A stretch of 64,000 nt of DNA from the NCBI RefSeq assembly GCF_004366815.1, contig NZ_SORI01000001.1, forward strand, positions 124,001 to 188,000, given 5' to 3'. Position 1 is the first letter of the stretch, and each line of letters opens with the position of its first letter. Shown here piece by piece: positions 1 to 64,000 of this stretch. The DNA comes from Aminivibrio pyruvatiphilus. Its GTDB lineage: Bacteria; Synergistota; Synergistia; Synergistales; Aminobacteriaceae. The translations under genes were made by a program, and so were the position numbers. The notes beneath the pieces are model-generated. The model worked only from the letters and a program-made list of their open reading frames with translations. It was not told the origin of the DNA and did not search any database.

Positions 1-7
1 GTCCGAT

Positions 8-478
8 ATGGCCAAGAAAATTTTCGATCATTTTGAAGAGATTCTCGGATCGCTGATCCTCATGGTGATGGCGGTGATCACCTTCGCCAACGTCATCACC
101 AGGTACTTTATCTTCCAGGCGCTGGCGTTCACCGAGGAGGTCACCATCAACCTCTTCGTCTGGCTCGTCATGCTGGGCACGGCCATCGCCTTCAAAAAGG
201 GAACGAACCTCAGCATGACCTTCATCTACGACCTTCTTCCCCGAAAAGGGAAAAAAGCCTGCTTCTTCATCGGCACGATCATGTCCCTGGTGTTTTTCGC
301 CCTTCTTGCCTATCTCGGGTATCTCGAGGTCGTTGATGAAATCGACCTCGGCGTGACCACCGAATCCCTGGCGATTCCCGTGTATTACTACACCATTGCC
401 CTGCCGGTCTTTTCCGTCCTTATTTTTGTGCGCATCGTGCAGGCGGCTCTTGCGACCATCCGCAGGAACGAATTTTAG
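8..478 (+). CDS. TRAP transporter small permease (DctQ family)
   Basis: The 156-residue protein has four hydrophobic segments (about residues 12-32, 42-60, 82-104 and 125-148), the size and topology of the small membrane subunit of tripartite ATP-independent periplasmic transporters. In this family it pairs with the large DctM-type permease and a periplasmic binding protein to import organic acids with a sodium or proton gradient. The DctM-type gene follows 12 bases downstream behind a GGAGGG ribosome site, so the two are one operon. No binding protein is visible, and it probably lies just upstream of the window. The ATG at 8 is the first in-frame start here, but the true start cannot be tested because only seven bases precede it. 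Confidence 0.9.
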   Translation: MAKKIFDHFEEILGSLILMVMAVITFANVITRYFIFQALAFTEEVTINLFVWLVMLGTAIAFKKGTNLSMTFIYDLLPRKGKKACFFIGTIMSLVFFALLAYLGYLEVVDEIDLGVTTESLAIPVYYYTIALPVFSVLIFVRIVQAALATIRRNEF

Positions 479-490
479 GAGGGACGAGAG

Positions 491-1789
491 ATGGAGTCTT
501 TGATCCGCGAACCCGCATTCTGGACGATCGTCCTTTTCATCCTGCCGCTCCTGCTCAGGGTTCCCATCGCGGTGGCCCTCGGCATGGGAACCATTTTCGT
601 TGTCTGGAACTGGAACATGGGGTACCAGATGCTGTCCTACAGCTTTTTCGCCGGCATCGCGAAATTTCCCCTCCTGGCGATACCCTTCTTCATCCTCGCC
701 GGGGTCATCATGGAAAAAGTCGGCATCGCCGAACGGATCATCAACCTCATCAAGCAGCTCGTGGGTGACATGACCGGCGGCCTTGCCGTGGCAACAGTCA
801 TAGTGGCTGCCTTCTGGGGCGCCGTGAGCGGCTCGGGTCCCGCGACGGTGGCGGCTCTCGGCCTCATCCTTATTCCCGGCATGGCCGAGGCGGGATACGA
901 CAAGGCCTTCGCTGCCGCCACGGTCTCTGTGGCTTCGGGGCTGGCCATCATCATTCCCCCGAGCATTTCCTTCATCGTCTACGGCGACATCATGCAGCAG
1001 TCGGTAGGAACCCTCTTCGCGGCGGGCGTCATTCCGGGCATCGTGGTGGCGTGCTGTCTCTGCGTGGCGGTCTACCTTGTCAGCAGGAAGCGGGGCTACC
1101 GGGGCGAGCCCAGAGGAAGCGCATCCGTGGTACTGAAGTCTCTCAGGGACGCCTTCTGGGGCCTGTTTACACCCGTCATCATTCTCGGCGGCATCTACGG
1201 CGGCGTCTTCACTCCCACCGAGGCCGCGGCTGTGGCGGTCTTTTACGGCCTCTTCGTCGGCGTGTTCATATACCGGACGCTCACCTTCCGGGTGCTCTAC
1301 GAGATCCTTGCCGAGACCGTGGCGGGAACCTCGGTGGTCATGATCGTGGTCACCTGCGCAGGCCTCTATTCATGGCTCGGCGCCACGGTGGGACTCATCG
1401 ACAAGGTGGCGGCCGTACTGCTCGGCATCTCGGAGAATCCCGCGGTCATCCTCCTGATGATCAACATCATCCTTCTTTTCGCCGGCATGCTCCTCGACGC
1501 CATTTCCATCGCCTATGTCTTCCTGCCCATCCTGGCCCCCATCATTGTGATCTTCGGGTGGGATCCCATCTGGTTCGGCGTCATGATGACCATCAACATG
1601 GCCATCGGGCAGGTGACGCCCCCCGTGGCGGTCAACCTCTTCGTGGGTGCCCGGATCAGCGGCCTGACCATGGAGCAGATCAGCAGGCCCGCGGTTCCCA
1701 TGCTCATCGCGACTGTAATCGCACTCGTCATCATCACCGCGTTCCCGGGGATCACGCTCTTCCTTCCCAGGCTCATGGGGATGATGTAG
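491..1789 (+). CDS. TRAP transporter large permease (DctM family)
   Basis: The 432-residue, very hydrophobic protein has roughly eleven to twelve membrane segments, the usual length for DctM subunits. The stretch GAVSGSGPATVAALG (about residues 111-125) is the typical glycine- and serine-rich DctM signature, and GQVTPPVAVNLF lies near the C-terminus. It forms the ion-coupled channel of the TRAP importer together with the preceding small permease. Substrate is not deducible from the permease. Its position ahead of 2-oxoacid dehydrogenase subunits suggests a carboxylate that feeds that complex, which is inference. A GGAGGG site lies just before the ATG. Confidence 0.95.
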   Translation: MESLIREPAFWTIVLFILPLLLRVPIAVALGMGTIFVVWNWNMGYQMLSYSFFAGIAKFPLLAIPFFILAGVIMEKVGIAERIINLIKQLVGDMTGGLAVATVIVAAFWGAVSGSGPATVAALGLILIPGMAEAGYDKAFAAATVSVASGLAIIIPPSISFIVYGDIMQQSVGTLFAAGVIPGIVVACCLCVAVYLVSRKRGYRGEPRGSASVVLKSLRDAFWGLFTPVIILGGIYGGVFTPTEAAAVAVFYGLFVGVFIYRTLTFRVLYEILAETVAGTSVVMIVVTCAGLYSWLGATVGLIDKVAAVLLGISENPAVILLMINIILLFAGMLLDAISIAYVFLPILAPIIVIFGWDPIWFGVMMTINMAIGQVTPPVAVNLFVGARISGLTMEQISRPAVPMLIATVIALVIITAFPGITLFLPRLMGMM

Positions 1790-1858
1790 GCAGTATGTTC
1801 GTACACAGCGTTCCGATCTGTGCGCTTTAGCGCCGTTCTCCAGAAGGAGGGTTCAACA

Positions 1859-3175
1859 ATGGCAACACCGGTAACCATGCCCAAGCTCGGGCTGACCATG
1901 AACACGGGGGTGATCTCCCGGTGGAACAAAAAGGAGGGGGAATCCGTCGCGAAGGGCGAGATCCTTATGGTGGTCGCCACGGACAAGCTGACTTTCGATG
2001 TGGTGTCCCCTGAAGCTGGTACCCTGCTGCGGATCGTCGTCCCTGAAGGAAAGGACGTCCCCGTGGGGGAAGTTCTCGCCTATCTCGGACAGGCCGGTGA
2101 GGCCGTTTCCGGAGTCGCGGCTCCTGAAGCGGCAGGAACCGCCCCTGCGGCGCCAACGTCTGTCGCTTCGGCGGAGAAGGCTTCTTCCCGCAGCGCCGCC
2201 CTGCCCGCAGGACTGAGGGCCACACCCCTGGCCCGGAAAATCGCCAGGGAAGAGGGCATCGATCTTTCGGCTGTTGCCGGCTCGGGGCCGGAGGGAAGAA
2301 TTGTCCGGAAGGACGTGGAAGCTTTCGCAGCTTCCGCCCCGGAGAGCAGAAAGATCAAGACCAGCCCGGCGGCCGCGAAAGCCGCTGCGGATCTCGGCGT
2401 GGACGTTTCCTCCATAGCCGCGGACGGACGGGTCATGAAAGCCGACGTCCTGAAGGCCGCATCTCCTGCTTCCGTCAAGGCTGCTCCCAAGGATGTCCGC
2501 CTTCCCCTGACACCCATGCGGAAGGTCATCGCTGAGCGCATGAGCCTGAGCAAGGCCACCATCCCCTCCGTGGCCTACGATATGGATGTGGATTTCACAG
2601 CCCTCGCCGAATTCCGGGCGAAGGTGAAGGCCGAAGGAGCAAAGCGGGGTGTCAAAATCTCCTACAACCATATCCTCATGAAGATCTGCGCGGCGGCAGT
2701 GAAGGACGTCCCCCTGGCGAACTCCTCCTTTGACGGAGACGCCATCGTTCTTCACGGAAACGTGAACATCGGCCTTGCCGTGGCGGTGGACGGAGGGCTT
2801 CTCGTTCCCAACGTGAAGGCGGTGCAGGAGAAGAGCCTCCTCGAGGTGGCCGAAGAGACCGAACGGCTCGTGGATCAGGCGAGGTCCGGAAAGCTGGCCC
2901 TGGAAGACATGCAGGGCGGAACCTTCACCATTACGAATCTCGGAATGTTCGGGACGAAAAGCTTCACCCCCATCGTCAACCCGCCGGAGGCGTGCATCCT
3001 CGGCGTGAACACCATCACTGAAAAGCCCGTGGCGGTGGACGGGGCAGTGGTCATCCGGCCCATGTCCGTGCTCTCCCTGGTGGCTGACCACAGGATCCTC
3101 GACGGCGCCGAAGCCGCCCGGTTCCTCGCCAGGGTCAGGGAACTGGCGGAAAACCCCTGGCTTCTTCTTCTGTAG
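1859..3175 (+). CDS. Dihydrolipoamide acyltransferase (E2) of a 2-oxoacid or acetoin dehydrogenase complex
   Basis: The 438-residue protein transfers acyl groups from a lipoyl arm to CoA. The lipoyl domain occupies residues 1-76, with the modified lysine K43 in the context ATDKLTF. Two consecutive peripheral-subunit-binding-like modules follow, at about 121-156 and 168-200. The catalytic domain ends with the HRILDG motif (H411, D415). The ATG at 1859 is chosen because AGAAGGAGGG precedes it at 8-10 bases and the protein then begins directly with the lipoyl domain; an earlier ATG at 1820 would add 13 unrelated residues. E1 genes are not in the window. The E3 gene follows after a terminator-like hairpin. 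Acetoin, pyruvate or branched-chain 2-oxoacids are all possible substrates. Confidence 0.92.
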   Translation: MATPVTMPKLGLTMNTGVISRWNKKEGESVAKGEILMVVATDKLTFDVVSPEAGTLLRIVVPEGKDVPVGEVLAYLGQAGEAVSGVAAPEAAGTAPAAPTSVASAEKASSRSAALPAGLRATPLARKIAREEGIDLSAVAGSGPEGRIVRKDVEAFAASAPESRKIKTSPAAAKAAADLGVDVSSIAADGRVMKADVLKAASPASVKAAPKDVRLPLTPMRKVIAERMSLSKATIPSVAYDMDVDFTALAEFRAKVKAEGAKRGVKISYNHILMKICAAAVKDVPLANSSFDGDAIVLHGNVNIGLAVAVDGGLLVPNVKAVQEKSLLEVAEETERLVDQARSGKLALEDMQGGTFTITNLGMFGTKSFTPIVNPPEACILGVNTITEKPVAVDGAVVIRPMSVLSLVADHRILDGAEAARFLARVRELAENPWLLLL

Positions 3176-3199
3176 GCCGGGAGGACGAAATGCGGATTG

Positions 3200-3235
3200 C
3201 CCGGCGGGAGATATAGCGTCCCGCCGGGTTTTTTT
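3200..3235 (+). terminator. Intrinsic terminator or attenuator between E2 and E3 genes
   Basis: A perfect 10-bp stem (CCCGGCGGGA at 3200-3209 with TCCCGCCGGG at 3219-3228), a 9-base loop and seven consecutive T (3229-3235). It lies between two genes that should act in the same complex, so it more likely lowers E3 transcription than ends the operon. It also shows that the E3 start must be downstream of it. Confidence 0.85.
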
Positions 3236-3262
3236 ATTGAACAGAACGGGAGGTTTTTAGAA

Positions 3263-4990
3263 ATGGCTGTTGTGACGATGCCCAAGCTGGGCCTGACGAT
3301 GAACGAAGGGACGGTCTCCCGGTGGAACAAAAAGGTTGGGGACCGGGTGGAGAAGGGGGAAATCCTTCTCGTGGTGGCGACGGACAAGCTGACCTTCGAG
3401 GTGGAGGCCAACGAATCCGGCGTGCTGTCCGAGATACTGGTCAGGGAAGGGGACGCCGCCGCCGTGTCGGCTCCCATAGCCCGGATCGGCGAAGGGGAGA
3501 CGGGAGATGTTCCGGTGACCGATCCCCACTCTCCCGATGAGGAAAAAACACTTCCGAAGGCCGTTCCGGCCGCTGCACAGGCTGCCCCCGCCGGCACGAA
3601 GAGGGTGGCGGTCATCGGCGGCGGTCCTGGAGGGTATGTGGCGGCCATCCGGGCGGCCCAGCTCGGTGCCGAGGTCACCCTCATCGAAAAAGGCGCCCTC
3701 GGCGGCGTGTGCCTCAACGTGGGGTGCATTCCCACCAAGGTGCTCCTCCATACAGCGGAAGCCTACACAGCGGCGAAGGAAGGAGCCCTCATAGGGCTCC
3801 GGGCGGAGAACGTCTCCGTGGACTGGAGCGGTCTCATGGCGCGAAAGAAGGCCGTGGTGGAAACCCTTGTAGGCGGCGTGGGCACCCTCATGGCGAGCAA
3901 CGGGATCACCGTCCTCCGGGGAACGGCCTCCTTCGCCTCCGCCAAAGAGATCGACGTGGCCCTCAACGATGGCGGGAAGATGACGGTCAGGGCGGACGCC
4001 GTCATTGTCGCCACCGGTTCCGAACCTGCGGTTCCCCCCATTCCGGGCTTCGACCTGGAGGGGGTCATCACGAGCACCGAAGCCCTCTCCCTCGACGGTC
4101 TGCCGGAATCGGTGGTCCTCGTGGGCGGCGGCGTCATCGGCATGGAATTCGCCTCCATCTTTTCCACCTTCGGGGTGAAGGTTACCGTGGTGGAAATGCT
4201 CCCCGAGATTCTTCCCATGATCGACGGCGAGATAGTTTCGATCCTGAAAGGGGTCCTTTTGAGGAAGGGCGTTGTCTTCCACACCTCCTCGAAGGTGACG
4301 GCAGTGGAGAAGAAGGGAAAGAAGCTGGCGGTTTCCGTGGAGACCCCCGAAGGCAAGGCGGTCCTCGAGGCGGAGAAGGTTCTCGTCTCCGTGGGGCGCC
4401 GCCCGGTGACGAAGGGACTCGGCCTGGAATCCATCGGCGTCGCCGTGGAGCGGGGCCGCATAAAGACGGACAAAAGAATGGAGACGGCCGTGAAGGGCGT
4501 CTACGCCATCGGCGACTGCGCCTCGCCCATCATGCTGGCCCACGTGGCCTCCCGGGAGGGAGAGGTGGCGGCGGAGAACATTCTGGGGCACACGGTCGAA
4601 ATGGATTACAAGACCGTCCCGAGCGCCGTTTACACCGCTCCGGAAATCGCTTCAGTGGGACTTTCCGAGAAGGAGGCCCTGGAGAAGGGATTCCGGGTGA
4701 AGGTCGGCCGGTTCCCCCTCATGGCCAACGGAAAGAGCCTTATCATGAACGAGACCGACGGCATGGTGAAGTACGTGGTGGACGAAAAATACGACGAGAT
4801 CCTCGGGGTGCACCTCATCGGGCCCAGGGCCACGGACCTCATCGTGGAGGGAGCCCTGGCACTCCGTCTCGAGGCCACCGTGGACGAAATCCTGACCACA
4901 GTCCACGCCCACCCCACCGTGGGGGAGGCCCTGCTCGAAGGGGCCATGGCGGTCCGGGGGCAGGCCCTGTCGCTGCCGAAAAAGGCATAA
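3263..4990 (+). CDS. lpdA: Dihydrolipoamide dehydrogenase (E3) with N-terminal lipoyl domain
   Basis: The 575-residue flavoprotein re-oxidises dihydrolipoamide with NAD. An extra lipoyl domain fills residues 1-77 (K42 in ATDKLTF) and is nearly identical in its first residues to that of the E2. An alanine- and proline-rich linker leads to the enzyme proper: FAD motif GGGPGG near 114, redox disulfide GGVCLNVGCIPTK (C150, C155), second dinucleotide fold near 290, and the C-terminal His-Glu pair in HPTVGEAL (H about 550). The ATG at 3263 has GGGAGG at 3248-3253 and follows the terminator; an upstream in-frame start at 3197 lies inside that hairpin region. E3 proteins with their own lipoyl domain are known from acetoin and pyruvate complexes of anaerobes. 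Confidence 0.95.
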   Translation: MAVVTMPKLGLTMNEGTVSRWNKKVGDRVEKGEILLVVATDKLTFEVEANESGVLSEILVREGDAAAVSAPIARIGEGETGDVPVTDPHSPDEEKTLPKAVPAAAQAAPAGTKRVAVIGGGPGGYVAAIRAAQLGAEVTLIEKGALGGVCLNVGCIPTKVLLHTAEAYTAAKEGALIGLRAENVSVDWSGLMARKKAVVETLVGGVGTLMASNGITVLRGTASFASAKEIDVALNDGGKMTVRADAVIVATGSEPAVPPIPGFDLEGVITSTEALSLDGLPESVVLVGGGVIGMEFASIFSTFGVKVTVVEMLPEILPMIDGEIVSILKGVLLRKGVVFHTSSKVTAVEKKGKKLAVSVETPEGKAVLEAEKVLVSVGRRPVTKGLGLESIGVAVERGRIKTDKRMETAVKGVYAIGDCASPIMLAHVASREGEVAAENILGHTVEMDYKTVPSAVYTAPEIASVGLSEKEALEKGFRVKVGRFPLMANGKSLIMNETDGMVKYVVDEKYDEILGVHLIGPRATDLIVEGALALRLEATVDEILTTVHAHPTVGEALLEGAMAVRGQALSLPKKA

Positions 4991-4994
4991 GCCG

Positions 4995-5023
4995 CTGGGG
5001 CGGCCCGTCAGGGGCCGCCCCAG
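4995..5023. terminator. Hairpin between convergent E3 and lipoate ligase genes
   Basis: A 12-bp perfect inverted repeat (CTGGGGCGGCCC at 4995-5006 with GGGCCGCCCCAG at 5012-5023) and a 5-base loop sit between the convergent gene ends. No run of T follows on either strand, so its role as a terminator is uncertain. Confidence 0.45.
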
Positions 5024-5052
5024 TTCGCAAAATCTAACCGCAGTTTTTCGCC

Positions 5053-6033
5053 TTACCCGAAAAGAAAGGCCAGGAATTCCTCCAGGTCCGCTCCCCGGAA
5101 GAACCGGTCAAGCTGAACGGCGGAAAGGCGCTCCCGGAGGTCCTCCTTCCGGAACGGACAGCCTGCCAGAAATGTTTCCAGCTCCTCCCGGTTTTCCACC
5201 CCGAAAAAGTCGCCGAAGAACCGTGCTTCGGCTAGAATTCCGTCCTTCACGTTCAGCAGCGCCTCCACCTTTCCCCAGGGGAAGCGGCGGACCTTCCTCT
5301 CGGTGTACTCCGGGGACTCTCCCCAGTTCCATTCCCAGGTGGCGTACTTCGTATCCCTGAGCGTTCCGACGGCCACGATCTCGTCCGGGGAGAGGGGGCG
5401 CTGCTCCGTTCCCGACAGGGAGTCCCGGAGGGCGGCGATGAACTCCGCCATGGAGAGTTTCACCGGGAGATGGGGGAGGATGTTGGTCACGCGGCTTCTC
5501 ACGGACTTGAACCCCTTGGAGGTGAACTTCTCCTCGTCCACGGCGAGGGCCTGACCGAGAACGGAAAGGTCCGAGTCGAAGAGGAGAGTTCCGTGGTGGA
5601 GGAGCCGCCGTTTGTCCATGTGCTGGGCGCTCCCCGAAAACTTCTGCCCGTCGATGGCCAGGTCGTTCCTGCTGTTGAACTCGGCCGTCACGCCGAGTTT
5701 TTTCAGGGCCCGAACCACGGGCATGGCGTGCCGGGCGAAGTCGAAGGGGGTGCCTTCGTCGTTGGGGACGATGAAGGTGTAATTCAGGTTTCCCAGGTCG
5801 TGGTAGACCGCCCCTCCGCCGGAGATCCTCCGGACGACCCGGATTCCCCGCTCCTCCACGAAGGCCCGGTTCACCTCCTGGGCGGTGTTCTGGAACCGCC
5901 CCACGATGATGGAAGGTTCGTTCTGCCAGAGCAGGAAGTAGCCGGGGTGTCCCCCGTCCACGGTCCGGTAGAGGTGCTCCTCCATGGCCAGGTTGAATGC
6001 GGGGTCGTGGCTCTGCCCCTCGATGTAGTACAT
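5053..6033 (-). CDS. lplA: Lipoate-protein ligase A
   Basis: The 326-residue enzyme activates lipoate with ATP and attaches it to lipoyl-domain lysines. Diagnostic elements are RRISGGG (residues 68-74), the catalytic-lysine region GQKFSGSAQ (K131) and LNYTF (83-87). The length is close to that of E. coli LplA (about 338), and the small C-terminal domain is present. Translation starts at the ATG ending at 6033, behind GAGAGGAGAG. It converges on the E2/E3 genes, both of which encode lipoyl domains, so it very probably lipoylates them. Nothing in the sequence separates free lipoate from octanoate as its preferred substrate. Confidence 0.93.
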   Translation of the reverse strand: MYYIEGQSHDPAFNLAMEEHLYRTVDGGHPGYFLLWQNEPSIIVGRFQNTAQEVNRAFVEERGIRVVRRISGGGAVYHDLGNLNYTFIVPNDEGTPFDFARHAMPVVRALKKLGVTAEFNSRNDLAIDGQKFSGSAQHMDKRRLLHHGTLLFDSDLSVLGQALAVDEEKFTSKGFKSVRSRVTNILPHLPVKLSMAEFIAALRDSLSGTEQRPLSPDEIVAVGTLRDTKYATWEWNWGESPEYTERKVRRFPWGKVEALLNVKDGILAEARFFGDFFGVENREELETFLAGCPFRKEDLRERLSAVQLDRFFRGADLEEFLAFLFG

Positions 6034-6075
6034 TCGATTCTCTCCTCTCGTCCATTCCTATTTTCCAGCATGGAA

Positions 6076-6205
6076 GCTGAGGGAGGGTTGCCGGGCACAG
6101 CGCCCGGGGCAGGAAACCGACAGGGATGTCGGTTTCAGGCGCAGTTGTCACGGATGACAATGTGCGCCGTCGGCCCAAGCGAGCACCGGTAACGCTCCCC
6201 GCAGC
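6076..6205 (+). repeat. Dispersed foldback repeat, copy A (double-hairpin centre)
   Basis: One of four copies in the window. The left arm (from about 6076, containing GCCGGGCACAGCGCCCGG) and the right arm (6171-6205, with CCCAAGCGAGCACCGG) are imperfectly self-complementary. The centre at 6113-6168 holds two small hairpins: GAAACCGACA pairing with TGTCGGTTTC, and TTGTCA pairing with TGACAA. The same centre occurs in copy C at 26.3 kb. It fills most of the gap between the divergent lipoate ligase and metallo-hydrolase genes. Function unknown; it is non-coding. Confidence 0.85.
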
Positions 6206-6291
6206 CCGGTGGTTCTGATGAAAAAACCTCTTGCCAGAAAGGCCGGCAGGCTTCATTATACAAAATATCCTGCAATGGAGGTGGTGCCGAA

Positions 6292-7164
6292 ATGCTTGAT
6301 TCCCTTGAAATTCTCACGCTGGTGGAGGATTCCGTGCCCATGCACGGTCCCTTCGTCGCCGAACACGGCCTGTCCTTCCTTCTGACCGGAAAGAAGAACG
6401 GCACAATCGTCCGGGGGCTTCTGGACGTGGGGCAGAGCCCCGAGGTGCTCTCCCACAACATGAAGGGCCTCGGGATCCGCCCCGAATCCATCGATTTCCT
6501 CGTCCTCTCCCACTGCCATTACGACCATACCGGCGGTGTGGCGAAGTTCGTCGCCTCCACCGGAAAGGCCAATTTTCCCGTGGTGGCCCACCCGGCCCTG
6601 TTCCGCCCCCATTTCAAGGCGGATCCCGTCCTGTCCTCCAAGGGGATCCAGACCGGTGACGAGCGGGAAGCCATCGAGAAGGCCGGAGGCCGGCTGTTTC
6701 TCTCCTCCGACCCCTTTCCCCTGGCCGATGGCCTGGCCACTACGGGGCAGATTCCCCGGGTGACCGGCTATGAAGGTCCCGGAAAGGCCTTTCTCACCCT
6801 GGAGGACGGCAGGGTGGCCCCTGACTCCCTTCCCGACGACATGGGCATCACCGCCAGGGTGAAAGGAAAGGGAGTGGTGGTGGTGGCGGGCTGCAGCCAC
6901 TCGGGGATCGTGAACATACTCAAAAGGGTCCGGGAGCTGTACCCCGACGAGCCCGTGGAAGGCGTCGCGGGGGGGCTTCACCTGGTCAACGGATCCGAAG
7001 AGAAGATGGAGAAGACCCTGGAGGGCATCCGGGAGATCGGGCCGAAATGGATCGCCGCGGGGCACTGCACGGGATTCCCCATGCAGGTCAAACTCTTCCA
7101 GGCCTTCGGGACGGCCTTCTCTCCCCTGTGCGTGGGAAAGAAATTCGTCGTCGAAGGAGCATAG
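6292..7164 (+). CDS. Metallo-beta-lactamase-fold hydrolase (MJ0301-like)
   Basis: The 290-residue protein has the metal-binding signature SHCHYDHTGG (H74, H76, D78, H79), a GCSHSGIVN motif near 200 and AGHCTG near the end. This pattern is typical of the subgroup related to archaeal 7,8-dihydropterin-6-methyl-4-(ribofuranosyl)aminobenzene 5'-phosphate synthase. In most bacteria the substrate of this subgroup is unknown, so a pterin role should not be assumed. Cytosolic, with no signal peptide. The ATG at 6292 follows a GGAGGTGG site. It is a single gene whose upstream region is occupied by foldback repeat copy A. Confidence 0.85.
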   Translation: MLDSLEILTLVEDSVPMHGPFVAEHGLSFLLTGKKNGTIVRGLLDVGQSPEVLSHNMKGLGIRPESIDFLVLSHCHYDHTGGVAKFVASTGKANFPVVAHPALFRPHFKADPVLSSKGIQTGDEREAIEKAGGRLFLSSDPFPLADGLATTGQIPRVTGYEGPGKAFLTLEDGRVAPDSLPDDMGITARVKGKGVVVVAGCSHSGIVNILKRVRELYPDEPVEGVAGGLHLVNGSEEKMEKTLEGIREIGPKWIAAGHCTGFPMQVKLFQAFGTAFSPLCVGKKFVVEGA

Positions 7165-7259
7165 AGAAGGAAGACCGCCTCTTTCAGTTATTTCCCGCTT
7201 TCAGACCGGTGCGGGGGACTGCCTGGCGGCCCTTCCTCCTCACCGGAATGTCCGGGCTG

Positions 7260-8030
7260 TCAGGCCAGCCCCAGGAGCCTTTCCTCCCGCTCCCTGCACC
7301 CTGATGCGGCGGCGAGCCTGGCAGCGTACGCCAGCCGCTCCGAAGTGAACCGGTCTCCCAGGGGCGCCGGCAGAGGGTAGGGCTGCCTCCGGGGAGGCAT
7401 AAACGGGGTGGACGCGGCCCGGAAGCTGACCTGGTCAGGCTGGGCGTTCCAGACCCTGCTGAAGATGCCGTAGAGCTCGAAACAGTCGCTGAGGCCGAAG
7501 TGGGCCAGGGGAGGTCCCAGCAGTTCCTCTGCATCCTCCGTGGCACCTGTGGGGGAGATGCCGCCCTTCACCCGGGCGGAAGCCTCTCCGAGCTTCGGCC
7601 ACTTCCAGCGGCCTCCCCGCTCCGGGCTTCCCGGAATCCGGCAGAATTCGGTGAGTCCCCTCATGGAGCACCACCATTTCCTTCCCCGGACCGCCTCGGG
7701 GGGAAGAAAGGAAATATCGAAGGACAGGTTGTGGACCACGATCCCCTCGGGGTTCCAGCCGTCCCAGAAGGCGGCCAGGCTTGTCCAGTCCTCCAGGAAA
7801 TGGGGCCCGTACTCCTCCTCCCGCCGGAAATGGCCGATCCTGCCCGGAGTGAGCCCGTGAACCGATTCCGTCCGGGGGTCGGGGCGCTCCTCGGAGTAAT
7901 AGAACCGGTTGAAAAAATCCAGGATCCGTCCGTCCCCCGTGAAGACGATGGACGACGCGGAAACGGCGGATGCAGCCCGAAAGCCGTTGGTCTCAAGGTC
8001 GAAGACGGCGAACCTCCTGTCGGATGCCAT
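7260..8030 (-). CDS. DnaQ-like 3'-5' exonuclease
   Basis: The 256-residue protein begins with the Exo I motif FDLETNG (D11, E13) and has an Exo II-like HNLSFDISF segment. The usual Exo III histidine is not evident: the C-terminal acidic segment reads TGATEDAEE where HxxxxDA would be expected, so activity may be reduced or the family atypical. Such proteins resemble the proofreading subunit of DNA polymerase III and stand-alone exonucleases. The ATG at 8030 is preferred because AAGGAGAGG precedes it and the protein then starts at the exonuclease fold; an ATG at 8075 would add 15 residues. It is divergent from the uracil-DNA glycosylase gene. Confidence 0.75.
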   Translation of the reverse strand: MASDRRFAVFDLETNGFRAASAVSASSIVFTGDGRILDFFNRFYYSEERPDPRTESVHGLTPGRIGHFRREEEYGPHFLEDWTSLAAFWDGWNPEGIVVHNLSFDISFLPPEAVRGRKWWCSMRGLTEFCRIPGSPERGGRWKWPKLGEASARVKGGISPTGATEDAEELLGPPLAHFGLSDCFELYGIFSRVWNAQPDQVSFRAASTPFMPPRRQPYPLPAPLGDRFTSERLAYAARLAAASGCREREERLLGLA

Positions 8031-8122
8031 GGCGGATCCTCTCCTTGTGCAAAGCAGAATACCAGCCTCCCCCATGGTTCGCGGCGAGGCGGACCGGACT
8101 CTCCCGGCAGAGAGAGAAAGGA

Positions 8123-8722
8123 ATGACGATGATGTTCCATGAACCTTTTGATGAACTGCGGCGGAGAACCTCCGCCTGCACGGAATGTCCCCTCTCGGAG
8201 AAGCGCTCCAGGGCCGTTTTCGGCGAAGGGCCGGAAACGGCGGAGGTAATGCTGGTGGGCGAAGCTCCCGGCGCCACGGAGGACGAAACGGGCCGGCCGT
8301 TCTCCGGACGGTCGGGAAAACTCCTTACCTCCCTTCTTGAGGGGGAGGGGCTGTCCCGGGAGAAGATCTTCATCACCAACATGGTGAAATGCCGTCCTCC
8401 CGAAAACCGCCTTCCCGCCAGGGATGAGCTGGCTGCCTGCAGGCCCTTCCTGGCCGCCCAGGTCGCCCGGCTCCGGCCCCGGCTTCTCCTTTCCGTGGGC
8501 AATGTGCCGACACGGGCGTTCCTCTCCACCCGGGAGGGAATCAGCACGCTCCGGGGCAGGTTCCATACCTGTCTGTGGGAGGGGATTCCCCTGACGGTGC
8601 GTCCGCTCTTTCATCCCAGCTACCTCCTCAGAAACAGGAGCTTTGCGGAGGGCACGCCGGGACACAACACGGTGCAGGATATCCGGGAGATCCTTCGCTT
8701 TCTCGGCGACGCTATCCCCTGA
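8123..8722 (+). CDS. Uracil-DNA glycosylase, family 4 (iron-sulfur type)
   Basis: The roughly 199-residue enzyme removes uracil from DNA. It has the N-terminal CTEC pair (C19, C22) and further cysteines at CRPP and AACRPF that hold a 4Fe-4S cluster in this family. The catalytic block GEAPGATEDETGRPFSG and the C-terminal HPSYLLR are present. Three in-frame ATGs (8123, 8129, 8132) lie close together behind AGAGAAAGGA; ribosome-site spacing favours 8129 or 8132, and the difference is only two or three residues. The stop codon overlaps the 3' end of the convergent radical-SAM gene by 11 bases. Confidence 0.9.
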   Translation: MTMMFHEPFDELRRRTSACTECPLSEKRSRAVFGEGPETAEVMLVGEAPGATEDETGRPFSGRSGKLLTSLLEGEGLSREKIFITNMVKCRPPENRLPARDELAACRPFLAAQVARLRPRLLLSVGNVPTRAFLSTREGISTLRGRFHTCLWEGIPLTVRPLFHPSYLLRNRSFAEGTPGHNTVQDIREILRFLGDAIP

Positions 8723-9413
8723 TTCTGACCTCGTCCGCGAAAAGGAGGACCCTTTCCCTGAAGGCTTCCGCAAACCACACCGGCAGGGGAGGCGTTTCCG
8801 CGAAGGCCGGATCGAGGGTGAGCCCCGGGCGGAAGCGCTGCAGTACGTAGAGGGGGGCACCCCGGACCAGGTCTCCGATTCCCGGGGCGTCCTCCAGCCC
8901 GTGGATGCCCGGCACCAGGGTGGTCCGGAACTCGAAGGGGATTTTCGACCGGAGCAGGAGGGAGATGCTTTTTTCCACCAGGGAAAGATCTCCGTCCCAG
9001 CCGGAGGCAAGGGAATATTTCTCCCGGGGGGCCTTTATGTCCATGGCCACGTATTCTGCCAGGCCCCGGCCCAGCACCTCCTCCAGCACGTCAGGCCGGG
9101 CTCCGTTCGTGTCAAGCTTGACCTTCAGGTCGAGGGAACGCAGCTCCCCGAGGAAGGGAACGAGTCCCTCCTGGATTGACGGCTCGCCGCCGGTGATGCA
9201 GACACCGTCGAGGAAGTTCTTCCGCCTCTCCAGGTCCCCGATAATTTCATCTGGTTCGAAGGACTCACCTCCCGTTCCCGGCAGGACCAGCCCGGGGTTG
9301 TGGCAGAAAGGGCAGCGGAAGGGGCAGCCTTTCAGGAAGATAACTGCGGCCGCCGCCCCGGGGTAGTCAAGAAAGCCGGTCGGGATATACCCTCCGATGG
9401 AGACTGTTTCCAT
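8712..9413 (-). CDS. Radical-SAM activating enzyme (anaerobic ribonucleotide reductase activase-like)
   Basis: The 233-residue protein has the radical SAM cluster motif CPFRCPFC (C30, C34, C37), preceded by TGFLDYPG and followed by the SAM-binding GGEP. This layout matches the NrdG-type glycyl-radical activases, especially the form annotated as anaerobic ribonucleoside-triphosphate reductase activating protein in anaerobes. The partner reductase is not in the window. The ATG at 9413 is preceded by AAAGGAGGGG at good spacing; a longer open frame extends upstream but lacks support. Convergent and overlapping by 11 bases with the glycosylase gene. Confidence 0.85.
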   Translation of the reverse strand: METVSIGGYIPTGFLDYPGAAAAVIFLKGCPFRCPFCHNPGLVLPGTGGESFEPDEIIGDLERRKNFLDGVCITGGEPSIQEGLVPFLGELRSLDLKVKLDTNGARPDVLEEVLGRGLAEYVAMDIKAPREKYSLASGWDGDLSLVEKSISLLLRSKIPFEFRTTLVPGIHGLEDAPGIGDLVRGAPLYVLQRFRPGLTLDPAFAETPPLPVWFAEAFRERVLLFADEVRIRG

Positions 9414-9488
9414 GGCGATTCCCCTCCTTTGCGGCTCCATGATATCACCCCTTCGGGAAGAGAGAAATCTCCGCAGGAAAGAAAAGGT

Positions 9489-9500
9489 ATTATAATATAA
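9489..9500. promoter_or_regulatory. AT-rich -10-like element, readable on both strands
   Basis: TATAAT at 9491-9496 on the plus strand and a TATAAT on the minus strand at 9489-9494 overlap in an otherwise GC-rich gap between divergent genes. No clear -35 box was found for either direction. A short hairpin (CCCCCGC at 9534-9540 with GCGGGGG at 9546-9552) lies downstream on the plus side. Confidence 0.4.
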
Positions 9501-9581
9501 TGTTACAGGCCGCAGCATCGGCCGGAACTGTCGCCCCCGCAGACAGCGGGGGGCAGGGAAAAATTGGGAGGAGAAACGGCA

Positions 9582-10856
9582 ATGCGGCATCCATTCGGCC
9601 CCTTTTCGGGCAGAGGCGGCACCGCCGGGCAGACAGCGGCGGGAGGAGAAGAGAAAGCCCAGGGAAGCCCCGGAAGAGGCGCTGCCGGGACCCTCTCCCT
9701 TCTGTTTTCCTGTGCGGCGGTCCTGTATCTCCTCTTCAACCCGTACCCCAGCCTCACCCCGTCCCGGGCGCTGGAGATCACCAAAAACTCCAGGGACCTC
9801 TCCCCCCTTCTGAGCAACGAGGAGTTCATCAACGCCTACGAGGATGCGGCCAACGCCCGGGATACCGTGGGGTGGCTCGTGGACAGGACCCGGGAGGGCG
9901 GTTTCCTCGTGTCGTACATCTATCTCGACGGGAAGGGCGATTTCAAGGGCTGGTTCTTCGAGGTTCCCCCAGGGAGCGGTGAGGCCAGGAGGGTCACCCG
10001 GTCCATGGGGGAGCATTATGTCGCTCTGATCGACGACCGCTTCGAGAGAAGCACCCCGGCCGTTTCCGAAAGGGACAGGGTCACCCGCTGGGTGAAGGAG
10101 GCGAAAGCCCTGTCAGGCGGCGGTACAGTTCTGGAAGAGATTTCCAGGGAACTCGGCAGGACGGGGGTCAGGAAGGACTACGGATGGATGGCCCGCCCTC
10201 TCGGCAACGGAAAATGGCTGGTGGGCTTCGTGTACGAGCCCGAGGGGGCCGGAGCGGGAGAAAAGAGGGGATGGGTGTTTCACGTCAACTCCCGGGCTTC
10301 CTCTCTCCTTTCCGGAGGCGGACTTCCCCTGGGGGCGGGATCGGTGGAAGACCTTCTCCGGCTTTTCGGTACCCCTGGAGACGCTCCTCTGCCCAAAGTT
10401 CCTGTCCCTGCGGACGAAACGGACTTCATCCCCCTCGGGGTCTTTATGGAGTCCACCCTTACGCGGTTCGGCGGCAGCCCTTCCGAAGCGAGGCTGCGGT
10501 TCGGCGAGCCGGGAGCGGTGAGGAGGAGAAATGTGGCGCAGCCTTCTGATCCCCCGGGAGGCAGGCCTGTGCTCACCATGATGTGGCCGGGGCTTTCCCT
10601 GGATTTTTCCGGAAGTTCGGGCGCCGAACGGCTGGTGTCCGCTGCGGTGAAGACGGGAAGCCACCCCTTCGGACCGGATCCGGGTATCCGGGTTGGGGAT
10701 CTCTTCTCCAGGGTGTCTGACCTGCTGGGAGAGCCGAGTGACAGAAATTCCAGGTCGGTGGTCTATTCCGGCCGGGACGTTCCCTTCTGCCTGGTCTTCG
10801 ACCTGAGGAAGGACGGCCGGATCGCCGGAATGTCCTTCTCCGTGCCGGCGGAATGA
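9582..10856 (+). CDS. Membrane-anchored protein of unknown function
   Basis: The 424-residue protein has a glycine-rich cytoplasmic N-terminus, one transmembrane segment at about 36-53, and a long, probably extracytoplasmic, remainder. The C-terminal part has repeated short segments of the form V-x3-LGxP followed by a Y or F strand, for example VSDLLGEPSD near 380. These recall the SmpA/BLIP-like fold but are too diverged to name. The ATG at 9582 follows GGGAGGAG by nine bases. The J-domain gene starts 31 bases downstream on the same strand, suggesting a shared transcript. Confidence 0.6.
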   Translation: MRHPFGPFSGRGGTAGQTAAGGEEKAQGSPGRGAAGTLSLLFSCAAVLYLLFNPYPSLTPSRALEITKNSRDLSPLLSNEEFINAYEDAANARDTVGWLVDRTREGGFLVSYIYLDGKGDFKGWFFEVPPGSGEARRVTRSMGEHYVALIDDRFERSTPAVSERDRVTRWVKEAKALSGGGTVLEEISRELGRTGVRKDYGWMARPLGNGKWLVGFVYEPEGAGAGEKRGWVFHVNSRASSLLSGGGLPLGAGSVEDLLRLFGTPGDAPLPKVPVPADETDFIPLGVFMESTLTRFGGSPSEARLRFGEPGAVRRRNVAQPSDPPGGRPVLTMMWPGLSLDFSGSSGAERLVSAAVKTGSHPFGPDPGIRVGDLFSRVSDLLGEPSDRNSRSVVYSGRDVPFCLVFDLRKDGRIAGMSFSVPAE

Positions 10857-10887
10857 ACCGCTGCCGGGGTATTTCAAGGAGGTTTCC

Positions 10888-11262
10888 ATGTCCCTGATAT
10901 TGAAGCTGCTGCTGAAGGCGGCGCCGTTGCTTCTTTTTCTTCTTGTTTCCCGGGCGGTGCGGGAGATGTTCCGGACGCAGCAGGGAGCCGGAAGAGCCTA
11001 TGACCGCCCGCCCGAAGGAGACCGGCAGGGAGCGGCCGGACCCCGCAGGGCGGGGCGGAGGGATCCCTATGCTGTCCTGGGATGTCCTCCCTCGTCCTCG
11101 GACGGGGAGATAAAAAAGCGGTACCGGGAGCTGCTCGGGAAATATCACCCCGACAAATTCATCGGCCAGGATCTCGATGCCGACTTCGTGGAGCTCGCCT
11201 CGAAAAAATTCCAGGAGATCCAGGAAGCCTACGAGGCAATCCGGTCACGGAGAGGATTCTGA
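10888..11262 (+). CDS. Membrane-anchored J-domain protein
   Basis: The 124-residue protein has an N-terminal hydrophobic anchor (about 3-20), a short basic linker and a C-terminal J domain with the HPD tripeptide at 87-89 and flanking helices (EIKKRYRELLGKY). J domains stimulate the ATPase of DnaK-type chaperones, so this protein should recruit Hsp70 to the inner membrane face, as DjlA-type proteins do. It lacks the zinc finger and C-terminal substrate domains of full DnaJ. The start has a strong AAGGAGGTTTCC site. It probably shares a transcript with the membrane protein upstream. Confidence 0.85.
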   Translation: MSLILKLLLKAAPLLLFLLVSRAVREMFRTQQGAGRAYDRPPEGDRQGAAGPRRAGRRDPYAVLGCPPSSSDGEIKKRYRELLGKYHPDKFIGQDLDADFVELASKKFQEIQEAYEAIRSRRGF

Positions 11263-11420
11263 TGCTATGGAAGCATCTGAGGTTATTTTTCATAATAATC
11301 TTATAAGAGGGCTTCATTTTCGTTTCGTCCAGTGGTACGGCCCGTGGTACAATGACCCCGTCCGGAGACTGCGCCGGACAAAAATATCCGTCCCCTGCCC
11401 GAGGGAAAAGGAGAGTCGCC

Positions 11421-13082
11421 ATGTCAACTCTGGAGTTCTATAAGGATCCCGGTAGCTTCTCTTCCATCAAGTCCCAGGCGCGAACCACCATTGAAACCGC
11501 CTTTTTCGGAAACAACGTGGTCCCGGTCGCAAATCTCCGGGAAGCCTACGATCTTGCCCGGACAAGCCCCGGAACCGTGGAGCTCACGGGAATGCCGGTG
11601 TACCGTCCCGAGGGGCAGGGACTGCCCTCCGGAAGCAACGTCCTGCTGATGAACGACGGCGCCGTGGTGGGTCGGTGCGCCGCCGCACGGAAAATCGTCG
11701 GCGAGCCGGGAGTGAACATGGGAGAGCTTGCTCCCCTTCTCCGGGAGGCGGTGTACGGAAGCCGGTTCCGCACCTTCTATTCCGCCGAGGCCTATATCGG
11801 CCTCGAAAAGGATTTCATGGTCAAGGCCCATCTCCTTGCGCCGAAGAACCACGAAAACCTGGTGTACAACTGGATGCTGAACTTCCAGTACCTGAACAAA
11901 ACCTACATGGACATGTACAGGGAATCCCGGTCTCTTCCCGACGGCGACATCTTCATGTTTGCCGACCCCGACTGGACGTCCCCCGAGTATCCTTTCGGGC
12001 TCGCCTTTTTCGACCCTGTCCACAACTGCGCCGCCGTCCTGGGCATGCGCTATTTCGGAGAGCTGAAGAAGGGAACCCTCACCCTCGCCTGGGGAACCGC
12101 CGTACGGAACGGCTTCGCGTCCTGCCACGGGGGACTGAAGCGGTACAACCTGAAGAGCGGCCGGTCCTTCGTGTCCGCCGTGTTCGGACTGTCGGGATCG
12201 GGGAAATCAACCCTCACCCACGCCCGCCACGGCGGCAGGTACGACATCACCGTCCTCCACGACGACGCCTTCATCATCAACGTGAAGGAGAAGTACGCCA
12301 TCGCCCTGGAGCCTTCCTATTTCGACAAGGTGCAGGACTATCCCATGGGGTGCGAGGACAACAAGTTCATTATCTCCCTGCAGAACTGCGGCGTGACCAG
12401 GGGAGAGGACGGGCTGCTCTACCCGGTGACGGAGGACCTGCGGAACGGAAACGGCCGGGCCATCAAGTCGAAGCTCTGGTCGCCGGTCCGGGTGGACCGC
12501 ATCGACGAGCCCATCAACGCCGTGTTCTGGCTCATGAAGGACCAGTCCCTGCCGCCTGTTCTTCGTCTCAGGGGGCCCGACCTCGCCGCCGTGATGGGGG
12601 CCACCCTCGCCACGAAACGGACCACCGCGGAGCGGCTTGCTCCCGGCATAGACCCCAATGCGCTCGTGATCGAGTGCTACGCCAATCCCTTCCGGACCTA
12701 CCCCCTCGCCCTGGATTACGAACGGTTCAGGACCCTCTTCGTGGACGGGGTGGACTGCTATATCCTCAACACGGGGGATTTCATGGGGAAGAAGGTCACT
12801 CCGTCCGACACCCTGGGGATTCTCGAGGCCATCATCGAGGAGAAGGCCCGCTTCGTGCCCTTCGGTCCCTTCAGCGACATGGAGACCATGGAGCTCGAGC
12901 GGTTCCCCGTGGATTTTTCGGACGAGAAGTACCGGAGGGAGTTCTTCGCCCGGTTCCGGGACAGGCTGGCTTTCGTGAAGTCAAGGGAGACCGAGAAGGG
13001 CGGCATGGACAGGCTTCCTCCGGAAGCGGAGGCGGCGCTGCGGAAGGCCCTGGACGAGATGGGCTACCCGGTGCAGGAGTAA
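11421..13082 (+). CDS. Phosphoenolpyruvate carboxykinase (ATP)-like protein
   Basis: The 553-residue protein has a P-loop of the PEPCK type, GLSGSGKSTL (256-265), followed by a second acidic site LHDDAF and the segment NVKEKYAIALEP. These support the ATP-dependent PEP carboxykinase fold, which interconverts oxaloacetate and PEP. Several hallmarks of classical PckA are altered: the kinase-2 site reads LHDDAF rather than IGDDEH, and the ENTR and C-terminal YxTG-like blocks are not recognised. It may be a distant PEPCK relative. The ATG at 11421 follows AAAGGAGAG. A TACAAT at 11348-11353 is a possible -10 element. It ends at a strong hairpin terminator. Confidence 0.7.
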   Translation: MSTLEFYKDPGSFSSIKSQARTTIETAFFGNNVVPVANLREAYDLARTSPGTVELTGMPVYRPEGQGLPSGSNVLLMNDGAVVGRCAAARKIVGEPGVNMGELAPLLREAVYGSRFRTFYSAEAYIGLEKDFMVKAHLLAPKNHENLVYNWMLNFQYLNKTYMDMYRESRSLPDGDIFMFADPDWTSPEYPFGLAFFDPVHNCAAVLGMRYFGELKKGTLTLAWGTAVRNGFASCHGGLKRYNLKSGRSFVSAVFGLSGSGKSTLTHARHGGRYDITVLHDDAFIINVKEKYAIALEPSYFDKVQDYPMGCEDNKFIISLQNCGVTRGEDGLLYPVTEDLRNGNGRAIKSKLWSPVRVDRIDEPINAVFWLMKDQSLPPVLRLRGPDLAAVMGATLATKRTTAERLAPGIDPNALVIECYANPFRTYPLALDYERFRTLFVDGVDCYILNTGDFMGKKVTPSDTLGILEAIIEEKARFVPFGPFSDMETMELERFPVDFSDEKYRREFFARFRDRLAFVKSRETEKGGMDRLPPEAEAALRKALDEMGYPVQE

Positions 13083-13086
13083 CCGG

Positions 13087-13674
13087 TCAGGACTGCCGCG
13101 GGCCGGGGGATTCCCCGGCCCGTGATTTTTCCGGGCGGGCGAAGTACTCTCTCAGCAGGCTGTTCCCCCGAAAAAGCCGCACCCTCGAGATGACCTGCCT
13201 TCTGCAGACCCATTCGAAACCTTCCCGTGCCTTTTCTTCCGTGGTCCTGTCCCGTTCCATGAGGGAGGGCTCCTTTGCGGCGCCGGGCCATGACCGCCAC
13301 TCTCCCGAAAGGGGCTCCTGGTAAAGGACGAGCCATGAGTAGTCCGACCAGAGCCCCGGAACCCGGTAGCGCCTCCGGCCTTCCCCTTCGGCGTGGATGA
13401 GGATGCTCAGTTCGTCCCGGAACCTGGTGGCCGTTCCGCGGTATTCCTTCCCGTCAGCGCGGCCGGTGAAGGAGACGTTTCCGCCGTGGCCGCCGATGCC
13501 TGAAGCTTCGCACCACTGCCTGATCTCCTCCAGCAGTCCGTCGAAATCCAGGGGTATCCCCCGGGCTGAGGCGTAAGTTTCCGCGAAGCGCCGCTCAAGG
13601 AGAAATTCACCCGGCCGGGGCGCCGGTGCGCAGAAGTCCTGAAACCGTGCGGGGAAAAGGGGCCGTATGTTCAT
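13087..13674 (-). CDS. Hypothetical protein
   Basis: A 195-residue, apparently soluble protein with no signal peptide or membrane segment and no family recognised. It is rich in aromatic and charged residues, with a GIGGHGGNVSF segment near 60. Coding is supported by a GAAGGAG site five bases before the ATG at 13674 and by its neat fit between convergent and divergent neighbours. It converges on the PEPCK-like gene, whose terminator hairpin lies inside its last codons. Confidence 0.6.
   Translation of the reverse strand: MNIRPLFPARFQDFCAPAPRPGEFLLERRFAETYASARGIPLDFDGLLEEIRQWCEASGIGGHGGNVSFTGRADGKEYRGTATRFRDELSILIHAEGEGRRRYRVPGLWSDYSWLVLYQEPLSGEWRSWPGAAKEPSLMERDRTTEEKAREGFEWVCRRQVISRVRLFRGNSLLREYFARPEKSRAGESPGPRQS
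13099..13130 (+). terminator. Intrinsic terminator of the PEPCK-like gene
   Basis: CGGGCCGGGG (13099-13108) pairs perfectly with CCCCGGCCCG (13113-13122) around a GATT loop. TGATTTTT follows, with five T at 13126-13130. It lies within the 3' end of the convergent hypothetical gene. Confidence 0.8.
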
Positions 13675-13742
13675 GGGGTCTCCTTCGGATAAACGTGCCG
13701 GTCCAAAACTGCGGGTATCTTTCTATGGCCGGCGTTTTCCCA

Positions 13743-13843
13743 AAATCCGCAGCTTTTCCCGGCAGAGGGAGTGTCGCCGGGAAAAGCGCCCGGGCCGACG
13801 GCCCAAGCGAGCACCGGTGACGCTCCCCGCTGCCTGCGGATTT
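13743..13843 (+). repeat. Dispersed foldback repeat, copy B (core only)
   Basis: This 101-bp copy is the simplest form. The outer 10 bases AAATCCGCAG (13743-13752) and CTGCGGATTT (13834-13843) are perfect inverted repeats. The inner arms CAGAGGGAGTGTCGCCGG and CCGGTGACGCTCCCCGCTG pair with a few mismatches, so the whole unit can fold into one long hairpin. It has no central insert. It lies just upstream of the MATE gene promoter. Confidence 0.88.
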
Positions 13844-13860
13844 GGATTCTCTGTTTCGGC

Positions 13861-13888
13861 TTTACTATATTATTCTTTTCCCTATAAT
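13861..13888 (+). promoter_or_regulatory. Candidate promoter of the MATE gene
   Basis: TTTACT (13861-13866) and TATAAT (13883-13888) with a 16-base spacer, 38 bases ahead of the ATG at 13926. The -10 is perfect and the -35 weak. Confidence 0.55.
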
Positions 13889-13925
13889 CATACTCCTGAC
13901 GGAAATAACTTCGGAGGCTTCGAGT

Positions 13926-15338
13926 ATGGCACATTCACCAGACAGAACCAACGTCATGGGGACCGATTCCATTCCCCGCCTGATGGTCCGGTTTTCGCTG
14001 CCGGCCATCGGCGGGATGCTGGCCAACGCCCTGTACAACATCGTGGACCGCATCTTCGTGGGGCGCACCGTGGGCCCGGCGGGGATCGGCGCCATCAGCG
14101 TGGCCTTTCCCTTCATGCTGCTGGTCATCGCCTACGGCCTGCTCATAGGTGTGGGGGCGGGAGCCCTGGTGTCCATATCCCTCGGTGAGAAGCGCCGGGC
14201 ACGGGCGGAAAAGACCATGGGAAACGCCCTCGTTTTCCTCATCGGCGGAAGCGTCGTCATTGCCGTCCTGGGGGGGATGTACAGCGCCCCGGTCCTGGAG
14301 CTTTCGGGCGCGAGCCCCACCATGCTGCCCCTATCAAAGGAATATCTCGACATCATCGTCTGGGGCATCCCTTTTTCGACCCTTGCCTTCGGGCTCAACT
14401 ATTTCATCCGGGCGGAGGGGAATCCCCGCTATGCCATGTACACCCTCTTCGTCGGTGCCTTTGCCAATATCATCCTGGACGGGATCCTCATCCTGGGCCT
14501 CGGAATGGGCATCCGCGGGGCGGCGCTGGCCACGGTGGCCTCCCAGGTGCTTTCCCTCGGATGGGCTGCCGCCTATTATATCCGGAAATGGGGAACCCTC
14601 CGGTTCCGGAGGAAAAACCTCCGTCCCGACCGGATAATCGTCGGAAAAATACTGGCCATCGGCGCGGCGCCTTTTCTTACGGAGCTGAGCTTCACCTTCG
14701 TCATGGCGCTTTTCAACCGCTTTCTTCGCACCTATGGCGGCGACCTCGCCATATCCGCCATGGGGATCTTCTTCAGTCTCGACAGTCTGCTGTTCCTTCC
14801 TGTTCTCGGTCTGGCGGAGGGAGTGCAGCCCCTCATCGGGTACAACTACGGAGCGAGGGACTACGGCCGGGTGATCTCCGCCGTGCGGTCCGCCATGCTC
14901 CTGGGGCTCGCCTTTTTCGCGGGGAGCTTCCTGCTCATCATGACAGTGCCGGAACCGCTGATCCGCATCTTCAACGACAACGACCCGGCACTGCTGGCTT
15001 TGGCCGTCCGGGGGCTGCGGATCGGCTACAGCGGCGTCCTTTTCGCCTCGGTGAGCATCATCGCCTCTCATACCTTCCAGGCTATCGGGAAGCCGAAAAA
15101 GGGAATTTTTCTCACTCTCTCCCGGCATTTTCTCTTCATCCTCGTCCCACTGTACTTCCTTCCGCCTCTCCTTGGGACAGACGGGGTCTGGCTGGCCATT
15201 CCCCTCTCCGACCTGGGAGGAGGGCTCCTGGGAGCCTGGTTCCTGAAGCGGGAGTTCGCCCTCATGAGGCGGGACCAGCAGATTGACGAGATGTCGCCTC
15301 CTCCGGGGCCGGCAGCACCTCTTTCCGATTCTGTATAA
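13926..15338 (+). CDS. MATE family efflux transporter
   Basis: The 470-residue integral membrane protein has twelve predicted segments and the MATE features GGMLANALYNIVDRIFVG (near 30) and IGYNYGARDYGRV (near 310), where the second half repeats the first. MATE proteins export drugs or metabolic cations using sodium or protons; the substrate cannot be inferred. The ATG at 13926 is chosen because GGAGG (13913-13917) precedes it by eight bases and the protein then begins with a normal MATE N-terminus. An in-frame ATG at 13842 would overlap the promoter and foldback repeat copy B. Confidence 0.92.
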   Translation: MAHSPDRTNVMGTDSIPRLMVRFSLPAIGGMLANALYNIVDRIFVGRTVGPAGIGAISVAFPFMLLVIAYGLLIGVGAGALVSISLGEKRRARAEKTMGNALVFLIGGSVVIAVLGGMYSAPVLELSGASPTMLPLSKEYLDIIVWGIPFSTLAFGLNYFIRAEGNPRYAMYTLFVGAFANIILDGILILGLGMGIRGAALATVASQVLSLGWAAAYYIRKWGTLRFRRKNLRPDRIIVGKILAIGAAPFLTELSFTFVMALFNRFLRTYGGDLAISAMGIFFSLDSLLFLPVLGLAEGVQPLIGYNYGARDYGRVISAVRSAMLLGLAFFAGSFLLIMTVPEPLIRIFNDNDPALLALAVRGLRIGYSGVLFASVSIIASHTFQAIGKPKKGIFLTLSRHFLFILVPLYFLPPLLGTDGVWLAIPLSDLGGGLLGAWFLKREFALMRRDQQIDEMSPPPGPAAPLSDSV

Positions 15339-15381
15339 TAGCTGGTAGAAACGGAGCCGAAGTTGCAAAGGGAGGTTTTTT

Positions 15382-15465
15382 ATGAATAGAAAGCATGAAT
15401 CCGCAATGGAAAACAGACGGAAGCCCGCCGGAGAGCAGGCCCCGCCGGGAGGCTTCCGGGCATGA
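15382..15465 (+). CDS. Upstream small ORF of 27 codons, translationally coupled to DUF1576 gene
   Basis: An ATG at 15382 with a very strong AAAGGGAGG site seven bases upstream opens a 27-codon frame that ends in TGA at 15463-15465. Its stop overlaps the ATG of the DUF1576 gene (ATGA). The peptide is basic and polar with a proline- and glycine-rich end, and is not hydrophobic. The downstream gene has no obvious ribosome site apart from GGGAGG inside this ORF. It is probably a coupling leader rather than a functional peptide, which is inference. Confidence 0.55.
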   Translation: MNRKHESAMENRRKPAGEQAPPGGFRA

Positions 15466-16742
15466 AGTCCTCAGGGAAGATCGGGTTTGAAAAGGCCCTT
15501 GTGGGTGAGGGCGGAAAAGTCGCATTCCTCTTTTCCTTCGGAATCGCACTCTGCCTTTTCGGCCTTTCCAGGGACTCCTTCCAGGATATCCTGTCAGGCC
15601 TGTGGCGGATTCTCATCGAGCCGGACTATCTCATTTCGGACTACATGGACGTGGGAGGCATGGGAGCGGCCTTCGTGAACAGCGGGCTGCTCACCGTGCT
15701 GTTTACGTCCATTCTCGTTTTCCTTCGTGTCCATATCAGGGGCATATCCATAGCCGCCGTCTTTACCGTGGCAGGATTCTCCTTCTTCGGTAAAAATCTG
15801 CTGAACGTCTGGTTCATCGTTGGCGGAGTCTGGCTTTACGCCAGAAGCCAGAAAGAACCCTTCCTGAAATTCATCTACATCGCCTTCTTCGGCACAGCCC
15901 TGGCTCCGCTGGTAAGCCAGCTCATGTTCGGCTTCCATTTTCCTCCCTACCTCAGAATCTTTCTCGGCTCGGCTGCGGGGCTTTCCGCGGGCTTCCTGCT
16001 TCCTCCCCTGGCCGCCGCCTTCCTCTCGGTCCACCACGGCTACAATCTCTACAACGTGGGATTCACCGCCGGAATGGTGGGGACTCTCTACGTTTCCGTC
16101 TTCCGTTCCCACGGATTCATCACGGCGAGCAGGATAATCTGGTCCACAGGACACAATGGGCTGCTGTTCCCCGTCTGCGCCGCCTTTTTCCTTTTCCTCG
16201 CCGCGGCGGGACTGCTGCTGGGAGGGGGCAAATCGCCCGGCGCACTGCGGTCTCTGTGGAGACATTCCGGCCGCCTCCTGGCGGACTTCGTGGACATGTT
16301 CGACTTTCCCGCCACGCTTATAAACATGGGGCTGACGGGCCTGGCGGCAACCGCCTACCTCTACTTCAGCGGCGGAGACTTTAACGGGCCGACCCTGGGG
16401 GGGCTTCTGACCATCGCCGGGTTCAGCGCCATGGGAAAGACTCCCCTCAACATCACGCCCATCCTGCTCGGCGTCATGCTGGGCAGCGTCACGAAAGACT
16501 GGAGCCTGACCGATCCGCCGATCCAGCTCGCCGCACTTTTCGGAACCACCCTGGCCCCCATAGCGGGGGAGTTCGGCTGGATTGCCGGCGTTCTGGCGGG
16601 GTACGTCCATTCTTCGGTGGTGCTGAACGTCGGGGTGCTCCACGCCGGCTTCAACCTGTACAACAACGGCTTCGCCGGGGGCATAGTGGCCGCCATCCTG
16701 GTCCCCCTCATCGAGGCCTTCCGAGGGAGGGAGAAGAGATGA
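15462..16742 (+). CDS. DUF1576 family membrane protein
   Basis: The 426-residue protein has about twelve membrane segments and an internal duplication. The pattern GYNLYNVGFTAGMVGT (near 192) recurs as GFNLYNNGFAGGIVAA near the C-terminus, and GFSFFGKNLLN recurs as GFSAMGKTPLN. This is the DUF1576 family, whose biochemical role is not established; a transporter is plausible from the repeat topology. Translation appears coupled to the 27-codon ORF upstream (ATGA overlap), and the gene itself overlaps the next gene by four bases, so the three are one unit. Confidence 0.82.
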   Translation: MKSSGKIGFEKALVGEGGKVAFLFSFGIALCLFGLSRDSFQDILSGLWRILIEPDYLISDYMDVGGMGAAFVNSGLLTVLFTSILVFLRVHIRGISIAAVFTVAGFSFFGKNLLNVWFIVGGVWLYARSQKEPFLKFIYIAFFGTALAPLVSQLMFGFHFPPYLRIFLGSAAGLSAGFLLPPLAAAFLSVHHGYNLYNVGFTAGMVGTLYVSVFRSHGFITASRIIWSTGHNGLLFPVCAAFFLFLAAAGLLLGGGKSPGALRSLWRHSGRLLADFVDMFDFPATLINMGLTGLAATAYLYFSGGDFNGPTLGGLLTIAGFSAMGKTPLNITPILLGVMLGSVTKDWSLTDPPIQLAALFGTTLAPIAGEFGWIAGVLAGYVHSSVVLNVGVLHAGFNLYNNGFAGGIVAAILVPLIEAFRGREKR

Positions 16743-17089
16743 GACACGAACGGCTCGTAGTGTCCCGGATCGTGAGCGAGCTCATGAATTTTTTCTTTTC
16801 CATGGGGGCCCGGGAGTTCCAGTCCAGGGTCACCCGGAGCGACGAGGGACACGAGATCGTCATCGAGTCGGATTACGCCGGCAGCCAGGGAAGCAAGCTG
16901 CGGGAGATGACCCGGCTCCTCCGGATGCCCCGGGCACGGGAGATGGAGGAATACTCCTGGTCCCTGTCGGGGGACATCAGTACCGGCCAGGAGATCTACC
17001 TTGTGGGCATCCTGACCGATACGGTGTCGGTGGATCATGACGAGCAGGCGGGAAAGGTGCGCATCGTCCTTTTCCGGAAGCGGAACTGA
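16739..17089 (+). CDS. Small conserved-looking protein coupled to the DUF1576 gene
   Basis: A 116-residue soluble protein with an alternating helix-strand pattern (helix at 5-22, strands near 38-46, helix near 50-62, strands at the end). The start overlaps the DUF1576 stop (ATGA), implying coupled expression and perhaps a cytosolic partner of that membrane protein. No family recognised. The pattern loosely resembles a histidine-kinase-like ATPase fragment, but without usable motifs this is not claimed. Confidence 0.6.
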   Translation: MRHERLVVSRIVSELMNFFFSMGAREFQSRVTRSDEGHEIVIESDYAGSQGSKLREMTRLLRMPRAREMEEYSWSLSGDISTGQEIYLVGILTDTVSVDHDEQAGKVRIVLFRKRN

Positions 17090-17106
17090 GGGCAAGGGGG
17101 GGTATC

Positions 17107-18183
17107 ATGGCAAAGACGGAACTCACGCGGGAACTGCTCGAAGCCGCCGTGCTCGGGGCGTCCATCCTCGGCGGAGGGGGAGGGGGCACGGTTGAGGAAG
17201 CTCTTGAAGTGGGGGAGACGGCGCTCAAGTTCGGTCCCCTGCACCTGGTTGATCCGGAAGACCTGGAAGCATGGGGAACCATCGTCACCTGTTCCACGGT
17301 CACGTGCCCTCACCGGAAGGATCCTTTCATCTCCCCCAGGGCGAGGGTGCGTTCCATAGAGCTTCTGCTGGAGAGCGGCGCCCCCCGGCCATCCGGGCTG
17401 ATTCCCAACGAGTGCGGCAGCACGGGCATCGTGAACGGCTGGATCGAGGGAGCCATCCTCGGAATCCCCCTGGTGGACGCCCCGTGCAACGGCCGGGCCC
17501 ACCCCACGCCGGAAATGGGTTCCATGGGGCTCCATCTCGTGGAAGGATACGTGTCCTCCCAGTCCTTCGCCGGCGGAAACCCGGCGAAGGGAGCCTACAT
17601 CGAGGGCATCCTTCGGGGAGCCGTGGATACGGTGTCCAACATGATCCGCCAGGACGCCTGCGTGGTGGGCGGCATCCTGGCGGTGGCGAGGAACCCTGTG
17701 AGCGTCGCCTTCGTCAGGGAGAACGGTGCCCCCGGGGCGGTGAAGCAGGCGATCCGCATCGGGAAGGCCATGAAAGGGGCGGCAGAAAAGGGGCCTGAGG
17801 CTGTCATCGCGGCGGCGGCGGAGATGCTGTCCGCCACGGTTATCCGGTGCGGGGAGGTGGAGGCGGTGGACCGGTTCACCGCCGGAGGCATAGATACGGG
17901 GACGGTCTTTCTGGGCGGACATGAAGTAACCTTCTGGAAGGAATACATGACCCTCGAAAAGGACGGGGAGCGCCTTGCCACCTTCCCCGATCTCATCACC
18001 ATCCTCGACGGAGACACCGGGAGGGTCATTCCCAGCGACTGTCTCCAGCCCGGGATGAACGCCGTCCTGTTCACCGCGTCCCGGAGGGAGCTGGTTCTCG
18101 GGGGAGGAATGCGCTCCGCCGGACTCTTCGAGCCTGCGGAGAGAATCCTCGGGAAACCCATTCTCCCCTTCCTCGCCATCTGA
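17107..18183 (+). CDS. DUF917 family protein
   Basis: The 358-residue protein starts with the glycine-rich ASILGGGGGGT segment (18-28) and has NECGSTGIVNG near 100 and CNGRAHPTPEMGS near 125, all characteristic of DUF917. This family is often found beside hydantoinase, amidohydrolase or nucleobase-uptake genes, but its reaction is uncertain. Cytosolic, with no signal peptide. It follows the DUF1576 pair by 17 bases with a GGGGGG-like site before the ATG and precedes a strong terminator, so it is probably the last gene of that operon. Confidence 0.85.
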   Translation: MAKTELTRELLEAAVLGASILGGGGGGTVEEALEVGETALKFGPLHLVDPEDLEAWGTIVTCSTVTCPHRKDPFISPRARVRSIELLLESGAPRPSGLIPNECGSTGIVNGWIEGAILGIPLVDAPCNGRAHPTPEMGSMGLHLVEGYVSSQSFAGGNPAKGAYIEGILRGAVDTVSNMIRQDACVVGGILAVARNPVSVAFVRENGAPGAVKQAIRIGKAMKGAAEKGPEAVIAAAAEMLSATVIRCGEVEAVDRFTAGGIDTGTVFLGGHEVTFWKEYMTLEKDGERLATFPDLITILDGDTGRVIPSDCLQPGMNAVLFTASRRELVLGGGMRSAGLFEPAERILGKPILPFLAI

Positions 18184-18201
18184 CGGGAAAACCTTTCAGC
18201 G

Positions 18202-18224
18202 GGCGGCCTCCGGGCCGCCTTTTT
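18202..18224 (+). terminator. Intrinsic terminator after the DUF917 gene
   Basis: GGCGGCC (18202-18208) pairs with GGCCGCC (18213-18219) around TCCG, followed by five T (18220-18224). Confidence 0.8.
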
Positions 18225-18293
18225 CCTGTGTACCGCACCGGCGGACACAGGAAACCCATATTGTTGCCCGTGGATAAAAAGTTGGTCTGATAT

Positions 18294-18322
18294 TTGACAT
18301 AATATAATTTGCGTGGTAATCT
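18294..18322 (+). promoter_or_regulatory. Sigma-70-type promoter of the korA operon
   Basis: A perfect TTGACA (18294-18299), a 17-base spacer and TAATCT (18317-18322), with a TGG directly before the -10 acting as an extended element. A TATAAT at 18303-18308 within the spacer could serve a second, weaker start. The operon ATG is at 18381. Confidence 0.75.
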
Positions 18323-18339
18323 TTCTACATGGTGTATTC

Positions 18340-18360
18340 TGCCCGGACCATGTCCGGGCA
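18340..18360 (+). promoter_or_regulatory. Leader hairpin in the korA 5' untranslated region
   Basis: TGCCCGGAC (18340-18348) and GTCCGGGCA (18352-18360) form a perfect 9-bp stem with a 3-base loop, about 12 bases downstream of the predicted start site and 8 bases before the GGAGG ribosome site. There is no T run, so mRNA stability or translation control is more likely than termination. Confidence 0.6.
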
Positions 18361-18380
18361 TACAAAATGGAGGTGTATGA

Positions 18381-19526
18381 ATGGGACTTGAAGACCGGGT
18401 TCTGACCGGCGTCCATTTCATGCAGGGAAACTATGCTGCAGTCGAAGGCGCCATTGCCGCGGGATGCGACTTTTTCGCCGGGTATCCCATCACCCCTGCG
18501 AACGAAGTCTCCGAGGGAATGGCCAGAAGGCTTCCCGCCGTTGGAGGCGTCTTTTTCCAGGGAGAGGACGAACTGTGTTCCATCTATGCCATATCCGCCG
18601 CTTCCCTCGCCGGGGCGAAGGCCATGACGGCCACCGCAAGCGCCGGATATGACTACATGCAGGAGGGCATCGAGTACGCCGTGGCCGTGGAGGCCCCCAT
18701 CGTGGTGGTAGACGTGATGCGCTGCCGGGGCGAGAACTTCGCCACCCAGTCGGACATCATGCAGGTCCGGTGGGCCGCCGCAGGCGACCACGAGATGATC
18801 GTCCTCGCTCCGTCCACGGTGCAGGAGACCTTCGACTTCACCGTCCGGGCGTTCAATCTCGCCGAAGAGTACCGGACGCCTGTAATCGTGGTTTCCGAGA
18901 TGTCCCTCGCCCTCATGAGGGAACGCCTGGATATTCCCGAAGCGTCCGCCATTCCAGTGGTGAACAGGAAACGGACCGCCAAGTCCCCTGCGGACTACCT
19001 TCCCTTCCATGCCGATTCCGAGTACGGCGTGCCCGATTTCGCCGAGCTCGGCACGGGCTACAGGGTGATCCACTCAATCAATCCCCACGACGAGAGGGGA
19101 GACATCGAGTGGGAACCCCACGCCTTCGAGCGTCTTTACAAGAGGATCACGGGCAAGGTCCGGGAGAACCGCACGAAGATTTCCACGGTCCAGCGGTTCG
19201 GCCTCGACGATGCCGATATCGCCCTGGTTGCCTTCGGCAGCGAGGTGCGCCCTGCCATCGACGCCATGGAGATGGCCCGGGAGAAAGGGATCAAGGCCGG
19301 CGTGATGAAGCTTGACGCCCCGTGGCCCTTCCCCGAGGAGGCGATCCGGGACCTGGCCTCCAACATGGGTGCCGTGGTCACCGTGGAGATGAACATGGGC
19401 AAGTATGCCGGAGAGATCGAGCGGGCGGTGTGCGGCAAGTGCCGTACCGCGAGGGCGACGAAGAACCTCGGTACGCCCCACACTCCGGACGAGATTCTTT
19501 CCGTCATCGAGGAGGTGCGGGCATGA
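18381..19526 (+). CDS. korA: 2-oxoacid:ferredoxin oxidoreductase, alpha subunit
   Basis: The 381-residue subunit carries the pyrimidine-binding half of the thiamine diphosphate fold (AGYPITPANE at about 32-41, QGEDELCSI near 57, and TASAGYDYMQEG near 88). With the following subunits it oxidatively decarboxylates a 2-oxoacid to acyl-CoA, CO2 and reduced ferredoxin. Sequence features fit the 2-oxoglutarate, 2-oxobutyrate or branched-chain class better than the large single-chain pyruvate enzyme. A strong promoter and leader hairpin precede it, with GGAGG before the ATG. It overlaps korB by four bases. Substrate is inferred from the threonine deaminase gene downstream. Confidence 0.92.
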   Translation: MGLEDRVLTGVHFMQGNYAAVEGAIAAGCDFFAGYPITPANEVSEGMARRLPAVGGVFFQGEDELCSIYAISAASLAGAKAMTATASAGYDYMQEGIEYAVAVEAPIVVVDVMRCRGENFATQSDIMQVRWAAAGDHEMIVLAPSTVQETFDFTVRAFNLAEEYRTPVIVVSEMSLALMRERLDIPEASAIPVVNRKRTAKSPADYLPFHADSEYGVPDFAELGTGYRVIHSINPHDERGDIEWEPHAFERLYKRITGKVRENRTKISTVQRFGLDDADIALVAFGSEVRPAIDAMEMAREKGIKAGVMKLDAPWPFPEEAIRDLASNMGAVVTVEMNMGKYAGEIERAVCGKCRTARATKNLGTPHTPDEILSVIEEVRA

Positions 19527-20377
19527 GCGCTCCCGAACTGCACACAAACGGCAATCCCCTGCTGAAATACATGAGGCAGGACAAACTGCCCCATTTCTTC
19601 TGCCCCGGCTGCGGCTGCGGGCAGGTTGTCAGCGCTTTTCTCCGGGCCACGGAGTCCCTCGGCCTCGACCTGGGCTCCATGGTGGGCATCGGCGGCGTGG
19701 GCTGCACCGCCAGGATTCCGGTGTACATCAACATGGACTGCCTCCACGGAGTCCACGGAAGAACCCTCGCCTGGGCGACGGGAATCAAGCTCCACAAGCC
19801 GGACACCAAGGTGGTGGTCTTCGCCGGAGACGGCGACGCCCTCTCCATCGGCGGAAACCATTTCATCCACGCCGCCCGGCGCAATCTCGACGTGACCTTC
19901 GTGGTGGTGAACAACTTCAACTTCGCCATGACGGGCGGCCAGGTGGCGCCCATGACTCCGGACGGATCGGTCACCATGACCACCCCCTACGGAAGCAGCG
20001 AGCCCCCCTTCGACCTGTGCAGGCTCGCGGCCGCCTCCGGTGCGACCTATGTGGCGCGGACCCTGACCTCCAATCCCGCCCAGATGACGACGTTTATCAA
20101 GAATGCCCTGAATCACAAGGGATTCTCCGTGGTGGAGATTCTCTCCCAGTGCCCCACCCATTTCGGCCGGTACGCCCTCGGAAGCGGAAGCCCCAAGGGG
20201 CTGGTCGAGTGGATCAAGAGCCACACCGTGCCCGCGTCCGCCGCTGAAAAAATGTCTCCCGAGCAGACGGCGGGGAAATACCTCGTTGGCGAGTTCGTGA
20301 ACGTGGAGAAGCCGGTGTTTCGGGGAAGCACTGTGTATACCCCGTCGTCCTGCGGCTGCGGCGGGAAGGAGGCATAG
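19523..20377 (+). CDS. korB: 2-oxoacid:ferredoxin oxidoreductase, beta subunit
   Basis: The 284-residue subunit binds thiamine diphosphate through the GDG motif (AGDGDALSIGGNHF) and the later NNFNFAMTGGQ segment, and has a cysteine cluster CPGCGCG near 26 that ligates an iron-sulfur centre. It ends in a second cysteine-rich tail (SSCGCGG). Its ATG overlaps the korA stop (ATGA), ensuring equal translation. The catalytic complex also needs KorC and probably the small ferredoxin encoded after sucD. Confidence 0.93.
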   Translation: MSAPELHTNGNPLLKYMRQDKLPHFFCPGCGCGQVVSAFLRATESLGLDLGSMVGIGGVGCTARIPVYINMDCLHGVHGRTLAWATGIKLHKPDTKVVVFAGDGDALSIGGNHFIHAARRNLDVTFVVVNNFNFAMTGGQVAPMTPDGSVTMTTPYGSSEPPFDLCRLAAASGATYVARTLTSNPAQMTTFIKNALNHKGFSVVEILSQCPTHFGRYALGSGSPKGLVEWIKSHTVPASAAEKMSPEQTAGKYLVGEFVNVEKPVFRGSTVYTPSSCGCGGKEA

Positions 20378-20379
20378 GC

Positions 20380-20937
20380 ATGAACGCGAAACAGACAAGC
20401 ATCCGTTTTTGCGGCTTCGGCGGCCAGGGGATCATCCTGTCCTCCGTCATTCTCGGCGAGGCGGCCGTGACCAAGGAAGGCATCTACGCCGCCCAGTCAC
20501 AGTCCTACGGCTCGGAGGCCAGGGGCGGCCAGTGCCAGTCAGAGGTTGTTCTCTCGAAGAACCCCATCGGCACGCCCACCAATGAACGGAACGACATCCT
20601 CGTCGCCATGTTCCAGGCGGCCTACATGAGCCACAGGCATGAACTGAAGAAGGGCGGCACCCTGTTCGTGGACAGCGGCCTTGTGCCCGATCTCGGCGAG
20701 GTGGATCCCTCCATAACCGTGTGGAAGGTTCCCGCCACGGAGACGGCCATCCGCCTGGGCAGCAAGATGGCGGGCAACATGGTCATGCTCGGCTTCATCC
20801 AGGAAAAAACCGGCCTCGTCTCCAGGGACAACCTCCTGGCGGCCATCCAGGAGTCTGTGAAGAAAAAATACGTGGAGATGAACACCGCCGCCTTCGAAGA
20901 AGGCATCCGCATGGCGAAAGAGGATACAGGGGCATGA
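20380..20937 (+). CDS. korC: 2-oxoacid:ferredoxin oxidoreductase, gamma subunit
   Basis: The 185-residue subunit begins with RFCGFGGQGIILSS, the typical gamma-subunit glycine motif, and contains SQSYGSEARGGQCQSEVV near 40-58. In the family it binds CoA and closes the active site. The start follows the korB stop by two bases and has GGGAAGGAGG upstream. The stop is overlapped by the sucC start (ATGA), so the oxidoreductase and the acyl-CoA synthetase are translated as one unit. Confidence 0.93.
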   Translation: MNAKQTSIRFCGFGGQGIILSSVILGEAAVTKEGIYAAQSQSYGSEARGGQCQSEVVLSKNPIGTPTNERNDILVAMFQAAYMSHRHELKKGGTLFVDSGLVPDLGEVDPSITVWKVPATETAIRLGSKMAGNMVMLGFIQEKTGLVSRDNLLAAIQESVKKKYVEMNTAAFEEGIRMAKEDTGA

Positions 20938-22058
20938 AGCTCTACGAATTCCAGGGAAAGGCCCTGTTCCGCGAAGCGGGCATTCCGGTGCCCCGGGGTG
21001 CCGTGGTCACCGCCGCGGACCGCTCGGGGCTCTTCGCCCCCTCTGCCGTGAAGGCCCAGGTCCTCTCCGGGGGGCGGGGAAAAGCGGGAGGTGTTCTGCT
21101 CGTCTCAACCCAGGAGGAAGCCGAAAAGGCAGCCGACTCCATCCTCTCCATGGAGCTGAAGGGAGAGCCGGTCCGGGCTCTTCTCGTGGAGGAGAAGATG
21201 AACATCCGGGCGGAGTACTACCTCGCCGTCACCTTCGACGGTGAGGCCGGGACGCCTCTGTTCATGGCCAGCGCCTCCGGCGGAATGGATATCGAGTCGG
21301 TGGCGGAGCACACGCCGGAAAAGATTCTCAAGCTCCCCGTGGACCCGCTGTGGGGGCTCACCGACTACAAGCTGCGCGCCATGGCCGACTTCCTCGGCTA
21401 TGAGAACAAAAAGGAGTTCGCCGCCTTCGCCCGGAAGGTCTGGAACCTCTTCAGGGAAAAGAATGCAGTGCTGGTGGAGATCAACCCCCTGGTGGTCACC
21501 GACTCGGGCCTTGTGGCCCTCGACTCGAAGATCGAGATCGACGACGACGCCAGGCCTCTGCTGAAGGACCTTTTCGAGAAGAATCTCTCCGAGCAGTCTG
21601 CTCTCACCGGAACTGAAGGCGAAGCGGACCACGGCACCATCACCTACGTACCCCTCGACGGGAACGTGGGCCTTATCTCCGACGGGGCGGGCACCGGCAT
21701 GCTCACCCTCGACCTCATCCGGGATCTCGGAGGCGATGCGGCGGATTTCTGCGAAATGGGCGGCCTGACGAGCCCCGAAGTGATGTACTCCGCCATGGAC
21801 CAGGTCTTCTCGGACAAGAAGGACATAAAGAGCCTTCTCGTGGTCCTCATCGGCGGCTTCAACCGCATGGACGAAATGGCCGAGGGCATTACGGCCTTCC
21901 TTCGGGATCACCCTGTCTCCATTCCGCTGGTGGTGCGGCTCTGCGGCACCATGGAGGAGGAGGGCAAGGCCATCATGAAAGAGGCGGGCCTTCCCGTCTA
22001 TGACGATCTTCGAACCGCCGTCGCCGACGCCGTGCGGTTCGCCGCGGGAGGGAACTGA
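20934..22058 (+). CDS. sucC: ADP-forming succinyl-CoA (acyl-CoA) synthetase, beta subunit
   Basis: The 374-residue protein has an ATP-grasp nucleotide fold (KAQVLSGGRGKAGG near 38-51, EINPLVV near 184) and the C-terminal CoA-ligase domain (NVGLISDGAGTGMLTLDL). It starts with MKLYEFQGKALF, as in SucC. Together with SucD it conserves the energy of an acyl-CoA thioester as ATP. Interleaving between korC and the KorD ferredoxin indicates that it consumes the acyl-CoA made by that enzyme. Whether this is succinyl-, propionyl- or another acyl-CoA cannot be read from sequence. Confidence 0.9.
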   Translation: MKLYEFQGKALFREAGIPVPRGAVVTAADRSGLFAPSAVKAQVLSGGRGKAGGVLLVSTQEEAEKAADSILSMELKGEPVRALLVEEKMNIRAEYYLAVTFDGEAGTPLFMASASGGMDIESVAEHTPEKILKLPVDPLWGLTDYKLRAMADFLGYENKKEFAAFARKVWNLFREKNAVLVEINPLVVTDSGLVALDSKIEIDDDARPLLKDLFEKNLSEQSALTGTEGEADHGTITYVPLDGNVGLISDGAGTGMLTLDLIRDLGGDAADFCEMGGLTSPEVMYSAMDQVFSDKKDIKSLLVVLIGGFNRMDEMAEGITAFLRDHPVSIPLVVRLCGTMEEEGKAIMKEAGLPVYDDLRTAVADAVRFAAGGN

Positions 22059-22059
22059 C

Positions 22060-22926
22060 ATGGCCATACTAGTGGATCGCGATACCCGGGTCATCGTCCA
22101 GGGAATCACCGGAAAATCCGGCATTCTCCAGACGAAGTCCCTCATTGATTACGGCACTGCGGTGGTGGCCGGTGTCACCCCGGGAAAGGCCGGCACCTCC
22201 GTGGAAGGGGTTCCCGTGTTCAATTCCGTGGAGGACGCGGTGAAGCAGGTGTCCCCCAACGCCGCCATCAGTTTCGTTCCTCCCCTGTTCGCCAAGGATG
22301 CGGCCATGGAGGCCATGGAGGCCGGAATCAAACTTCTCGTCCTCACTATGGAAGGAATTCCGAAGCATGACGTGCTGGACATCCTCTCCTACGCCTCCGG
22401 CAGAGGCGTGAGGGTCCTCGGCCCCGGGACCGCCGGGGTCATCTCCCCGGGCAAGTGCAAGCTCGGCGCCCATCCCGCCCGTATGTTCACCGAGGGGAAG
22501 GTCGGCGTGGTGTCGAAAAGCGGCGCCCTGTCCTACGAAGTGGGAAAAACCCTCACCGACGCCGGCATCGGCCAGTCCACCGTGGTCGCCCTCGGCGGCG
22601 GACCCATCTGGGGAACCACCCAGCGGGACATCGTGAAGCTCTTCAACGAGGATCCCGAGACGGAGATCATCGTCCTCCTCGGCGAGATCGGCGGCGGAAC
22701 GGAGATCGCCGCAGCGGAATACATCGCCGAATCGGTCCGCAAGCCCGTGGTCTCCCTGATCGTGGGCCGGGCGGCACCGGAGGGTAAATCCCTGGGTCAC
22801 GCGGGAGCGATCATCCGGGGAAACAAGGGAACTGCGGCGTCGAAAATGGAAGCCCTGGAAAAAGCGGGAGCCTCTTTGGCAACTTCTCCCGCCCAGGTGG
22901 TGGAATTAATCCGGAAGCTGGGGTGA
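22060..22926 (+). CDS. sucD: ADP-forming succinyl-CoA (acyl-CoA) synthetase, alpha subunit
   Basis: The 288-residue subunit has the CoA-binding N-terminal domain (VQGITGKSGILQTK near 12-25, GVTPGKAG near 38) and the phosphohistidine loop GHAGAI near 246, which is intact. The length is normal for SucD. It starts one base after the sucC stop and is followed by the ferredoxin gene after seven bases. The start context is GGGAGGGAAC. It acts as the phosphorylated half of the ATP-forming step in this operon. Confidence 0.92.
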   Translation: MAILVDRDTRVIVQGITGKSGILQTKSLIDYGTAVVAGVTPGKAGTSVEGVPVFNSVEDAVKQVSPNAAISFVPPLFAKDAAMEAMEAGIKLLVLTMEGIPKHDVLDILSYASGRGVRVLGPGTAGVISPGKCKLGAHPARMFTEGKVGVVSKSGALSYEVGKTLTDAGIGQSTVVALGGGPIWGTTQRDIVKLFNEDPETEIIVLLGEIGGGTEIAAAEYIAESVRKPVVSLIVGRAAPEGKSLGHAGAIIRGNKGTAASKMEALEKAGASLATSPAQVVELIRKLG

Positions 22927-22933
22927 TGAGATC

Positions 22934-23134
22934 ATGGCTGTGCATGTAAACAAGCGGCTTTGCAAGGGATGCGGCCTGTGCATTTCCGTCTGCCCGAAGA
23001 ACGTGTACGAAATTTCTTCCGAGACGAACCAGAAGGGGTTCACCGTGGTGGCTGCAGTGCGGGAATCCGACTGCATCAAATGCAAGCGGTGCGAGATAAA
23101 CTGTCCCGACATGGCGCTCTGGATCGAGGAGTAG
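22934..23134 (+). CDS. korD: 2-oxoacid oxidoreductase delta subunit, 2[4Fe-4S] ferredoxin
   Basis: This 66-residue protein has two complete cluster motifs: C10, C13, C16, C20 and C47, C50, C53, C57. It carries electrons from the thiamine site to cellular ferredoxin and is usually encoded with korABC; here it is displaced to the end of the operon behind sucCD. The ATG at 22934 follows GGGGTGATG. After it comes a large inverted repeat without a T run. Confidence 0.92.
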   Translation: MAVHVNKRLCKGCGLCISVCPKNVYEISSETNQKGFTVVAAVRESDCIKCKRCEINCPDMALWIEE

Positions 23135-23141
23135 AATAAGC

Positions 23142-23190
23142 GGACGGGAGTCGGGGCGGCGGAAGAAATTCCGGCCGCCCCTGTCCCGTT
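23142..23190. other. Compound hairpin after korD
   Basis: GGGGCGGC (23153-23160) pairs with GCCGCCCC (23174-23181), extended inside by GGAA/TTCC and outside by ACGGGA/TCCCGT. No T run follows. It could end the kor-suc transcript or protect its 3' end. A second small hairpin, CGCCCGAAAAGGGCG, lies before the ribosome site of the next gene. Confidence 0.5.
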
Positions 23191-23235
23191 GAAAATGACC
23201 GCCCGAAAAGGGCGCAAGGAGGCGGAAGCAGTACA

Positions 23236-24210
23236 ATGACACGCATTATCGGACTTCAGGACATAAAAACGGCCGCGGGAAGAATCGCCGGCAGGGTGAG
23301 GCGGACCCCCATCCTTCGGGGAGACAAGCTCGACGCTCTGTGGGGCGCGGAGGTCTACTTCAAGCCGGAGAATCTCCAGCTTACGGGATCCTTCAAGATC
23401 CGGGGAGCCACCAACAAGATCCTCTCCCTCACCGACGAGGAGCGGGCGAAGGGCATCATCGCCTCGTCCTCGGGGAACCATGCCCAGGGCGTGGCCTACG
23501 CAGCGAAGATGCTGGGCATCAAGGCCACCCTGGTCCTTCCCGAGAACGCCCCCAAGTCCAAGATCGAGGGAACGAAGGCCCTAGGTGCCGAGGTGGTCCT
23601 TTACGGCTTCGACTCCATCCAGCGCTACAAGAAGCTCTACGAGATCAAGGCGGAGAAGGGCTATACCCTCGTCCATTCCTACAACGACCCCGAGCTCATC
23701 GCGGGCCAGGGCACCTCGGGCCTCGAGATCATGGAAGACCTTCCCGACGTGGACACTGTGGTGGTGCCCCTCGGCGGCGGCGGACTCCTCGCGGGCGTGG
23801 CCGCGGCCATCAAGGAGGCCCGGCCCTCCGTGAGGGTCGTCGCCGTTGAGCCCGCCGGGATCCAGCGGTATGCCGAAAGCCGGAAGGCCGGGAAACCCGT
23901 GGAGGTTCCCATGGGGGCCACCCTTGCCGACGGCCTCATGATCACCATGACCGGCGAACACAACTATCCTCTCATCGACAAGTACGTGGACGAGATCGTT
24001 CCCGCCTCCGACGAGTTCATTTACAAGGCTCTCATGGAGATTGTCTTCAAGAGCAAGCTGCTCGTGGAGCCCTCCGCGACGGTGGGTGTGGCGGCGGCCC
24101 TCGAAGGCAGCTTCAAGGTCAGGCCCGGGGAAAAGATCTGCTTCTTCCTCTCCGGCGGCAACATCGACCCTGACAAGCTCGCGTCGTTCATAGCCCACGA
24201 AACGGTGTAA
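23236..24210 (+). CDS. tdcB: Threonine ammonia-lyase, catabolic type
   Basis: The 324-residue enzyme deaminates threonine (or serine) to 2-oxobutyrate (or pyruvate). PLP motifs are clear: SFKIRGATN with the Schiff-base lysine K54, the substrate loop SSGNHAQG near 77-84 and the phosphate loop GGGGLLAG near 179. The length and absence of a C-terminal ACT regulatory domain match the degradative rather than the biosynthetic form. An AAGGAGGCGG site precedes the ATG. It follows the kor-suc operon directly, so its product 2-oxobutyrate is the likely substrate of that oxidoreductase. A terminator follows. Confidence 0.88.
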   Translation: MTRIIGLQDIKTAAGRIAGRVRRTPILRGDKLDALWGAEVYFKPENLQLTGSFKIRGATNKILSLTDEERAKGIIASSSGNHAQGVAYAAKMLGIKATLVLPENAPKSKIEGTKALGAEVVLYGFDSIQRYKKLYEIKAEKGYTLVHSYNDPELIAGQGTSGLEIMEDLPDVDTVVVPLGGGGLLAGVAAAIKEARPSVRVVAVEPAGIQRYAESRKAGKPVEVPMGATLADGLMITMTGEHNYPLIDKYVDEIVPASDEFIYKALMEIVFKSKLLVEPSATVGVAAALEGSFKVRPGEKICFFLSGGNIDPDKLASFIAHETV

Positions 24211-24224
24211 AATAGGACGAAACG

Positions 24225-24253
24225 GCCCGGACATCTCTCCGGGCTTTTCTTTT
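24225..24253 (+). terminator. Intrinsic terminator after threonine ammonia-lyase
   Basis: GCCCGGA (24225-24231) pairs with TCCGGGC (24238-24244), followed by TTTTCTTTT. Confidence 0.82.
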
Positions 24254-24272
24254 ATGCGAAGGAGGCGGTACG

Positions 24273-25643
24273 GTGGTATTCGACCTGGTTATTACAAACG
24301 GAACCATAGTGACGGGGAGCGGGGTGTTCAAAGGCAGCGTGGCCATATCGGACGGAACCGTGGCTGCTGTTGCGGCGGCGGGAACGGAACTTCCGGGGAA
24401 GAGCACGGTGGACGCCGAAGGGCTCATGGTCCTTCCGGGACTGATAGACGCCCACTCCCACGCCGGCCACGGAGATCCCGACAGGGAGAACTTCACGGCC
24501 TACAGCCGGGCGTGTGCCGCCGGGGGAATCACCACCTTCATCGACATGCCCCTCTCCAATCCCTCCACCCTTACGCCTGAGACCCTCCGGGAGAAGATCA
24601 CCTCCTCCGGCTCGGCCAGCCACGTGGACTACGCCCTTTATGGCGGAGTGGTCCCGGGATACCTTCACCACGTGGAATCCATGGTGAAGGAGGGGGCTGG
24701 GGCCTTCAAGTCCTTCACCTGCCGGTGCTCCAACTATCCCATGACGGACGACGGTACCCTTCTGGAAGGTATGACGATTCTCGAAAAAACGGGAGGAATC
24801 CTCTCTGTCCACGCCGAGAACGACACACTCATCCAGAATCTGACGGACCGCCTCGTCGCGGAGGGAAAAAACGGCCCGAGGGCCTTCCTGGATTCCCATC
24901 CCCCCTATTCGGAACTCGAGGCGGTGCAGAGGGTATTTTTCCTGGCGAAGCAGGCGCCCCGCTGCCGGGTGCATATCGCCCACATGAGCATACCCGAGGG
25001 GATGGAACTCCTACGCCGCTGCCGGGGCGAGGGGATGGACAACCTTTCCGCTGAGACCTGCCCCCAGTACCTGGGCATGAGCGAGGACGATCTGGAGGCC
25101 ATCGGCGCCCTGGCGAAGTGCGACCCCCCGGTCCGCACGGCCGAAGCGGTGGAAAGGCTCTGGGGATATCTGCTCGACGGGACGGTGGACATTGTCGCCA
25201 GCGACCACTCTCCCCATCCCTTCTCGAGAAAAACGGAGAGGGAGGCGGACTTCTGGACCGTGGCGGAGGGGTGCACGGGCATCCAGACCATGCTCCCCGT
25301 GGTGCTCACGGAAGGCCGGAAGAGGGGCCTCTCCTGGGAGCGGCTCGTGCAGCTCATGGCGGAACGGCCTGCGGACCTCTTCGGGCTCAGGGGGCGGAAG
25401 GGCCGGATCGCACCGGGCCACGACGGGGATATCGTTCTTCTCGACCCGGAGAGGGAGTGGGTTCTCGAGGCCGGGGACCTGCAGCACCTGGTAAAGCAGA
25501 GCCCCTTCACAGGCAGGACATTCCGGGGCAGGGTCGTGAAGACCTTCGTCCGGGGAGAGCTCGTCTACGACGACGGCGCACCGGACAAGATAGTGAACAG
25601 GCCGGGGTACGGCCGGTACTGTCCCATGGAGGTCAGACCGTGA
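24273..25643 (+). CDS. Cyclic amidohydrolase, allantoinase-like
   Basis: The 456-residue enzyme belongs to the dihydropyrimidinase/allantoinase branch of amidohydrolases. The first metal site HSH lies at 61-63, the carboxylated lysine is K146 in FKSF (same position as in E. coli AllB), histidines follow near 185 and 240, and the catalytic aspartate is D311 in SDHSPH. It should open a cyclic ureide, amide or hydantoin ring. The start is GTG at 24273 with AAGGAGGCGG upstream. A racemase-family gene overlaps its stop by four bases, which fits hydantoin-type metabolism better than purine degradation, since no other allantoin genes are present. The exact substrate is unknown. Confidence 0.85.
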   Translation: MVFDLVITNGTIVTGSGVFKGSVAISDGTVAAVAAAGTELPGKSTVDAEGLMVLPGLIDAHSHAGHGDPDRENFTAYSRACAAGGITTFIDMPLSNPSTLTPETLREKITSSGSASHVDYALYGGVVPGYLHHVESMVKEGAGAFKSFTCRCSNYPMTDDGTLLEGMTILEKTGGILSVHAENDTLIQNLTDRLVAEGKNGPRAFLDSHPPYSELEAVQRVFFLAKQAPRCRVHIAHMSIPEGMELLRRCRGEGMDNLSAETCPQYLGMSEDDLEAIGALAKCDPPVRTAEAVERLWGYLLDGTVDIVASDHSPHPFSRKTEREADFWTVAEGCTGIQTMLPVVLTEGRKRGLSWERLVQLMAERPADLFGLRGRKGRIAPGHDGDIVLLDPEREWVLEAGDLQHLVKQSPFTGRTFRGRVVKTFVRGELVYDDGAPDKIVNRPGYGRYCPMEVRP

Positions 25644-26305
25644 AAATCCTGGTGATCAATCCCAACTCCGACAGGGCCTTCACGGAACTCATAGGGGAAG
25701 CGGCCCGGAAGGCCGCCTCGCCGGGAACGGACATCCTGTGCGAAAGCGCCCCCGGAGCACCCGCCTTCATCGAGACCTCCAGGGACGAGCTTCTCTGCGC
25801 TCCGGGGATGATGGAGCTCGTCAGCCGCCACGGTGATGCGGATGCCTTCGTGATCGCCTGCACCTGCGACCCCAACCTGGACGCGCTCAGAGAGATGGCC
25901 GCCGGTCCGGTGGTCGGGGCGGGGGAGAGCTCCATGCTCTTCGCCCTCCCCCTCGGCGCCCGTTTTTCGGTCATCCAGACCACCGAGGGATCGGTGCAGG
26001 CAAAGCGGGAACTCGTCCGGAAGTACGGTCTCCAGGACCGGTGCTCTTCCGTGAGGGCCATCCGGGAGCACGGGGAGGAGTCCCTCGAGGAGCGGCTTCT
26101 CGAGGCTGCCCGGCTTGCCAGGGACTGCGACGGGGCGGAGGTCATCACCCTGGGATGCGCGGGCCTCGCGGGCCTTGACACGAGGCTGCAGAAGGCCCTG
26201 GGCATACCGGTGATCGACGGGATCGCCGCCGGGGTCCGCCTGGCGGAGGCTCTTGCCGCCGGAGGCGCCTTTACCAGCAGGCGGGGAAAATACAAGGGAT
26301 CGTAA
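25640..26305 (+). CDS. Asp/Glu/hydantoin racemase family protein
   Basis: The 221-residue protein begins with ILVINPNSD, the typical start of hydantoin racemases. It has cysteines at the two catalytic positions: ACTCDPN (C74, C76) and LGCAGL near 174. Such enzymes invert the alpha-carbon of hydantoins or amino acids without a cofactor. The GTG start at 25640 overlaps the amidohydrolase stop (GTGA), so the two are coupled. Together with the following D-aminoacylase it suggests handling of D-configured N-substituted amino acids, which is inference. Confidence 0.82.
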   Translation: MKILVINPNSDRAFTELIGEAARKAASPGTDILCESAPGAPAFIETSRDELLCAPGMMELVSRHGDADAFVIACTCDPNLDALREMAAGPVVGAGESSMLFALPLGARFSVIQTTEGSVQAKRELVRKYGLQDRCSSVRAIREHGEESLEERLLEAARLARDCDGAEVITLGCAGLAGLDTRLQKALGIPVIDGIAAGVRLAEALAAGGAFTSRRGKYKGS

Positions 26306-26320
26306 ATTTCGAATCTGAAA

Positions 26321-26448
26321 CAGGGGGGAGCGTCCCCGGTGCTCGCTTGGGCCGCCGGCGCACATTGTCTTCCATGACAACTGCGCCTGAAACCGACGTC
26401 CCTGTCGGTTTCCCGGCCCGGGCGCAGCGCCCGGCGACTCTCCCTCTG
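26321..26448 (-). repeat. Dispersed foldback repeat, copy C (double-hairpin centre, inverted)
   Basis: Read on the minus strand, this 128-bp copy matches copy A almost throughout: left arm CAGAGGGAGAGTCGCCGGG, the GAAACCGACA/TGTCGGTTTC-type hairpin (here with ACGTCGG), the TTGTCA hairpin, then CCCAAGCGAGCACCGG and the closing arm. Relative to copy A there are scattered substitutions, including inside loops. It lies between the racemase gene and the D-aminoacylase gene. Confidence 0.85.
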
Positions 26449-26487
26449 TCGAGATGTGTTAATTTCTGACAGACCGGAGGAACGATC

Positions 26488-28077
26488 ATGTTTGACATTC
26501 TCATCACCGGAGCGCTTGTTGCCGACGGAACAGGCCGGGAGCTTTTCCGGGCCGACGCCGGCATCGTTGACGGGCGGATCGCCCGCATCGGGGCCGATCT
26601 CGGGGAGGCCGCCCGGGTCATCGACGGGACGGGGAAGGTTCTCTCCCCCGGATTCATCGACATGCACACCCACATGGACCTGGAGCTGCTCCGGGACCGG
26701 AAGCCCGACGCCAAGATCCGCCAGGGAGTCACCACGGATCTCCTGGGCCAGGACGGACTGGGAGCGGCGCCGGTTTCGCCGGCCAACAGGAAACTCCTTG
26801 CCGACATCCTCTCGGGACTGAACGGCGTCCTGGAGGACGAACAATGGACCTGGGGCTCCTTCGGGGAGTATCTCAACGCCCTTGAAGGGTGCGGCCTGCC
26901 GAACAACGCGGCCGTCCTCCTCAGCCAGGGCCCTGTCCGGATCGAAGCCATGGGCATGGACGAGCGGCCTGCGACGGCACGGGAACTGGACGTCCAGCGT
27001 TCCCTCATCAGGGAAGCCATGGAGGAAGGTGCCTTCGGCCTGTCTTCGGGGCTGATCTACCCGCCCTGCCCCTATGCCGGAATGGAAGAGCTGACGGAGC
27101 TGAATCGGGAAGTGGCCGCCTTCGACGGAATCTTCGTGGTCCACCAGAGGGACGAGGGATACCATCTTTCCCGCTCCTTCGACGAAATCTGCGAGATTTC
27201 CCGCCGCTCGGGGGTCCGGCTTCACGTCTCCCACCTCCAGGCGTACGGAAGGGTCAACTGGCCCATCATGGACGAGGTCCTTGCCAAGGCGGACGCCTTT
27301 CTGAAGGATGGGGGGAGCGTCACCTGGGACAGGTACCCCTACCTGGCAGGATGTACAACCCTCACGGCGGTTCTCCCCACCTGGACCTTCAACGAGGGAA
27401 CGAAAGCACTCATTTCCAATCTCACCGACCCGGCCTACAGGAAAAAAATACACGAGGAGTTCACCAAGGGACTCGACGTGTGGCACAACCGGCAGATTTC
27501 CGTGGGGTGGGAGAACATCATCGTCACGGCGGTGCATCTTGAAAGGAACCGGTGGATGGAGGGGCTCTCCTGTCAGGCCATTGCCGACCGGCAGGGAAAG
27601 AACCCCGTGGACGCCGTATGCGACCTCCTGGCTGAGGAAAAGCTCGCCGTGACCATGATCAGCTTCTACGGTTCCGAGGACGTGCTCCGGAAGGTGCTCT
27701 CCCATCCCTGCGCCACCGTGGGCAGCGACGGTATTTACGGAGGCCGTCCCCATCCGCGGCTCTACGGGTCCTATCCGCGGTTTCTCCGCCAGTATGTCCG
27801 GGAGAGCCGCACCTTCACCCTGGAGGAGGCGGTGCGGAAGATTACGTCCTTCCCCGCGAAGATTCTGGGCCTCGGTGACCGGGGAACGGTGGAGGAGGGA
27901 AAATGGGCCGACCTGGTGCTCTTCGACCCCGATACCGTGGGCGACAGGTCGACCTACGAGGAGCCGGAACTGTACCCGGAGGGAATCTGCTCGGTCCTTG
28001 TCAACGGCGTGGAGGTGGCCGGGGCTGATGGCACCACCGGGAAAATGCCCGGCAAAGTCCTCAGGAAAGGGCGCTGA
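26488..28077 (+). CDS. D-aminoacylase (N-acyl-D-amino-acid deacylase) family
   Basis: The 529-residue amidohydrolase has HTH at 60-62, a SQGPVR region near 150, metal-ligand histidines at VSHLQ near 249, and the family-specific SDGIYGGRPHPRLYG block near 413, with the catalytic aspartate in SDG. Members remove acyl or related groups from N-substituted D-amino acids; some act on dipeptides or creatinine-like substrates. It has its own GGAGG site and is separated from the racemase gene by foldback repeat copy C. A promoter for the TAXI transporter begins 48 bases after its stop, which suggests the released amino acid or acid may be a transported compound. Confidence 0.86.
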   Translation: MFDILITGALVADGTGRELFRADAGIVDGRIARIGADLGEAARVIDGTGKVLSPGFIDMHTHMDLELLRDRKPDAKIRQGVTTDLLGQDGLGAAPVSPANRKLLADILSGLNGVLEDEQWTWGSFGEYLNALEGCGLPNNAAVLLSQGPVRIEAMGMDERPATARELDVQRSLIREAMEEGAFGLSSGLIYPPCPYAGMEELTELNREVAAFDGIFVVHQRDEGYHLSRSFDEICEISRRSGVRLHVSHLQAYGRVNWPIMDEVLAKADAFLKDGGSVTWDRYPYLAGCTTLTAVLPTWTFNEGTKALISNLTDPAYRKKIHEEFTKGLDVWHNRQISVGWENIIVTAVHLERNRWMEGLSCQAIADRQGKNPVDAVCDLLAEEKLAVTMISFYGSEDVLRKVLSHPCATVGSDGIYGGRPHPRLYGSYPRFLRQYVRESRTFTLEEAVRKITSFPAKILGLGDRGTVEEGKWADLVLFDPDTVGDRSTYEEPELYPEGICSVLVNGVEVAGADGTTGKMPGKVLRKGR

Positions 28078-28124
28078 CCCGGCGGGAAAACGGGGCAGTT
28101 TCTGGAGTATACCGTGTACATGGT

Positions 28125-28153
28125 TGACGAAACTGCCAAAACAACATACGATT
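28125..28153 (+). promoter_or_regulatory. Promoter of the first TRAP-TAXI operon
   Basis: TTGACG (28125-28130), a 17-base spacer and TACGAT (28148-28153), 39 bases before the ATG at 28192. GGAGGGG lies at 28181-28187. Confidence 0.7.
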
Positions 28154-28191
28154 GACCGGGAAACACATATATTCGATCAGGAGGGGATTCT

Positions 28192-29151
28192 ATGAAAAAG
28201 GGTATCAGGGTACTCGCGTTGTTCGGACTCGCAGTGATCTTCACCGCCTCCGCGGCATTTGCCGCTCCCCAGCAGCTCACCATGGGCACCGGGGGAACGG
28301 CGGGCACGTACTACCCGTTCGGCGGCGCCATGTCGCAGATCATCAGCGACAACTCGAACGGCACGGTGAACATCACCGCCCAGTCCACCGGAGCCTCCAT
28401 CGAGAACATCAACCTCCTCGCCGCCGGCGACGTGGACCTCATCATCGTCCAGAACGACCTTTCCGACTACGCAGTCAACGGCACTGAATTCTTCAAGGAC
28501 AGGAAGATCGGCAACCTCACCGCCATCGCCCGTCTCTATCCCGAGACCATCCACGTGGTCGCCTCCAAGGCCAGCGGCATCAAGACCTTCGCCGACTTCA
28601 AGGGCAAAAACATTTCCGTCGGCGCCCCCGGAAGCGGGAACGAAGCCAACGCCCGGCAGATCTTCGACGTTTACGGCCTCACGTACGACGACATCAAGCC
28701 CCATTTCATCTCCTACGCCGAGACAACTGACCACTTCAAGGACCGCCTTGTGGATGCCTTCCTTTACACCACGGGAACGCCCAATCCGTCCATCCAGGAC
28801 ATCAGCACCCTCCAGGACATCGTTTTCGTTCCCATCGACGGTGAGATGAGGAACAAGCTCATCGAAAAGTACCCCTTCTTCGCCAAGGACGTACTCCCCG
28901 GAAAGACCTACCGCGGACAGGACGAACCCGTGGAGACCGTCGCCGTCCAGGCGATCCTCGCCGCCCGCAAGGAACTCTCCGAGGAAGTCGTCTACACCAT
29001 CACCAAGGCCCTCTTCTCCAATCTTGAGGCCCTGGGGAACGCCCACCACAAGGGCAAGAGCGTGAAGATCAGCCAGGCTCTCGACGGAATTTCCGTTCCG
29101 GTGCATCCGGGAGCGGTCAAGTTCTACAAAGAAGTCGGGCTGATGAAGTAA
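28192..29151 (+). CDS. TRAP-TAXI solute-binding protein 1
   Basis: The 319-residue protein has a clear Sec signal peptide (1-24, cleavage after AFA). The mature part begins with QLTMGTGGTAGTYYPFGG, the TAXI-family N-terminus, and continues with STGASIENINLL and APGSGNEANA. These periplasmic proteins deliver carboxylates such as glutamate-like acids to fused TRAP permeases; the ligand here is unknown. It has its own promoter. A terminator directly after it probably makes the binding protein more abundant than the permease. Confidence 0.93.
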   Translation: MKKGIRVLALFGLAVIFTASAAFAAPQQLTMGTGGTAGTYYPFGGAMSQIISDNSNGTVNITAQSTGASIENINLLAAGDVDLIIVQNDLSDYAVNGTEFFKDRKIGNLTAIARLYPETIHVVASKASGIKTFADFKGKNISVGAPGSGNEANARQIFDVYGLTYDDIKPHFISYAETTDHFKDRLVDAFLYTTGTPNPSIQDISTLQDIVFVPIDGEMRNKLIEKYPFFAKDVLPGKTYRGQDEPVETVAVQAILAARKELSEEVVYTITKALFSNLEALGNAHHKGKSVKISQALDGISVPVHPGAVKFYKEVGLMK

Positions 29152-29168
29152 CCGATAGTCCTTTAGCC

Positions 29169-29207
29169 GGGAGGCCTTCTCCGGAAGGCCTCCCTTCGCT
29201 CTTTTTT
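29169..29207 (+). terminator. Attenuating terminator between TAXI binding protein and permease genes
   Basis: GGGAGGCCTTC (29169-29179) and GAAGGCCTCCC (29184-29194) form a perfect 11-bp stem with a TCCG loop, followed by TTCGC and a CTTTTTT tail ending at 29207. It lies inside an operon, so partial read-through is expected. Confidence 0.82.
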
Positions 29208-29229
29208 GCAGGAGGAGGGTGTGTGAACC

Positions 29230-29715
29230 CTGAACGGAAAGCACCTCGTACTTATTCCTCTCGTCCTCTTCTTCACCGTTCTGTTCTGTTCCCCGGTTCA
29301 TTTTCTCACACTCCGAGACGGCGACGGCTCAGGCCTCGCCCGCTACAGCCTGAGAGGCGGAGAGGAGTTTGCCGTCCGCTACATCCATTCCGTGCAGAAG
29401 ACTCCCGTCATCGAAGTGTTCCGCCTTGATTTCCGGCAGGGCATCGAGCTGAGAGAGACGGTGTACCATGATTTCGGCGCCGGCCTGCCGTTTCTCGTGG
29501 AAGAGGGGGCGGTATTTTCGAGCGGGAACGGGAAATACAGGATTTCGGGCATACGCAGATCCCTCGGAGATATCGTGTTTCGCGTGGGACGCTTCGCGGA
29601 CTACCAGCTCCTGATCAGGGGGAGGGAAATTCCCTTCACGAATTTTGAAAAACCGGGCCGGTCTCTTCGATTTTCCGGCGAGAGGCGCCCTTATCTGCTT
29701 TCATTTTTTTACTGA
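29230..29715 (+). CDS. DUF1850 family small membrane protein, probable CTG start
   Basis: The protein (about 161 residues) has an N-terminal hydrophobic segment (residues 5-20) and the DUF1850 features YIHSVQKTPV (near 50) and DFGAGLPF. DUF1850 proteins are encoded next to fused TAXI permeases, but their role is unknown. No ATG, GTG or TTG gives a full-length frame: a GTG at 29221 is followed at once by a stop, and the next ATG-type start (29392) would remove the membrane anchor. GGAGGAGGG at 29211-29219 stands 10 bases before CTG at 29230, the only suitable start. The alternative is a truncated 107-residue protein. Confidence 0.7.
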   Translation: MNGKHLVLIPLVLFFTVLFCSPVHFLTLRDGDGSGLARYSLRGGEEFAVRYIHSVQKTPVIEVFRLDFRQGIELRETVYHDFGAGLPFLVEEGAVFSSGNGKYRISGIRRSLGDIVFRVGRFADYQLLIRGREIPFTNFEKPGRSLRFSGERRPYLLSFFY

Positions 29716-29738
29716 TTGATTTCTGAGGAGGAACGGTC

Positions 29739-31721
29739 ATGGTGGAAAACAACGAGATCAAACCGCAGGAGGACATTCTGGATTCTTCGGCGGCGGAAAA
29801 GGCATCTGAAACCATAGACGTGGAGAAGATCCTTGAGAAATACGACAGGGAGTCGGCAAGCAGAACTCTCAGCACCTTCTGGCAGAACGTGGTGCGGTTT
29901 GTCTGCATCGCTTTTTCTCTCTTTCAGCTCTACACGGCCGCCTTCGGCGTTTTCGAGGCCCAGATCCAGCGGGCCATCCACCTCGGCTTCGCCCTGGTGC
30001 TCGTGTACCTGCTCTATCCCGCCCGCCTGAGCAAGCGCAAGGAAGGGGTCAAATGGCTGGACGTCCTTTTCGCCCTTCTCGGTCTTGCCGTGGGAGCATA
30101 CGTCGTGGTGGAGTATACCGACCTCATGATGCGGGCCGGTCTTCCCACCACGGGTGACATCGTCTTCGGCGCGCTGTGTATTCTTCTCGTTCTGGAAGCT
30201 TCCCGGAGAGTTGTGGGTATACCCATCACCATTGTGGCCATGTTCTTCCTGGCCTACGCCTACTGGGGGCCCTATTTCCCGGGAATGTTCGCCCACAGGG
30301 GCTTTTCCTACACCAGGATCATCACCCATATGTATGTCACCACCGAAGGCATCCTGGGCATGCCCGTGGGTGTGGCAGCAACCTTCGTCTACATGTTTAT
30401 CCTCTTCGGGGCCTTCCTTCACAAGACAGGCCTCGGCAAGTTCTTCATCGACCTGGCCCTTGCCGCAACAGGGCACAGGATCGGCGGCCCCGCCAAGGTG
30501 GCCGTCCTTGCGAGCGGCTTCTTCGGCACCATCTCGGGAAGCTCCGTGGCCAACACGGTGACCACGGGAACCTTCACCATCCCCCTGATGAAGAGCATCG
30601 GCTACAAGCCTGAGTTCGCCGGCGCCGTGGAAGCGGCGGCCTCCACCGGCGGCCAGCTCATGCCTCCCATCATGGGCGCCGCGGCCTTCGTCATGTCCCA
30701 GTTCATCGGCATCGCCTACATCGAGATCGCCATAGCCGCTGCCCTGCCCGCGCTGCTGTACTACCTCGCGGTGGGTTTCATGGTCCACATGGAGGCCAAG
30801 AGGCTGGGGCTCCAGGGCATTCCGAAGGACAGGCTCCCCAACCTGAAGAAGGTCCTCTCCGAAGGCTGGCATCTTCTCCTTCCCCTGTTTGTGATCGTTT
30901 ACCTTCTGGTGAAGGGCTACACCCCCCTCCGGGCGGCCCTGGTCTGCATCGTCGTCACCGTGGCCATTGCCATGATGAAGAAAAGCACCCGCCTGAACGT
31001 GAAGGATATTCTGGACGCCCTCGAGAGCGGCGCCCGGTCCGCCATAGGCGTGTCTGCCGCCTGCGCCTGCGCCGGCATCATCATCGGCGTCGTCACTCTC
31101 ACCGGCGTGGGCCTGAAGATCGCCAACGGCATCGTGGTGCTCTCGGGAGGCAGCTTCTTCCTCACCCTCTTCCTCACCATGATCGCTTCCATCATTCTGG
31201 GCATGGGCCTTCCCACCACGGCGAAGTACATCGTCCTCGCCTCCATGGCGGCCCCGGCCATCATGAAGTTCGGCGTGCCGATCATGGCGGCCCACCTGTT
31301 CATCTTCTACTTCGGCATCGTGGCGGACCTGACGCCTCCCGTGGCCCTCGTCTCCTACGCTGCCGCGGGCATAGCCCAGTCAAACCCCATGAAAACAGGA
31401 TTTACGGGCCTCCGTCTCGCCATGGCCGGTTTCCTCATCCCCTATATCTTCGTCTACAATCCGGGCATCCTGCTCATCGACACCACACCCCTCGACGTGG
31501 TGCTTATCGCGGCGACCTCCATCTTGGGAGCCTTTTCCCTTGCCCTGGCAGGTTCCGGGTTCTGGATGCGGCCTCTGAACATCATCGAGCGGCTGGTACT
31601 CTTCGGTTCGGCCATCTCCCTCATCTTCCCCGGAACACTCACCGACATCGGCGGCGCAGTGGTTCTCGCCGGAATCTGGTTCCTCCAGAAGCAGGGCCTG
31701 AAGCGGGACGCGCTGAAATAG
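29739..31721 (+). CDS. TRAP-TAXI fused permease 1 (4TM/12TM)
   Basis: The 660-residue protein fuses the small (DctQ-like, about 40-190) and large (DctM-like, 200-640) TRAP permease units, as usual in the TAXI class. Conserved glycine-rich stretches include GTISGSSVANTVTTG and GQLMPPIMGAAAF near 270-315 and LGMGLPTTAKYI near 490. A hydrophilic N-terminal extension of about 40 residues faces the cytosol. AGGAGGA precedes the ATG. It works with the binding protein and DUF1850 protein upstream. A strong terminator ends the operon. Confidence 0.94.
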   Translation: MVENNEIKPQEDILDSSAAEKASETIDVEKILEKYDRESASRTLSTFWQNVVRFVCIAFSLFQLYTAAFGVFEAQIQRAIHLGFALVLVYLLYPARLSKRKEGVKWLDVLFALLGLAVGAYVVVEYTDLMMRAGLPTTGDIVFGALCILLVLEASRRVVGIPITIVAMFFLAYAYWGPYFPGMFAHRGFSYTRIITHMYVTTEGILGMPVGVAATFVYMFILFGAFLHKTGLGKFFIDLALAATGHRIGGPAKVAVLASGFFGTISGSSVANTVTTGTFTIPLMKSIGYKPEFAGAVEAAASTGGQLMPPIMGAAAFVMSQFIGIAYIEIAIAAALPALLYYLAVGFMVHMEAKRLGLQGIPKDRLPNLKKVLSEGWHLLLPLFVIVYLLVKGYTPLRAALVCIVVTVAIAMMKKSTRLNVKDILDALESGARSAIGVSAACACAGIIIGVVTLTGVGLKIANGIVVLSGGSFFLTLFLTMIASIILGMGLPTTAKYIVLASMAAPAIMKFGVPIMAAHLFIFYFGIVADLTPPVALVSYAAAGIAQSNPMKTGFTGLRLAMAGFLIPYIFVYNPGILLIDTTPLDVVLIAATSILGAFSLALAGSGFWMRPLNIIERLVLFGSAISLIFPGTLTDIGGAVVLAGIWFLQKQGLKRDALK

Positions 31722-31776
31722 GCCGGATTTCCAGGGTACCGGAATATTTCTGTGTAAAAGAGACCTTCCGAGTCCC

Positions 31777-31816
31777 AAAAGACTCCCCATCCCCTTGTCG
31801 GGGTGGGGAGTCTTTT
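31777..31816 (+). terminator. Intrinsic terminator of the first TAXI operon
   Basis: AAAAGACTCCCCATCCCC (31777-31794) pairs with GGGGTGGGGAGTCTTTT (31800-31816) apart from one bulged base. The stem ends in TTTT. Confidence 0.85.
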
Positions 31817-31850
31817 ATCCCGCACCCGACCCATGAATACATTATACATT

Positions 31851-31879
31851 TTGCTTTTCCCGGAGGGTACGTATAGAAT
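31851..31879 (+). promoter_or_regulatory. Promoter of the second TRAP-TAXI operon
   Basis: TTGCTT (31851-31856), a 17-base spacer and TAGAAT (31874-31879). The surrounding 80 bases are strikingly AT-rich for this genome. The ATG follows at 31946 behind GGAGGG. Confidence 0.55.
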
Positions 31880-31945
31880 ATATTATGCATCTAATATAAG
31901 GGGCACTGTGTCAACATTTTTAAACACCACTTTGGAGGGAATTGA

Positions 31946-33901
31946 ATGGCAAGGGAATTCGGCGTTACCGAGTGCGAACCGGCAACCCAGGGAGAGGCGG
32001 TCCTGAGGAAAGCCACCAAGGAGTGCGGCTACAGGACGGAGATGGCTCCTTTCTGGACTACGGCGATTATCGTTCTGTCCTGTGTTTTCATCCTGTACCA
32101 CCTGATCACCTCGAGGTTCGGCATGCCGCCCATGTTCAAGCACAGGGCCATTCACCTCGGCTTCATCCTGTGCCTGGTGTGGATGTACTACCCCGCCTCG
32201 AAACGGTCGGTCCAGTCAAGACCAAGCGCCGTGGACATGGTACTTATCGTAGCTTCAATTGCTGTATGCGGCTATACGGTCTTCAACGTGGACGCTTTTG
32301 CCCTTCGCGGAGGAGTGGCCCTCCAGCGGGACTACTACTTCGGCGCCGTGGCGATCCTCCTTGTCCTGGAGGCCTGCCGGAGGGTCGCGGGGAAGGGACT
32401 GCTCATCCTGGCCATCGTCTTCCTTCTCTACGCCCTTTTCGGCCGGTACATTCCGGGGGTTCTATCCCACAGGGGATACACCATCCAGAGGGTGATCTAC
32501 CAGATGTACCTCACCACCGAAGGCATTTACGGCCTTCCCATCGGTATTGCCGCCACCTACCTCGTCCTGTTCATCGTCTTCTCGTCCTTCCTTGAAAAGA
32601 GCGGTCTCGGCACCCTGTTCAACGACGTTTCCCTTGCCCTCGGCGGGCGGCTCGTGGGCGGCCCAGCCAAGGTTGCCGTCATAGGCAGCGGTCTTGTGGG
32701 CATGATCAGCGGCAGCGCGGCCACCAACGTGGCCACGTCGGGAGCCTTCACCATACCGTTGATGAAGAAGATAGGATACAAGCCCTACTTCGCCGGGGCC
32801 ATCGAAGCCGCCGCCTCCACGGGCGGCCAGATCATGCCCCCCATCATGGGCACCGGTGCCTTCATCATGGCGGAATTCCTCGGCATCCCATACATCTCCA
32901 TAGCGGCGGCCGCCATCATCCCCGCAGTCCTGTATTTCGCGGCGGTCTATTTTCAGGTTGACCTCAGGGCCCGAAAGATCGGCCTGACGGGCATGGCGAA
33001 GGAAGACATCCCCGATGTGAAGAAGACTATTCTCCGGTATGGGCACATGTTCCTCCCCATCATCATCCTCGTGGTCCTGCTCATGCAGCATTTCACACCG
33101 CTCTACGCCGCATTTTATTCGATCCTCGTGACCTGGGTCCTTTCCTTCCTCAGGAAAGAAACCCGCATGGGAGTCGACAAGCTCATTCCTCTCGCGGTTT
33201 CATCAGCCAGATCATGCCTGAGCCTCAGCGTGGCCATGGCCAATGCCGGCTTCGTGGTGGCCGTTCTGTCCATGACGGGAATCGGCATCATCCTTGCCGA
33301 CAACATAGTCGCCCTTTCCCACGGAAGCCTCTTCGTCACCCTGGTGCTCTGCATGGTGGTCTCCATCGTCCTCGGCATGGGACTTCCCACGAGCGCCTGC
33401 TATATCATCGCCGCCACCATCGCCGTGCCGATTCTCCATGAGATGCAGGTACCCGGTCTCCAGGCCCACTTCTTTGTCTTCTACTTTGCCTGCCTCTCCA
33501 CGGTGACCCCGCCGGTTGCCCTGGCTTCCTACGTGGCGGCGGGCATGTCCGGCGCGGGGACCAACGAAGTCGGCTGGGCCGCCTTCAAACTTGCCCTTGC
33601 CGGTTTCATCGTGCCCTTCTTCTTCATCTACGCCCCTGCCATCCTGCTTGTCGCCGACAGTGCGGCGGTTATCGCCTGGGCGGCCATATCCGGCCTTATG
33701 GGTGCGGCACTTCTCTCGGTGGCGGTGGAGGGATTCCTTTTCATTCCCCTGCCGTGGATACTCAGGGTTCTGTTCTTCGGAGCCGCCCTGTCGCTCATCG
33801 CTCCCGGAGTGCATTCTGACTTGATCGGCTTTGGTCTTACCGCAGCAGCTTTTGCCGGGACGTTGTTCCTGAGGAAAAGGGAGGTGAGCCGCAGGGAATA
33901 G
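31946..33901 (+). CDS. TRAP-TAXI fused permease 2 (4TM/12TM)
   Basis: The 651-residue protein is a paralogue of fused permease 1, with the same elements (GMISGSAATNVATSG, GQIMPPIMGTGAF, LGMGLPTSACYI) but clearly different sequence in the first 100 residues and the C-terminal tail. Its binding-protein gene follows instead of preceding it, and no DUF1850 gene is associated. Two adjacent TAXI systems of different gene order suggest separate acquisition or a different ligand, rather than a recent tandem duplication. Confidence 0.94.
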   Translation: MAREFGVTECEPATQGEAVLRKATKECGYRTEMAPFWTTAIIVLSCVFILYHLITSRFGMPPMFKHRAIHLGFILCLVWMYYPASKRSVQSRPSAVDMVLIVASIAVCGYTVFNVDAFALRGGVALQRDYYFGAVAILLVLEACRRVAGKGLLILAIVFLLYALFGRYIPGVLSHRGYTIQRVIYQMYLTTEGIYGLPIGIAATYLVLFIVFSSFLEKSGLGTLFNDVSLALGGRLVGGPAKVAVIGSGLVGMISGSAATNVATSGAFTIPLMKKIGYKPYFAGAIEAAASTGGQIMPPIMGTGAFIMAEFLGIPYISIAAAAIIPAVLYFAAVYFQVDLRARKIGLTGMAKEDIPDVKKTILRYGHMFLPIIILVVLLMQHFTPLYAAFYSILVTWVLSFLRKETRMGVDKLIPLAVSSARSCLSLSVAMANAGFVVAVLSMTGIGIILADNIVALSHGSLFVTLVLCMVVSIVLGMGLPTSACYIIAATIAVPILHEMQVPGLQAHFFVFYFACLSTVTPPVALASYVAAGMSGAGTNEVGWAAFKLALAGFIVPFFFIYAPAILLVADSAAVIAWAAISGLMGAALLSVAVEGFLFIPLPWILRVLFFGAALSLIAPGVHSDLIGFGLTAAAFAGTLFLRKREVSRRE

Positions 33902-33987
33902 AAATGAGCAGATCTGCGGAGCCTGTCGTTGCAAATTCGTGGGAAAATACCACAAAAGAGGGCTGCGGCCCAAAAGGAGGAGAAGAC

Positions 33988-34959
33988 ATGTTGAAAGGCA
34001 GAAGAAACCTGATCGTTGCGGCTGGAGTTCTTTTCATGTTCCTGTTTGCGGGTGCGGCCTTCGCCGTGACCCACATCACCATGGGAACGGCGGGAGTGGG
34101 CGGCATGAACTACCCCGTGGGCATGGCCATGGCCAAAATCTGGAACGCCAACATCAAGGACATGAAGGCTGTCGCCATCGCCACAGCAGGTGCCGTCCAG
34201 AACATCGACATGATCCGGACGAAGGATATCGAAGTGGCGGTCTGCAGGGCCAATGAAGCCTACCGCGCCTTCAACGGCCTTGAGAAATACGAAGGCAAGC
34301 CCCACACCTGGCTCCGCGCCCTTACCGGCGGCGTCATGTTCGACGCCAAGACGGTGGTGGCCCTGAAGGACGAGGGCATCAATTCGATCAAGGACTTCAA
34401 GGGGAAGAGAGTCGCCGTCGGCCCCGTAGGCAGCGGCGGCGAGCTTGACGCCCGGGAAATTCTCGCGGCCTACGGCCTCACCTACAAGGACATTACTCCC
34501 GAGTACGTGGAAGCAAGCCAGGCGGTGGACATGATGTCCGACGGCCTGATCCAGGGCGCCATTCTCGGCTTCACTCCCGGCGCCTCCGCCATCAGCGAAC
34601 TTATGGTTACCGGCAAGGTCATCATTCTTCCCATCGCGGAAGAGGGATACCAGGCCCTGAAGAAGATCAATCCCCTCATCGACAAGAGAGTCCTCAAGGC
34701 CGGAACCTACCCGAACCAGGATTACGACGTGGAAACCTGCGGTGACCCCGCCGACCTCATCATCACCAGGGAAGACATCCCCGAGGACCTCGTCTACCAG
34801 ATGACGAAATCTCTCTATGAGAACCTGGATGGAGTCCGCAGCGTGGCGGCGGCGGTCCGCGGCTTCGGCCCCGACCTCGTGGCCGAGCCCGATAAGATGC
34901 TGATTCCCTACCACCCCGGCGCGCTCCGCTATTTCAAAGAGGCTGGAATCCTGAAGTAA
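33988..34959 (+). CDS. TRAP-TAXI solute-binding protein 2
   Basis: The 323-residue protein has a signal peptide (1-26, cleavage after AFA) and the TAXI start HITMGTAGVGGMNYPVG, followed by GPVGSGGELDARE near 145. It shares the fold with binding protein 1, but ligand-pocket segments differ (for example NIDMIRTKDIEVAV in place of NINLLAAGDVDLII). The ATG at 33988 is preferred because AAAGGAGG lies just upstream; longer in-frame starts would bury the signal peptide. A strong bidirectional terminator follows. Confidence 0.93.
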   Translation: MLKGRRNLIVAAGVLFMFLFAGAAFAVTHITMGTAGVGGMNYPVGMAMAKIWNANIKDMKAVAIATAGAVQNIDMIRTKDIEVAVCRANEAYRAFNGLEKYEGKPHTWLRALTGGVMFDAKTVVALKDEGINSIKDFKGKRVAVGPVGSGGELDAREILAAYGLTYKDITPEYVEASQAVDMMSDGLIQGAILGFTPGASAISELMVTGKVIILPIAEEGYQALKKINPLIDKRVLKAGTYPNQDYDVETCGDPADLIITREDIPEDLVYQMTKSLYENLDGVRSVAAAVRGFGPDLVAEPDKMLIPYHPGALRYFKEAGILK

Positions 34960-34985
34960 GAACCGAACGGGATACTGCACGAAAA

Positions 34986-35026
34986 ATCGCCCCGGCGCGC
35001 CTATGCCGCCGGGGCGATTTTTTTTT
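34986..35026. terminator. Bidirectional intrinsic terminator
   Basis: ATCGCCCCGGC (34986-34996) pairs with GCCGGGGCGAT (35008-35018), followed by nine T on the plus strand and preceded by five A (T on the minus strand). It serves the TAXI operon and the convergent NIF3-like gene. Confidence 0.9.
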
Positions 35027-35343
35027 CATTCCGCCAGCGGAATAAAATTGATCACGGGTACCTCGTAGGGGTGGACCATCCGTATGATCTGTTCCACCTC
35101 TGGGCGGTCTTCGGTACGGCACCGGAATTCCACCTTGATCTCCGGCGCTGCGGAGAGCTTTCCGATCTCGCCGTCATAGGGAGAGGCGCCCTCCAGCGGC
35201 ATCCATGTCCCCGTTACATACATCAGGGCCATGACACAGGCATAATGCCCCTCCCGGAGGAAGCCTTCCCGGTCCAGGGCACTGCGGAGAGGGGGGACGT
35301 ACTCCTCCGGGATGTAGACCTCCACTTTCAGATATTCCGGCAT
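35026..35343 (-). CDS. NIF3/CutA-like dimeric alpha-beta protein (COG3323 type)
   Basis: The 105-residue protein has the family signature GTWMPLEGASPYDGEIGKL around residues 46-64 and ends with HPYEVPVINFIPL. This matches small stand-alone proteins related to the central domain of NIF3/YqfO, which form trimers like CutA or PII. Function is unknown, and metal or nucleotide sensing is often proposed. The ATG at 35343 lies one base after the ABC ATPase stop with GGGGAAGG upstream, so it is the last gene of the ABC operon. Confidence 0.8.
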   Translation of the reverse strand: MPEYLKVEVYIPEEYVPPLRSALDREGFLREGHYACVMALMYVTGTWMPLEGASPYDGEIGKLSAAPEIKVEFRCRTEDRPEVEQIIRMVHPYEVPVINFIPLAE

Positions 35344-35344
35344 T

Positions 35345-36442
35345 CTATTCCTTCCCCGCAGGCAGGGCCTTGGTAAGCTCGGGAATGAAGGAGACGGAGA
35401 CGGCATCTCCCTCGGCGAAGATCTGCCGGGCGTCGGGGTTGTCCACCTGGACGAGGATCTCTCCCAGCTCAGTGGAGACGAAGGATTCGATGCTGTGCCC
35501 GAGGTAGACGTTGGTGGTCACCCGTCCGTCCAGGATCCCCTCTCCAGGAGGTAGAAGGGTCAGCGATTCCGGGCGGCACATGACCAGGGCGGAATCTCCG
35601 GCTTTGAGGCCCGGGGAGAATCGGGGAAGGGTGAAGGTTCTTCCCCTGACCTTGACGGTACAGTGTTCGTCCACCCCCGCCACCTCGGCGGGGAAGAAGG
35701 CCACCTTGCCGATGAAACCCGCCACGAAGGCGCTTGCAGGGTCGCGGTAGACCTGGTGGGGCGATCCTATCTGCACGATCTTCCCTTTGTTCATGACGAT
35801 GATCCTGTCGGAGAGGCTCATGGCCTCCACCCGGTCGTGGGTCACATAGGCGGCGGTGATGCCGAGGGATTTCTGGATGCGTCGGATCTCCACCCGCATC
35901 TGCTCCCGGAGCAGGGCGTCCAGGTTCGACAGGGGTTCGTCCAGCAGGAGGACCGCCGGTTCCACGATGAGGGACCGGGCCAGGGCGACCCGCTGCTGCT
36001 GACCCCCCGAGAGCCTGGAAGGCGGGCGCTTCGCCAGGGCGTCGAGGCCCACCATGCCGAGAAAGCGCATGACCTTCTCCGTGATCTCCTTCTCCGGCAT
36101 CTTTCTGAGCCGGAGGCCGTAGGCCACGTTGTCGAAGACGTTCATGTGGGGGAAGAGCCCGTAGCTCTGGAAGACCATGGCAGTGTCCCGTCTGTTCGGG
36201 GGGAGGAAGGTGATGTCCTCGCTCCCGATGAGGACCCGGCCCCTGGTGGGCAGCTCGAACCCGGCGATCATGCGCAGCGTGGTGGTCTTGCCGCACCCCG
36301 ACGGCCCGAGAAGGGTGACCAGCTCGCCGGGGGCGATGACGAAGTCCGCCTGTTCCACGGCGGTGATATCCTTTCCGGACTGGGGATCCTGGAACACCTT
36401 CCACACGTTTTCAAGGGTGACTGATTTCGATATGTTTTCCAT
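35345..36442 (-). CDS. ABC importer ATP-binding protein (Fe3+/polyamine class)
   Basis: The 365-residue ATPase has the Walker A GPSGCGKTT near 43, signature LSGGQQQR near 140, Walker B LLLDEPLSNLDA near 160, the switch histidine in TAYVTHDR, and a C-terminal TOBE-like domain (255-360). It fits the CUT/FbpC/PotA class that energises import of ferric ion, polyamines, sulfate or aminoethylphosphonate. The ATG at 36442 is supported by AAGGTGGG upstream; a GTG at 36454 would add four residues. It is encoded with the fused permease and the frameshifted binding protein. Confidence 0.9.
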   Translation of the reverse strand: MENISKSVTLENVWKVFQDPQSGKDITAVEQADFVIAPGELVTLLGPSGCGKTTTLRMIAGFELPTRGRVLIGSEDITFLPPNRRDTAMVFQSYGLFPHMNVFDNVAYGLRLRKMPEKEITEKVMRFLGMVGLDALAKRPPSRLSGGQQQRVALARSLIVEPAVLLLDEPLSNLDALLREQMRVEIRRIQKSLGITAAYVTHDRVEAMSLSDRIIVMNKGKIVQIGSPHQVYRDPASAFVAGFIGKVAFFPAEVAGVDEHCTVKVRGRTFTLPRFSPGLKAGDSALVMCRPESLTLLPPGEGILDGRVTTNVYLGHSIESFVSTELGEILVQVDNPDARQIFAEGDAVSVSFIPELTKALPAGKE

Positions 36443-36455
36443 GGTTTGTCCCACC

Positions 36456-38663
36456 TTAGATGCTCATGGTCTTTGCGAGATTTTCGTTCTTCCTGACCAC
36501 CAGCCGGAGGAGCCCGAAGGTCAGAAGGACGATCACGATGAGCGTCGTCGCGAGGACGCTCGCCAGGCCGAACCGCAGGTTTTCCGAGAAGTTGTAGATG
36601 AGAACGGTCAGGTGGTACCACTTGGCGGAGATGAGGAAGATGACCGCGCTCACCGCCGTCATGGAGCGGACGAAGGTGTAGGAGAGGCTGGAGATGAAGG
36701 CCGGCCGTATGAGCGGGAGGACGATGGTGCGGAATACTGTGGGGGTATCCGCGCCGAGGTCCGAGGCCGCCTCCTCGATGGCCGGGTCGATCTGCTTCAG
36801 GGAGGCGAGCCCTCCCTCCACGCCCACGGGAAGTTCCCTGATGACGTAGTTGATCACGATGATGGCCGCCGTGCCCACAAGGATGAGGGGGGCCTTGTTG
36901 AAGGCCAGGATGTAGCTGATGCCCACCAGGGTGCCGGGAAGGGCGAAGGGCGTCAGGATGAGCATGTCGAGCAGCCGCTTGCAGGGGAATTTTTTCCTGG
37001 CCAGCACGAGGGCGGCGATCATGGCCAGGATGCCCGCTATGGGCGTGGCCGCCCCTGCGAGGGTCATGGTGTCAAGGAGTACCCTCCAGCCCCGTTCGAA
37101 GGCCTCCCTGAAGTTGGCCAGGCTGAAGGTGTAGTCGATGCCCCAGTTCTTCACGAAGCACCCGGCGATGATGGTGCCGTAGAGGCTGAAGAGGAAGAGA
37201 ACGATGAGGACCATCAGGGTGACGAGAACTCGCTTCACTCCCGGCGACACGAGCTCCGTCATCCGCCCTGAGGGTTTCCCCGTGACGGTGACGTAGGATT
37301 TGCGGCTCACCCAGTACCGCTGGGCCAGGAAGGCCGACAGGGTTGGAAGGAGGAGCAGCAGGGAAAGGGCGGCCCCATGGCCGAGGCGGTTCATCCCCGT
37401 GACCTCCATGTAGGATTCCACGGAGAGCACCCGGAAGCTCCCGGAGAGGATCAGGGGATTCGCGAAATCCGCCAGGGAGTTGGTGAACACCAGGAGCCAG
37501 GAGCTGAGCAGCCCGGGCACCGAGAGAGGAAGGGTCACCGTTTTGAAGGTCTCCCACCGGGTGGCCCGGAGGTTCAGCGCCGCGTCCTCCAGGGTGGAAT
37601 CGATGGCTTCGAGGATGCCCACCATGGTAAGGAAGGCGATGGGGAACATGCCCATGGTCTGGACAAGGGTCAGCCCCCCGAGGCCGTAGATGGTGAAGTT
37701 CTCCAGGCCGAGGATCTGTTTCGTGATAAGGCCGTTGTTGCCGAAGAGCAGGATGATGGACAGGGTGAGGGAGAAGGGGGGCGAGATGATGGGGAGGGTC
37801 GCCATGGCGGAGAAGAATTTCTTCCCCCGCAGTTTTGTCCTCGAAATGACGAAGGCGAAGAGAAATCCCACCATGGTGGAAGCTGTGGCGGTGAAGGCCC
37901 CCAGGGTGATGCTGCCCTTCAGGGCGGTGACGTACTGCCTCGTGGTGAGGATGGATTTCCACGTTTCGAGGGAAAATTTCCCGTCCTTGAGGAATGTCAG
38001 CCGGACCGCCTCGAAGAGGGGATAGGCGACGAACACTCCCACGATGGTGAACAGGCCGAGGATGACATAGCCGGTGATGGGATCCCTGCTGTAGCCTGCC
38101 ACGGCGAAGACCGCGGCGAAGAGGACCAGGGCGAGGAGAAAGAGCCCCCGCAGGAGGGAAAGGAACCGGTCGAAGCCTCCCGGGGAGAAGAGAAACACGG
38201 CCGTCCCGGTGACGTCTCCCGTCTCGCCGTCATGGGCGGGAGCGAAAAGCACCCGCCGTTCCTCCCCGCCGAGAAGAAACCTTTGGGCGGGCTGGTATAT
38301 TTCGTCGTACATGGCGCTCTCAATTCCCCTGGCGAAATCACGGTCCTTCCCGTGGAGGGCGAAAAATTCCCCGAGAGCGGGAGTGGGGGCGAAGACCTTC
38401 ATGCCTCCCTTGTCCTCCGGAAAGCCCTTGAGAAAGAGAAGCTCGAAATCCCTGGAGGGGCCGCTGATCCTGCGGATCCAGCCGTCAATGGCCTCGTCCT
38501 TCGAGGGAACCGAGCCCATGGCGACCTCGGCGGCTTTTTTGTAATGGTTTTCCGCGATGGCGCCGAAGGAGCCGGCCAGGGCGTTGTACATCCAGAAGAG
38601 CAGGGCGGCGAAGAGCAGAACGGAGAGGGCCAGGGAGAGAAATTTTCTGGAAGGAATGGTCAT
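36456..38663 (-). CDS. Fused ABC importer permease with extra N-terminal extracytoplasmic domain
   Basis: The 735-residue protein holds two inner-membrane permease units (about 230-470 and 490-730), each with an EAA-type loop (EDAALNLRATRWETF and EEAASDLGADTPTVF), as in FbpB/ThiP-like ferric transporters. Unusually, the N-terminus has a membrane segment (8-28), then about 135 non-hydrophobic residues (32-168), then another membrane segment (173-191). That domain should sit outside the membrane and looks sensor- or cache-like, but no family is recognised. The ATG at 38663 follows AAAGGAGGAG. It forms one operon with the binding protein and ATPase. Confidence 0.87.
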   Translation of the reverse strand: MTIPSRKFLSLALSVLLFAALLFWMYNALAGSFGAIAENHYKKAAEVAMGSVPSKDEAIDGWIRRISGPSRDFELLFLKGFPEDKGGMKVFAPTPALGEFFALHGKDRDFARGIESAMYDEIYQPAQRFLLGGEERRVLFAPAHDGETGDVTGTAVFLFSPGGFDRFLSLLRGLFLLALVLFAAVFAVAGYSRDPITGYVILGLFTIVGVFVAYPLFEAVRLTFLKDGKFSLETWKSILTTRQYVTALKGSITLGAFTATASTMVGFLFAFVISRTKLRGKKFFSAMATLPIISPPFSLTLSIILLFGNNGLITKQILGLENFTIYGLGGLTLVQTMGMFPIAFLTMVGILEAIDSTLEDAALNLRATRWETFKTVTLPLSVPGLLSSWLLVFTNSLADFANPLILSGSFRVLSVESYMEVTGMNRLGHGAALSLLLLLPTLSAFLAQRYWVSRKSYVTVTGKPSGRMTELVSPGVKRVLVTLMVLIVLFLFSLYGTIIAGCFVKNWGIDYTFSLANFREAFERGWRVLLDTMTLAGAATPIAGILAMIAALVLARKKFPCKRLLDMLILTPFALPGTLVGISYILAFNKAPLILVGTAAIIVINYVIRELPVGVEGGLASLKQIDPAIEEAASDLGADTPTVFRTIVLPLIRPAFISSLSYTFVRSMTAVSAVIFLISAKWYHLTVLIYNFSENLRFGLASVLATTLIVIVLLTFGLLRLVVRKNENLAKTMSI

Positions 38664-38689
38664 CTCCTCCTTTCCGGTGAAAGAATGAA

Positions 38690-38709
38690 GGGGTCCCGGG
38701 CAGGACCCC
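38690..38709 (-). terminator. Attenuator-like hairpin between binding protein and permease genes
   Basis: On the minus strand GGGGTCC and GGACCCC form a 7-bp stem with a 6-base loop, followed by TTCATTCTTTC. It lies just after the binding-protein stop and just before the permease ribosome site, where attenuation is common. Confidence 0.5.
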
Positions 38710-38736
38710 TTCCAGTTTTCCGACTGCAGGCCGACT

Positions 38737-39746
38737 TTACCGGGAGGCGCCGATTTCCTTGTTCCACCGGTCGAGAAGCCTGCCCTTGTTGGCGGCGTCC
38801 CAGACGTCGTCCTGGTTAACCAGCTTCATCTTCGAGAAGGAGAAGCCCGTCTCCACCGGGGAAGCCTTGTCGCTCAGGGGAATGACGTACCACGTGGCGA
38901 TGATGTCCATGGCGGACTGGCCGAGAATCCAGTCGTAGAGCTTCTTCGCGTTCACCGGGTCCGGACCGTCCTTCAGGAGGGAGAGGGCGGCGGTCTCGAA
39001 GCCCGTTCCGTCGGAAGGAACGGCGATCTCGATGGGGGCGCCTTCCACCTTCAGCTTGACCATGTCGTGAAGGTAGCCGATGGCCACGGGAATTTCGCCG
39101 ATGGCGCAGTTCTTGCCGGGGGCCGACCCGGAGCGGGTGTACTGGTCGATGCTCCTGTCCAGCTTCTTGAGAAAGTCGAAGGCCTTGTCCTCGTCGTTGT
39201 CGAAGACCCGGATCAGTGTGGTGATCATGTTGTAGGCCGTTCCGGAGGTGCCGGGGTTGGCGACCCGGACCTTCTTCTCATACTCGGGTTTCACGATGTC
39301 GGCCCAGGATGCGGGCAGGGGAAGGTTCAGCTCGGCGGACCTGTTGGTATTGATGCAGAAGGCGATGGGGCCTACGTACAGGCCGCGATCCAGAATTTCT
39401 CGGGATCCTTGAACTGGTCGGGGATGGAGCCTGCCATGCGGGAATTGTAGGGAGCCGTCAGCCCCTTGTTCTTGGCGTCGATGTGGAGGGTGCCCACGCC
39501 GCCCACCCAGATGGACGCCTGGGGGTTGGCCTTTTCGGCCTCGATCCGGGCCACCGCCTCGCCGGAGGACAGGCGGACCCATTCCACCACGATGCCGGTT
39601 TCTTTTTCAAACTGCTCGAAAAGGGCCTTCGCCAGGGGCTCCTCCATGGTGGTATAAGCCTTCACCTTTTCGGCGGCGAGGGAATTCCCCGCGATCATGG
39701 TGACGCACAGCAAAACGAGAACAGCCAGGACAACGATTTTTTTCAT
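38737..39746 (-). pseudogene. ABC importer substrate-binding protein (Fe3+ class) with a single frameshift
   Basis: The 5' part (39746 to 39372) encodes a signal peptide (1-24) and the ferric-binding-protein start VKAYTTMEEPLAKALF, up to PEKFWIAACT and then TAG. The 3' part (to 38737) continues the same protein in another frame from LYVGPIAFCINTN to the natural end. The two join if one base is restored around 39376-39386 (WIA-x-LYVGPIAF). The total would be about 336 residues, the normal length. Either the gene is freshly inactivated or the read has an error; the intact promoter and intact permease and ATPase genes favour very recent decay or an error. Confidence 0.85.
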
Positions 39747-39802
39747 TGCTTCATCTCCTCCTGTAGTTTGCGGGCAGCCTCCGGTTGCGCTGTCTCCGCC
39801 TG

Positions 39803-39831
39803 AGTATAGAAAGGGAAGGAGAGCCTGTCAA
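39803..39831 (-). promoter_or_regulatory. Strong promoter of the ABC importer operon
   Basis: On the minus strand a perfect TTGACA (39826-39831), a 17-base spacer and TATACT (39803-39808). The -35 box overlaps the stop codon of the upstream DUF4403 gene. The binding-protein ATG follows at 39746 behind AGGAGGAG. Confidence 0.85.
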
Positions 39832-41294
39832 TTCTTCCCTTCCTTTTTGCCAGTGTATTTCAGGGAAACCGTTCCACCCATGGAAAAGGAGAGCCGGAGT
39901 CCGTCTCCTGCCAGGGAAAACCGCTCCAGGACAAGGGAGCCCACCGAGCCGTCCATCACCAGTTCGTCGGAGACCTGCCGTCCCCGGACCGCTTCGCCGA
40001 GGGAAAGGAGAGTTTTCTCCCGGAGCTCCCCCAGGGGGAAGACCAGGGCATCGCCGATCTCCTTCGCCAGCAGGGGCCTGACAACCCAGGACGCCGCGCG
40101 CATCAGGCCGCGGGTGGAATCTTCGTCGAAGTCCACCCCCTCGATGCGCAGAACCTGTTCTTCCCTGGAAAAGACAGGCTTTCCAGCCAGGTAGACCTTT
40201 CCCTTCAAAGGTGCGCCGAAGGGAGCCTTTCCCGAAATGCCCGCGGCGGCCACCAGTTTTTCCCCGCTGCCGAAAAGGGAAATCTTCTCCACGGTGACGC
40301 TGCCTCCGCCGGGCAGGTCGAGGGGGTCCATGGGGCGGCCGGAGAGAAACTCTTCCAGTGCGCCGTAGGATATGAAGGCGTCAAGGTTGACGAGCACCCC
40401 CGGGTCGAGGTTCGGAGGCAGGGGAGAGAGTTCGGGAAGAGGGGGGCGGGAGGAGACTGCCTCAGGCTCGCCGGAGCTGACCATGAGCAGGCAGCGGAGG
40501 GCCAGGTTGGCGGAAAGAACGCCCCCCTTCGCTGTAAATGGGGGAATGGATACGGCAAGGGGCCGCACCGAAAGGGCCAGCCGGGGAGAATCCGTCAGCG
40601 GGATGGGGGAGTCCAGCTTCTCCCACTGCTCCCTGGCGCGCTCCTTCAGCCGGGCGGAGCGGTTGAGCTCCTCCTCGGCGCGGCGGAGCAGGTCGCCCGA
40701 ACGTTCTTCGAGGAGGGACGACAGGAAGCGGGCTATCCCGATTTTCTGCCCGAGGATGGTGATGGCCGGATTTTCCTTCCATTCAACGGACAGGGAACCG
40801 TCGAGACGGATCATCCAGTCCCTGTCTATCCGGGGCTTCACGTTGAGACGGAGCCTGCCTCCTCCGAAAACTTCCTGTTTCGTGCTCGAGGTGATGCCCA
40901 GAATGTTCCCCTTCCACCGGACGAGGCTTTCAAACCTGAAGGGGAGGGTGACGCAGGTCCTGCCGTCCTCCATGGAAACGGTCACGGGGCCGGTCCGTTC
41001 CACGAGCACGTCGGCTGCCGATTCACCGTAGCTGTCGTCGAGTTTCTGTCCCTTCACGTTGTACAGGGGGTTTCCCAGGGCGTCTCCGAGGAGCCGCTCC
41101 GCCTCCTCGGCACTGATGCTCAGCGGAACGGAGAGGAAGGACTCGGCGGGAGGGGCCGTGGTTATTTTCTTCTCGATTGCCGGCGGGGCTTCCGGGGCAA
41201 GGACGACCTCCTTTTCCTCAGTTGTGGCGGAGACGAGGAAAAAGGCAAGGGATCCGAGGGCACATGCCAGAAGGGCAGCTACAATTTTTTTCAT
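39828..41294 (-). CDS. DUF4403-like (TULIP fold) exported protein
   Basis: The 488-residue protein has an N-terminal signal or anchor (4-24), then a low-complexity proline- and glutamate-rich stretch, then a long beta-rich region. Two similar halves contain elements such as WEKLDSPIPL near 222 and LNVKPRIDRDW near 150. This resembles DUF4403, a family related to tubular lipid-binding (BPI/SMP) proteins. A role in lipid handling between membranes is therefore possible, but rests on distant resemblance. It stands alone, and the ABC promoter starts in its stop codon. Confidence 0.6.
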   Translation of the reverse strand: MKKIVAALLACALGSLAFFLVSATTEEKEVVLAPEAPPAIEKKITTAPPAESFLSVPLSISAEEAERLLGDALGNPLYNVKGQKLDDSYGESAADVLVERTGPVTVSMEDGRTCVTLPFRFESLVRWKGNILGITSSTKQEVFGGGRLRLNVKPRIDRDWMIRLDGSLSVEWKENPAITILGQKIGIARFLSSLLEERSGDLLRRAEEELNRSARLKERAREQWEKLDSPIPLTDSPRLALSVRPLAVSIPPFTAKGGVLSANLALRCLLMVSSGEPEAVSSRPPLPELSPLPPNLDPGVLVNLDAFISYGALEEFLSGRPMDPLDLPGGGSVTVEKISLFGSGEKLVAAAGISGKAPFGAPLKGKVYLAGKPVFSREEQVLRIEGVDFDEDSTRGLMRAASWVVRPLLAKEIGDALVFPLGELREKTLLSLGEAVRGRQVSDELVMDGSVGSLVLERFSLAGDGLRLSFSMGGTVSLKYTGKKEGKN

Positions 41295-41411
41295 GGGAAT
41301 ACCTCTCAGCCGGAAAATTCGCTGTGTTCCGCGTCACCATTATAGCGCGAAAGGGGGACAGCCCGGAAGAACCCGCCCGTGAGACGGGAGAGAGAGGTCC
41401 ATGAGCCGTCA

Positions 41412-41439
41412 TTGACAATCCTCCTCCGCCGGATACAAT
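41412..41439 (+). promoter_or_regulatory. Promoter of the decarboxylase beta-subunit gene
   Basis: Perfect TTGACA (41412-41417), a 16-base spacer and TACAAT (41434-41439). This leaves a leader of about 140 bases before the ATG at 41587, long enough to hold regulation, but no known riboswitch was recognised. A minus-strand TATAAT at 41339-41344 may serve the DUF4403 gene. Confidence 0.75.
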
Positions 41440-41586
41440 GAAGCCGGCGGGAGAGAAAAAGCGTACCGGATGCCGCCGTGGGTCCCGTGCCGGTTTCTGC
41501 CCCGGCCGGGATTTTGGACAGAGGCCTTCAGCGGGGAATATCCTGTGCTGGGGGTCATTTTCATCTGAACGAAGGAGAGAAAAACG

Positions 41587-42708
41587 ATGGAGCAGCTTTT
41601 CGAAGGTTTTCTGGCCCTCACCGGCAGGCAGGCGGTGATGATGGGTGTAGGCGCGGTCCTGCTCTACCTGGCCATAGTAAAGGAGTATGAGCCGTCACTC
41701 CTTCTTCCCATGGGGTTCGGGACGCTGCTGGTGAACATTCCGTTCTCATCCGCCCTGACGCAGATGGCGGGGGACCACCTGCAGCACGGAGCCCTCAGTA
41801 TCCTCTTCGACGCGGGCATCGCCAACGAAATGTTCCCCCTGCTGATCTTTATCGCCATCGGCGCCATGATCGACTTTACCCCCCTCTTCCAGAACCCGGT
41901 GACCTTCATCTTCGGCATTACCGCCCAGGCGGGAATTTTCCTCACCATGGGGCTGGCCCTTCTCTTCGGCTTCGACCTGAAGGAAGCGGCCTCCATAGGC
42001 ATCATCGGCGCGGCGGACGGTCCCACGTCCATCTATGTTTCCGCCAAGTTCGCCCCGCACCTGCTGGGTCCCATTTCGGTGGCGGCCTATTCCTACATGG
42101 CCCTGGTCCCGGTGATCCAGCCGCCGGTGATCAGACTGCTCACCACCTCCGAAGAACGGAAGATCCCCATGCCCTACCATGAAAAGCCCGTTTCAAGGAA
42201 GATGAAAATTCTCTTCCCCATCGGGGTCACCCTCGTCGCGGGAATGTTCGCGCCCCCGTCGGCCTCCCTCATCGGTTTCCTCATGTTCGGCAACCTGCTG
42301 CGGGAGAGCGGCGTGGTTGACAGGCTCGCGAAGGGGGCCCAGAACGAACTGGCCAACATCGTCACCATCCTCCTGGGGCTTGCCATCTCGGCCACCATGA
42401 CCGGGGAGCGGTTCATCCAGCCCCAGACGATCCTCATCCTCTCCATGGGACTCGTGGCCTTCATCCTGGACACGGCGGTGGGGGTGCTTTCGGCGAAGGC
42501 GATCAACCTGTTCAGGAAACAGAAGCTGAACCCCATGATCGGCGCGTCGGGCATCTCGGCCTTCCCCATGTCCGCCAGGCTCGTGCAGAAAATGGCGGCG
42601 GCGGAGGACAGGAACAACTTTATTCTCATGCATGCCGTGGGAGCGAACGTGTCGGGACAGATCGGCTCGGTGCTCGCGGGAGGACTGCTGCTGGCGTTCC
42701 TGGGGTAG
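41587..42708 (+). CDS. Sodium-translocating decarboxylase beta subunit (OadB/GcdB/MmdB family)
   Basis: The 373-residue membrane protein has the family motif GAADGPTSIY with the ion-binding aspartate D144, NIVTILLGL and the C-terminal GASGISAFPMSAR. In oxaloacetate, methylmalonyl-CoA or glutaconyl-CoA decarboxylases it couples carboxybiotin decarboxylation to sodium export. No alpha, biotin-carrier or gamma/delta subunit gene lies nearby, so partners must be elsewhere. A strong promoter with a long leader precedes it, and GAAGGAGAG lies before the ATG. It ends at a bidirectional terminator shared with glutamine synthetase. Confidence 0.93.
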   Translation: MEQLFEGFLALTGRQAVMMGVGAVLLYLAIVKEYEPSLLLPMGFGTLLVNIPFSSALTQMAGDHLQHGALSILFDAGIANEMFPLLIFIAIGAMIDFTPLFQNPVTFIFGITAQAGIFLTMGLALLFGFDLKEAASIGIIGAADGPTSIYVSAKFAPHLLGPISVAAYSYMALVPVIQPPVIRLLTTSEERKIPMPYHEKPVSRKMKILFPIGVTLVAGMFAPPSASLIGFLMFGNLLRESGVVDRLAKGAQNELANIVTILLGLAISATMTGERFIQPQTILILSMGLVAFILDTAVGVLSAKAINLFRKQKLNPMIGASGISAFPMSARLVQKMAAAEDRNNFILMHAVGANVSGQIGSVLAGGLLLAFLG

Positions 42709-42780
42709 AGCAATTTTAGGCAGCGGGGAGCGGCAACGCTCCTCTGCAAGAATTCGCTTTGGTCTTTTGAGGCAGAGCAA

Positions 42781-42833
42781 AGAAAAGGGGCCGTTTCCGG
42801 CGGTTGTGCCGGGAAGCGGCCCCTCTCTTTTCT
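42781..42833. terminator. Bidirectional terminator between decarboxylase and glutamine synthetase genes
   Basis: A long near-perfect inverted repeat: AGAAAAGGGGCCG with CGGCCCCTCTCTTTTCT, continued inside by TTTCCGGC with GCCGGGAA. It provides T-rich tails on both strands for the convergent genes. Confidence 0.8.
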
Positions 42834-42843
42834 GCCCCGGGAA

Positions 42844-44205
42844 TCAGAAGTACAGCTCGTACTCCTGGGGGGTGGGGGCGTTGTACACGTACTCCGCCTC
42901 CTCGGTCTTTCTTTTCGTCCACAGCTCGAGCAATTTCTGGGGGAAGGCGGGGGCCAGGTAGCCGTTGTCCATCCGCAGCCCCTCGAGTACGGAGAAGAGG
43001 TTCAGCGGGAAGACCTTGTCCTCCTTCGCCTCGGGGCTGTCGAACCCTGCCGCCACGGGGTCGGCGTTCCTGAGGATTCCGTCGGCCCCGGCGAGGACCA
43101 TGGCGGAGAGCATGTAGTGGATGTTCGCCGAGGCGTCGCCGGTGCGGTATTCTATCCTGACCTCGTCGCTCTTCAGGTATCCCGGAATGCGGACCGCGGC
43201 GCTTCTGGATCCCTTGGCGAAAGTGGCGCTGATGGGGGCTTCGTACCCGGGGACAAGGCGGCGGTAGCTGTTGGTGCCGGGGTTGGTGAAGGCGAGAAGG
43301 CTTCCCGTGAGGCTGTGTTCGAGGAGCCCCGCCGTATAGGCCAAGGCCTCCCGGGAAAGCCCGTGAAGGCCGTCGCCGGGGAAGAGGGATTTTCCGCCCT
43401 TTTCGAGGTACTGGTGGACGTGCATTCCGCTGCCGGGCATTTTGTAGAGGGGCTTGGGCATGAAGGTGACGGCGAGGCCCATCTCCTCCGCCACGGTCCG
43501 GATGATCCACTTGGCCACACAGACGCTGTCGGCGGCCCTGACAAGATCCATGAAGTCAAGCTCGATCTCGAGCTGGGAGGCACCGACCTCGTGGTGGTGG
43601 TACTTCACGGGTATTCCCGCCTGCTCCATTATGCGGACGGTGCGGTTCCGGAAGTCGAGGTACCGATCCTCGGGGGGAAGCCTGTGGTACCCCTTGTGGG
43701 GACCGAAGCGGGGAACGGAGGCGTATTCTTCTCCAAGGCCTTCGGAGGAGCCGATTGAATAGCCGGCGTGGTCAAGTCCCGTGGAGTACTCCACCGACTC
43801 GAAGACGTAGTATTCCAGCTCCACGAGCATCATGGCCCGTTCGGCCAGGTTTTTCTCCCTGAGGAAGGCTGCGGTGCGCTCCGCCACCGACCGTGGATAC
43901 TGGTCAAAGGTGTTCCGCTCGGTGGAGACCACGTCGCAGATCACGTGCACCGTGCGGAATTCATCCCGCTCCTCGAGGAAGGCGGAAGTCCTGTCAGGAA
44001 TGGCTACCATGTCGGACTTGTCCACCTTGGCGAAACCGTAGTTCGAGGCATCGAAGCCTATGCCGTCCCGGAAGACCGCTTCGGAGACGTAGCCCCGGGG
44101 GATGGTCACCGAGCGCATGCCCCCTGAAATGTCGAACATGAGCAGGTTCAGGAAATCGGCATCGAAACTTTTTTCCGTGAAATCCGGAAAGGCTGACAGG
44201 TTCAT
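42844..44205 (-). CDS. glnA: Glutamine synthetase type I-like, divergent active site
   Basis: The roughly 453-residue protein has the type I layout: an N-terminal beta-grasp domain, VELEYYVF near 135, HHHEVGASQLEIEL near 215, KPLYKMPGSGMHVHQ near 250, NSYRRLVPGYEAP near 310 and a late EYRTGD block. The enzyme would make glutamine from glutamate, ammonia and ATP. The usual NGSGMH loop reads PGSGMH, so the substrate-binding asparagine is a proline. A gamma-glutamyl ligase on another amine is therefore possible. The ATG at 44205 is chosen because GGAGG stands seven bases away; the ATG at 44211 is too close to it. Confidence 0.78.
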   Translation of the reverse strand: MNLSAFPDFTEKSFDADFLNLLMFDISGGMRSVTIPRGYVSEAVFRDGIGFDASNYGFAKVDKSDMVAIPDRTSAFLEERDEFRTVHVICDVVSTERNTFDQYPRSVAERTAAFLREKNLAERAMMLVELEYYVFESVEYSTGLDHAGYSIGSSEGLGEEYASVPRFGPHKGYHRLPPEDRYLDFRNRTVRIMEQAGIPVKYHHHEVGASQLEIELDFMDLVRAADSVCVAKWIIRTVAEEMGLAVTFMPKPLYKMPGSGMHVHQYLEKGGKSLFPGDGLHGLSREALAYTAGLLEHSLTGSLLAFTNPGTNSYRRLVPGYEAPISATFAKGSRSAAVRIPGYLKSDEVRIEYRTGDASANIHYMLSAMVLAGADGILRNADPVAAGFDSPEAKEDKVFPLNLFSVLEGLRMDNGYLAPAFPQKLLELWTKRKTEEAEYVYNAPTPQEYELYF

Positions 44206-44272
44206 CTTCATTCCTCCACATTGTGCCCGGTGTCGGACCGTGTATGCCGGAGAATGGCCGGCCCGCTCCACC

Positions 44273-44300
44273 ATTATAGAAGGAGTGCCGGTTTTCTCAA
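44273..44300 (-). promoter_or_regulatory. Promoter of the glutamine synthetase-like gene
   Basis: On the minus strand TTGAGA (44295-44300), a 16-base spacer and a perfect TATAAT (44273-44278), 68 bases before the chosen start. Confidence 0.72.
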
Positions 44301-44354
44301 TTTCTGCCGGACAATTCGGAATGAAAAGTTTTGAAATCACGGGCTTACATTTTT

Positions 44355-45494
44355 TCATCTACCAAGGAAATCAAGAACCCTGAGGAGAAAACCCCTGGAA
44401 AAACCGATGGCATCCGCAGGACAGACCTCCTGGCAACAGTAGCACCGTATGCATTTTTCATAATCAATGTAAATGGTATTTGGGGTTTTTCTTGTCATGG
44501 CTTTCGCCGGACACACTTCCACGCACTTTCCGCACCCTATGCAATCCCGGGGGCGCTGGACGGGGCGGGAGGAAAGATGGCGCTTACCGAAGCCGTCGAG
44601 AAGGGCGGGAAGCAGATGGAGGGAATCGAGCCGCGGAATGTCAACCTTTTCAAAGACGAAGTCCGGCGGAAGGTCTCCGGCAGTTGTTCCGAAGTCTTTC
44701 GGCACCAGGTTCCGCCGTCGTGCGGAACGATACAGGGGAAAGGCCTGGAGGTCCGCCCCGAGAAGGGTACAGAGGCGCAGGTCCAGTGCCAGCGGATCGG
44801 CGGAGGCGGCGAGGAGCCCGAACATGCGGGGCCGTCCGTTCCCCGGACCCCGGCCTTCCATGCCCCCGATGCCGTCCATGATGGTGAGGGTCGGAGCGAG
44901 GCTTCTGGCGATGTCCAGGTGGAGGTCGGCGAAGACGTCCCTGTCCAGCCCGACGGTGTAGTGCCACGAGGCCTTCCGCTGCCGGACCACCGTGCCGAAG
45001 AGATTTTTCACTCCCAGGGTGAGCATCATCTGGGCGTGGGTCTTGAGCTTGGGCAGGTTGATGATTTTGCCGGCTTCGAGGGCCTTCCTGGAGACTTCCA
45101 CCCGCTGGAAGACGGATCCCTCGGCCATGGGAAGGGGAACGGGGTCGTCCAGCTCGGCGCAGGGTATGCCCAGTTCCCCGGCGACGGCCGCCATGCCGGT
45201 CTTTGCCGCCACGCTGCTGAAACCGTCGAGGCCCGGGCTGTCCCCGATGAAAGGATGGGCTCCCGCCTCCAAAACCCGGAGGGCCGCTGCACGTACCACC
45301 TCCGGGTGAGTGGTGACGCACTGTTCCGGAGACGAGGCGGAGAGGAGGTTGGGCTTCAGGAGGACCCTCTCCCCGGGAAGGACGAACCGGCCCATTCCTC
45401 CCAGGGATTCCAGGAGGATGTCCAGACGGTCCTCCACTTCCTCCCGTTCGTAGGATCCGCACCGAAAGAGCGCCGCGGACGGCATGTCTGTCAT
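44355..45494 (-). CDS. DUF362 protein with C-terminal 2[4Fe-4S] ferredoxin domain
   Basis: The 379-residue protein has the DUF362 core (LKPNLLSASSPEQCVTTHPEV near 46-66, NLPKLKTH near 140, MDGIGGMEGRGP near 205) and two ferredoxin motifs near the end: CIGCGKCVEVCP and CIRCYCCQEVCP. The family is widespread in anaerobes and probably redox-active, but the substrate is unknown. The ATG at 45494 has GCAAGGAGG upstream; a GTG at 45512 would add six residues. An AT-rich stretch just upstream (TATACT on the minus strand at 45518-45523) is a possible -10 element. Confidence 0.88.
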   Translation of the reverse strand: MTDMPSAALFRCGSYEREEVEDRLDILLESLGGMGRFVLPGERVLLKPNLLSASSPEQCVTTHPEVVRAAALRVLEAGAHPFIGDSPGLDGFSSVAAKTGMAAVAGELGIPCAELDDPVPLPMAEGSVFQRVEVSRKALEAGKIINLPKLKTHAQMMLTLGVKNLFGTVVRQRKASWHYTVGLDRDVFADLHLDIARSLAPTLTIMDGIGGMEGRGPGNGRPRMFGLLAASADPLALDLRLCTLLGADLQAFPLYRSARRRNLVPKDFGTTAGDLPPDFVFEKVDIPRLDSLHLLPALLDGFGKRHLSSRPVQRPRDCIGCGKCVEVCPAKAMTRKTPNTIYIDYEKCIRCYCCQEVCPADAIGFSRGFLLRVLDFLGR

Positions 45495-45627
45495 GAATAA
45501 TCCTCCTTGCACGGTTTAGTATAATAATACTCTACCATCTGCGTCCCTTTTTGCCTCCGGTCCGAACGGCCGGGAGGCGGCGCAGAATGACGGTAACTGA
45601 AAGCGACAGGAAAGGACCGGTGAGAGA

Positions 45628-46362
45628 ATGGCCTATGCGTCCCAGCAGTTTTTCCTCCAGAAGCGGGAGGTGGGGCTGATTGCCCCAGTACTGTGCACTC
45701 TGCGGATTCTTGGGGAGGATGACATCGGGGAAGCCGTCACCTTCCACAAGCGCATAACGGACGAGATCGGCGACGCCGGATTTTTCGCCGAGGACAACAC
45801 CATCGTGGAGAGCATCCGGGGAGAAGGGGCGGTGTCCGGGATCTTCGCCGAAGGAAGGCTAATCGCTCTCCGGGCGGTCTCCTACGTGAAGGAGTACGTG
45901 GACGATGCGCTGGAGGATCTCGGGCTTGACCCGTCCGAGGCCGGAAACACGGCTGTGATGGATTTCTGCGTCACCGATTCCGCCTTCCGGGGAAACAGCA
46001 TCCAGTTTTTCACCTATCTCTTTATGGAAAACATCCTCTACCCGAACAGGTACCACCTGCACACCACCGTTTCCCCGAAGAACATCTTCAGCCTCACGAA
46101 CATCCTGAAGTGCGGCTTCCACGCCATGCGCTTCAAGAGCAAGTACGGCGGCCACCCCAGGTTCGTGCTCTACAAAAACCTTCGGAAGCCCATGGCAGTC
46201 CAGACCAGGGGACACAAGGAGATCCTGCTGAGAAACTATGACTACCACCCGAAGGTGTTCGCCGACGGGTACGTGGGGTACAAGGTGAAGCACAAGTCCA
46301 ACGGCATGGCCCTGCTCTACGGCAAACCCCTCGTCGTCAGGGAGGAGTCGAAGGCGTCATGA
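45628..46362 (+). CDS. GNAT-like acyltransferase
   Basis: The 244-residue protein has a central region of the GNAT type: a strand MDFCVTDSAFRGNSIQ near 110-125, helix FFTYLFMENIL, strand HLHTTV and SPKNIFSLTNILKCGF, the usual CoA-binding and substrate arrangement. Substrate unknown. No signal peptide. The ribosome site AAAGGA is moderate. The TCATGA overlap with the CCA-adding enzyme gene shows co-expression. Confidence 0.7.
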   Translation: MAYASQQFFLQKREVGLIAPVLCTLRILGEDDIGEAVTFHKRITDEIGDAGFFAEDNTIVESIRGEGAVSGIFAEGRLIALRAVSYVKEYVDDALEDLGLDPSEAGNTAVMDFCVTDSAFRGNSIQFFTYLFMENILYPNRYHLHTTVSPKNIFSLTNILKCGFHAMRFKSKYGGHPRFVLYKNLRKPMAVQTRGHKEILLRNYDYHPKVFADGYVGYKVKHKSNGMALLYGKPLVVREESKAS

Positions 46363-47573
46363 AGGACCTTCTTTCCGGAGCGGGGGAGATTCTCCGCCGC
46401 CTGGAAGAAGAAGGGCAGGAGGCCCTCCTGGTGGGAGGCATGGTGAGGGACCTGCTCTGCGGCCTTGCTCCCTGCGATGCCGACATCGCCTCCGACGCCC
46501 CCCTGCCCGTCCTGGCTTCCCTCTTTCCGTCCGGCAGGCTGATCGGCCCCGAGGGGATGCAGGTCTTTCTCCTCCCCTTCGGGGAGGGGCACTGCGAGGT
46601 TTTCCCCTTCCCCCGGGGAGGCTTGAAAGATGATCTTGCCAGGCGGGATTTCACCGTGAACGCCCTTGCCCTCCGAAGGACGGGGGAAGTGGTGGGAAGC
46701 AGGAGGGCCATGGCCGATATTGCCGCCCGGGTTCTCCGGTTCAACGGGCCGGCATCGGAACGGCTGGCGGAAGATCCCCTCCGGGCGCTCCGGCTTGCCC
46801 GGTTCGCGGCCGTGCTTCCCGGGTTCGTTCCCGATCCCGGAACGGTCCGGGAATGCCGGGAGGCCCGCCCTTCCCTCGAAAAATGTGCCCCCGAAAGGGT
46901 GGGGAGGGAAATCCGCCTCGGCATGGAAGGGAACCCCCGGATTTTCCTGGAGACGGTGAAGGAATGCGGTCTCCTGGACGCCCTGTTTCCGGGGATGCCG
47001 GCGAGGGAGTTTGACTTCTCCAGGCTGTGCCGTATCCAGGAAGGACTGGCCCGGGAAGGGGCTTCTCTCGAAGTCCGTGCCGCCGCCCTTTTTTCGGTGC
47101 CTGGGGGGAGGTCTTCCCGGTCTGACGACGGCCCCTCCAGGGCGGAAGAGGCCCTTCTCGCCTGGAAATGGCCTGCCCGGTCAGCCTCGGAGGCTGCGGA
47201 GCTCGCCAGGCACAGGCGCCTTCCCCTGGAAGCGCCGGACCCGGAGAGGACGGCTGCCCTGTTCGAGGCACGGGGAATGCCGTTCATGGACTCCCTTTTC
47301 CTTCTCTCCCGGCAGTACTGCGCCGGAGAGCCCCATTTCCGCCGATGGAGCGAGAACAGGGCCCTGTACGTTTCCATGGCCGTACGGGCACTTCGGGACG
47401 ACGTGCTCCCCTCGGGGGGCGAGATCATGAAAAAATACTCCCTTGCCCCGGGCCCCTTCCTCGGAAAGCTCGCGGGTGCACTGAAACTCCGCAGGCTGCA
47501 CCCCGGCCTCGCCTCGAAAGAGGACGCCTTCCGCTATATTGAAACCCTTCTCAGGCATTCCGGCCGCTCCTGA
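46359..47573 (+). CDS. tRNA nucleotidyltransferase / poly(A) polymerase family (CCA-adding type)
   Basis: The 404-residue class II nucleotidyltransferase has LVGGMVRD (24-31), the catalytic DAD (D40, D42), the RRDFTVNALA motif near 96 and EDPLRALRLARFAA near 139. These give the CCA-adding or A-adding fold that completes or repairs tRNA 3' ends. It has no HD domain. It overlaps the upstream GNAT-like gene by four bases. Some bacteria split the CC- and A-adding functions between two enzymes, and this one cannot be assigned further. Confidence 0.88.
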   Translation: MKDLLSGAGEILRRLEEEGQEALLVGGMVRDLLCGLAPCDADIASDAPLPVLASLFPSGRLIGPEGMQVFLLPFGEGHCEVFPFPRGGLKDDLARRDFTVNALALRRTGEVVGSRRAMADIAARVLRFNGPASERLAEDPLRALRLARFAAVLPGFVPDPGTVRECREARPSLEKCAPERVGREIRLGMEGNPRIFLETVKECGLLDALFPGMPAREFDFSRLCRIQEGLAREGASLEVRAAALFSVPGGRSSRSDDGPSRAEEALLAWKWPARSASEAAELARHRRLPLEAPDPERTAALFEARGMPFMDSLFLLSRQYCAGEPHFRRWSENRALYVSMAVRALRDDVLPSGGEIMKKYSLAPGPFLGKLAGALKLRRLHPGLASKEDAFRYIETLLRHSGRS

Positions 47574-47595
47574 TCTTTCTTCCCGTACAGAAGAG

Positions 47596-47604
47596 TGATA
47601 CAAT
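47596..47604 (+). promoter_or_regulatory. Extended -10 promoter for the secreted-protein operon
   Basis: TGATACAAT at 47596-47604 is a TG-extended -10; the -35 (TTTCTT, 17 bases up) is weak. A perfect hairpin, GGCTCCGCCGG (47614-47624) with CCGGCGGAGCC (47636-47646), lies in the leader before the GTG start at 47678. Confidence 0.55.
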
Positions 47605-47677
47605 TCAGCAAAAGGCTCCGCCGGACGAATTTCTGCCGGCGGAGCCTCAAATACCCGCAGCTGGGGGAGGGGTTCCC

Positions 47678-48736
47678 GTGAAGAAGGCTGCTTCGTGGTT
47701 CATTCCGATGGTGTTCCTTGTGCTGCTGACAGCCTCCTCTCCGGGGGAGGCGGGTGCTGCTCCCTCCATCACCGAAGCCTACCTCGCGTCCGGCGTGGAG
47801 GCCGGCGGCTCTCCGGTGGGCAGGGTCTCCGCCTACGACCCGTCGGCAAAGGAGTTCGTCGCAGTGGCGGAGGTCAGGGACGCTGAAGCCGGTACGGCCG
47901 TCCGATTCGTCTGGTTTTCCTCGCCTCCGGGCAGGGGAAGGGTCAGGCTCGGTGAGCGGACCGTCACCAGCCCCATAAGGGAATCCTCCGTGACCTTCCA
48001 CTCCTCCCTCTCCCTTGGAGGGAACTGGCCCGAGGGACGGTACGTGGTGGATATCCATCTTCTTCCTGCTTCGCGGCCTTCCGTATCCCTCCGTTTTGAC
48101 GTGAAAAAAGGGGAATTTCCCGGAAAGGGGAACGGCCCGGACGGAAAAAAGCCCGTTCCCGGCGGCCGGGAAACCGGGGAGAAAACAGCGGCGGAAAAGG
48201 AGTCGGCCTTCAGGGAAAATCCGGGCAGCTTCAGGGCGGCCCTGGAACTGGCGCAAGCCTATTCGGACATGGAGGACGCCGCCTCCCTGGCTCTGGCGGT
48301 CTCCCTGTTCAGGGGCCTCGCTGCAGCCTCTCCGTCGGACACTGTCCTGGCAGGACTCGCGGACGCCTACTGCAGGTCCGGCCGGTTCGGCCAGGCCTTC
48401 GACACCGCCCTCAGGAGAGCGTGGAACCCCATGGTCTCTCCGGCGGGGGCAGTCTCCCAGATTCTGCTCTTTTCTGCGGTGAGCGGCGACCCGGACAGGG
48501 GAATCGAATGCCTGCGCTCCATCCTGGAGCTCAGGGAAGACGGAAGAGAGGACGTTCTTCCCGCCCTGGCCGCCCTTTTCCTGGAAAGAGCATCGGTTGC
48601 AGGAGATGCCTTCGAGCGGAGGGAGTATGAAAAAGCAGCCGAAGACGTGCTCGAAGAGATCCGGGCATCCTTCCCTTCATCCGTGCCCGCCGTCTCTGAA
48701 TCCCTCCGCCTGGCGGAGGAGCTGGAAAGAAGATGA
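47678..48736 (+). CDS. Exported protein with beta-sandwich and TPR-like region
   Basis: The 352-residue protein has a signal peptide (1-28, ending AGAA) and a roughly 110-residue beta-rich part (strand-forming FVAVAEVRD, VRFVWFSSPPGRG and YVVDIHLLPA). A charged low-complexity linker rich in G, K and E (about 148-180) leads to a helical part (185-350) that looks like repeated helix pairs. The N-terminal part resembles Ig-like domains, but no family is certain. The GTG start follows GGGGGAGGGG. Its stop overlaps the start of the large secreted protein (ATGA), so the two proteins are likely partners. Confidence 0.65.
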   Translation: MKKAASWFIPMVFLVLLTASSPGEAGAAPSITEAYLASGVEAGGSPVGRVSAYDPSAKEFVAVAEVRDAEAGTAVRFVWFSSPPGRGRVRLGERTVTSPIRESSVTFHSSLSLGGNWPEGRYVVDIHLLPASRPSVSLRFDVKKGEFPGKGNGPDGKKPVPGGRETGEKTAAEKESAFRENPGSFRAALELAQAYSDMEDAASLALAVSLFRGLAAASPSDTVLAGLADAYCRSGRFGQAFDTALRRAWNPMVSPAGAVSQILLFSAVSGDPDRGIECLRSILELREDGREDVLPALAALFLERASVAGDAFERREYEKAAEDVLEEIRASFPSSVPAVSESLRLAEELERR

Positions 48737-51700
48737 GCCCCGTGGCTGCCTGCCGTAAAGATCCTTTCTCCGCTTTTTCCGGGATACCGCCGGTCGTCCT
48801 GCTTCTCCTGATTCTTGCCTTTTGTCCCGCCGCGGCCTCCGGGGCCGACGACGGGGCGATCCTCCGGGCGGCTGAAAGGACTGCATCGGGCGTCGCTACG
48901 GCTTCCGACGAAGCGCTGCTTTTTATGGAGAACAGGCGGGTGAACCACCTGGCCATGGAGGGGAAGCTGGACGGGGAGACCTACAGGAGGGTCCAGGGTG
49001 CCTACGATAAAAAGAACCGTACCCTCGCCGCGGGAGCGGCGGCGGAGGCGGGGCTCTCGGCGGAGCAGGGGCGGAAGAGGGGGCCTTTCCGTCCGGGAAC
49101 GGATACGGACGTGCAGCTCCGGGGAAAAGACCTGACCGCCGGAGACGTGGAACGGGCGAGGATGGCCTATAACGCCCGGGTGGAGGCCTATCTCCGGGAG
49201 AACGGCCTTTCCGTTGAAAAAGGAACCAACTGGGCCGCCAGGACGGAGACGGACATCATGCCCTCCCCGGCGGACATGAAGAGCCCGGGGGAATTCGCAC
49301 GGGCTGCCGCCTACATCAACGGCGACGGGGGAAACATGTACGCCTCCCCCCTCGCTGCCGAAGCCCAGGGAAAACTCGACGGGGGGGATCCTGTGAGCGT
49401 CGCCGAGGGAAGGGCCTACGCCGAGGAGATGAAATCCCGGGTCGATGCCATGAAGCGGGAGAAATCCTCCCTGATGAAACAATACGCGGCCTCCGCGGAC
49501 CCCGCGGAGCGGAGCTTCCTCGCCGCGGAGGTCCGCAAGGCGGAATCCCATCAGGCGAAGTACATCGACCGCATCAACAGGCTGGAGCGCAGCATCGGGG
49601 AAGGGGCCGGCCTTCCTCCCCGGGACGGGGGAACCACTTCACTCCTGGACGCCGCGAGAGCACGGGATTCCGGAGCGGCCTCCAGGAGAGGGGAAGCGGC
49701 GGTGGACGCCCTCAGCGGTCATCTTACGGAGAAGGCACTGAAAAACTACGCTTCCACCCTGGGAGAGATCGCGGATGCATCTTCCAGCCCCGCAAAACGG
49801 ACGGCGCTTCAGAAGGCTGCCGCGGAAACACTGAAGGTGCTGCCTCCCTCCCGGGCCGGAGACGTCCTTGCGGAAATGGAGGCCAGGCACGGCAGGGATT
49901 TCGCCCGGGAAATGGCGGCGGAGATGAAAAAGACGGCTGCCGCGGGGGAAAAGACTCCACGGGGAGATCCCGGGGCGAAGGGGAGCACCCTCCTTCGGTC
50001 GGCGGGGTTCGTCTCCGCCGCCATCGGCGGGTACAACGCCCTGATGGAAGAGAACCGGCGCACCTCGGGAAACCCGGACTACGGAAAGGTCGCCCTGGGC
50101 CTCGCCTGGGACATGACTCTCCGGGGAACGGCCGAAGCGGTCACCACCCAAACGGCCGAATATACGAAGGCCGAGGTGGAACGGCTCCGGGAGTATTACA
50201 GAAACCGCGGAGAAGACCCCGACAGCCTCGGCGTGAAAATGAAGATCGCCGCCGGGGCCGCGGCGAAGGGAACCGCCTACGGTGCAGTGAAGGGCGGCTA
50301 CGAGTTTGCCAAAGTTGCGGGCCGCTGGACCGGCGGCGCCATCGTCGAGGGGGCGGAAACGGTCATATCCCTTGCCGGAGAGGCTCTCGACACCATCAAC
50401 GTCCTCGAAACCACCTCCGCCGAGCTCCACGCCCAGGGGATGGCGGTGGAGGTGCAGAATGCCCGGTCCGTTTCCTCGGGGAGGGAGCTTGTGCGGGAGC
50501 TCCGGAGAACGGCATCCCTGGCGGAGTCCCTCCTCGCGGCCATGGAGCAGAATGTGCGCTGGGCCCGGTCTCTCGACATATGGAGAAGCCGGACGCTGGA
50601 CTCCCTCCGGGGAAGGGCGGACCGGCTCTCCGGACTTCCTTCCCTGGTGAAGGCCATGGAGAGGGGCGCGAAACACTGGGGGCCGGCACTGAAAAAAACC
50701 GAGTCCGACAGTGCAGGGCTCCTCCGGAGGATCGATGGGCTCAGAAAGGACCTTGCCTCCGGGAGCCCGCCCGCCGGGCTGGAGGCGGGCATAGCCACGG
50801 CGGCGGAGGACCATGCCCGGAACCGGGCCCTGTTTGAAAAAACCCTTGAGGAGATGGATGTTCTCGGGAAGGTTTCGGAGGCGGAGGAGCTTCTTTTCGC
50901 ACTGGAGGAGGACCGGGCGGCCCTCCGGGAGGCGGCGGCGCTCTCCCGGGAGGGAGCGGCGGCCATGAAGCGGAACCGGGAGGCGTGGCAGTCCGCCCTC
51001 TCGGAGTTCGATCGGGTCAGAAAGGCGCTCCGGAGGGGATACGCCCACTTCTTTGAAAAGAACGGCGTCCCCGGGTGGCTGGTCATCGGAAGGGACGAGC
51101 AGGCCGCAGTCCCTCCCGGGAAAAAACTCCCCGGGGATTTCGGCTCCTGGCTCGAGACCCTCCTGCGCATGGAGGGGAGCATCCTGTCCGACCTGAAAAA
51201 AATCCCGGCCCCCGACGGAAAGGCAGGAAAGGAAGCGGAGGAAGCCTCGCGAAGAGCCCGTACCCTTGCAGGGGAGCTCCTTCCCCGTGCCCGGGCGGCC
51301 CGCGGGGCTCTCGAGGCTTCCGAAGAAGCCCTCGGCGCCCTTCTCGCCGCCGCAGCGTCGGCTCCCCGGATTCCTGTTCTTGCCCTGACCGTCCCTGGGG
51401 AGGGAAAACCGGGGCAGAATCTCGCGTTCTCCGCCGTAACGGAAAATGTCCCCCCGTCCGCCGTCATCAGGTGGGATTTCGGCGACGGAACGGCGGGGGA
51501 AGGCCCCTCGGCGGTCCATGCATACTCCAGAGAGGGACTCTACCGGGGATCGGCGGTCCTTCTCCTTGAGGGGAAACAGGCAGCCCGGAAGGACTTTTCC
51601 GTGAAAGTGGTTTCAGCCGGCGCCGGGACCCAGCCGGGAGTTCTTCCTGCCGTTCCCGGCGTCCACGAAAGGATCCAGGCTCTTTTCGGCCTGTCCGGCA

Positions 51701-52323
51701 TCCCGGAAGGTGAACGGAAGAGCAGGGAGGACGTACCGAACGGGTATTACCTCAACACCGAGATTTTCAGCTCCGAGTGTTTCCTGGTGTACCTCACCCC
51801 CGACGGAAAGGAGATCAGGACCGCCTTCAAGGGGGCGAAGAGTATGCCCGGTCCCGGGCCCAACCGCCTGGCAGCCATCGCGGGAACCCTGGCCTACAGC
51901 AGGAAAAAACTGGTGGTCGGCTTCTTCAATGACGGAAAAGCGCTCAGGGAAAGGTCGCCTGCGGAGGTCTTTTCCGGCGGAACGGTAGTCAATTATTCCG
52001 TCTCTGATCTCCGCCAGGCTCCCGACGCCGAAGAAGCGAAGCGGTTCCACAGGGCCCGTTTCGGCCTTGACGGGGCCATGACGGCGGAGCACCTGAAAGC
52101 CCTGGGAATCACAATCCTGGAGAAAGGTTCCCTCCGGCTTTCGAGAAAGGGTCCCGCCTCCGGGGATGAGTTCGGCACATGGGTCTATGGTGCGGTGGAA
52201 GGGGACTTTCTCCTGAACTTTTCCGTCAACCGGTGGTCGGTGAGGCCCGATAACTGGAGCCCTCCGGCGTTCGACCCGGACGGGGCGGCGTTGGCCATTG
52301 CGGAGATGCTGCTGCCGAAGTGA
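48733..52323 (+). CDS. Very large exported helical protein with one PKD domain
   Basis: The 1196-residue protein has a signal peptide (hydrophobic part about 20-37, ending ASGA). The region to about 870 is mostly helical and rich in A, E, K and R, with coiled-coil-like segments near 230-290 and 590-860. Two short echoes, RPGTDTDVQL near 118 and ARTETDIMP near 169, occur close to the N-terminus. A glycine-rich stretch (420-560) could associate with membrane. A PKD domain with WDFGDGT near 914 follows, and a beta-rich C-terminal region ends the protein. No family recognised. It is coupled to the upstream exported protein, suggesting a cell-surface or secreted complex. Confidence 0.65.
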   Translation: MSPVAACRKDPFSAFSGIPPVVLLLLILAFCPAAASGADDGAILRAAERTASGVATASDEALLFMENRRVNHLAMEGKLDGETYRRVQGAYDKKNRTLAAGAAAEAGLSAEQGRKRGPFRPGTDTDVQLRGKDLTAGDVERARMAYNARVEAYLRENGLSVEKGTNWAARTETDIMPSPADMKSPGEFARAAAYINGDGGNMYASPLAAEAQGKLDGGDPVSVAEGRAYAEEMKSRVDAMKREKSSLMKQYAASADPAERSFLAAEVRKAESHQAKYIDRINRLERSIGEGAGLPPRDGGTTSLLDAARARDSGAASRRGEAAVDALSGHLTEKALKNYASTLGEIADASSSPAKRTALQKAAAETLKVLPPSRAGDVLAEMEARHGRDFAREMAAEMKKTAAAGEKTPRGDPGAKGSTLLRSAGFVSAAIGGYNALMEENRRTSGNPDYGKVALGLAWDMTLRGTAEAVTTQTAEYTKAEVERLREYYRNRGEDPDSLGVKMKIAAGAAAKGTAYGAVKGGYEFAKVAGRWTGGAIVEGAETVISLAGEALDTINVLETTSAELHAQGMAVEVQNARSVSSGRELVRELRRTASLAESLLAAMEQNVRWARSLDIWRSRTLDSLRGRADRLSGLPSLVKAMERGAKHWGPALKKTESDSAGLLRRIDGLRKDLASGSPPAGLEAGIATAAEDHARNRALFEKTLEEMDVLGKVSEAEELLFALEEDRAALREAAALSREGAAAMKRNREAWQSALSEFDRVRKALRRGYAHFFEKNGVPGWLVIGRDEQAAVPPGKKLPGDFGSWLETLLRMEGSILSDLKKIPAPDGKAGKEAEEASRRARTLAGELLPRARAARGALEASEEALGALLAAAASAPRIPVLALTVPGEGKPGQNLAFSAVTENVPPSAVIRWDFGDGTAGEGPSAVHAYSREGLYRGSAVLLLEGKQAARKDFSVKVVSAGAGTQPGVLPAVPGVHERIQALFGLSGIPEGERKSREDVPNGYYLNTEIFSSECFLVYLTPDGKEIRTAFKGAKSMPGPGPNRLAAIAGTLAYSRKKLVVGFFNDGKALRERSPAEVFSGGTVVNYSVSDLRQAPDAEEAKRFHRARFGLDGAMTAEHLKALGITILEKGSLRLSRKGPASGDEFGTWVYGAVEGDFLLNFSVNRWSVRPDNWSPPAFDPDGAALAIAEMLLPK

Positions 52324-52353
52324 CATTCTCTCAAATGTAATTTCATTCGTGCA

Positions 52354-52362
52354 TGATATAAT
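52354..52362 (+). promoter_or_regulatory. Extended -10 promoter for the HDOD/diguanylate cyclase pair
   Basis: TGATATAAT at 52354-52362, a perfect TATAAT with a TG extension; no good -35. The ATG at 52413 follows AAGGAG by eight bases. Confidence 0.55.
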
Positions 52363-52412
52363 TATTGCTTACAAGTCAGCCTATCGAGAGATGCAATGAA
52401 GGAGTGGTTCTG

Positions 52413-53678
52413 ATGGGACTCCTGAACGTGGAGCAACTGAAGCCCGGAATGATTCTGGAAAAGAATCTCCTGGCTTTCAATGGACGTTTTCTGCTGCCCA
52501 AGGGGGCTGTGCTGACGGAAGGACACATCCGGACCATGAAGGTCTGGGGTGTGGTGGAAGCCGACATTGAAGGTGAATCCGACGCCGGGACCGCTGACAC
52601 CTTGGTGCCGGAGATTCCCGCAGAGATCCTCCGGCAGGCGGAAAACTCACTGAAGGCCCTTTTTGCCCTTCCTCCGATGCGTTCCCCCATGAAGGAAATC
52701 TACGCCCTCGCCCTTGAACGGGCGGCGGCGGACCTCAAGGAAGGACGGAACGGCGCTGCCGGGGAACAGGCGGACAAGGGTTTCCCCCAGGGGAAAAAGA
52801 AGGGGACGGCGGGGAAAATAAAGGGGAGCCTTACCCCCTCCGATCTGGTGTCCCGGGAACTCCGCCTCGCTTCACTGCCTGACGTCTATTATCAGATCAT
52901 GGAGGTCATCAACTCGGCCCGGAGCTCAGCCTCTCATATCGCCGAGGCGGTGAGCAGGGACACGAGCCTTCTCGCCAGGCTCCTCAAGCTGGTGAACAGC
53001 GCTTTTTACGGTTTTCCCTCCAAGATCGAAACCGTGTCCAGGGCCGTGGCGGTCATCGGAACGAAGGAACTGTCCACCCTCGCACTCGGCATAACGGCAG
53101 TCCAGTATTTCAGCGATATCCCCCCCGAGTTCGTGGACATGAAGAATTTCTGGAGGCATTCTGTGGCATGCGGTGTCTATGCCCGGCTGCTCGCCTCGGA
53201 AAAAGTGGGGGTGTCGGAGGAGCGCCTTTTTGTTGCGGGGCTGCTTCACGATCTTGGCAAACTCGTCCTCTACCGGCAGATTCCCTTCTCGGCCAGGGAG
53301 GCCATGGAGCTCTCCGCGGAAAGAAGAATTCCCATCTGCGAGGCGGAAAGAGAGCTCCTCGGCTTTGACCACGCCCAGGTGGGGGCCCTTCTCCTGAGAG
53401 AATGGAAAATTCCCGCCCCCCTGGAAACGGCGGTTCGCTTCCACCACGGTTCCGCGGGTTTTCCCTCCGCCCTCGAGCCCTCCCTTCTGAATGTGGCGGA
53501 CACGCTCGCAATCGCCATGGGCATGGGAAAAAGCGGCTCCTCAGTTGTCCCCGAAATTGAGCCTGCTGCCTGGGAAGCCACGGGACTTTCCGCCGGGGTC
53601 TTCCAGCCGGTGGTCCGGCAGGGGGACAGGCAGATAGACGACATCACGGCGGCTTTTCTCGGAAACGGGGGACGGTGA
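52413..53678 (+). CDS. HDOD-domain signalling protein
   Basis: The 421-residue protein has a short N-terminal region like those found ahead of HD-GYP or HDOD domains (LKPGMILEKNLLAFNGRFLLPKG compressed in residues 8-31). A basic linker precedes an HDOD domain (about 155-350) with LPDVYYQIMEVIN, LVNSAFYGFP and the divergent HD-like LHDLGKLVLY. HDOD proteins are regulatory and usually lack phosphodiesterase activity. The ATG at 52413 has AAGGAG upstream. Its stop lies one base before the GTG of the diguanylate cyclase gene, so the two share an operon and probably a pathway. Confidence 0.85.
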   Translation: MGLLNVEQLKPGMILEKNLLAFNGRFLLPKGAVLTEGHIRTMKVWGVVEADIEGESDAGTADTLVPEIPAEILRQAENSLKALFALPPMRSPMKEIYALALERAAADLKEGRNGAAGEQADKGFPQGKKKGTAGKIKGSLTPSDLVSRELRLASLPDVYYQIMEVINSARSSASHIAEAVSRDTSLLARLLKLVNSAFYGFPSKIETVSRAVAVIGTKELSTLALGITAVQYFSDIPPEFVDMKNFWRHSVACGVYARLLASEKVGVSEERLFVAGLLHDLGKLVLYRQIPFSAREAMELSAERRIPICEAERELLGFDHAQVGALLLREWKIPAPLETAVRFHHGSAGFPSALEPSLLNVADTLAIAMGMGKSGSSVVPEIEPAAWEATGLSAGVFQPVVRQGDRQIDDITAAFLGNGGR

Positions 53679-53679
53679 A

Positions 53680-55350
53680 GTGGTCTTCCCTGAAGAGCGT
53701 ATTGCCTGCCTCGAGCGGCGCCTTCGGGTTCTTGAAGAGACGAACGCCTTCCTGTGGAAGGAAAAAAGCTTTGCCGTGGAAAACCTGGAATCGGCGGTCA
53801 CCCTTGGCAGCTTCGACACGAGCCTCAACCGTCTCGACGATCCCCGGCCCATCCTCGAGGAAATTCTCGCCAGGGCGGCGACCATCCTGCCCTTCAAATC
53901 CGCCGCAGTATATCTTGTCACGGAAGATTCCTCCTTCACCCAGGCCCTGTGTTCCCCTCATGGACAGGGAGCGGAACTGGAGGAGCTCGTTTCCCGGAGG
54001 ATCGAAGACCGTACGTTCGCCTGGGCTCTCAAGAGAAGAAAATCAGTCCTGTCCGGCGTATCCGGACCTGAACCCCTCCATCTCCTCCACGCCCTGTCCA
54101 CCATATCCCGGACCAGGGGAATGTTCGTCGGCATTCTCGAAGGAGAGTGGCAGCACCTGTCGGATTATTCCCTTTCCCTTCTCTCGGTGCTGCTCTCCGC
54201 CGCCGCCGGAGCGCTGGAGAGCTTCGAGCTGTACCGGAATCTCAGGCGGCTGAACAGGGACCTTGCGGATAGGATGTCCCAGCTTGAGGAATCCCGGAGA
54301 GAACTGGAGGAATACCGGAAATTCCTCGAGCAGCAGGTGGAGCAGAGGACAAGGGAACTCTCCCGGGCGAACGAGGAGATGAAGATGGAGATCGCAGAGC
54401 GGATGCGGGCCGAGGAGGATCTCCGCTCGAGCGAGGAGATGCTCAGGCTCGCCGTGGAGGGCATGGGGGACGGAGTCTGGATCTGGAACAGAACGACCGG
54501 CAAGACCGATCTCTCCCCTCTTTCAGCTGAGATCCTGTGCGGAGGTGCTGAAGATCCGGCGTTCTGCATCTCGAAATCGGCGTCTGCCGAAGCCTGGGAG
54601 CGGATTATCCACGAGGAAGACCGGGAACGGCTTTCCAGGAGAAAGGAGCGGTGTTTCGCCGGGGACGCGGCGGCGTACAGTGCGGAATACCGGGTTATGG
54701 GAAAGGAAGGACAGGAACGGTGGATCCTCGAGCGGGGAAGGGTGGTCCGGAAGGACGGGGATGGGCGGCCTCTCACAATTGCCGGTACCCACTCGGACAT
54801 CACCGGAAGAAAAAAACTGGAGGACCACATCCGTTTCCAGGCCACTCACGATTTCCTCACCGGGCTGCCGAACCGCTTTCTCTTCGAGGACCGGCTCACC
54901 CAGGTTCTGGCCCGGGCGAAGAGGCAGAAGAGAAAGGCCGCCCTTTTCTTCGTGGACATGGACGATTTCAAGAAAGTGAATGACCGGTACGGACATCCTG
55001 CGGGTGATGCCGTCCTAAAGGAGGCGGGCGCCCGCATTGTTTCCTGCGTGCGGGAAATGGACACCGTCTGCAGGCTGGGAGGGGACGAGTTCACCGTCAT
55101 TCTGCCGGACATCGGCGGCGCAGGCGAGGCTGAAATGGTAGCCGGCCGGATCCTTGAAGCCTTCGGAGAGCCTTTTTTTCTCGGGGGAGAGAGCGTATCC
55201 CTCTCTCTGTCAGTGGGGATAGGAATCTTCCCGGACCACGGCGAGACCATGGAGCAGCTTCTGGTCAACGCCGACGAAGCTATGTACAGGACCAAGGGAC
55301 AGGGGAAGAAGATCTGCTTCCTCCCTCCCCGGAACACGTTTGCCCCCTGA
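53680..55350 (+). CDS. Diguanylate cyclase with GAF-like, coiled-coil, PAS and GGDEF domains
   Basis: The 556-residue cytosolic protein has a GAF-like sensor (about 45-185), a long coiled coil (190-255), a PAS domain (258-380, ending ITGRKKLED) and a GGDEF domain (385-550) with an intact GGDEF near 467. The inhibitory site REMD stands five residues before it. It should make cyclic di-GMP from two GTP and be product-inhibited. The start is GTG at 53680, one base after the HDOD stop. No EAL domain. The input ligand is not predictable. Confidence 0.92.
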   Translation: MVFPEERIACLERRLRVLEETNAFLWKEKSFAVENLESAVTLGSFDTSLNRLDDPRPILEEILARAATILPFKSAAVYLVTEDSSFTQALCSPHGQGAELEELVSRRIEDRTFAWALKRRKSVLSGVSGPEPLHLLHALSTISRTRGMFVGILEGEWQHLSDYSLSLLSVLLSAAAGALESFELYRNLRRLNRDLADRMSQLEESRRELEEYRKFLEQQVEQRTRELSRANEEMKMEIAERMRAEEDLRSSEEMLRLAVEGMGDGVWIWNRTTGKTDLSPLSAEILCGGAEDPAFCISKSASAEAWERIIHEEDRERLSRRKERCFAGDAAAYSAEYRVMGKEGQERWILERGRVVRKDGDGRPLTIAGTHSDITGRKKLEDHIRFQATHDFLTGLPNRFLFEDRLTQVLARAKRQKRKAALFFVDMDDFKKVNDRYGHPAGDAVLKEAGARIVSCVREMDTVCRLGGDEFTVILPDIGGAGEAEMVAGRILEAFGEPFFLGGESVSLSLSVGIGIFPDHGETMEQLLVNADEAMYRTKGQGKKICFLPPRNTFAP

Positions 55351-55373
55351 CGAACACCCTCTCTTCTGACCCC

Positions 55374-55815
55374 TAAATCCGCAGCTTCTCCTGGCAGAGG
55401 GAGTGTCGCCGGGCATAAGGTGAATTCGCCCCGCCAGGGGCGAAGAGAGGATCCCCTGGGGGATAAGGTGAATTCGCCCCGCCAGGGGCGAAGAGAGGAT
55501 CCCCTGGGGGATAAGGTGAATTCGCCCCGCCAGGGGCGAAGAGAGGATCCCCTGGGGGATAAGGTGAATTCGCCCCGCCAGGGGCGAAGAGAGGATCCCC
55601 TGGGGGATAAGGTGAATTCGCCCCGCCAGGGGCGAAGAGAGGATCCCCCCTGGGGGATAAGGTGAATTCGCCCCGCCAGGGGCGAAGAGAGGATCCCCTG
55701 GGGGATAAGGTGAATTCGACCCGTCAGGGTCGAAGAGATCATCCCCTGGGGGACAGCGCCCGGGCCGGGCGGCCCAAGCGAGCACCGGTGACGCTCCCCG
55801 CTGCCTGCGGATTTA
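55374..55815 (+). repeat. Dispersed foldback repeat, copy D, expanded by a 48-bp tandem array
   Basis: The ends TAAATCCGCAG and CTGCGGATTTA are perfect inverted repeats, and the arms match copy B. In place of the short centre there are seven tandem units (55415-55752). This element fills most of the 604-bp gap from 55351 to 55954, the largest stretch without a gene in the window; the rest of the gap has only a ribosome site for the next gene. Non-coding: frames through it change where one unit is 50 bp long. Confidence 0.9.
55415..55752 (+). repeat. Seven tandem units of 48 bp
   Basis: Units begin with ATAAGGTGAATTCGC at 55415, 55463, 55511, 55559, 55607, 55657 and 55705. Units 1-4 and 6 are identical. 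Unit 5 has two extra C (50 bp). Unit 7 differs at a few positions. Each unit holds two hairpins: CGCCCC-GCCA-GGGGCG and ATCCCC-TG-GGGGAT (the second spans the unit junction). In unit 7 the first becomes CGACCC-GTCA-GGGTCG, a paired change that keeps the stem. Confidence 0.95.
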
Positions 55816-55954
55816 GGTGACCGGTGTGCCGTTGACCTTTTTCCCGTTTTCCGCAACAATACTTCCCGAACATCCGGCAAGCGGAGGTTCTGGAGGCCTG
55901 TGCTTTCCCGCCGGTGACCGGTCCGGAACCGGTGAAAAAAGGAGGCGATTCCGG

Positions 55955-57235
55955 GTGAGGGTATTCCTTCCCTACGGCAGTTCCCACATAACCTGCGAAA
56001 TACCTGATTCCAGGCTTCGGGCGATCCTCTCCCCGAAGCTTCCGGAAGCGGAGGAGAAGACGGGAGAAGCGATCGTCAGAGCGTCTCTCGCCCGTCCCGC
56101 CGGCAGCCCTCCTCTCAGGGAGCTCGCCGGAGGAAAGAAGAACGTGGTCATTCTTTCCAGCGATCATACCCGTCCCGTCCCCAGCGCCGTCATCATGCCC
56201 CTTCTCCTGGAGGAAATCCGCGCCGGGAATCCCGGGGCCGACATCACCATACTCGTCGCCACGGGATGCCACAGGAGCACAACGGAGGACGAACTCGAGG
56301 AGAGGTACGGCACGGAAATTGTCCGCAGCGTTCGGATCGTGGTCCACGACAGCCTGGACGAGAACAGCCTCGTATCCGTGGGCACCCTGCCCTCGGGAGG
56401 AGAACTGGTTCTCAACCGCCTCGCAGTGGAGGCGGACCTTCTCGTTGCGGAAGGATTCATCGAACCCCACTTTTTTGCCGGCTTCTCCGGCGGACGGAAG
56501 AGCGTTCTTCCCGGCGTGGCGGCCTACAGGACGGTCCTGGCCAACCACTGCGCCGAGTTCATCGCCTCCCCCGGGGCGAGGACGGGGATCCTCGAGGGAA
56601 ACCCTATCCACGAAGACATGGTCTACGCCGCCAGGAAAGCGGGGCTCGCCTTCATCTGCAACGTGGTCCTCGACCCGCAGAAGCGCATCACCGCCGCCTT
56701 CAGCGGGGACATGGAGAAAGCCCACGAAGAGGGGTGCGCCTTCCTGAGCCGTTTAGCAAAGGTGCAGGCTGTGCCTGCGGACATCGTGATCACGGGCAAC
56801 GGCGGATATCCCCTCGACCAGAACATCTACCAGGCAGTGAAGAGCATGACCGCTGCCGAGGCCTCCTGCAGGCCGGGAGGGATCATCATCGAGGCGGCGG
56901 AATGCAGGGACGGTCACGGAGGAGAGGCTTTCTACCATGCCTTCCGGGATATACCCACCGCCCGGGGGGTGCTGGACAGCATTCTCGCCAGGGGGAGGGA
57001 CAGCACCGAACCGGACCAGTGGGAGATCCAGATTTTCGCCAGGATCCTCATGAACCATACCGTCATTCTGGTGACGTCGGCGCCGAGGGAGACGGCGGAG
57101 TACATGAACATGAAATGGGCTCCCTCCCTGCAGGATGCCCTTGCGCTTGCTGAGGAGATCCTGGGTGACGGGAACGCCGCCGTGACGGTTATCCCCGACG
57201 GGGTGTCGGTTATCGTGGATACCCCGGGGAAGTGA
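55955..57235 (+). CDS. LarA-like nickel-dependent 2-hydroxyacid racemase
   Basis: The 426-residue protein has every key LarA position at a constant offset of two from the Lactobacillus enzyme: D70 and R73 (SSDHTRP), H106 (CHR), H172 (EPHFFAGFSGG), K182 (RKSVLPG, the lysine that holds the nickel-pincer nucleotide) and H198. It should racemise or epimerise a 2-hydroxyacid. Genes for cofactor synthesis (larB, larC, larE) are not in the window. The GTG at 55955 has AAAGGAGGCG upstream. The neighbouring aldonate genes suggest a sugar-acid substrate rather than lactate. Confidence 0.88.
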   Translation: MRVFLPYGSSHITCEIPDSRLRAILSPKLPEAEEKTGEAIVRASLARPAGSPPLRELAGGKKNVVILSSDHTRPVPSAVIMPLLLEEIRAGNPGADITILVATGCHRSTTEDELEERYGTEIVRSVRIVVHDSLDENSLVSVGTLPSGGELVLNRLAVEADLLVAEGFIEPHFFAGFSGGRKSVLPGVAAYRTVLANHCAEFIASPGARTGILEGNPIHEDMVYAARKAGLAFICNVVLDPQKRITAAFSGDMEKAHEEGCAFLSRLAKVQAVPADIVITGNGGYPLDQNIYQAVKSMTAAEASCRPGGIIIEAAECRDGHGGEAFYHAFRDIPTARGVLDSILARGRDSTEPDQWEIQIFARILMNHTVILVTSAPRETAEYMNMKWAPSLQDALALAEEILGDGNAAVTVIPDGVSVIVDTPGK

Positions 57236-57273
57236 CGGGAACACGCCGGTCCGAAACAGCCCCCTGTATCGTC

Positions 57274-57295
57274 CTGCCCGGCCTGGGCCGGGCAG
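57274..57295 (+). other. Intergenic hairpin between the larA-like and pdxA2-like genes
   Basis: CTGCCCGGCC (57274-57283) and GGCCGGGCAG (57286-57295) are perfect inverted repeats with a 2-base gap, followed by CTATTATTC. The missing T run makes it a weak terminator at best. The pdxA2-like ribosome site GGAGGAGAG follows. Confidence 0.5.
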
Positions 57296-57325
57296 CTATT
57301 ATTCTATTCCGGAGGAGAGATCGTC

Positions 57326-58309
57326 ATGACAAAGCCCGTAATCGGCATCACCATCGGAGACCCCTCGGGAGTGGGTCCCGAGATCAGTCTTAAAACCCTG
57401 AGGAACGAAGAAGTACTGGCCTCCTGCATTCCTGTCCTGTACGGCGACGAGGCGGTCCTCCGCAGGGCGGCCCCTATTGTGGGCTGTTCGGAAAAGATCG
57501 CGGCCGTCAGCGGGCCGGAGGAGGCGAAGGCTGGGCAGATAAGCGTCGTATCCCCCGGCGTCCTGACGGGGGACTATGAATTCGCGAAAGTCCAGGGACA
57601 CTGCGGCAGGGCCGCTTTCGCCTACATCGAGAGGGCCATTGCCGACGCCGCTGCGGGAAAGATTGCCGCCGTGGTCACCGGTCCCATCAACAAGGAAGCT
57701 CTCCACGCCGGAGGAATCAATTATTCGGGCCACACGGAAATTTTCGCCGACCTGACGGGAACGAAAGATTACGCCATGCTGCTCATGGGCGGGGGCGTCC
57801 GGGTGATCCACGTTTCTACCCACGTGGCTCTCCGGGAGGCATGCGACAGGGCGAAGAAGGAACGGGTCCTGACGGTGATCCGCCTCGCCGACGCAGCGGT
57901 GAAGGCCCTCGGGGTGCCGAAGCCCCGGATCGCCGTGGCGGGGCTCAACCCCCACAGCGGCGAAAGCGGACTCTTCGGCCGTGAGGAGATCGAGGAGATC
58001 ATCCCCGCCATTGAAACCGCCAGGGCCGAGGGGATGGATGTCACGGGCCCCGTGCCTCCTGATACCGTCTTCGTGAAAACCCTCCGGGGCGAGTCGGACA
58101 TCGTGGTGGCCATGTACCATGACCAGGGACACATCCCTCTCAAGATCACCGATTTCATGGGAGGGGTCAACGTGACGGTGGGGCTTCCCATCATCCGCAC
58201 CTCGGTGGACCACGGCACGGCCTACGGCAAGGCCGGCAAGGGGACGGCGGACGAATCGAGCATGGTGTCCGCGGTGCGGGCGGCGGTGCAGTTCGCCCGG
58301 AACCGCTAG
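57326..58309 (+). CDS. PdxA2-like 4-phospho-four-carbon-acid dehydrogenase
   Basis: The 327-residue protein has the PdxA fold: GDPSGVGPEI (11-20), TGPINKEAL (118-126), metal-ligand H136 in SGHTE, NPHSGE near 211 and YHDQGHIP near 265. Encoded directly before a DUF1537 kinase, it belongs to the PdxA2 group that oxidises D-threonate or D-erythronate 4-phosphate with NAD and decarboxylates the product to dihydroxyacetone phosphate. A vitamin B6 role (true PdxA) is less likely from the context but not excluded. GGAGGAGAG precedes the ATG. Confidence 0.85.
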   Translation: MTKPVIGITIGDPSGVGPEISLKTLRNEEVLASCIPVLYGDEAVLRRAAPIVGCSEKIAAVSGPEEAKAGQISVVSPGVLTGDYEFAKVQGHCGRAAFAYIERAIADAAAGKIAAVVTGPINKEALHAGGINYSGHTEIFADLTGTKDYAMLLMGGGVRVIHVSTHVALREACDRAKKERVLTVIRLADAAVKALGVPKPRIAVAGLNPHSGESGLFGREEIEEIIPAIETARAEGMDVTGPVPPDTVFVKTLRGESDIVVAMYHDQGHIPLKITDFMGGVNVTVGLPIIRTSVDHGTAYGKAGKGTADESSMVSAVRAAVQFARNR

Positions 58310-58331
58310 AAGGCTGAAGTGCCTCGCCCCC

Positions 58332-59591
58332 ATGGACAGGCGATACGTCATCATAGCCGATGACCTCACCGGCGCGAACGATGCGGGTATCCAGTTTCTC
58401 AAAGCGGGGTATTCCTCCTCGGTGACCCTGGATCCTGCCGCCCTCGGGACACTGGAAGAGGACGGGGCGGCGGTTCTCGATACGGAGTCGAGAAACATCC
58501 CGGAGGAGGAGGCAGCCGCCCTCCTGGAAAAAGCTCTCCCCCATCTCGCCCCGCTGAAGGGGAAGGGTATTTTCTTCAAGAAAGTGGACTCCACCCTGAG
58601 AGGCAATATCAGGGCGGAGACGTCGGTGCTCCGGGACGGCCTGGGTTTTTCCCTCACGGTCTTCGCCCCTGCCTACCCAGGAAACCGGAGGACTGCCGTG
58701 AACGGCCTGCTGCTTCTGGACGGCGTTCCCGTGGCGGAGACGGAAATGGGGCGGGATCCCAGGAAACCGGCGGCCACATCTTCCCTGGCGGAATGCCTTC
58801 AGGGAAAGGAGATTGCCGGGGCGAGGCAAGTGTCCCTGGACGAGATACGGAAGGGAATGGTCCCCGCCATCCTCGAAAGAGCCGGATTCAGGAGGAATTT
58901 CTGCTTCGATTCCGAAACGGAGGAGGACCTGGAGCTCATCGCCCGGAGCGTTCTCGCCTCCGTTCCCGCTGAAGACGTGCTGTGGGTCGGATCGGCGGGG
59001 CTCGCGGGAGCCCTGGTTTCTTCCGTACGGCCCGTACTGCTCGTGGTGGTGAGCCTCAGTCCCAGGAGCGTTCTCCAGGCGGGGCACGTCATTAAAAAGG
59101 GGATGGCCGCTCCCGTTCCGGCAGACATCGGCGCTCTTCTCTCCGACGGTCCCGGGGAGGCGGAGCGCCTGGCCCGGGAAGCTGCGGTCCTGCTCCGGCA
59201 GGGAAAGAATGTCCTTCTGACCTCCTCCCTGGAGGAACAACAGGTGAAGGCGGGGCGGAACGCAGATGCAGGGGAGCGCATCTGTGCCGTGCTGGCGGAT
59301 GCGGTTTCCCGCATCCTGGCGGCGTGCGGGGCAGGCGGGGTCTTTGTCACCGGCGGCGAGGCGGCCATCCATGTGGTCCGGGCCCTCGGGGGCAGGGGCG
59401 TCTCCCTGGTCGGCGAGGTTGAGCCCGGCATTCCCCTGGTACGGCTCATCGGAGGTCCCCTGGAGGGACTTCCCCTGATCACCAAGGCCGGCGGGTTCGG
59501 CGCGCCCGAAACCATGGAGCGATGCATCGGCGTCCTGTCCGCCTTCCGCGGGAAGAAAAATTCGAAAAGCGAGGTGACCGCTGGATCATGA
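58332..59591 (+). CDS. Four-carbon acid sugar kinase (DUF1537 family)
   Basis: The 419-residue kinase begins with [13 protein letters not shown] (7-19), has [10 protein letters not shown] near 81-90 as substrate site, and ends with the ATP-binding VTGGEAA and GG-rich C-terminal lobe. DUF1537 kinases phosphorylate D-threonate, D-erythronate or related acids at C4, supplying the substrate of the PdxA2-like enzyme just upstream. The ribosome site (AAGGCTGAAG) is weak. Its stop overlaps the start of the glycerate kinase gene by four bases. Confidence 0.88.
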
Positions 59592-60853
59592 AACGAATTC
59601 GCGATGACGCCATGAAGATCGGACTGAAGGCCATCGAGACGGTCCTGCCGGAAAATGCGGTGAGGGCGGCTCTTCGGGGCGGGGAGTTCTCCGGCCGGAC
59701 CAACGGCGGGGGGAAAGTTGTCCTCGTCGCCATCGGAAAGGCGGCCTGGCGGATGGCGAAGGCCGCCTCCGAAACTCTCGGGGACAGGCTCTCCGGCGGC
59801 ACGGTGGTCACCAAGTACGGCCACTCCATGGGGCAGATAGAAGGACTGGAAATTTTCGAGGCGGGGCATCCTTTCCCCGACGGGAACACTCTCAGCGGCA
59901 CGGCCAGGGCACTGGAAAAAGTGAAACATCTTTCGGAAGGGGACACGGTGCTCTTTCTCGTGTCGGGGGGAGGTTCCGCCCTTTTTGAAAAGCCCCGGGA
60001 CGGTGTGACCCTGGAGGATCTCGTGTCGGTGACGGACCAGCTTCTTGCCTGCGGCGCCGACATCGTGGAGATCAACACGATCCGGAAGCGACTCTCGTCG
60101 GTCAAGGGCGGCAGGTTCGCGCGCTTTGTCGAGCCCGCCCGCCTTTTTGCCGTGGTGCTCTCCGACGTGCTGGGAGACCGTCTGGACAGCATCGCTTCCG
60201 GTCCGGCCCATCCTGACGGATCCACGGTGCGGGACGCCCTCCGGATCGTGGAAAAGTACGGCCTGTCCCTGCGCCCGGGCCTCCTCGAGGCCCTCGGGGA
60301 GGAGACGCCGAAGGAACTGGGCAACGTCTCCACGGTGATTGCGGGAAGCGTGTCCGCTCTCTGCGCCGCCGCGGAAAAAACCGCTTCGGAACTGGGGTAC
60401 CGGACACTGCTGCTCACCACCACCCTGAACTGTGAGGCCAGGGAGGCCGGATCCTTTTTGGCGTCCATCGCCCGGCAGATCCGGGCGTCCGGCACTCCGC
60501 TGCAGCCTCCCTGTGCGGTGGTGCTCGGAGGGGAGACGGTGGTGCACCTCAAAGGAAAGGGCAAGGGCGGACGGAACCAGGAACTGGCTCTTGCCGCAGC
60601 CCTGGGAATCAGGGAACTGCAGGACACGGTTCTTCTTTCCCTGGGGTCCGACGGTACCGACGGTCCCACCGACGCCGCGGGTGGGCTCGTGGACGGCCAT
60701 ACCGCCGGGGTTCTCGCGGGCCTGGGCATGGACCCGGAATCCCTGCTTGCGGAGAATGACTCCTACCGGGGCCTTGACGCCTGCGGCTGTCTCGTCAGAA
60801 CCGGGCCCACGGGGACAAACGTGAACGACCTGGCCGTGCTGCTCTGCAGGTAG
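59588..60853 (+). CDS. Glycerate kinase, MOFRL type
   Basis: The 421-residue protein has the type II (MOFRL) glycerate kinase features: [10 protein letters not shown] near 48, [10 protein letters not shown] near 120, [14 protein letters not shown] near 158, SDVLGD and the C-terminal [14 protein letters not shown] block. These enzymes phosphorylate glycerate, usually at C2. The ATG at 59588 overlaps the kinase stop (TCATGA) and has GAGGTG upstream. Glycerate could come from aldonate cleavage or from serine; the exact link to the LarA/PdxA2 genes is inference. Confidence 0.9.
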
Positions 60854-60875
60854 CCGGCTTTTCCGGGAAAAGAAG

Positions 60876-60904
60876 AAGGGCTCCCCCTTCAGGGGGAGCC
60901 CTTT
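60876..60904 (+). terminator. Terminator-like hairpin after the glycerate kinase gene
   Basis: AAGGGCTCCCCC (60876-60887) pairs perfectly with GGGGGAGCCCTT (60892-60903) around TTCA. Only three T follow, but the 12-bp stem is strong. Confidence 0.7.
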
Positions 60905-60929
60905 GTCATCGAAAGAGGGGGAGAGGAGG

Positions 60930-62243
60930 CTATTCCCCGGCCGGTGCGGGTTCTGCAAAGACGAAGCAGTCGCCTCCCGCAGTCTTCCCCGAGGAGAGAG
61001 CCGTTTCCGCCGACCGGAGGAGGGTCTTCCCGTCCAGTCCGTTTTCGGGGAACAGGCTGATGCCGATGGTGGCCGACAGGGAAATGTTCCCGCTGTACCC
61101 CACGGCCGCCGTTCGCACCGCCCCGAGGATCCGGTCCGCCGTCATGGCGGCTTCCTCCCTGTTCCGCAGCTTCGGGAGGATGAGGTAGAAGTTCACTCCC
61201 TCCATTCGGTAGAGGATGTCGTCCTGGCGGCAGGCGCCCTGAATTTTTCGGGCCACTCCCTTAAGCAGGAGGTCGGCCATGTCCCGTCCGATGGCCTCGT
61301 TCACCGCATTGAAATGGTCCAGGTCGATCATGAAAAAAGCCAGGGATGAACTGGTCCGCTGGGCGTCCGCCAGGGAGAAGAGCAGCTTCCTGTTGAAATG
61401 CCCCCTGTTCGACGGGCTTCCGAGGGGGTCGTGGCCTGCCTGGAGCATGATTTCATCCTCCAGTTCCTTCCTGGATGTGGCATCCAGGGCCACCACGATG
61501 GCCGACCGTTTTCCCCCGAAGGATCCGGCGAAGGGCGATACCCGGGCCTCCTGGAAATAAGTCCGCCCGCCGACGGAAATCTCGAAGGTGAAAAACTGCG
61601 GGGTTTCCGTTTCGATACACCGTTTCACCGGAATGAGGAGTTCACTGCCCCGTTCCGGGGGCAGCACCTCGTCAACTTTCTTTCCCACAAGTCCGGCCGC
61701 TTCCTTCACAAGGGGGGTATCCGGCGACCCGGTGACCCGGAGGCATTCCCCGTCTTCCGCCACGACGAGAAGCACCGCGGGAATGGCGTTCAGCAGTGCC
61801 TGGAGATCCTCTTCGTTCTTCCTGAGACGAACGTCCGCTTCCTTGTGGGCCGTTATGTCCGCAAGAGTCCAGAGAAATTCGTCGGGAACGCCGGGGGAGT
61901 GCTCCAGGCGGCATACCCTGTGGGATACCCACCGCCAGTTCCCGTCTGCTGCGGCGATCCTGTACACCCTGGATGCGCAGTCCGGCACCAGGTCCAGCCC
62001 GTCCCTGTCGGCGGGGTGGATGATATCTGCATAGCGGACTTTCCCCGAGGTGAAATCGGAAGGGGTATATCCGAAGGAGGCGATGGCTCCCGAGACGAAG
62101 CACGGCACGTCCCTGCTGCCGGAAAGCCAGACCATGGAAACCACCGGACTGATGTTGACCACGTGTTCGAAATTGACTCCGCCGCAACTCTCCATTTCCG
62201 CTTCAGCTCCCTTTGCTCTGTTCTTCAACGACCGGAAAGGCAT
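60930..62243 (-). CDS. PAS-PAS protein with degenerate GGDEF domain
   Basis: The 437-residue protein has two PAS-like domains (about 25-145 and 150-270) and a C-terminal GGDEF-fold domain (275-430). Where the active site should read GGDEF the sequence is EGVNF (in RMEGVNFYLILP), and the usual DxLTGLxNR start of the domain is replaced by HDPLGSPSNRGHF. It is very unlikely to make cyclic di-GMP and is more likely a GTP- or c-di-GMP-binding or purely structural regulator. The start at 62243 is preferred (GGAAGG eight bases upstream); ATGs at 62273 and 62345 are alternatives, the last lying in the neighbouring promoter. Confidence 0.8.
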   Translation of the reverse strand: MPFRSLKNRAKGAEAEMESCGGVNFEHVVNISPVVSMVWLSGSRDVPCFVSGAIASFGYTPSDFTSGKVRYADIIHPADRDGLDLVPDCASRVYRIAAADGNWRWVSHRVCRLEHSPGVPDEFLWTLADITAHKEADVRLRKNEEDLQALLNAIPAVLLVVAEDGECLRVTGSPDTPLVKEAAGLVGKKVDEVLPPERGSELLIPVKRCIETETPQFFTFEISVGGRTYFQEARVSPFAGSFGGKRSAIVVALDATSRKELEDEIMLQAGHDPLGSPSNRGHFNRKLLFSLADAQRTSSSLAFFMIDLDHFNAVNEAIGRDMADLLLKGVARKIQGACRQDDILYRMEGVNFYLILPKLRNREEAAMTADRILGAVRTAAVGYSGNISLSATIGISLFPENGLDGKTLLRSAETALSSGKTAGGDCFVFAEPAPAGE

Positions 62244-62303
62244 GCCCGCGACCTTCCGGAGCAATTGTACCATACGCTGTCGTACCCTTTCCCTCCGGCC
62301 CTC

Positions 62304-62332
62304 TTGACAGGATGCATTTGATTGATTATTCT
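62304..62332 (+). promoter_or_regulatory. Promoter of the GntR regulator gene
   Basis: Perfect TTGACA (62304-62309), a 17-base spacer and TATTCT (62327-62332). The paired operator starts three bases after the -10, so bound regulator would block transcription initiation. Confidence 0.8.
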
Positions 62333-62334
62333 TG

Positions 62335-62364
62335 TGGTATACCATGGAAGGAAGTGGTATACCA
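62335..62364 (+). promoter_or_regulatory. Paired palindromic operator for a GntR-type repressor
   Basis: The 10-bp palindrome TGGTATACCA occurs twice, at 62335-62344 and 62355-62364, with centres exactly 20 bases apart (two helical turns). The second is a 12-bp palindrome including flanking G and C. TGGTATACCA-like sites are typical for FadR-subfamily GntR regulators. The position on the promoter of the GntR gene itself implies autoregulation. Confidence 0.85.
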
Positions 62365-62365
62365 C

Positions 62366-63028
62366 TTGAGGAAGGACAATCTTGCCTCCGGGGTGTACGA
62401 GAGGATCAAAAAGGGCATTCTCTCCCTGGAGTATCCCCCGGGGTATATTCTGCAGGAGCGGAATCTCGCCGAAGAGCTCGGCATGAGCCGGACTCCGGTC
62501 CGGGAGGCGGTCCACCGCCTCTCCCAGGAGGGGTGGCTGCGGGTGAATTCCCGGAAGAACATCCAGGTCCGCCCGGTGTCGTCTTCTGATCTTCGGGAGG
62601 TGTTCCAGGCGCGGAAGATTCTCGAGCGGGACGCCCTGGAGCTTCTTCTCGCCACGGGCCTTGCCCGGGAGGCGGGGCGGAAGATGGCCGCCATGGCCGG
62701 GGCGATGAATGAGTCCCGGGGAAGCCTGTTTTCCTTCATCACGGCGGACCAGTCGTTTCACTCGGTGCTCTTTCTCGTTCTGGGGAACTCCGTTCTCCGG
62801 AAATTCTGGAACGCCGTAAGCGAGGAGATGATCTGGCTGGGCATGCTGGCCATGAACGAGAAACGGTATGACGACGTCCTGGCGGAACACGGCAGAATAC
62901 TGGCGGCAGTGGAGGAAGGCAGAAAGCGGGCTGCCCGGGAGGCCCTCCTGGAGCATCTCGAAAAAACAGAGGACATACTGTTGCGGAAGATCGACGACGT
63001 TTCGTCCTCATACGGAAGAGGGAGCTGA
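62366..63028 (+). CDS. GntR family transcriptional regulator (FCD/FadR subfamily)
   Basis: The protein (about 220 residues) has a winged-helix DNA-binding domain (about 10-75: GVYERIKKGILSLEYPPG, LAEELGMSRTPVREAVHRL) and a helical C-terminal effector domain of FCD type with metal-site-like histidines near 135 and 182. The start is unclear. In-frame ATG at 62312 lies upstream of the predicted transcription start; GTG at 62354 and TTG at 62366 lie after it, and TTG gives a standard GntR N-terminus with GGAAGGA upstream. It probably regulates the DUF2848 and nitrilase-like genes downstream as well as itself. Confidence 0.85.
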   Translation: MRKDNLASGVYERIKKGILSLEYPPGYILQERNLAEELGMSRTPVREAVHRLSQEGWLRVNSRKNIQVRPVSSSDLREVFQARKILERDALELLLATGLAREAGRKMAAMAGAMNESRGSLFSFITADQSFHSVLFLVLGNSVLRKFWNAVSEEMIWLGMLAMNEKRYDDVLAEHGRILAAVEEGRKRAAREALLEHLEKTEDILLRKIDDVSSSYGRGS

Positions 63029-63032
63029 CGAC

Positions 63033-63716
63033 ATGCGGATGAAAAGTGCTGTACTGAGAAAAGACGGTGTCTCCGGAGAGGTGCTTCTCTCCTGGGATGC
63101 CTGCGTGGCGGCGGGGTACACCGGCCGGGACCAGGCGGGAGTGCTCGCCCACGTGGAGGAGCTGCGGAAGATCGGCGTTCCGGCTCCCGAGAAGGTGCCG
63201 TCCATGTACTGGGTGGAGCCGGAGCGGGTGTCGAACACGGGCCTGCTGTGGGTGGTGGGCGAATTTTCCTCCGGCGAGGGAGAGGTGTTCCTCGCCCGGG
63301 ACGAGAGGGGAAACCTCTGCGTGACCGTGGCCAGCGACCATACGGACAGGGCTCTCGAGACGGTGTCGGTGGCCAAGGCGAAGCAGGCCTGCTCGAAGGT
63401 CATCGGCTCCCTCTTCTGGAGGGTGGACGAGGTCAGGGGACACTGGGATTCCATCGAACTGAGAACCTGGAATGACGGGAAGCTCTACCAGGAGGGAACC
63501 CTCGGGAAAATGCTTCCCCCGGAGAAGCTTTTCGAACTGGCCAGGGAGGACGCCCCGGCCGGGACGGGAAGGCTCGCCCTGTTCAGCGGCACCCTGCCGG
63601 TGCTCGGCGAGGGGATCGTCTACGGGACGCGGTACGTCCTCTCCCTGAAGGATCCCGTTCTTGGAAGGGAGATCCGGCACGAGTATTCCGTCCGGGTCCT
63701 TCCCGACCGCAATTGA
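63033..63716 (+). CDS. DUF2848 family protein
   Basis: The 227-residue protein shows the DUF2848 pattern: AGYTGRDQAGVLAHVEEL (near 25-42), GVPAPEKVPSMYWV, SSGEGEV, SDHTDRALE near 106, KQAC, and HWDSIELR near 140. The family is of unknown activity and often lies near amidase or hydantoin-utilisation genes. Cytosolic. The ATG at 63033 (an ATG at 63039 is also in frame) follows AGAGGGAG; it starts five bases after the regulator stop, so it belongs to the same operon. The nitrilase-like gene follows 12 bases downstream. Confidence 0.8.
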   Translation: MRMKSAVLRKDGVSGEVLLSWDACVAAGYTGRDQAGVLAHVEELRKIGVPAPEKVPSMYWVEPERVSNTGLLWVVGEFSSGEGEVFLARDERGNLCVTVASDHTDRALETVSVAKAKQACSKVIGSLFWRVDEVRGHWDSIELRTWNDGKLYQEGTLGKMLPPEKLFELAREDAPAGTGRLALFSGTLPVLGEGIVYGTRYVLSLKDPVLGREIRHEYSVRVLPDRN

Positions 63717-63728
63717 GGAGGTGGTTCC

Positions 63729-64000
63729 GTGAAGCTTCGAGTCGGCGTGCTGCAGCTTGATGTCGCCCTGGGCGACCGGGAGAAGAACAGGAAAAACGTG
63801 GAGAAGTGGATGGCCTCGGTGTCCGTTCCGTCCGACATGCCCACGGCGGTGGTCATACCGGAGATCTGGGACGTGGGGTACGCCCTCGACAGGGCGGCGG
63901 AACTCGCGGACCCGGAAGGCAAGGGGGCGGCCGAGTTTCTCGGAAGCCTGGCGAAGAAGTACGGGGTGTGGTTCGTGGGCGGTTCCGTGCTCGCCTCCAC
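63729..64000 (+). CDS. Carbon-nitrogen hydrolase (nitrilase superfamily), 5' part only
   Basis: The frame begins with GTG at 63729 behind GAGGAGG and runs off the window after about 90 residues. The start RVGVLQLDVALGDREKN and the catalytic-glutamate context VVIPEIWDVGY (E44) are typical of nitrilase-superfamily amidases such as omega-amidase or N-carbamoyl amino acid hydrolases. The remaining catalytic lysine and cysteine lie beyond the edge. With DUF2848 and the GntR regulator it probably forms an amide-degrading operon. Confidence 0.82.
   Translation, partial: MKLRVGVLQLDVALGDREKNRKNVEKWMASVSVPSDMPTAVVIPEIWDVGYALDRAAELADPEGKGAAEFLGSLAKKYGVWFVGGSVLAS

Follow-up and report, generated by a model that had tools for sequence, protein, structure and literature searches.

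How did an array of seven near-identical two-hairpin units arise between two genes of Aminivibrio pyruvatiphilus, and does a stem of its last unit, changed on both sides at once, betray selection for a folded structure in the array itself? The window (the whole stretch of 64,000 nucleotides that was analysed) contains the array, several relatives of the element that carries it and the neighbouring genes.

The array and its host element

Tandem Repeats Finder detected a period of 48 with 7.1 copies and 96% matches at 55411–55753, far beyond chance. With TAAGGTG set as the start of each unit, the array is divided as follows (positions of the window).

55416–55753, + strand: tandem array of seven 48-bp two-hairpin units (unit 5 has 50 bp), from sequence and Tandem Repeats Finder
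55416–55463, 55464–55511, 55512–55559 and 55560–55607: units 1 to 4
55608–55657, + strand: unit 5, 50 nt, with two extra C in the second stem (P2)
55658–55705: unit 6
55706–55753, + strand: unit 7, with CGACCC..GGGTCG in the first stem (P1), loop GTCA and linker ATC; its right side merges into the MITE core

An earlier note on this DNA had described seven head-to-tail units with a different seventh, which the sequence and Tandem Repeats Finder confirm, except that the array ends at 55753 and not at 55752. Units 1–4 and 6 are identical to each other, and the linker of units 1–6 is AGG. Five positions set unit 7 apart (C14A, G25T, C19T in the loop, G34T and G35C in the linker). C14A and G25T are mutual pairing partners that turn a C-G pair of P1 into A-T, so that the two-sided change reported for the first stem is indeed present; five substitutions placed at random would leave all 13 pairs intact and produce a pair compensated on both sides with a probability of about 0.009. 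The second stem, said to be kept, is so only in its TCCCC/GGGGA part, common to all units, but not in its outer A-T pair, which exists only in units 1–6, where the T is supplied by the next unit; unit 7 reads ATCCCC..GGGGAC. A CRISPR array is ruled out, as the units abut and no unique spacers are found.

The P1 segment CCAGGGG can also pair with the P2 segment CCCCTGG, and the lowest-energy RNA fold of a single unit of the 1–6 type is this cross-pairing rather than the two drawn hairpins. For unit 7 and for the reverse strand, the predicted fold consists of the two hairpins as drawn.

The number of units is uncertain because the perfect period-48 stretch covers 234 bp, which is hard for short reads, and it lies in an assembly (3.35 Mb, 62 contigs) that breaks at IS copies. 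It is nevertheless very improbable that the array length is an assembly artefact: unit 5 (with its additional CC) and unit 7 are distinct, which a pure artefact would not create, and they imply that at least three unit types are present.

The array had been placed inside a foldback repeat (copy D), and this repeat proved to be a complete MITE, inserted in the following context.

53680–55350, + strand: upstream gene, encoding a GGDEF/PAS diguanylate-cyclase-type protein
55367–55371, unstranded: left target site duplication TGACC, perfect, 5 bp
55372–55817, + strand: array-bearing MITE (copy D, L001), 446 bp, long imperfect foldback without both ANGGAY hairpins
55372–55384, + strand (G000:C1:179372-179384): left terminal inverted repeat CCTAAATCCGCAG, 13 bp
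55805–55817, − strand (G000:C1:179805-179817): right terminal inverted repeat CCTAAATCCGCAG, 13 bp
55818–55822, unstranded: right target site duplication TGACC, perfect, 5 bp
55832–55860, + strand: promoter-like TTGACC-17-AACAAT of the downstream gene, present at the empty site of the sister species
55955–57235, + strand: larA-type nickel-dependent lactate racemase gene

The MITE lies between the GGDEF gene and the larA promoter, 15 bp upstream of TTGACC-17-AACAAT; for larA, the family alignment and a GGAGG site point to the GTG at 55955 as the likely start. The sister species (G001) has both neighbouring genes and the promoter-like site but no MITE, and this empty site indicates that the insertion is lineage-specific. 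No GC stem with a T run behind it, as in an intrinsic terminator, was found in 55200–56100.

A modular MITE family and the probable growth of the array

Copy D has terminal inverted repeats and a duplication of fixed length, carries no transposase, belongs to a multi-copy family and shares its ends with an autonomous element, which are the features that define a MITE. The genome studied here (G000) contains at least 60 partial matches to the element, and at least 57 elements with paired ends were catalogued in G000–G003 (this genome and three congeners). Perfect 5-bp duplications flank 38 of the 57, the safer count, given that the catalogue includes some poor-ended entries that reflect chance or decay. 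Three other copies lie in the window.

6069–6212, + strand: copy A, carrying a TwoAYGGAY RNA (RF01731, 45.2 bits)
13740–13846, + strand: copy B, a 107-bp MITE without unit and without ANGGAY hairpins
26321–26446, − strand: copy C, a core with both GGA-loop hairpins and decayed ends

Many G000 contigs end inside a longer element sharing the MITE ends (IS ends CCTAAATCCGCA stand at contig ends), and a fuller IS copy in G002 has ends that match the MITE and a 5-bp duplication, CGGTC. Its transposase matches the IS1380 profile NF033539 of NCBIfam (E 3.8e-51, 174 bits, just under the 180-bit cut-off) and Pfam DDE_Tnp_1_4 (PF13701; 63.8 bits, above the cut-off). These similarities suggest that the MITE family is mobilised in trans by an IS1380 transposase, and copy D was apparently moved by such an element. 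At two loci (L143 about 1300–1720 and L375:172–2100), MITE and IS copies adjoin, as if the ends attracted new insertions.

The interior of these MITEs is modular. A second optional insert of about 42 bp (GGCAGGCAACCGGCGAACGCAGGGAGCCGAGTTGATCGCC) stands between the two GGA hairpins in L002, L007, L011, L043, L051 and most G002 copies, and a third hairpin lies within the 48-bp unit in L011, L222 and L225. As for the unit itself, MITE copies have 0, 1 or 7. Insert-bearing copies hold one unit, located in the loop of the arm GCCGGGC/GCGCCCGG, and such single-unit copies occur in three species; among the matches listed, only copy D has more than one, a second array being possible in G002. The duplicated segment corresponds exactly to the P1+P2 insert (TAAGGTG..GGGGGA), and the surrounding arm is unchanged. 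L009 and L010 are one-unit relatives of the short type of copy D, i.e. the type without the two GGA-loop hairpins. The identity of units 1–6 indicates that they expanded recently, which bears out the earlier claim of a young array. The array is probably, at odds of about three to one, a lineage-specific tandem amplification (from one to seven units, as assembled) of a module that is normally single within a modular MITE.

Taken as a whole, the history of the locus could be viewed as follows. A one-unit MITE would have inserted upstream of larA; its hairpin module would then have been duplicated, and units 1–6 would have expanded recently. As suggested by the junction, this expansion may have proceeded by replication slippage or by short-repeat recombination, aided by the hairpins. 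The inner module would fold by itself and the number of units would leave the outer foldback undisturbed, as proposed for boxB of the BOX elements, a module whose predicted fold touches the ends at few points, so that its copy number may vary (PMC3049150). Unit 7, beside the right arm, would represent another module lineage, which either is older or came from another copy. For the array itself, neutrality is most likely: it would do no more than lengthen a hairpin, transcribed or acting as a spacer, between the GGDEF gene and larA.

The two-sided change and the structure of the unit family

Single units with the CGACCC..GGGTCG allele are found at C8 and C22 of G000 and at G001:C21. The A-T allele is carried by copies L009, L011 and L053, and each of the three traits of unit 7 (GACCC..GGGTC, the GTCA loop and the ATC linker) is also present in other MITE copies. 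L009 and L053 have the A-T allele together with the same linker, so that this allele may have arisen once. As judged from these copies, the two-sided change of unit 7 goes back to an older variant within the module family and is not peculiar to the array. This does not support its origin within the array, which the earlier note had assumed, nor the proposal that unit 7 is the older template of the other units: since single units with the allele exist elsewhere in G000 and in the sister species, there is no need to take unit 7 for the template, and exchange between copies explains it equally well because its other traits also occur singly elsewhere.

Two processes that are both compatible with the amplification of a single module have to be weighed for unit 7 and its allele. 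Recombination or gene conversion with a MITE copy already carrying the A-T allele, by which the array would join two module lineages, is conceivable at somewhat less than even odds: the allele, the loop and the linker of unit 7 are all found in other copies while units 1–6 have AGG as linker, but no copy combines the three traits and no donor was found. Rather unlikely, and relevant to the origin of the allele only, is a purely mutational one, as template switching from one arm of a perfect hairpin to the other can write a two-sided change in one event, without selection, and is reported to fix stems (PMC8794818). Among the distinct stems compared, the pair concerned is C-G in 17, A-T in 3, T-G in 1 and C-A in 2, without any A-G or C-T intermediate. 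One-sided changes in other genomes, which had been named as evidence against selection, are thus found in part, T-G in one relative stem sequence and C-A in two, all from G002. The passage from C-G to A-T takes two transversions with no wobble intermediate; as no mismatched intermediate is seen either, selection and template switching could each account for unit 7. Template switching fits less well with one P2 pair that shows TA, TG (wobble) and CG states in the genus, the stepwise path expected under selection, and it leaves unexplained that stand-alone units pair through wholly different stem sequences and keep unpaired flanks. A two-sided stem change within a repeat, classically read as a mark of selection, need not, then, reflect local selection: it may be an older allele of the family or the product of one mutation event.

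Selection for a folded structure, the main claim of the earlier note, fares differently at the two scales compared: stems are conserved across the module family, but the signal within the genus is weak. There, two-sided changes occur at 1 of 11 pairs and 219 of 500 shuffles reach as many, in a count whose P2 columns are one off and whose P2 rows are to be disregarded. After addition of seven stand-alone relatives of the unit (from G036, G002, G067, G013 and the viral contigs L209, L252 and L292), 8 of the 11 pairs show two-sided changes with 95.5% of cells paired, and none of 500 shuffles is as high, although the P1 part is inflated, as stand-alone units were found by patterns, the viral ones being filtered for P1 pairing and the Synergistota ones picked partly by eye; P2 was not used in choosing L252, L292 and G067. 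Slid versions of this extended alignment come nowhere near the observed covariation. A covariance model built from the extended set matched G000:C9:50689-50733 (46.5 bits), outside the training set, and an apparent counterpart of this unit in G001:C20 (44.2 bits); the stems of the two differ and stay paired, which indicates that the structure of the module is conserved. Weak matches to the model (below about 25 bits) occur across the phylum. The unpaired AAGGTGAA and AAGAGA flanks are conserved in the unit family and, together with the stepwise P2 states, favour selection acting on the family. The case for selection on structure, drawn from comparison of sequences, is convincing only when the distant relatives of the unit are added. 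Selection acting on a hairpin, of RNA or of single-stranded DNA, could maintain the structure of the family, possibly together with arm-to-arm template switching.

Sequences related to the unit (AAGGTGAATT-stem-AAGAGAAGG-stem) stand alone at L045/L128, L127, L133, L046:1037-1091, L209:8817-8861, L252:1853-1897, L292:1518-1562(-), L368 (about 290–334) and L370 (about 304–348), some of them inside IS, RAYT-like or phage genes. The loci holding stand-alone units gave no relevant Rfam match at E up to 1, and neither did similar sequences from Rhodobacterales. The latter (GGTGAATTCGGCCC..GGGCCGAAGAGGGGGGC) score only 10 to 22 bits with the model, their flanks being fixed by the search pattern; intergenic AAATATCC(C/T)CGGGGGGTGAATTCGGCCC..GGGCCGAAGAGGGGGGC sequences of this order (L101, L103, L104, L105, L108, L119 and L120) resemble the unit and may be convergent.

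RNA modules and comparison with known systems

Sister MITE copies match the TwoAYGGAY RNA family (RF01731, clan CL00106) at 41–45 bits (copy A above the gathering score of 43, the others at 41–43.5) and have its two GGA hairpin loops. The array-bearing copy D has no match to RF01731 and no ANGGAY in L001. TwoAYGGAY-carrying copies include those at 6069–6212 and 26321–26446 of the window as well as L023, L024, L027, L028, L030, L035 and L039 (about 1390–1660). Their first hairpin loop, ACARGGATGT, resembles the CsrA consensus, and this genome encodes CsrA. The GGA hairpins of TwoAYGGAY RNA have been proposed to bind this protein (PMC4333381). In another genus of the order (G120, G124, G136, G047), RF01731 matches lie in foldback elements of 246–250 bp with ends GGGNANCTCTAAAAAC, some with TTAA or ATAA duplications, so that this RNA family is associated with MITEs of two different end types. 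Elements of this second, unrelated kind are found at L302–L306, L312–L314, L320 and L322–L327. In addition, two inverted TwoAYGGAY matches 2 kb apart (G041:C2:75716-75783(-) and 77697-77764(+), L321) perhaps flank a mobile element. No mention of the carriage of TwoAYGGAY by MITEs was found in open-licence papers.

The array might itself be selected as RNA, for example as a multi-site sponge for an RNA-binding protein or as a stabilising or attenuating leader between the GGDEF gene and larA, the number of units setting the strength. The paired stems and conserved unpaired flanks of the unit family, the wobble state among those of the P2 pair, the insertion directly upstream of a conserved promoter-like site and the proposed CsrA-binding RNA in related MITEs (PMC4333381) agree with such a role, which is nevertheless improbable: copy D lacks both ANGGAY hairpins, the array shows no sign of recurrence (a single one among the matches listed), no terminator-like site is present and the stems of units 1–6 compete with cross-pairing. 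Strand asymmetry, counted as G-U versus A-C pairs as a test of the transcribed strand, gave 18 G-U and 6 A-C in the outer foldback of seven core copies, and 14 A-C and 3 G-U, mostly from decayed copies, in P1 of the units, so that the two counts point in opposite directions; the one-sided P1 changes, mostly A-C and not G-U on the array strand, may speak against an RNA role.

A broader and still doubtful proposal is that Synergistota MITEs act as vehicles for structured RNA modules: TwoAYGGAY RNAs would be spread by MITEs whose ends are of two or more unrelated types, and the 48-bp unit (AAGGUGAAUU-stem-AAGAGA-NN-stem) would be a separate conserved RNA module, also found alone in other genera and in viral contigs. 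If so, the array would be an experiment of nature in which one regulatory RNA module is multiplied. Independently of this proposal, the MITE copies tie TwoAYGGAY, an RNA family of unknown function, to mobile elements; this offers a concrete and testable account of why the family is so scattered, and it may connect the family with CsrA.

Several known systems share part of this organisation with the amplified MITE. The sister copies reach or approach the gathering score of TwoAYGGAY RNA, but copy D has lost both GGA-loop hairpins that most relatives have. Like MITEs of IS1380-family insertion sequences, the element has the terminal repeats of an IS1380-type element of the genus and, as that element does, duplicates 5 bp of its target; unlike them, its interior consists of hairpin modules unrelated to the transposase gene. 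REP/BIME palindromic repeats are likewise short, conserved and dispersed hairpins, and one relative of the unit that stands alone is embedded in a RAYT-like gene of G013, whereas the unit studied here travels within a DDE-transposase MITE. A REP/RAYT origin was rejected: despite this one unit in a RAYT-like gene, G000 showed no dispersed REP family of the unit. The closest parallel is the BOX elements of Streptococcus (boxA-(boxB)n-boxC), which are also small mobile foldbacks with fixed ends and an inner hairpin module of similar size that is absent, single or tandemly repeated. The element differs from them in sequence, phylum, IS1380-type ends, the single copy with an array and a core related to TwoAYGGAY RNA. 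In its organisation it behaves as a BOX element does, membership in that family not being claimed, and it extends the BOX-like type of modular MITE to a phylum distant from Streptococcus.
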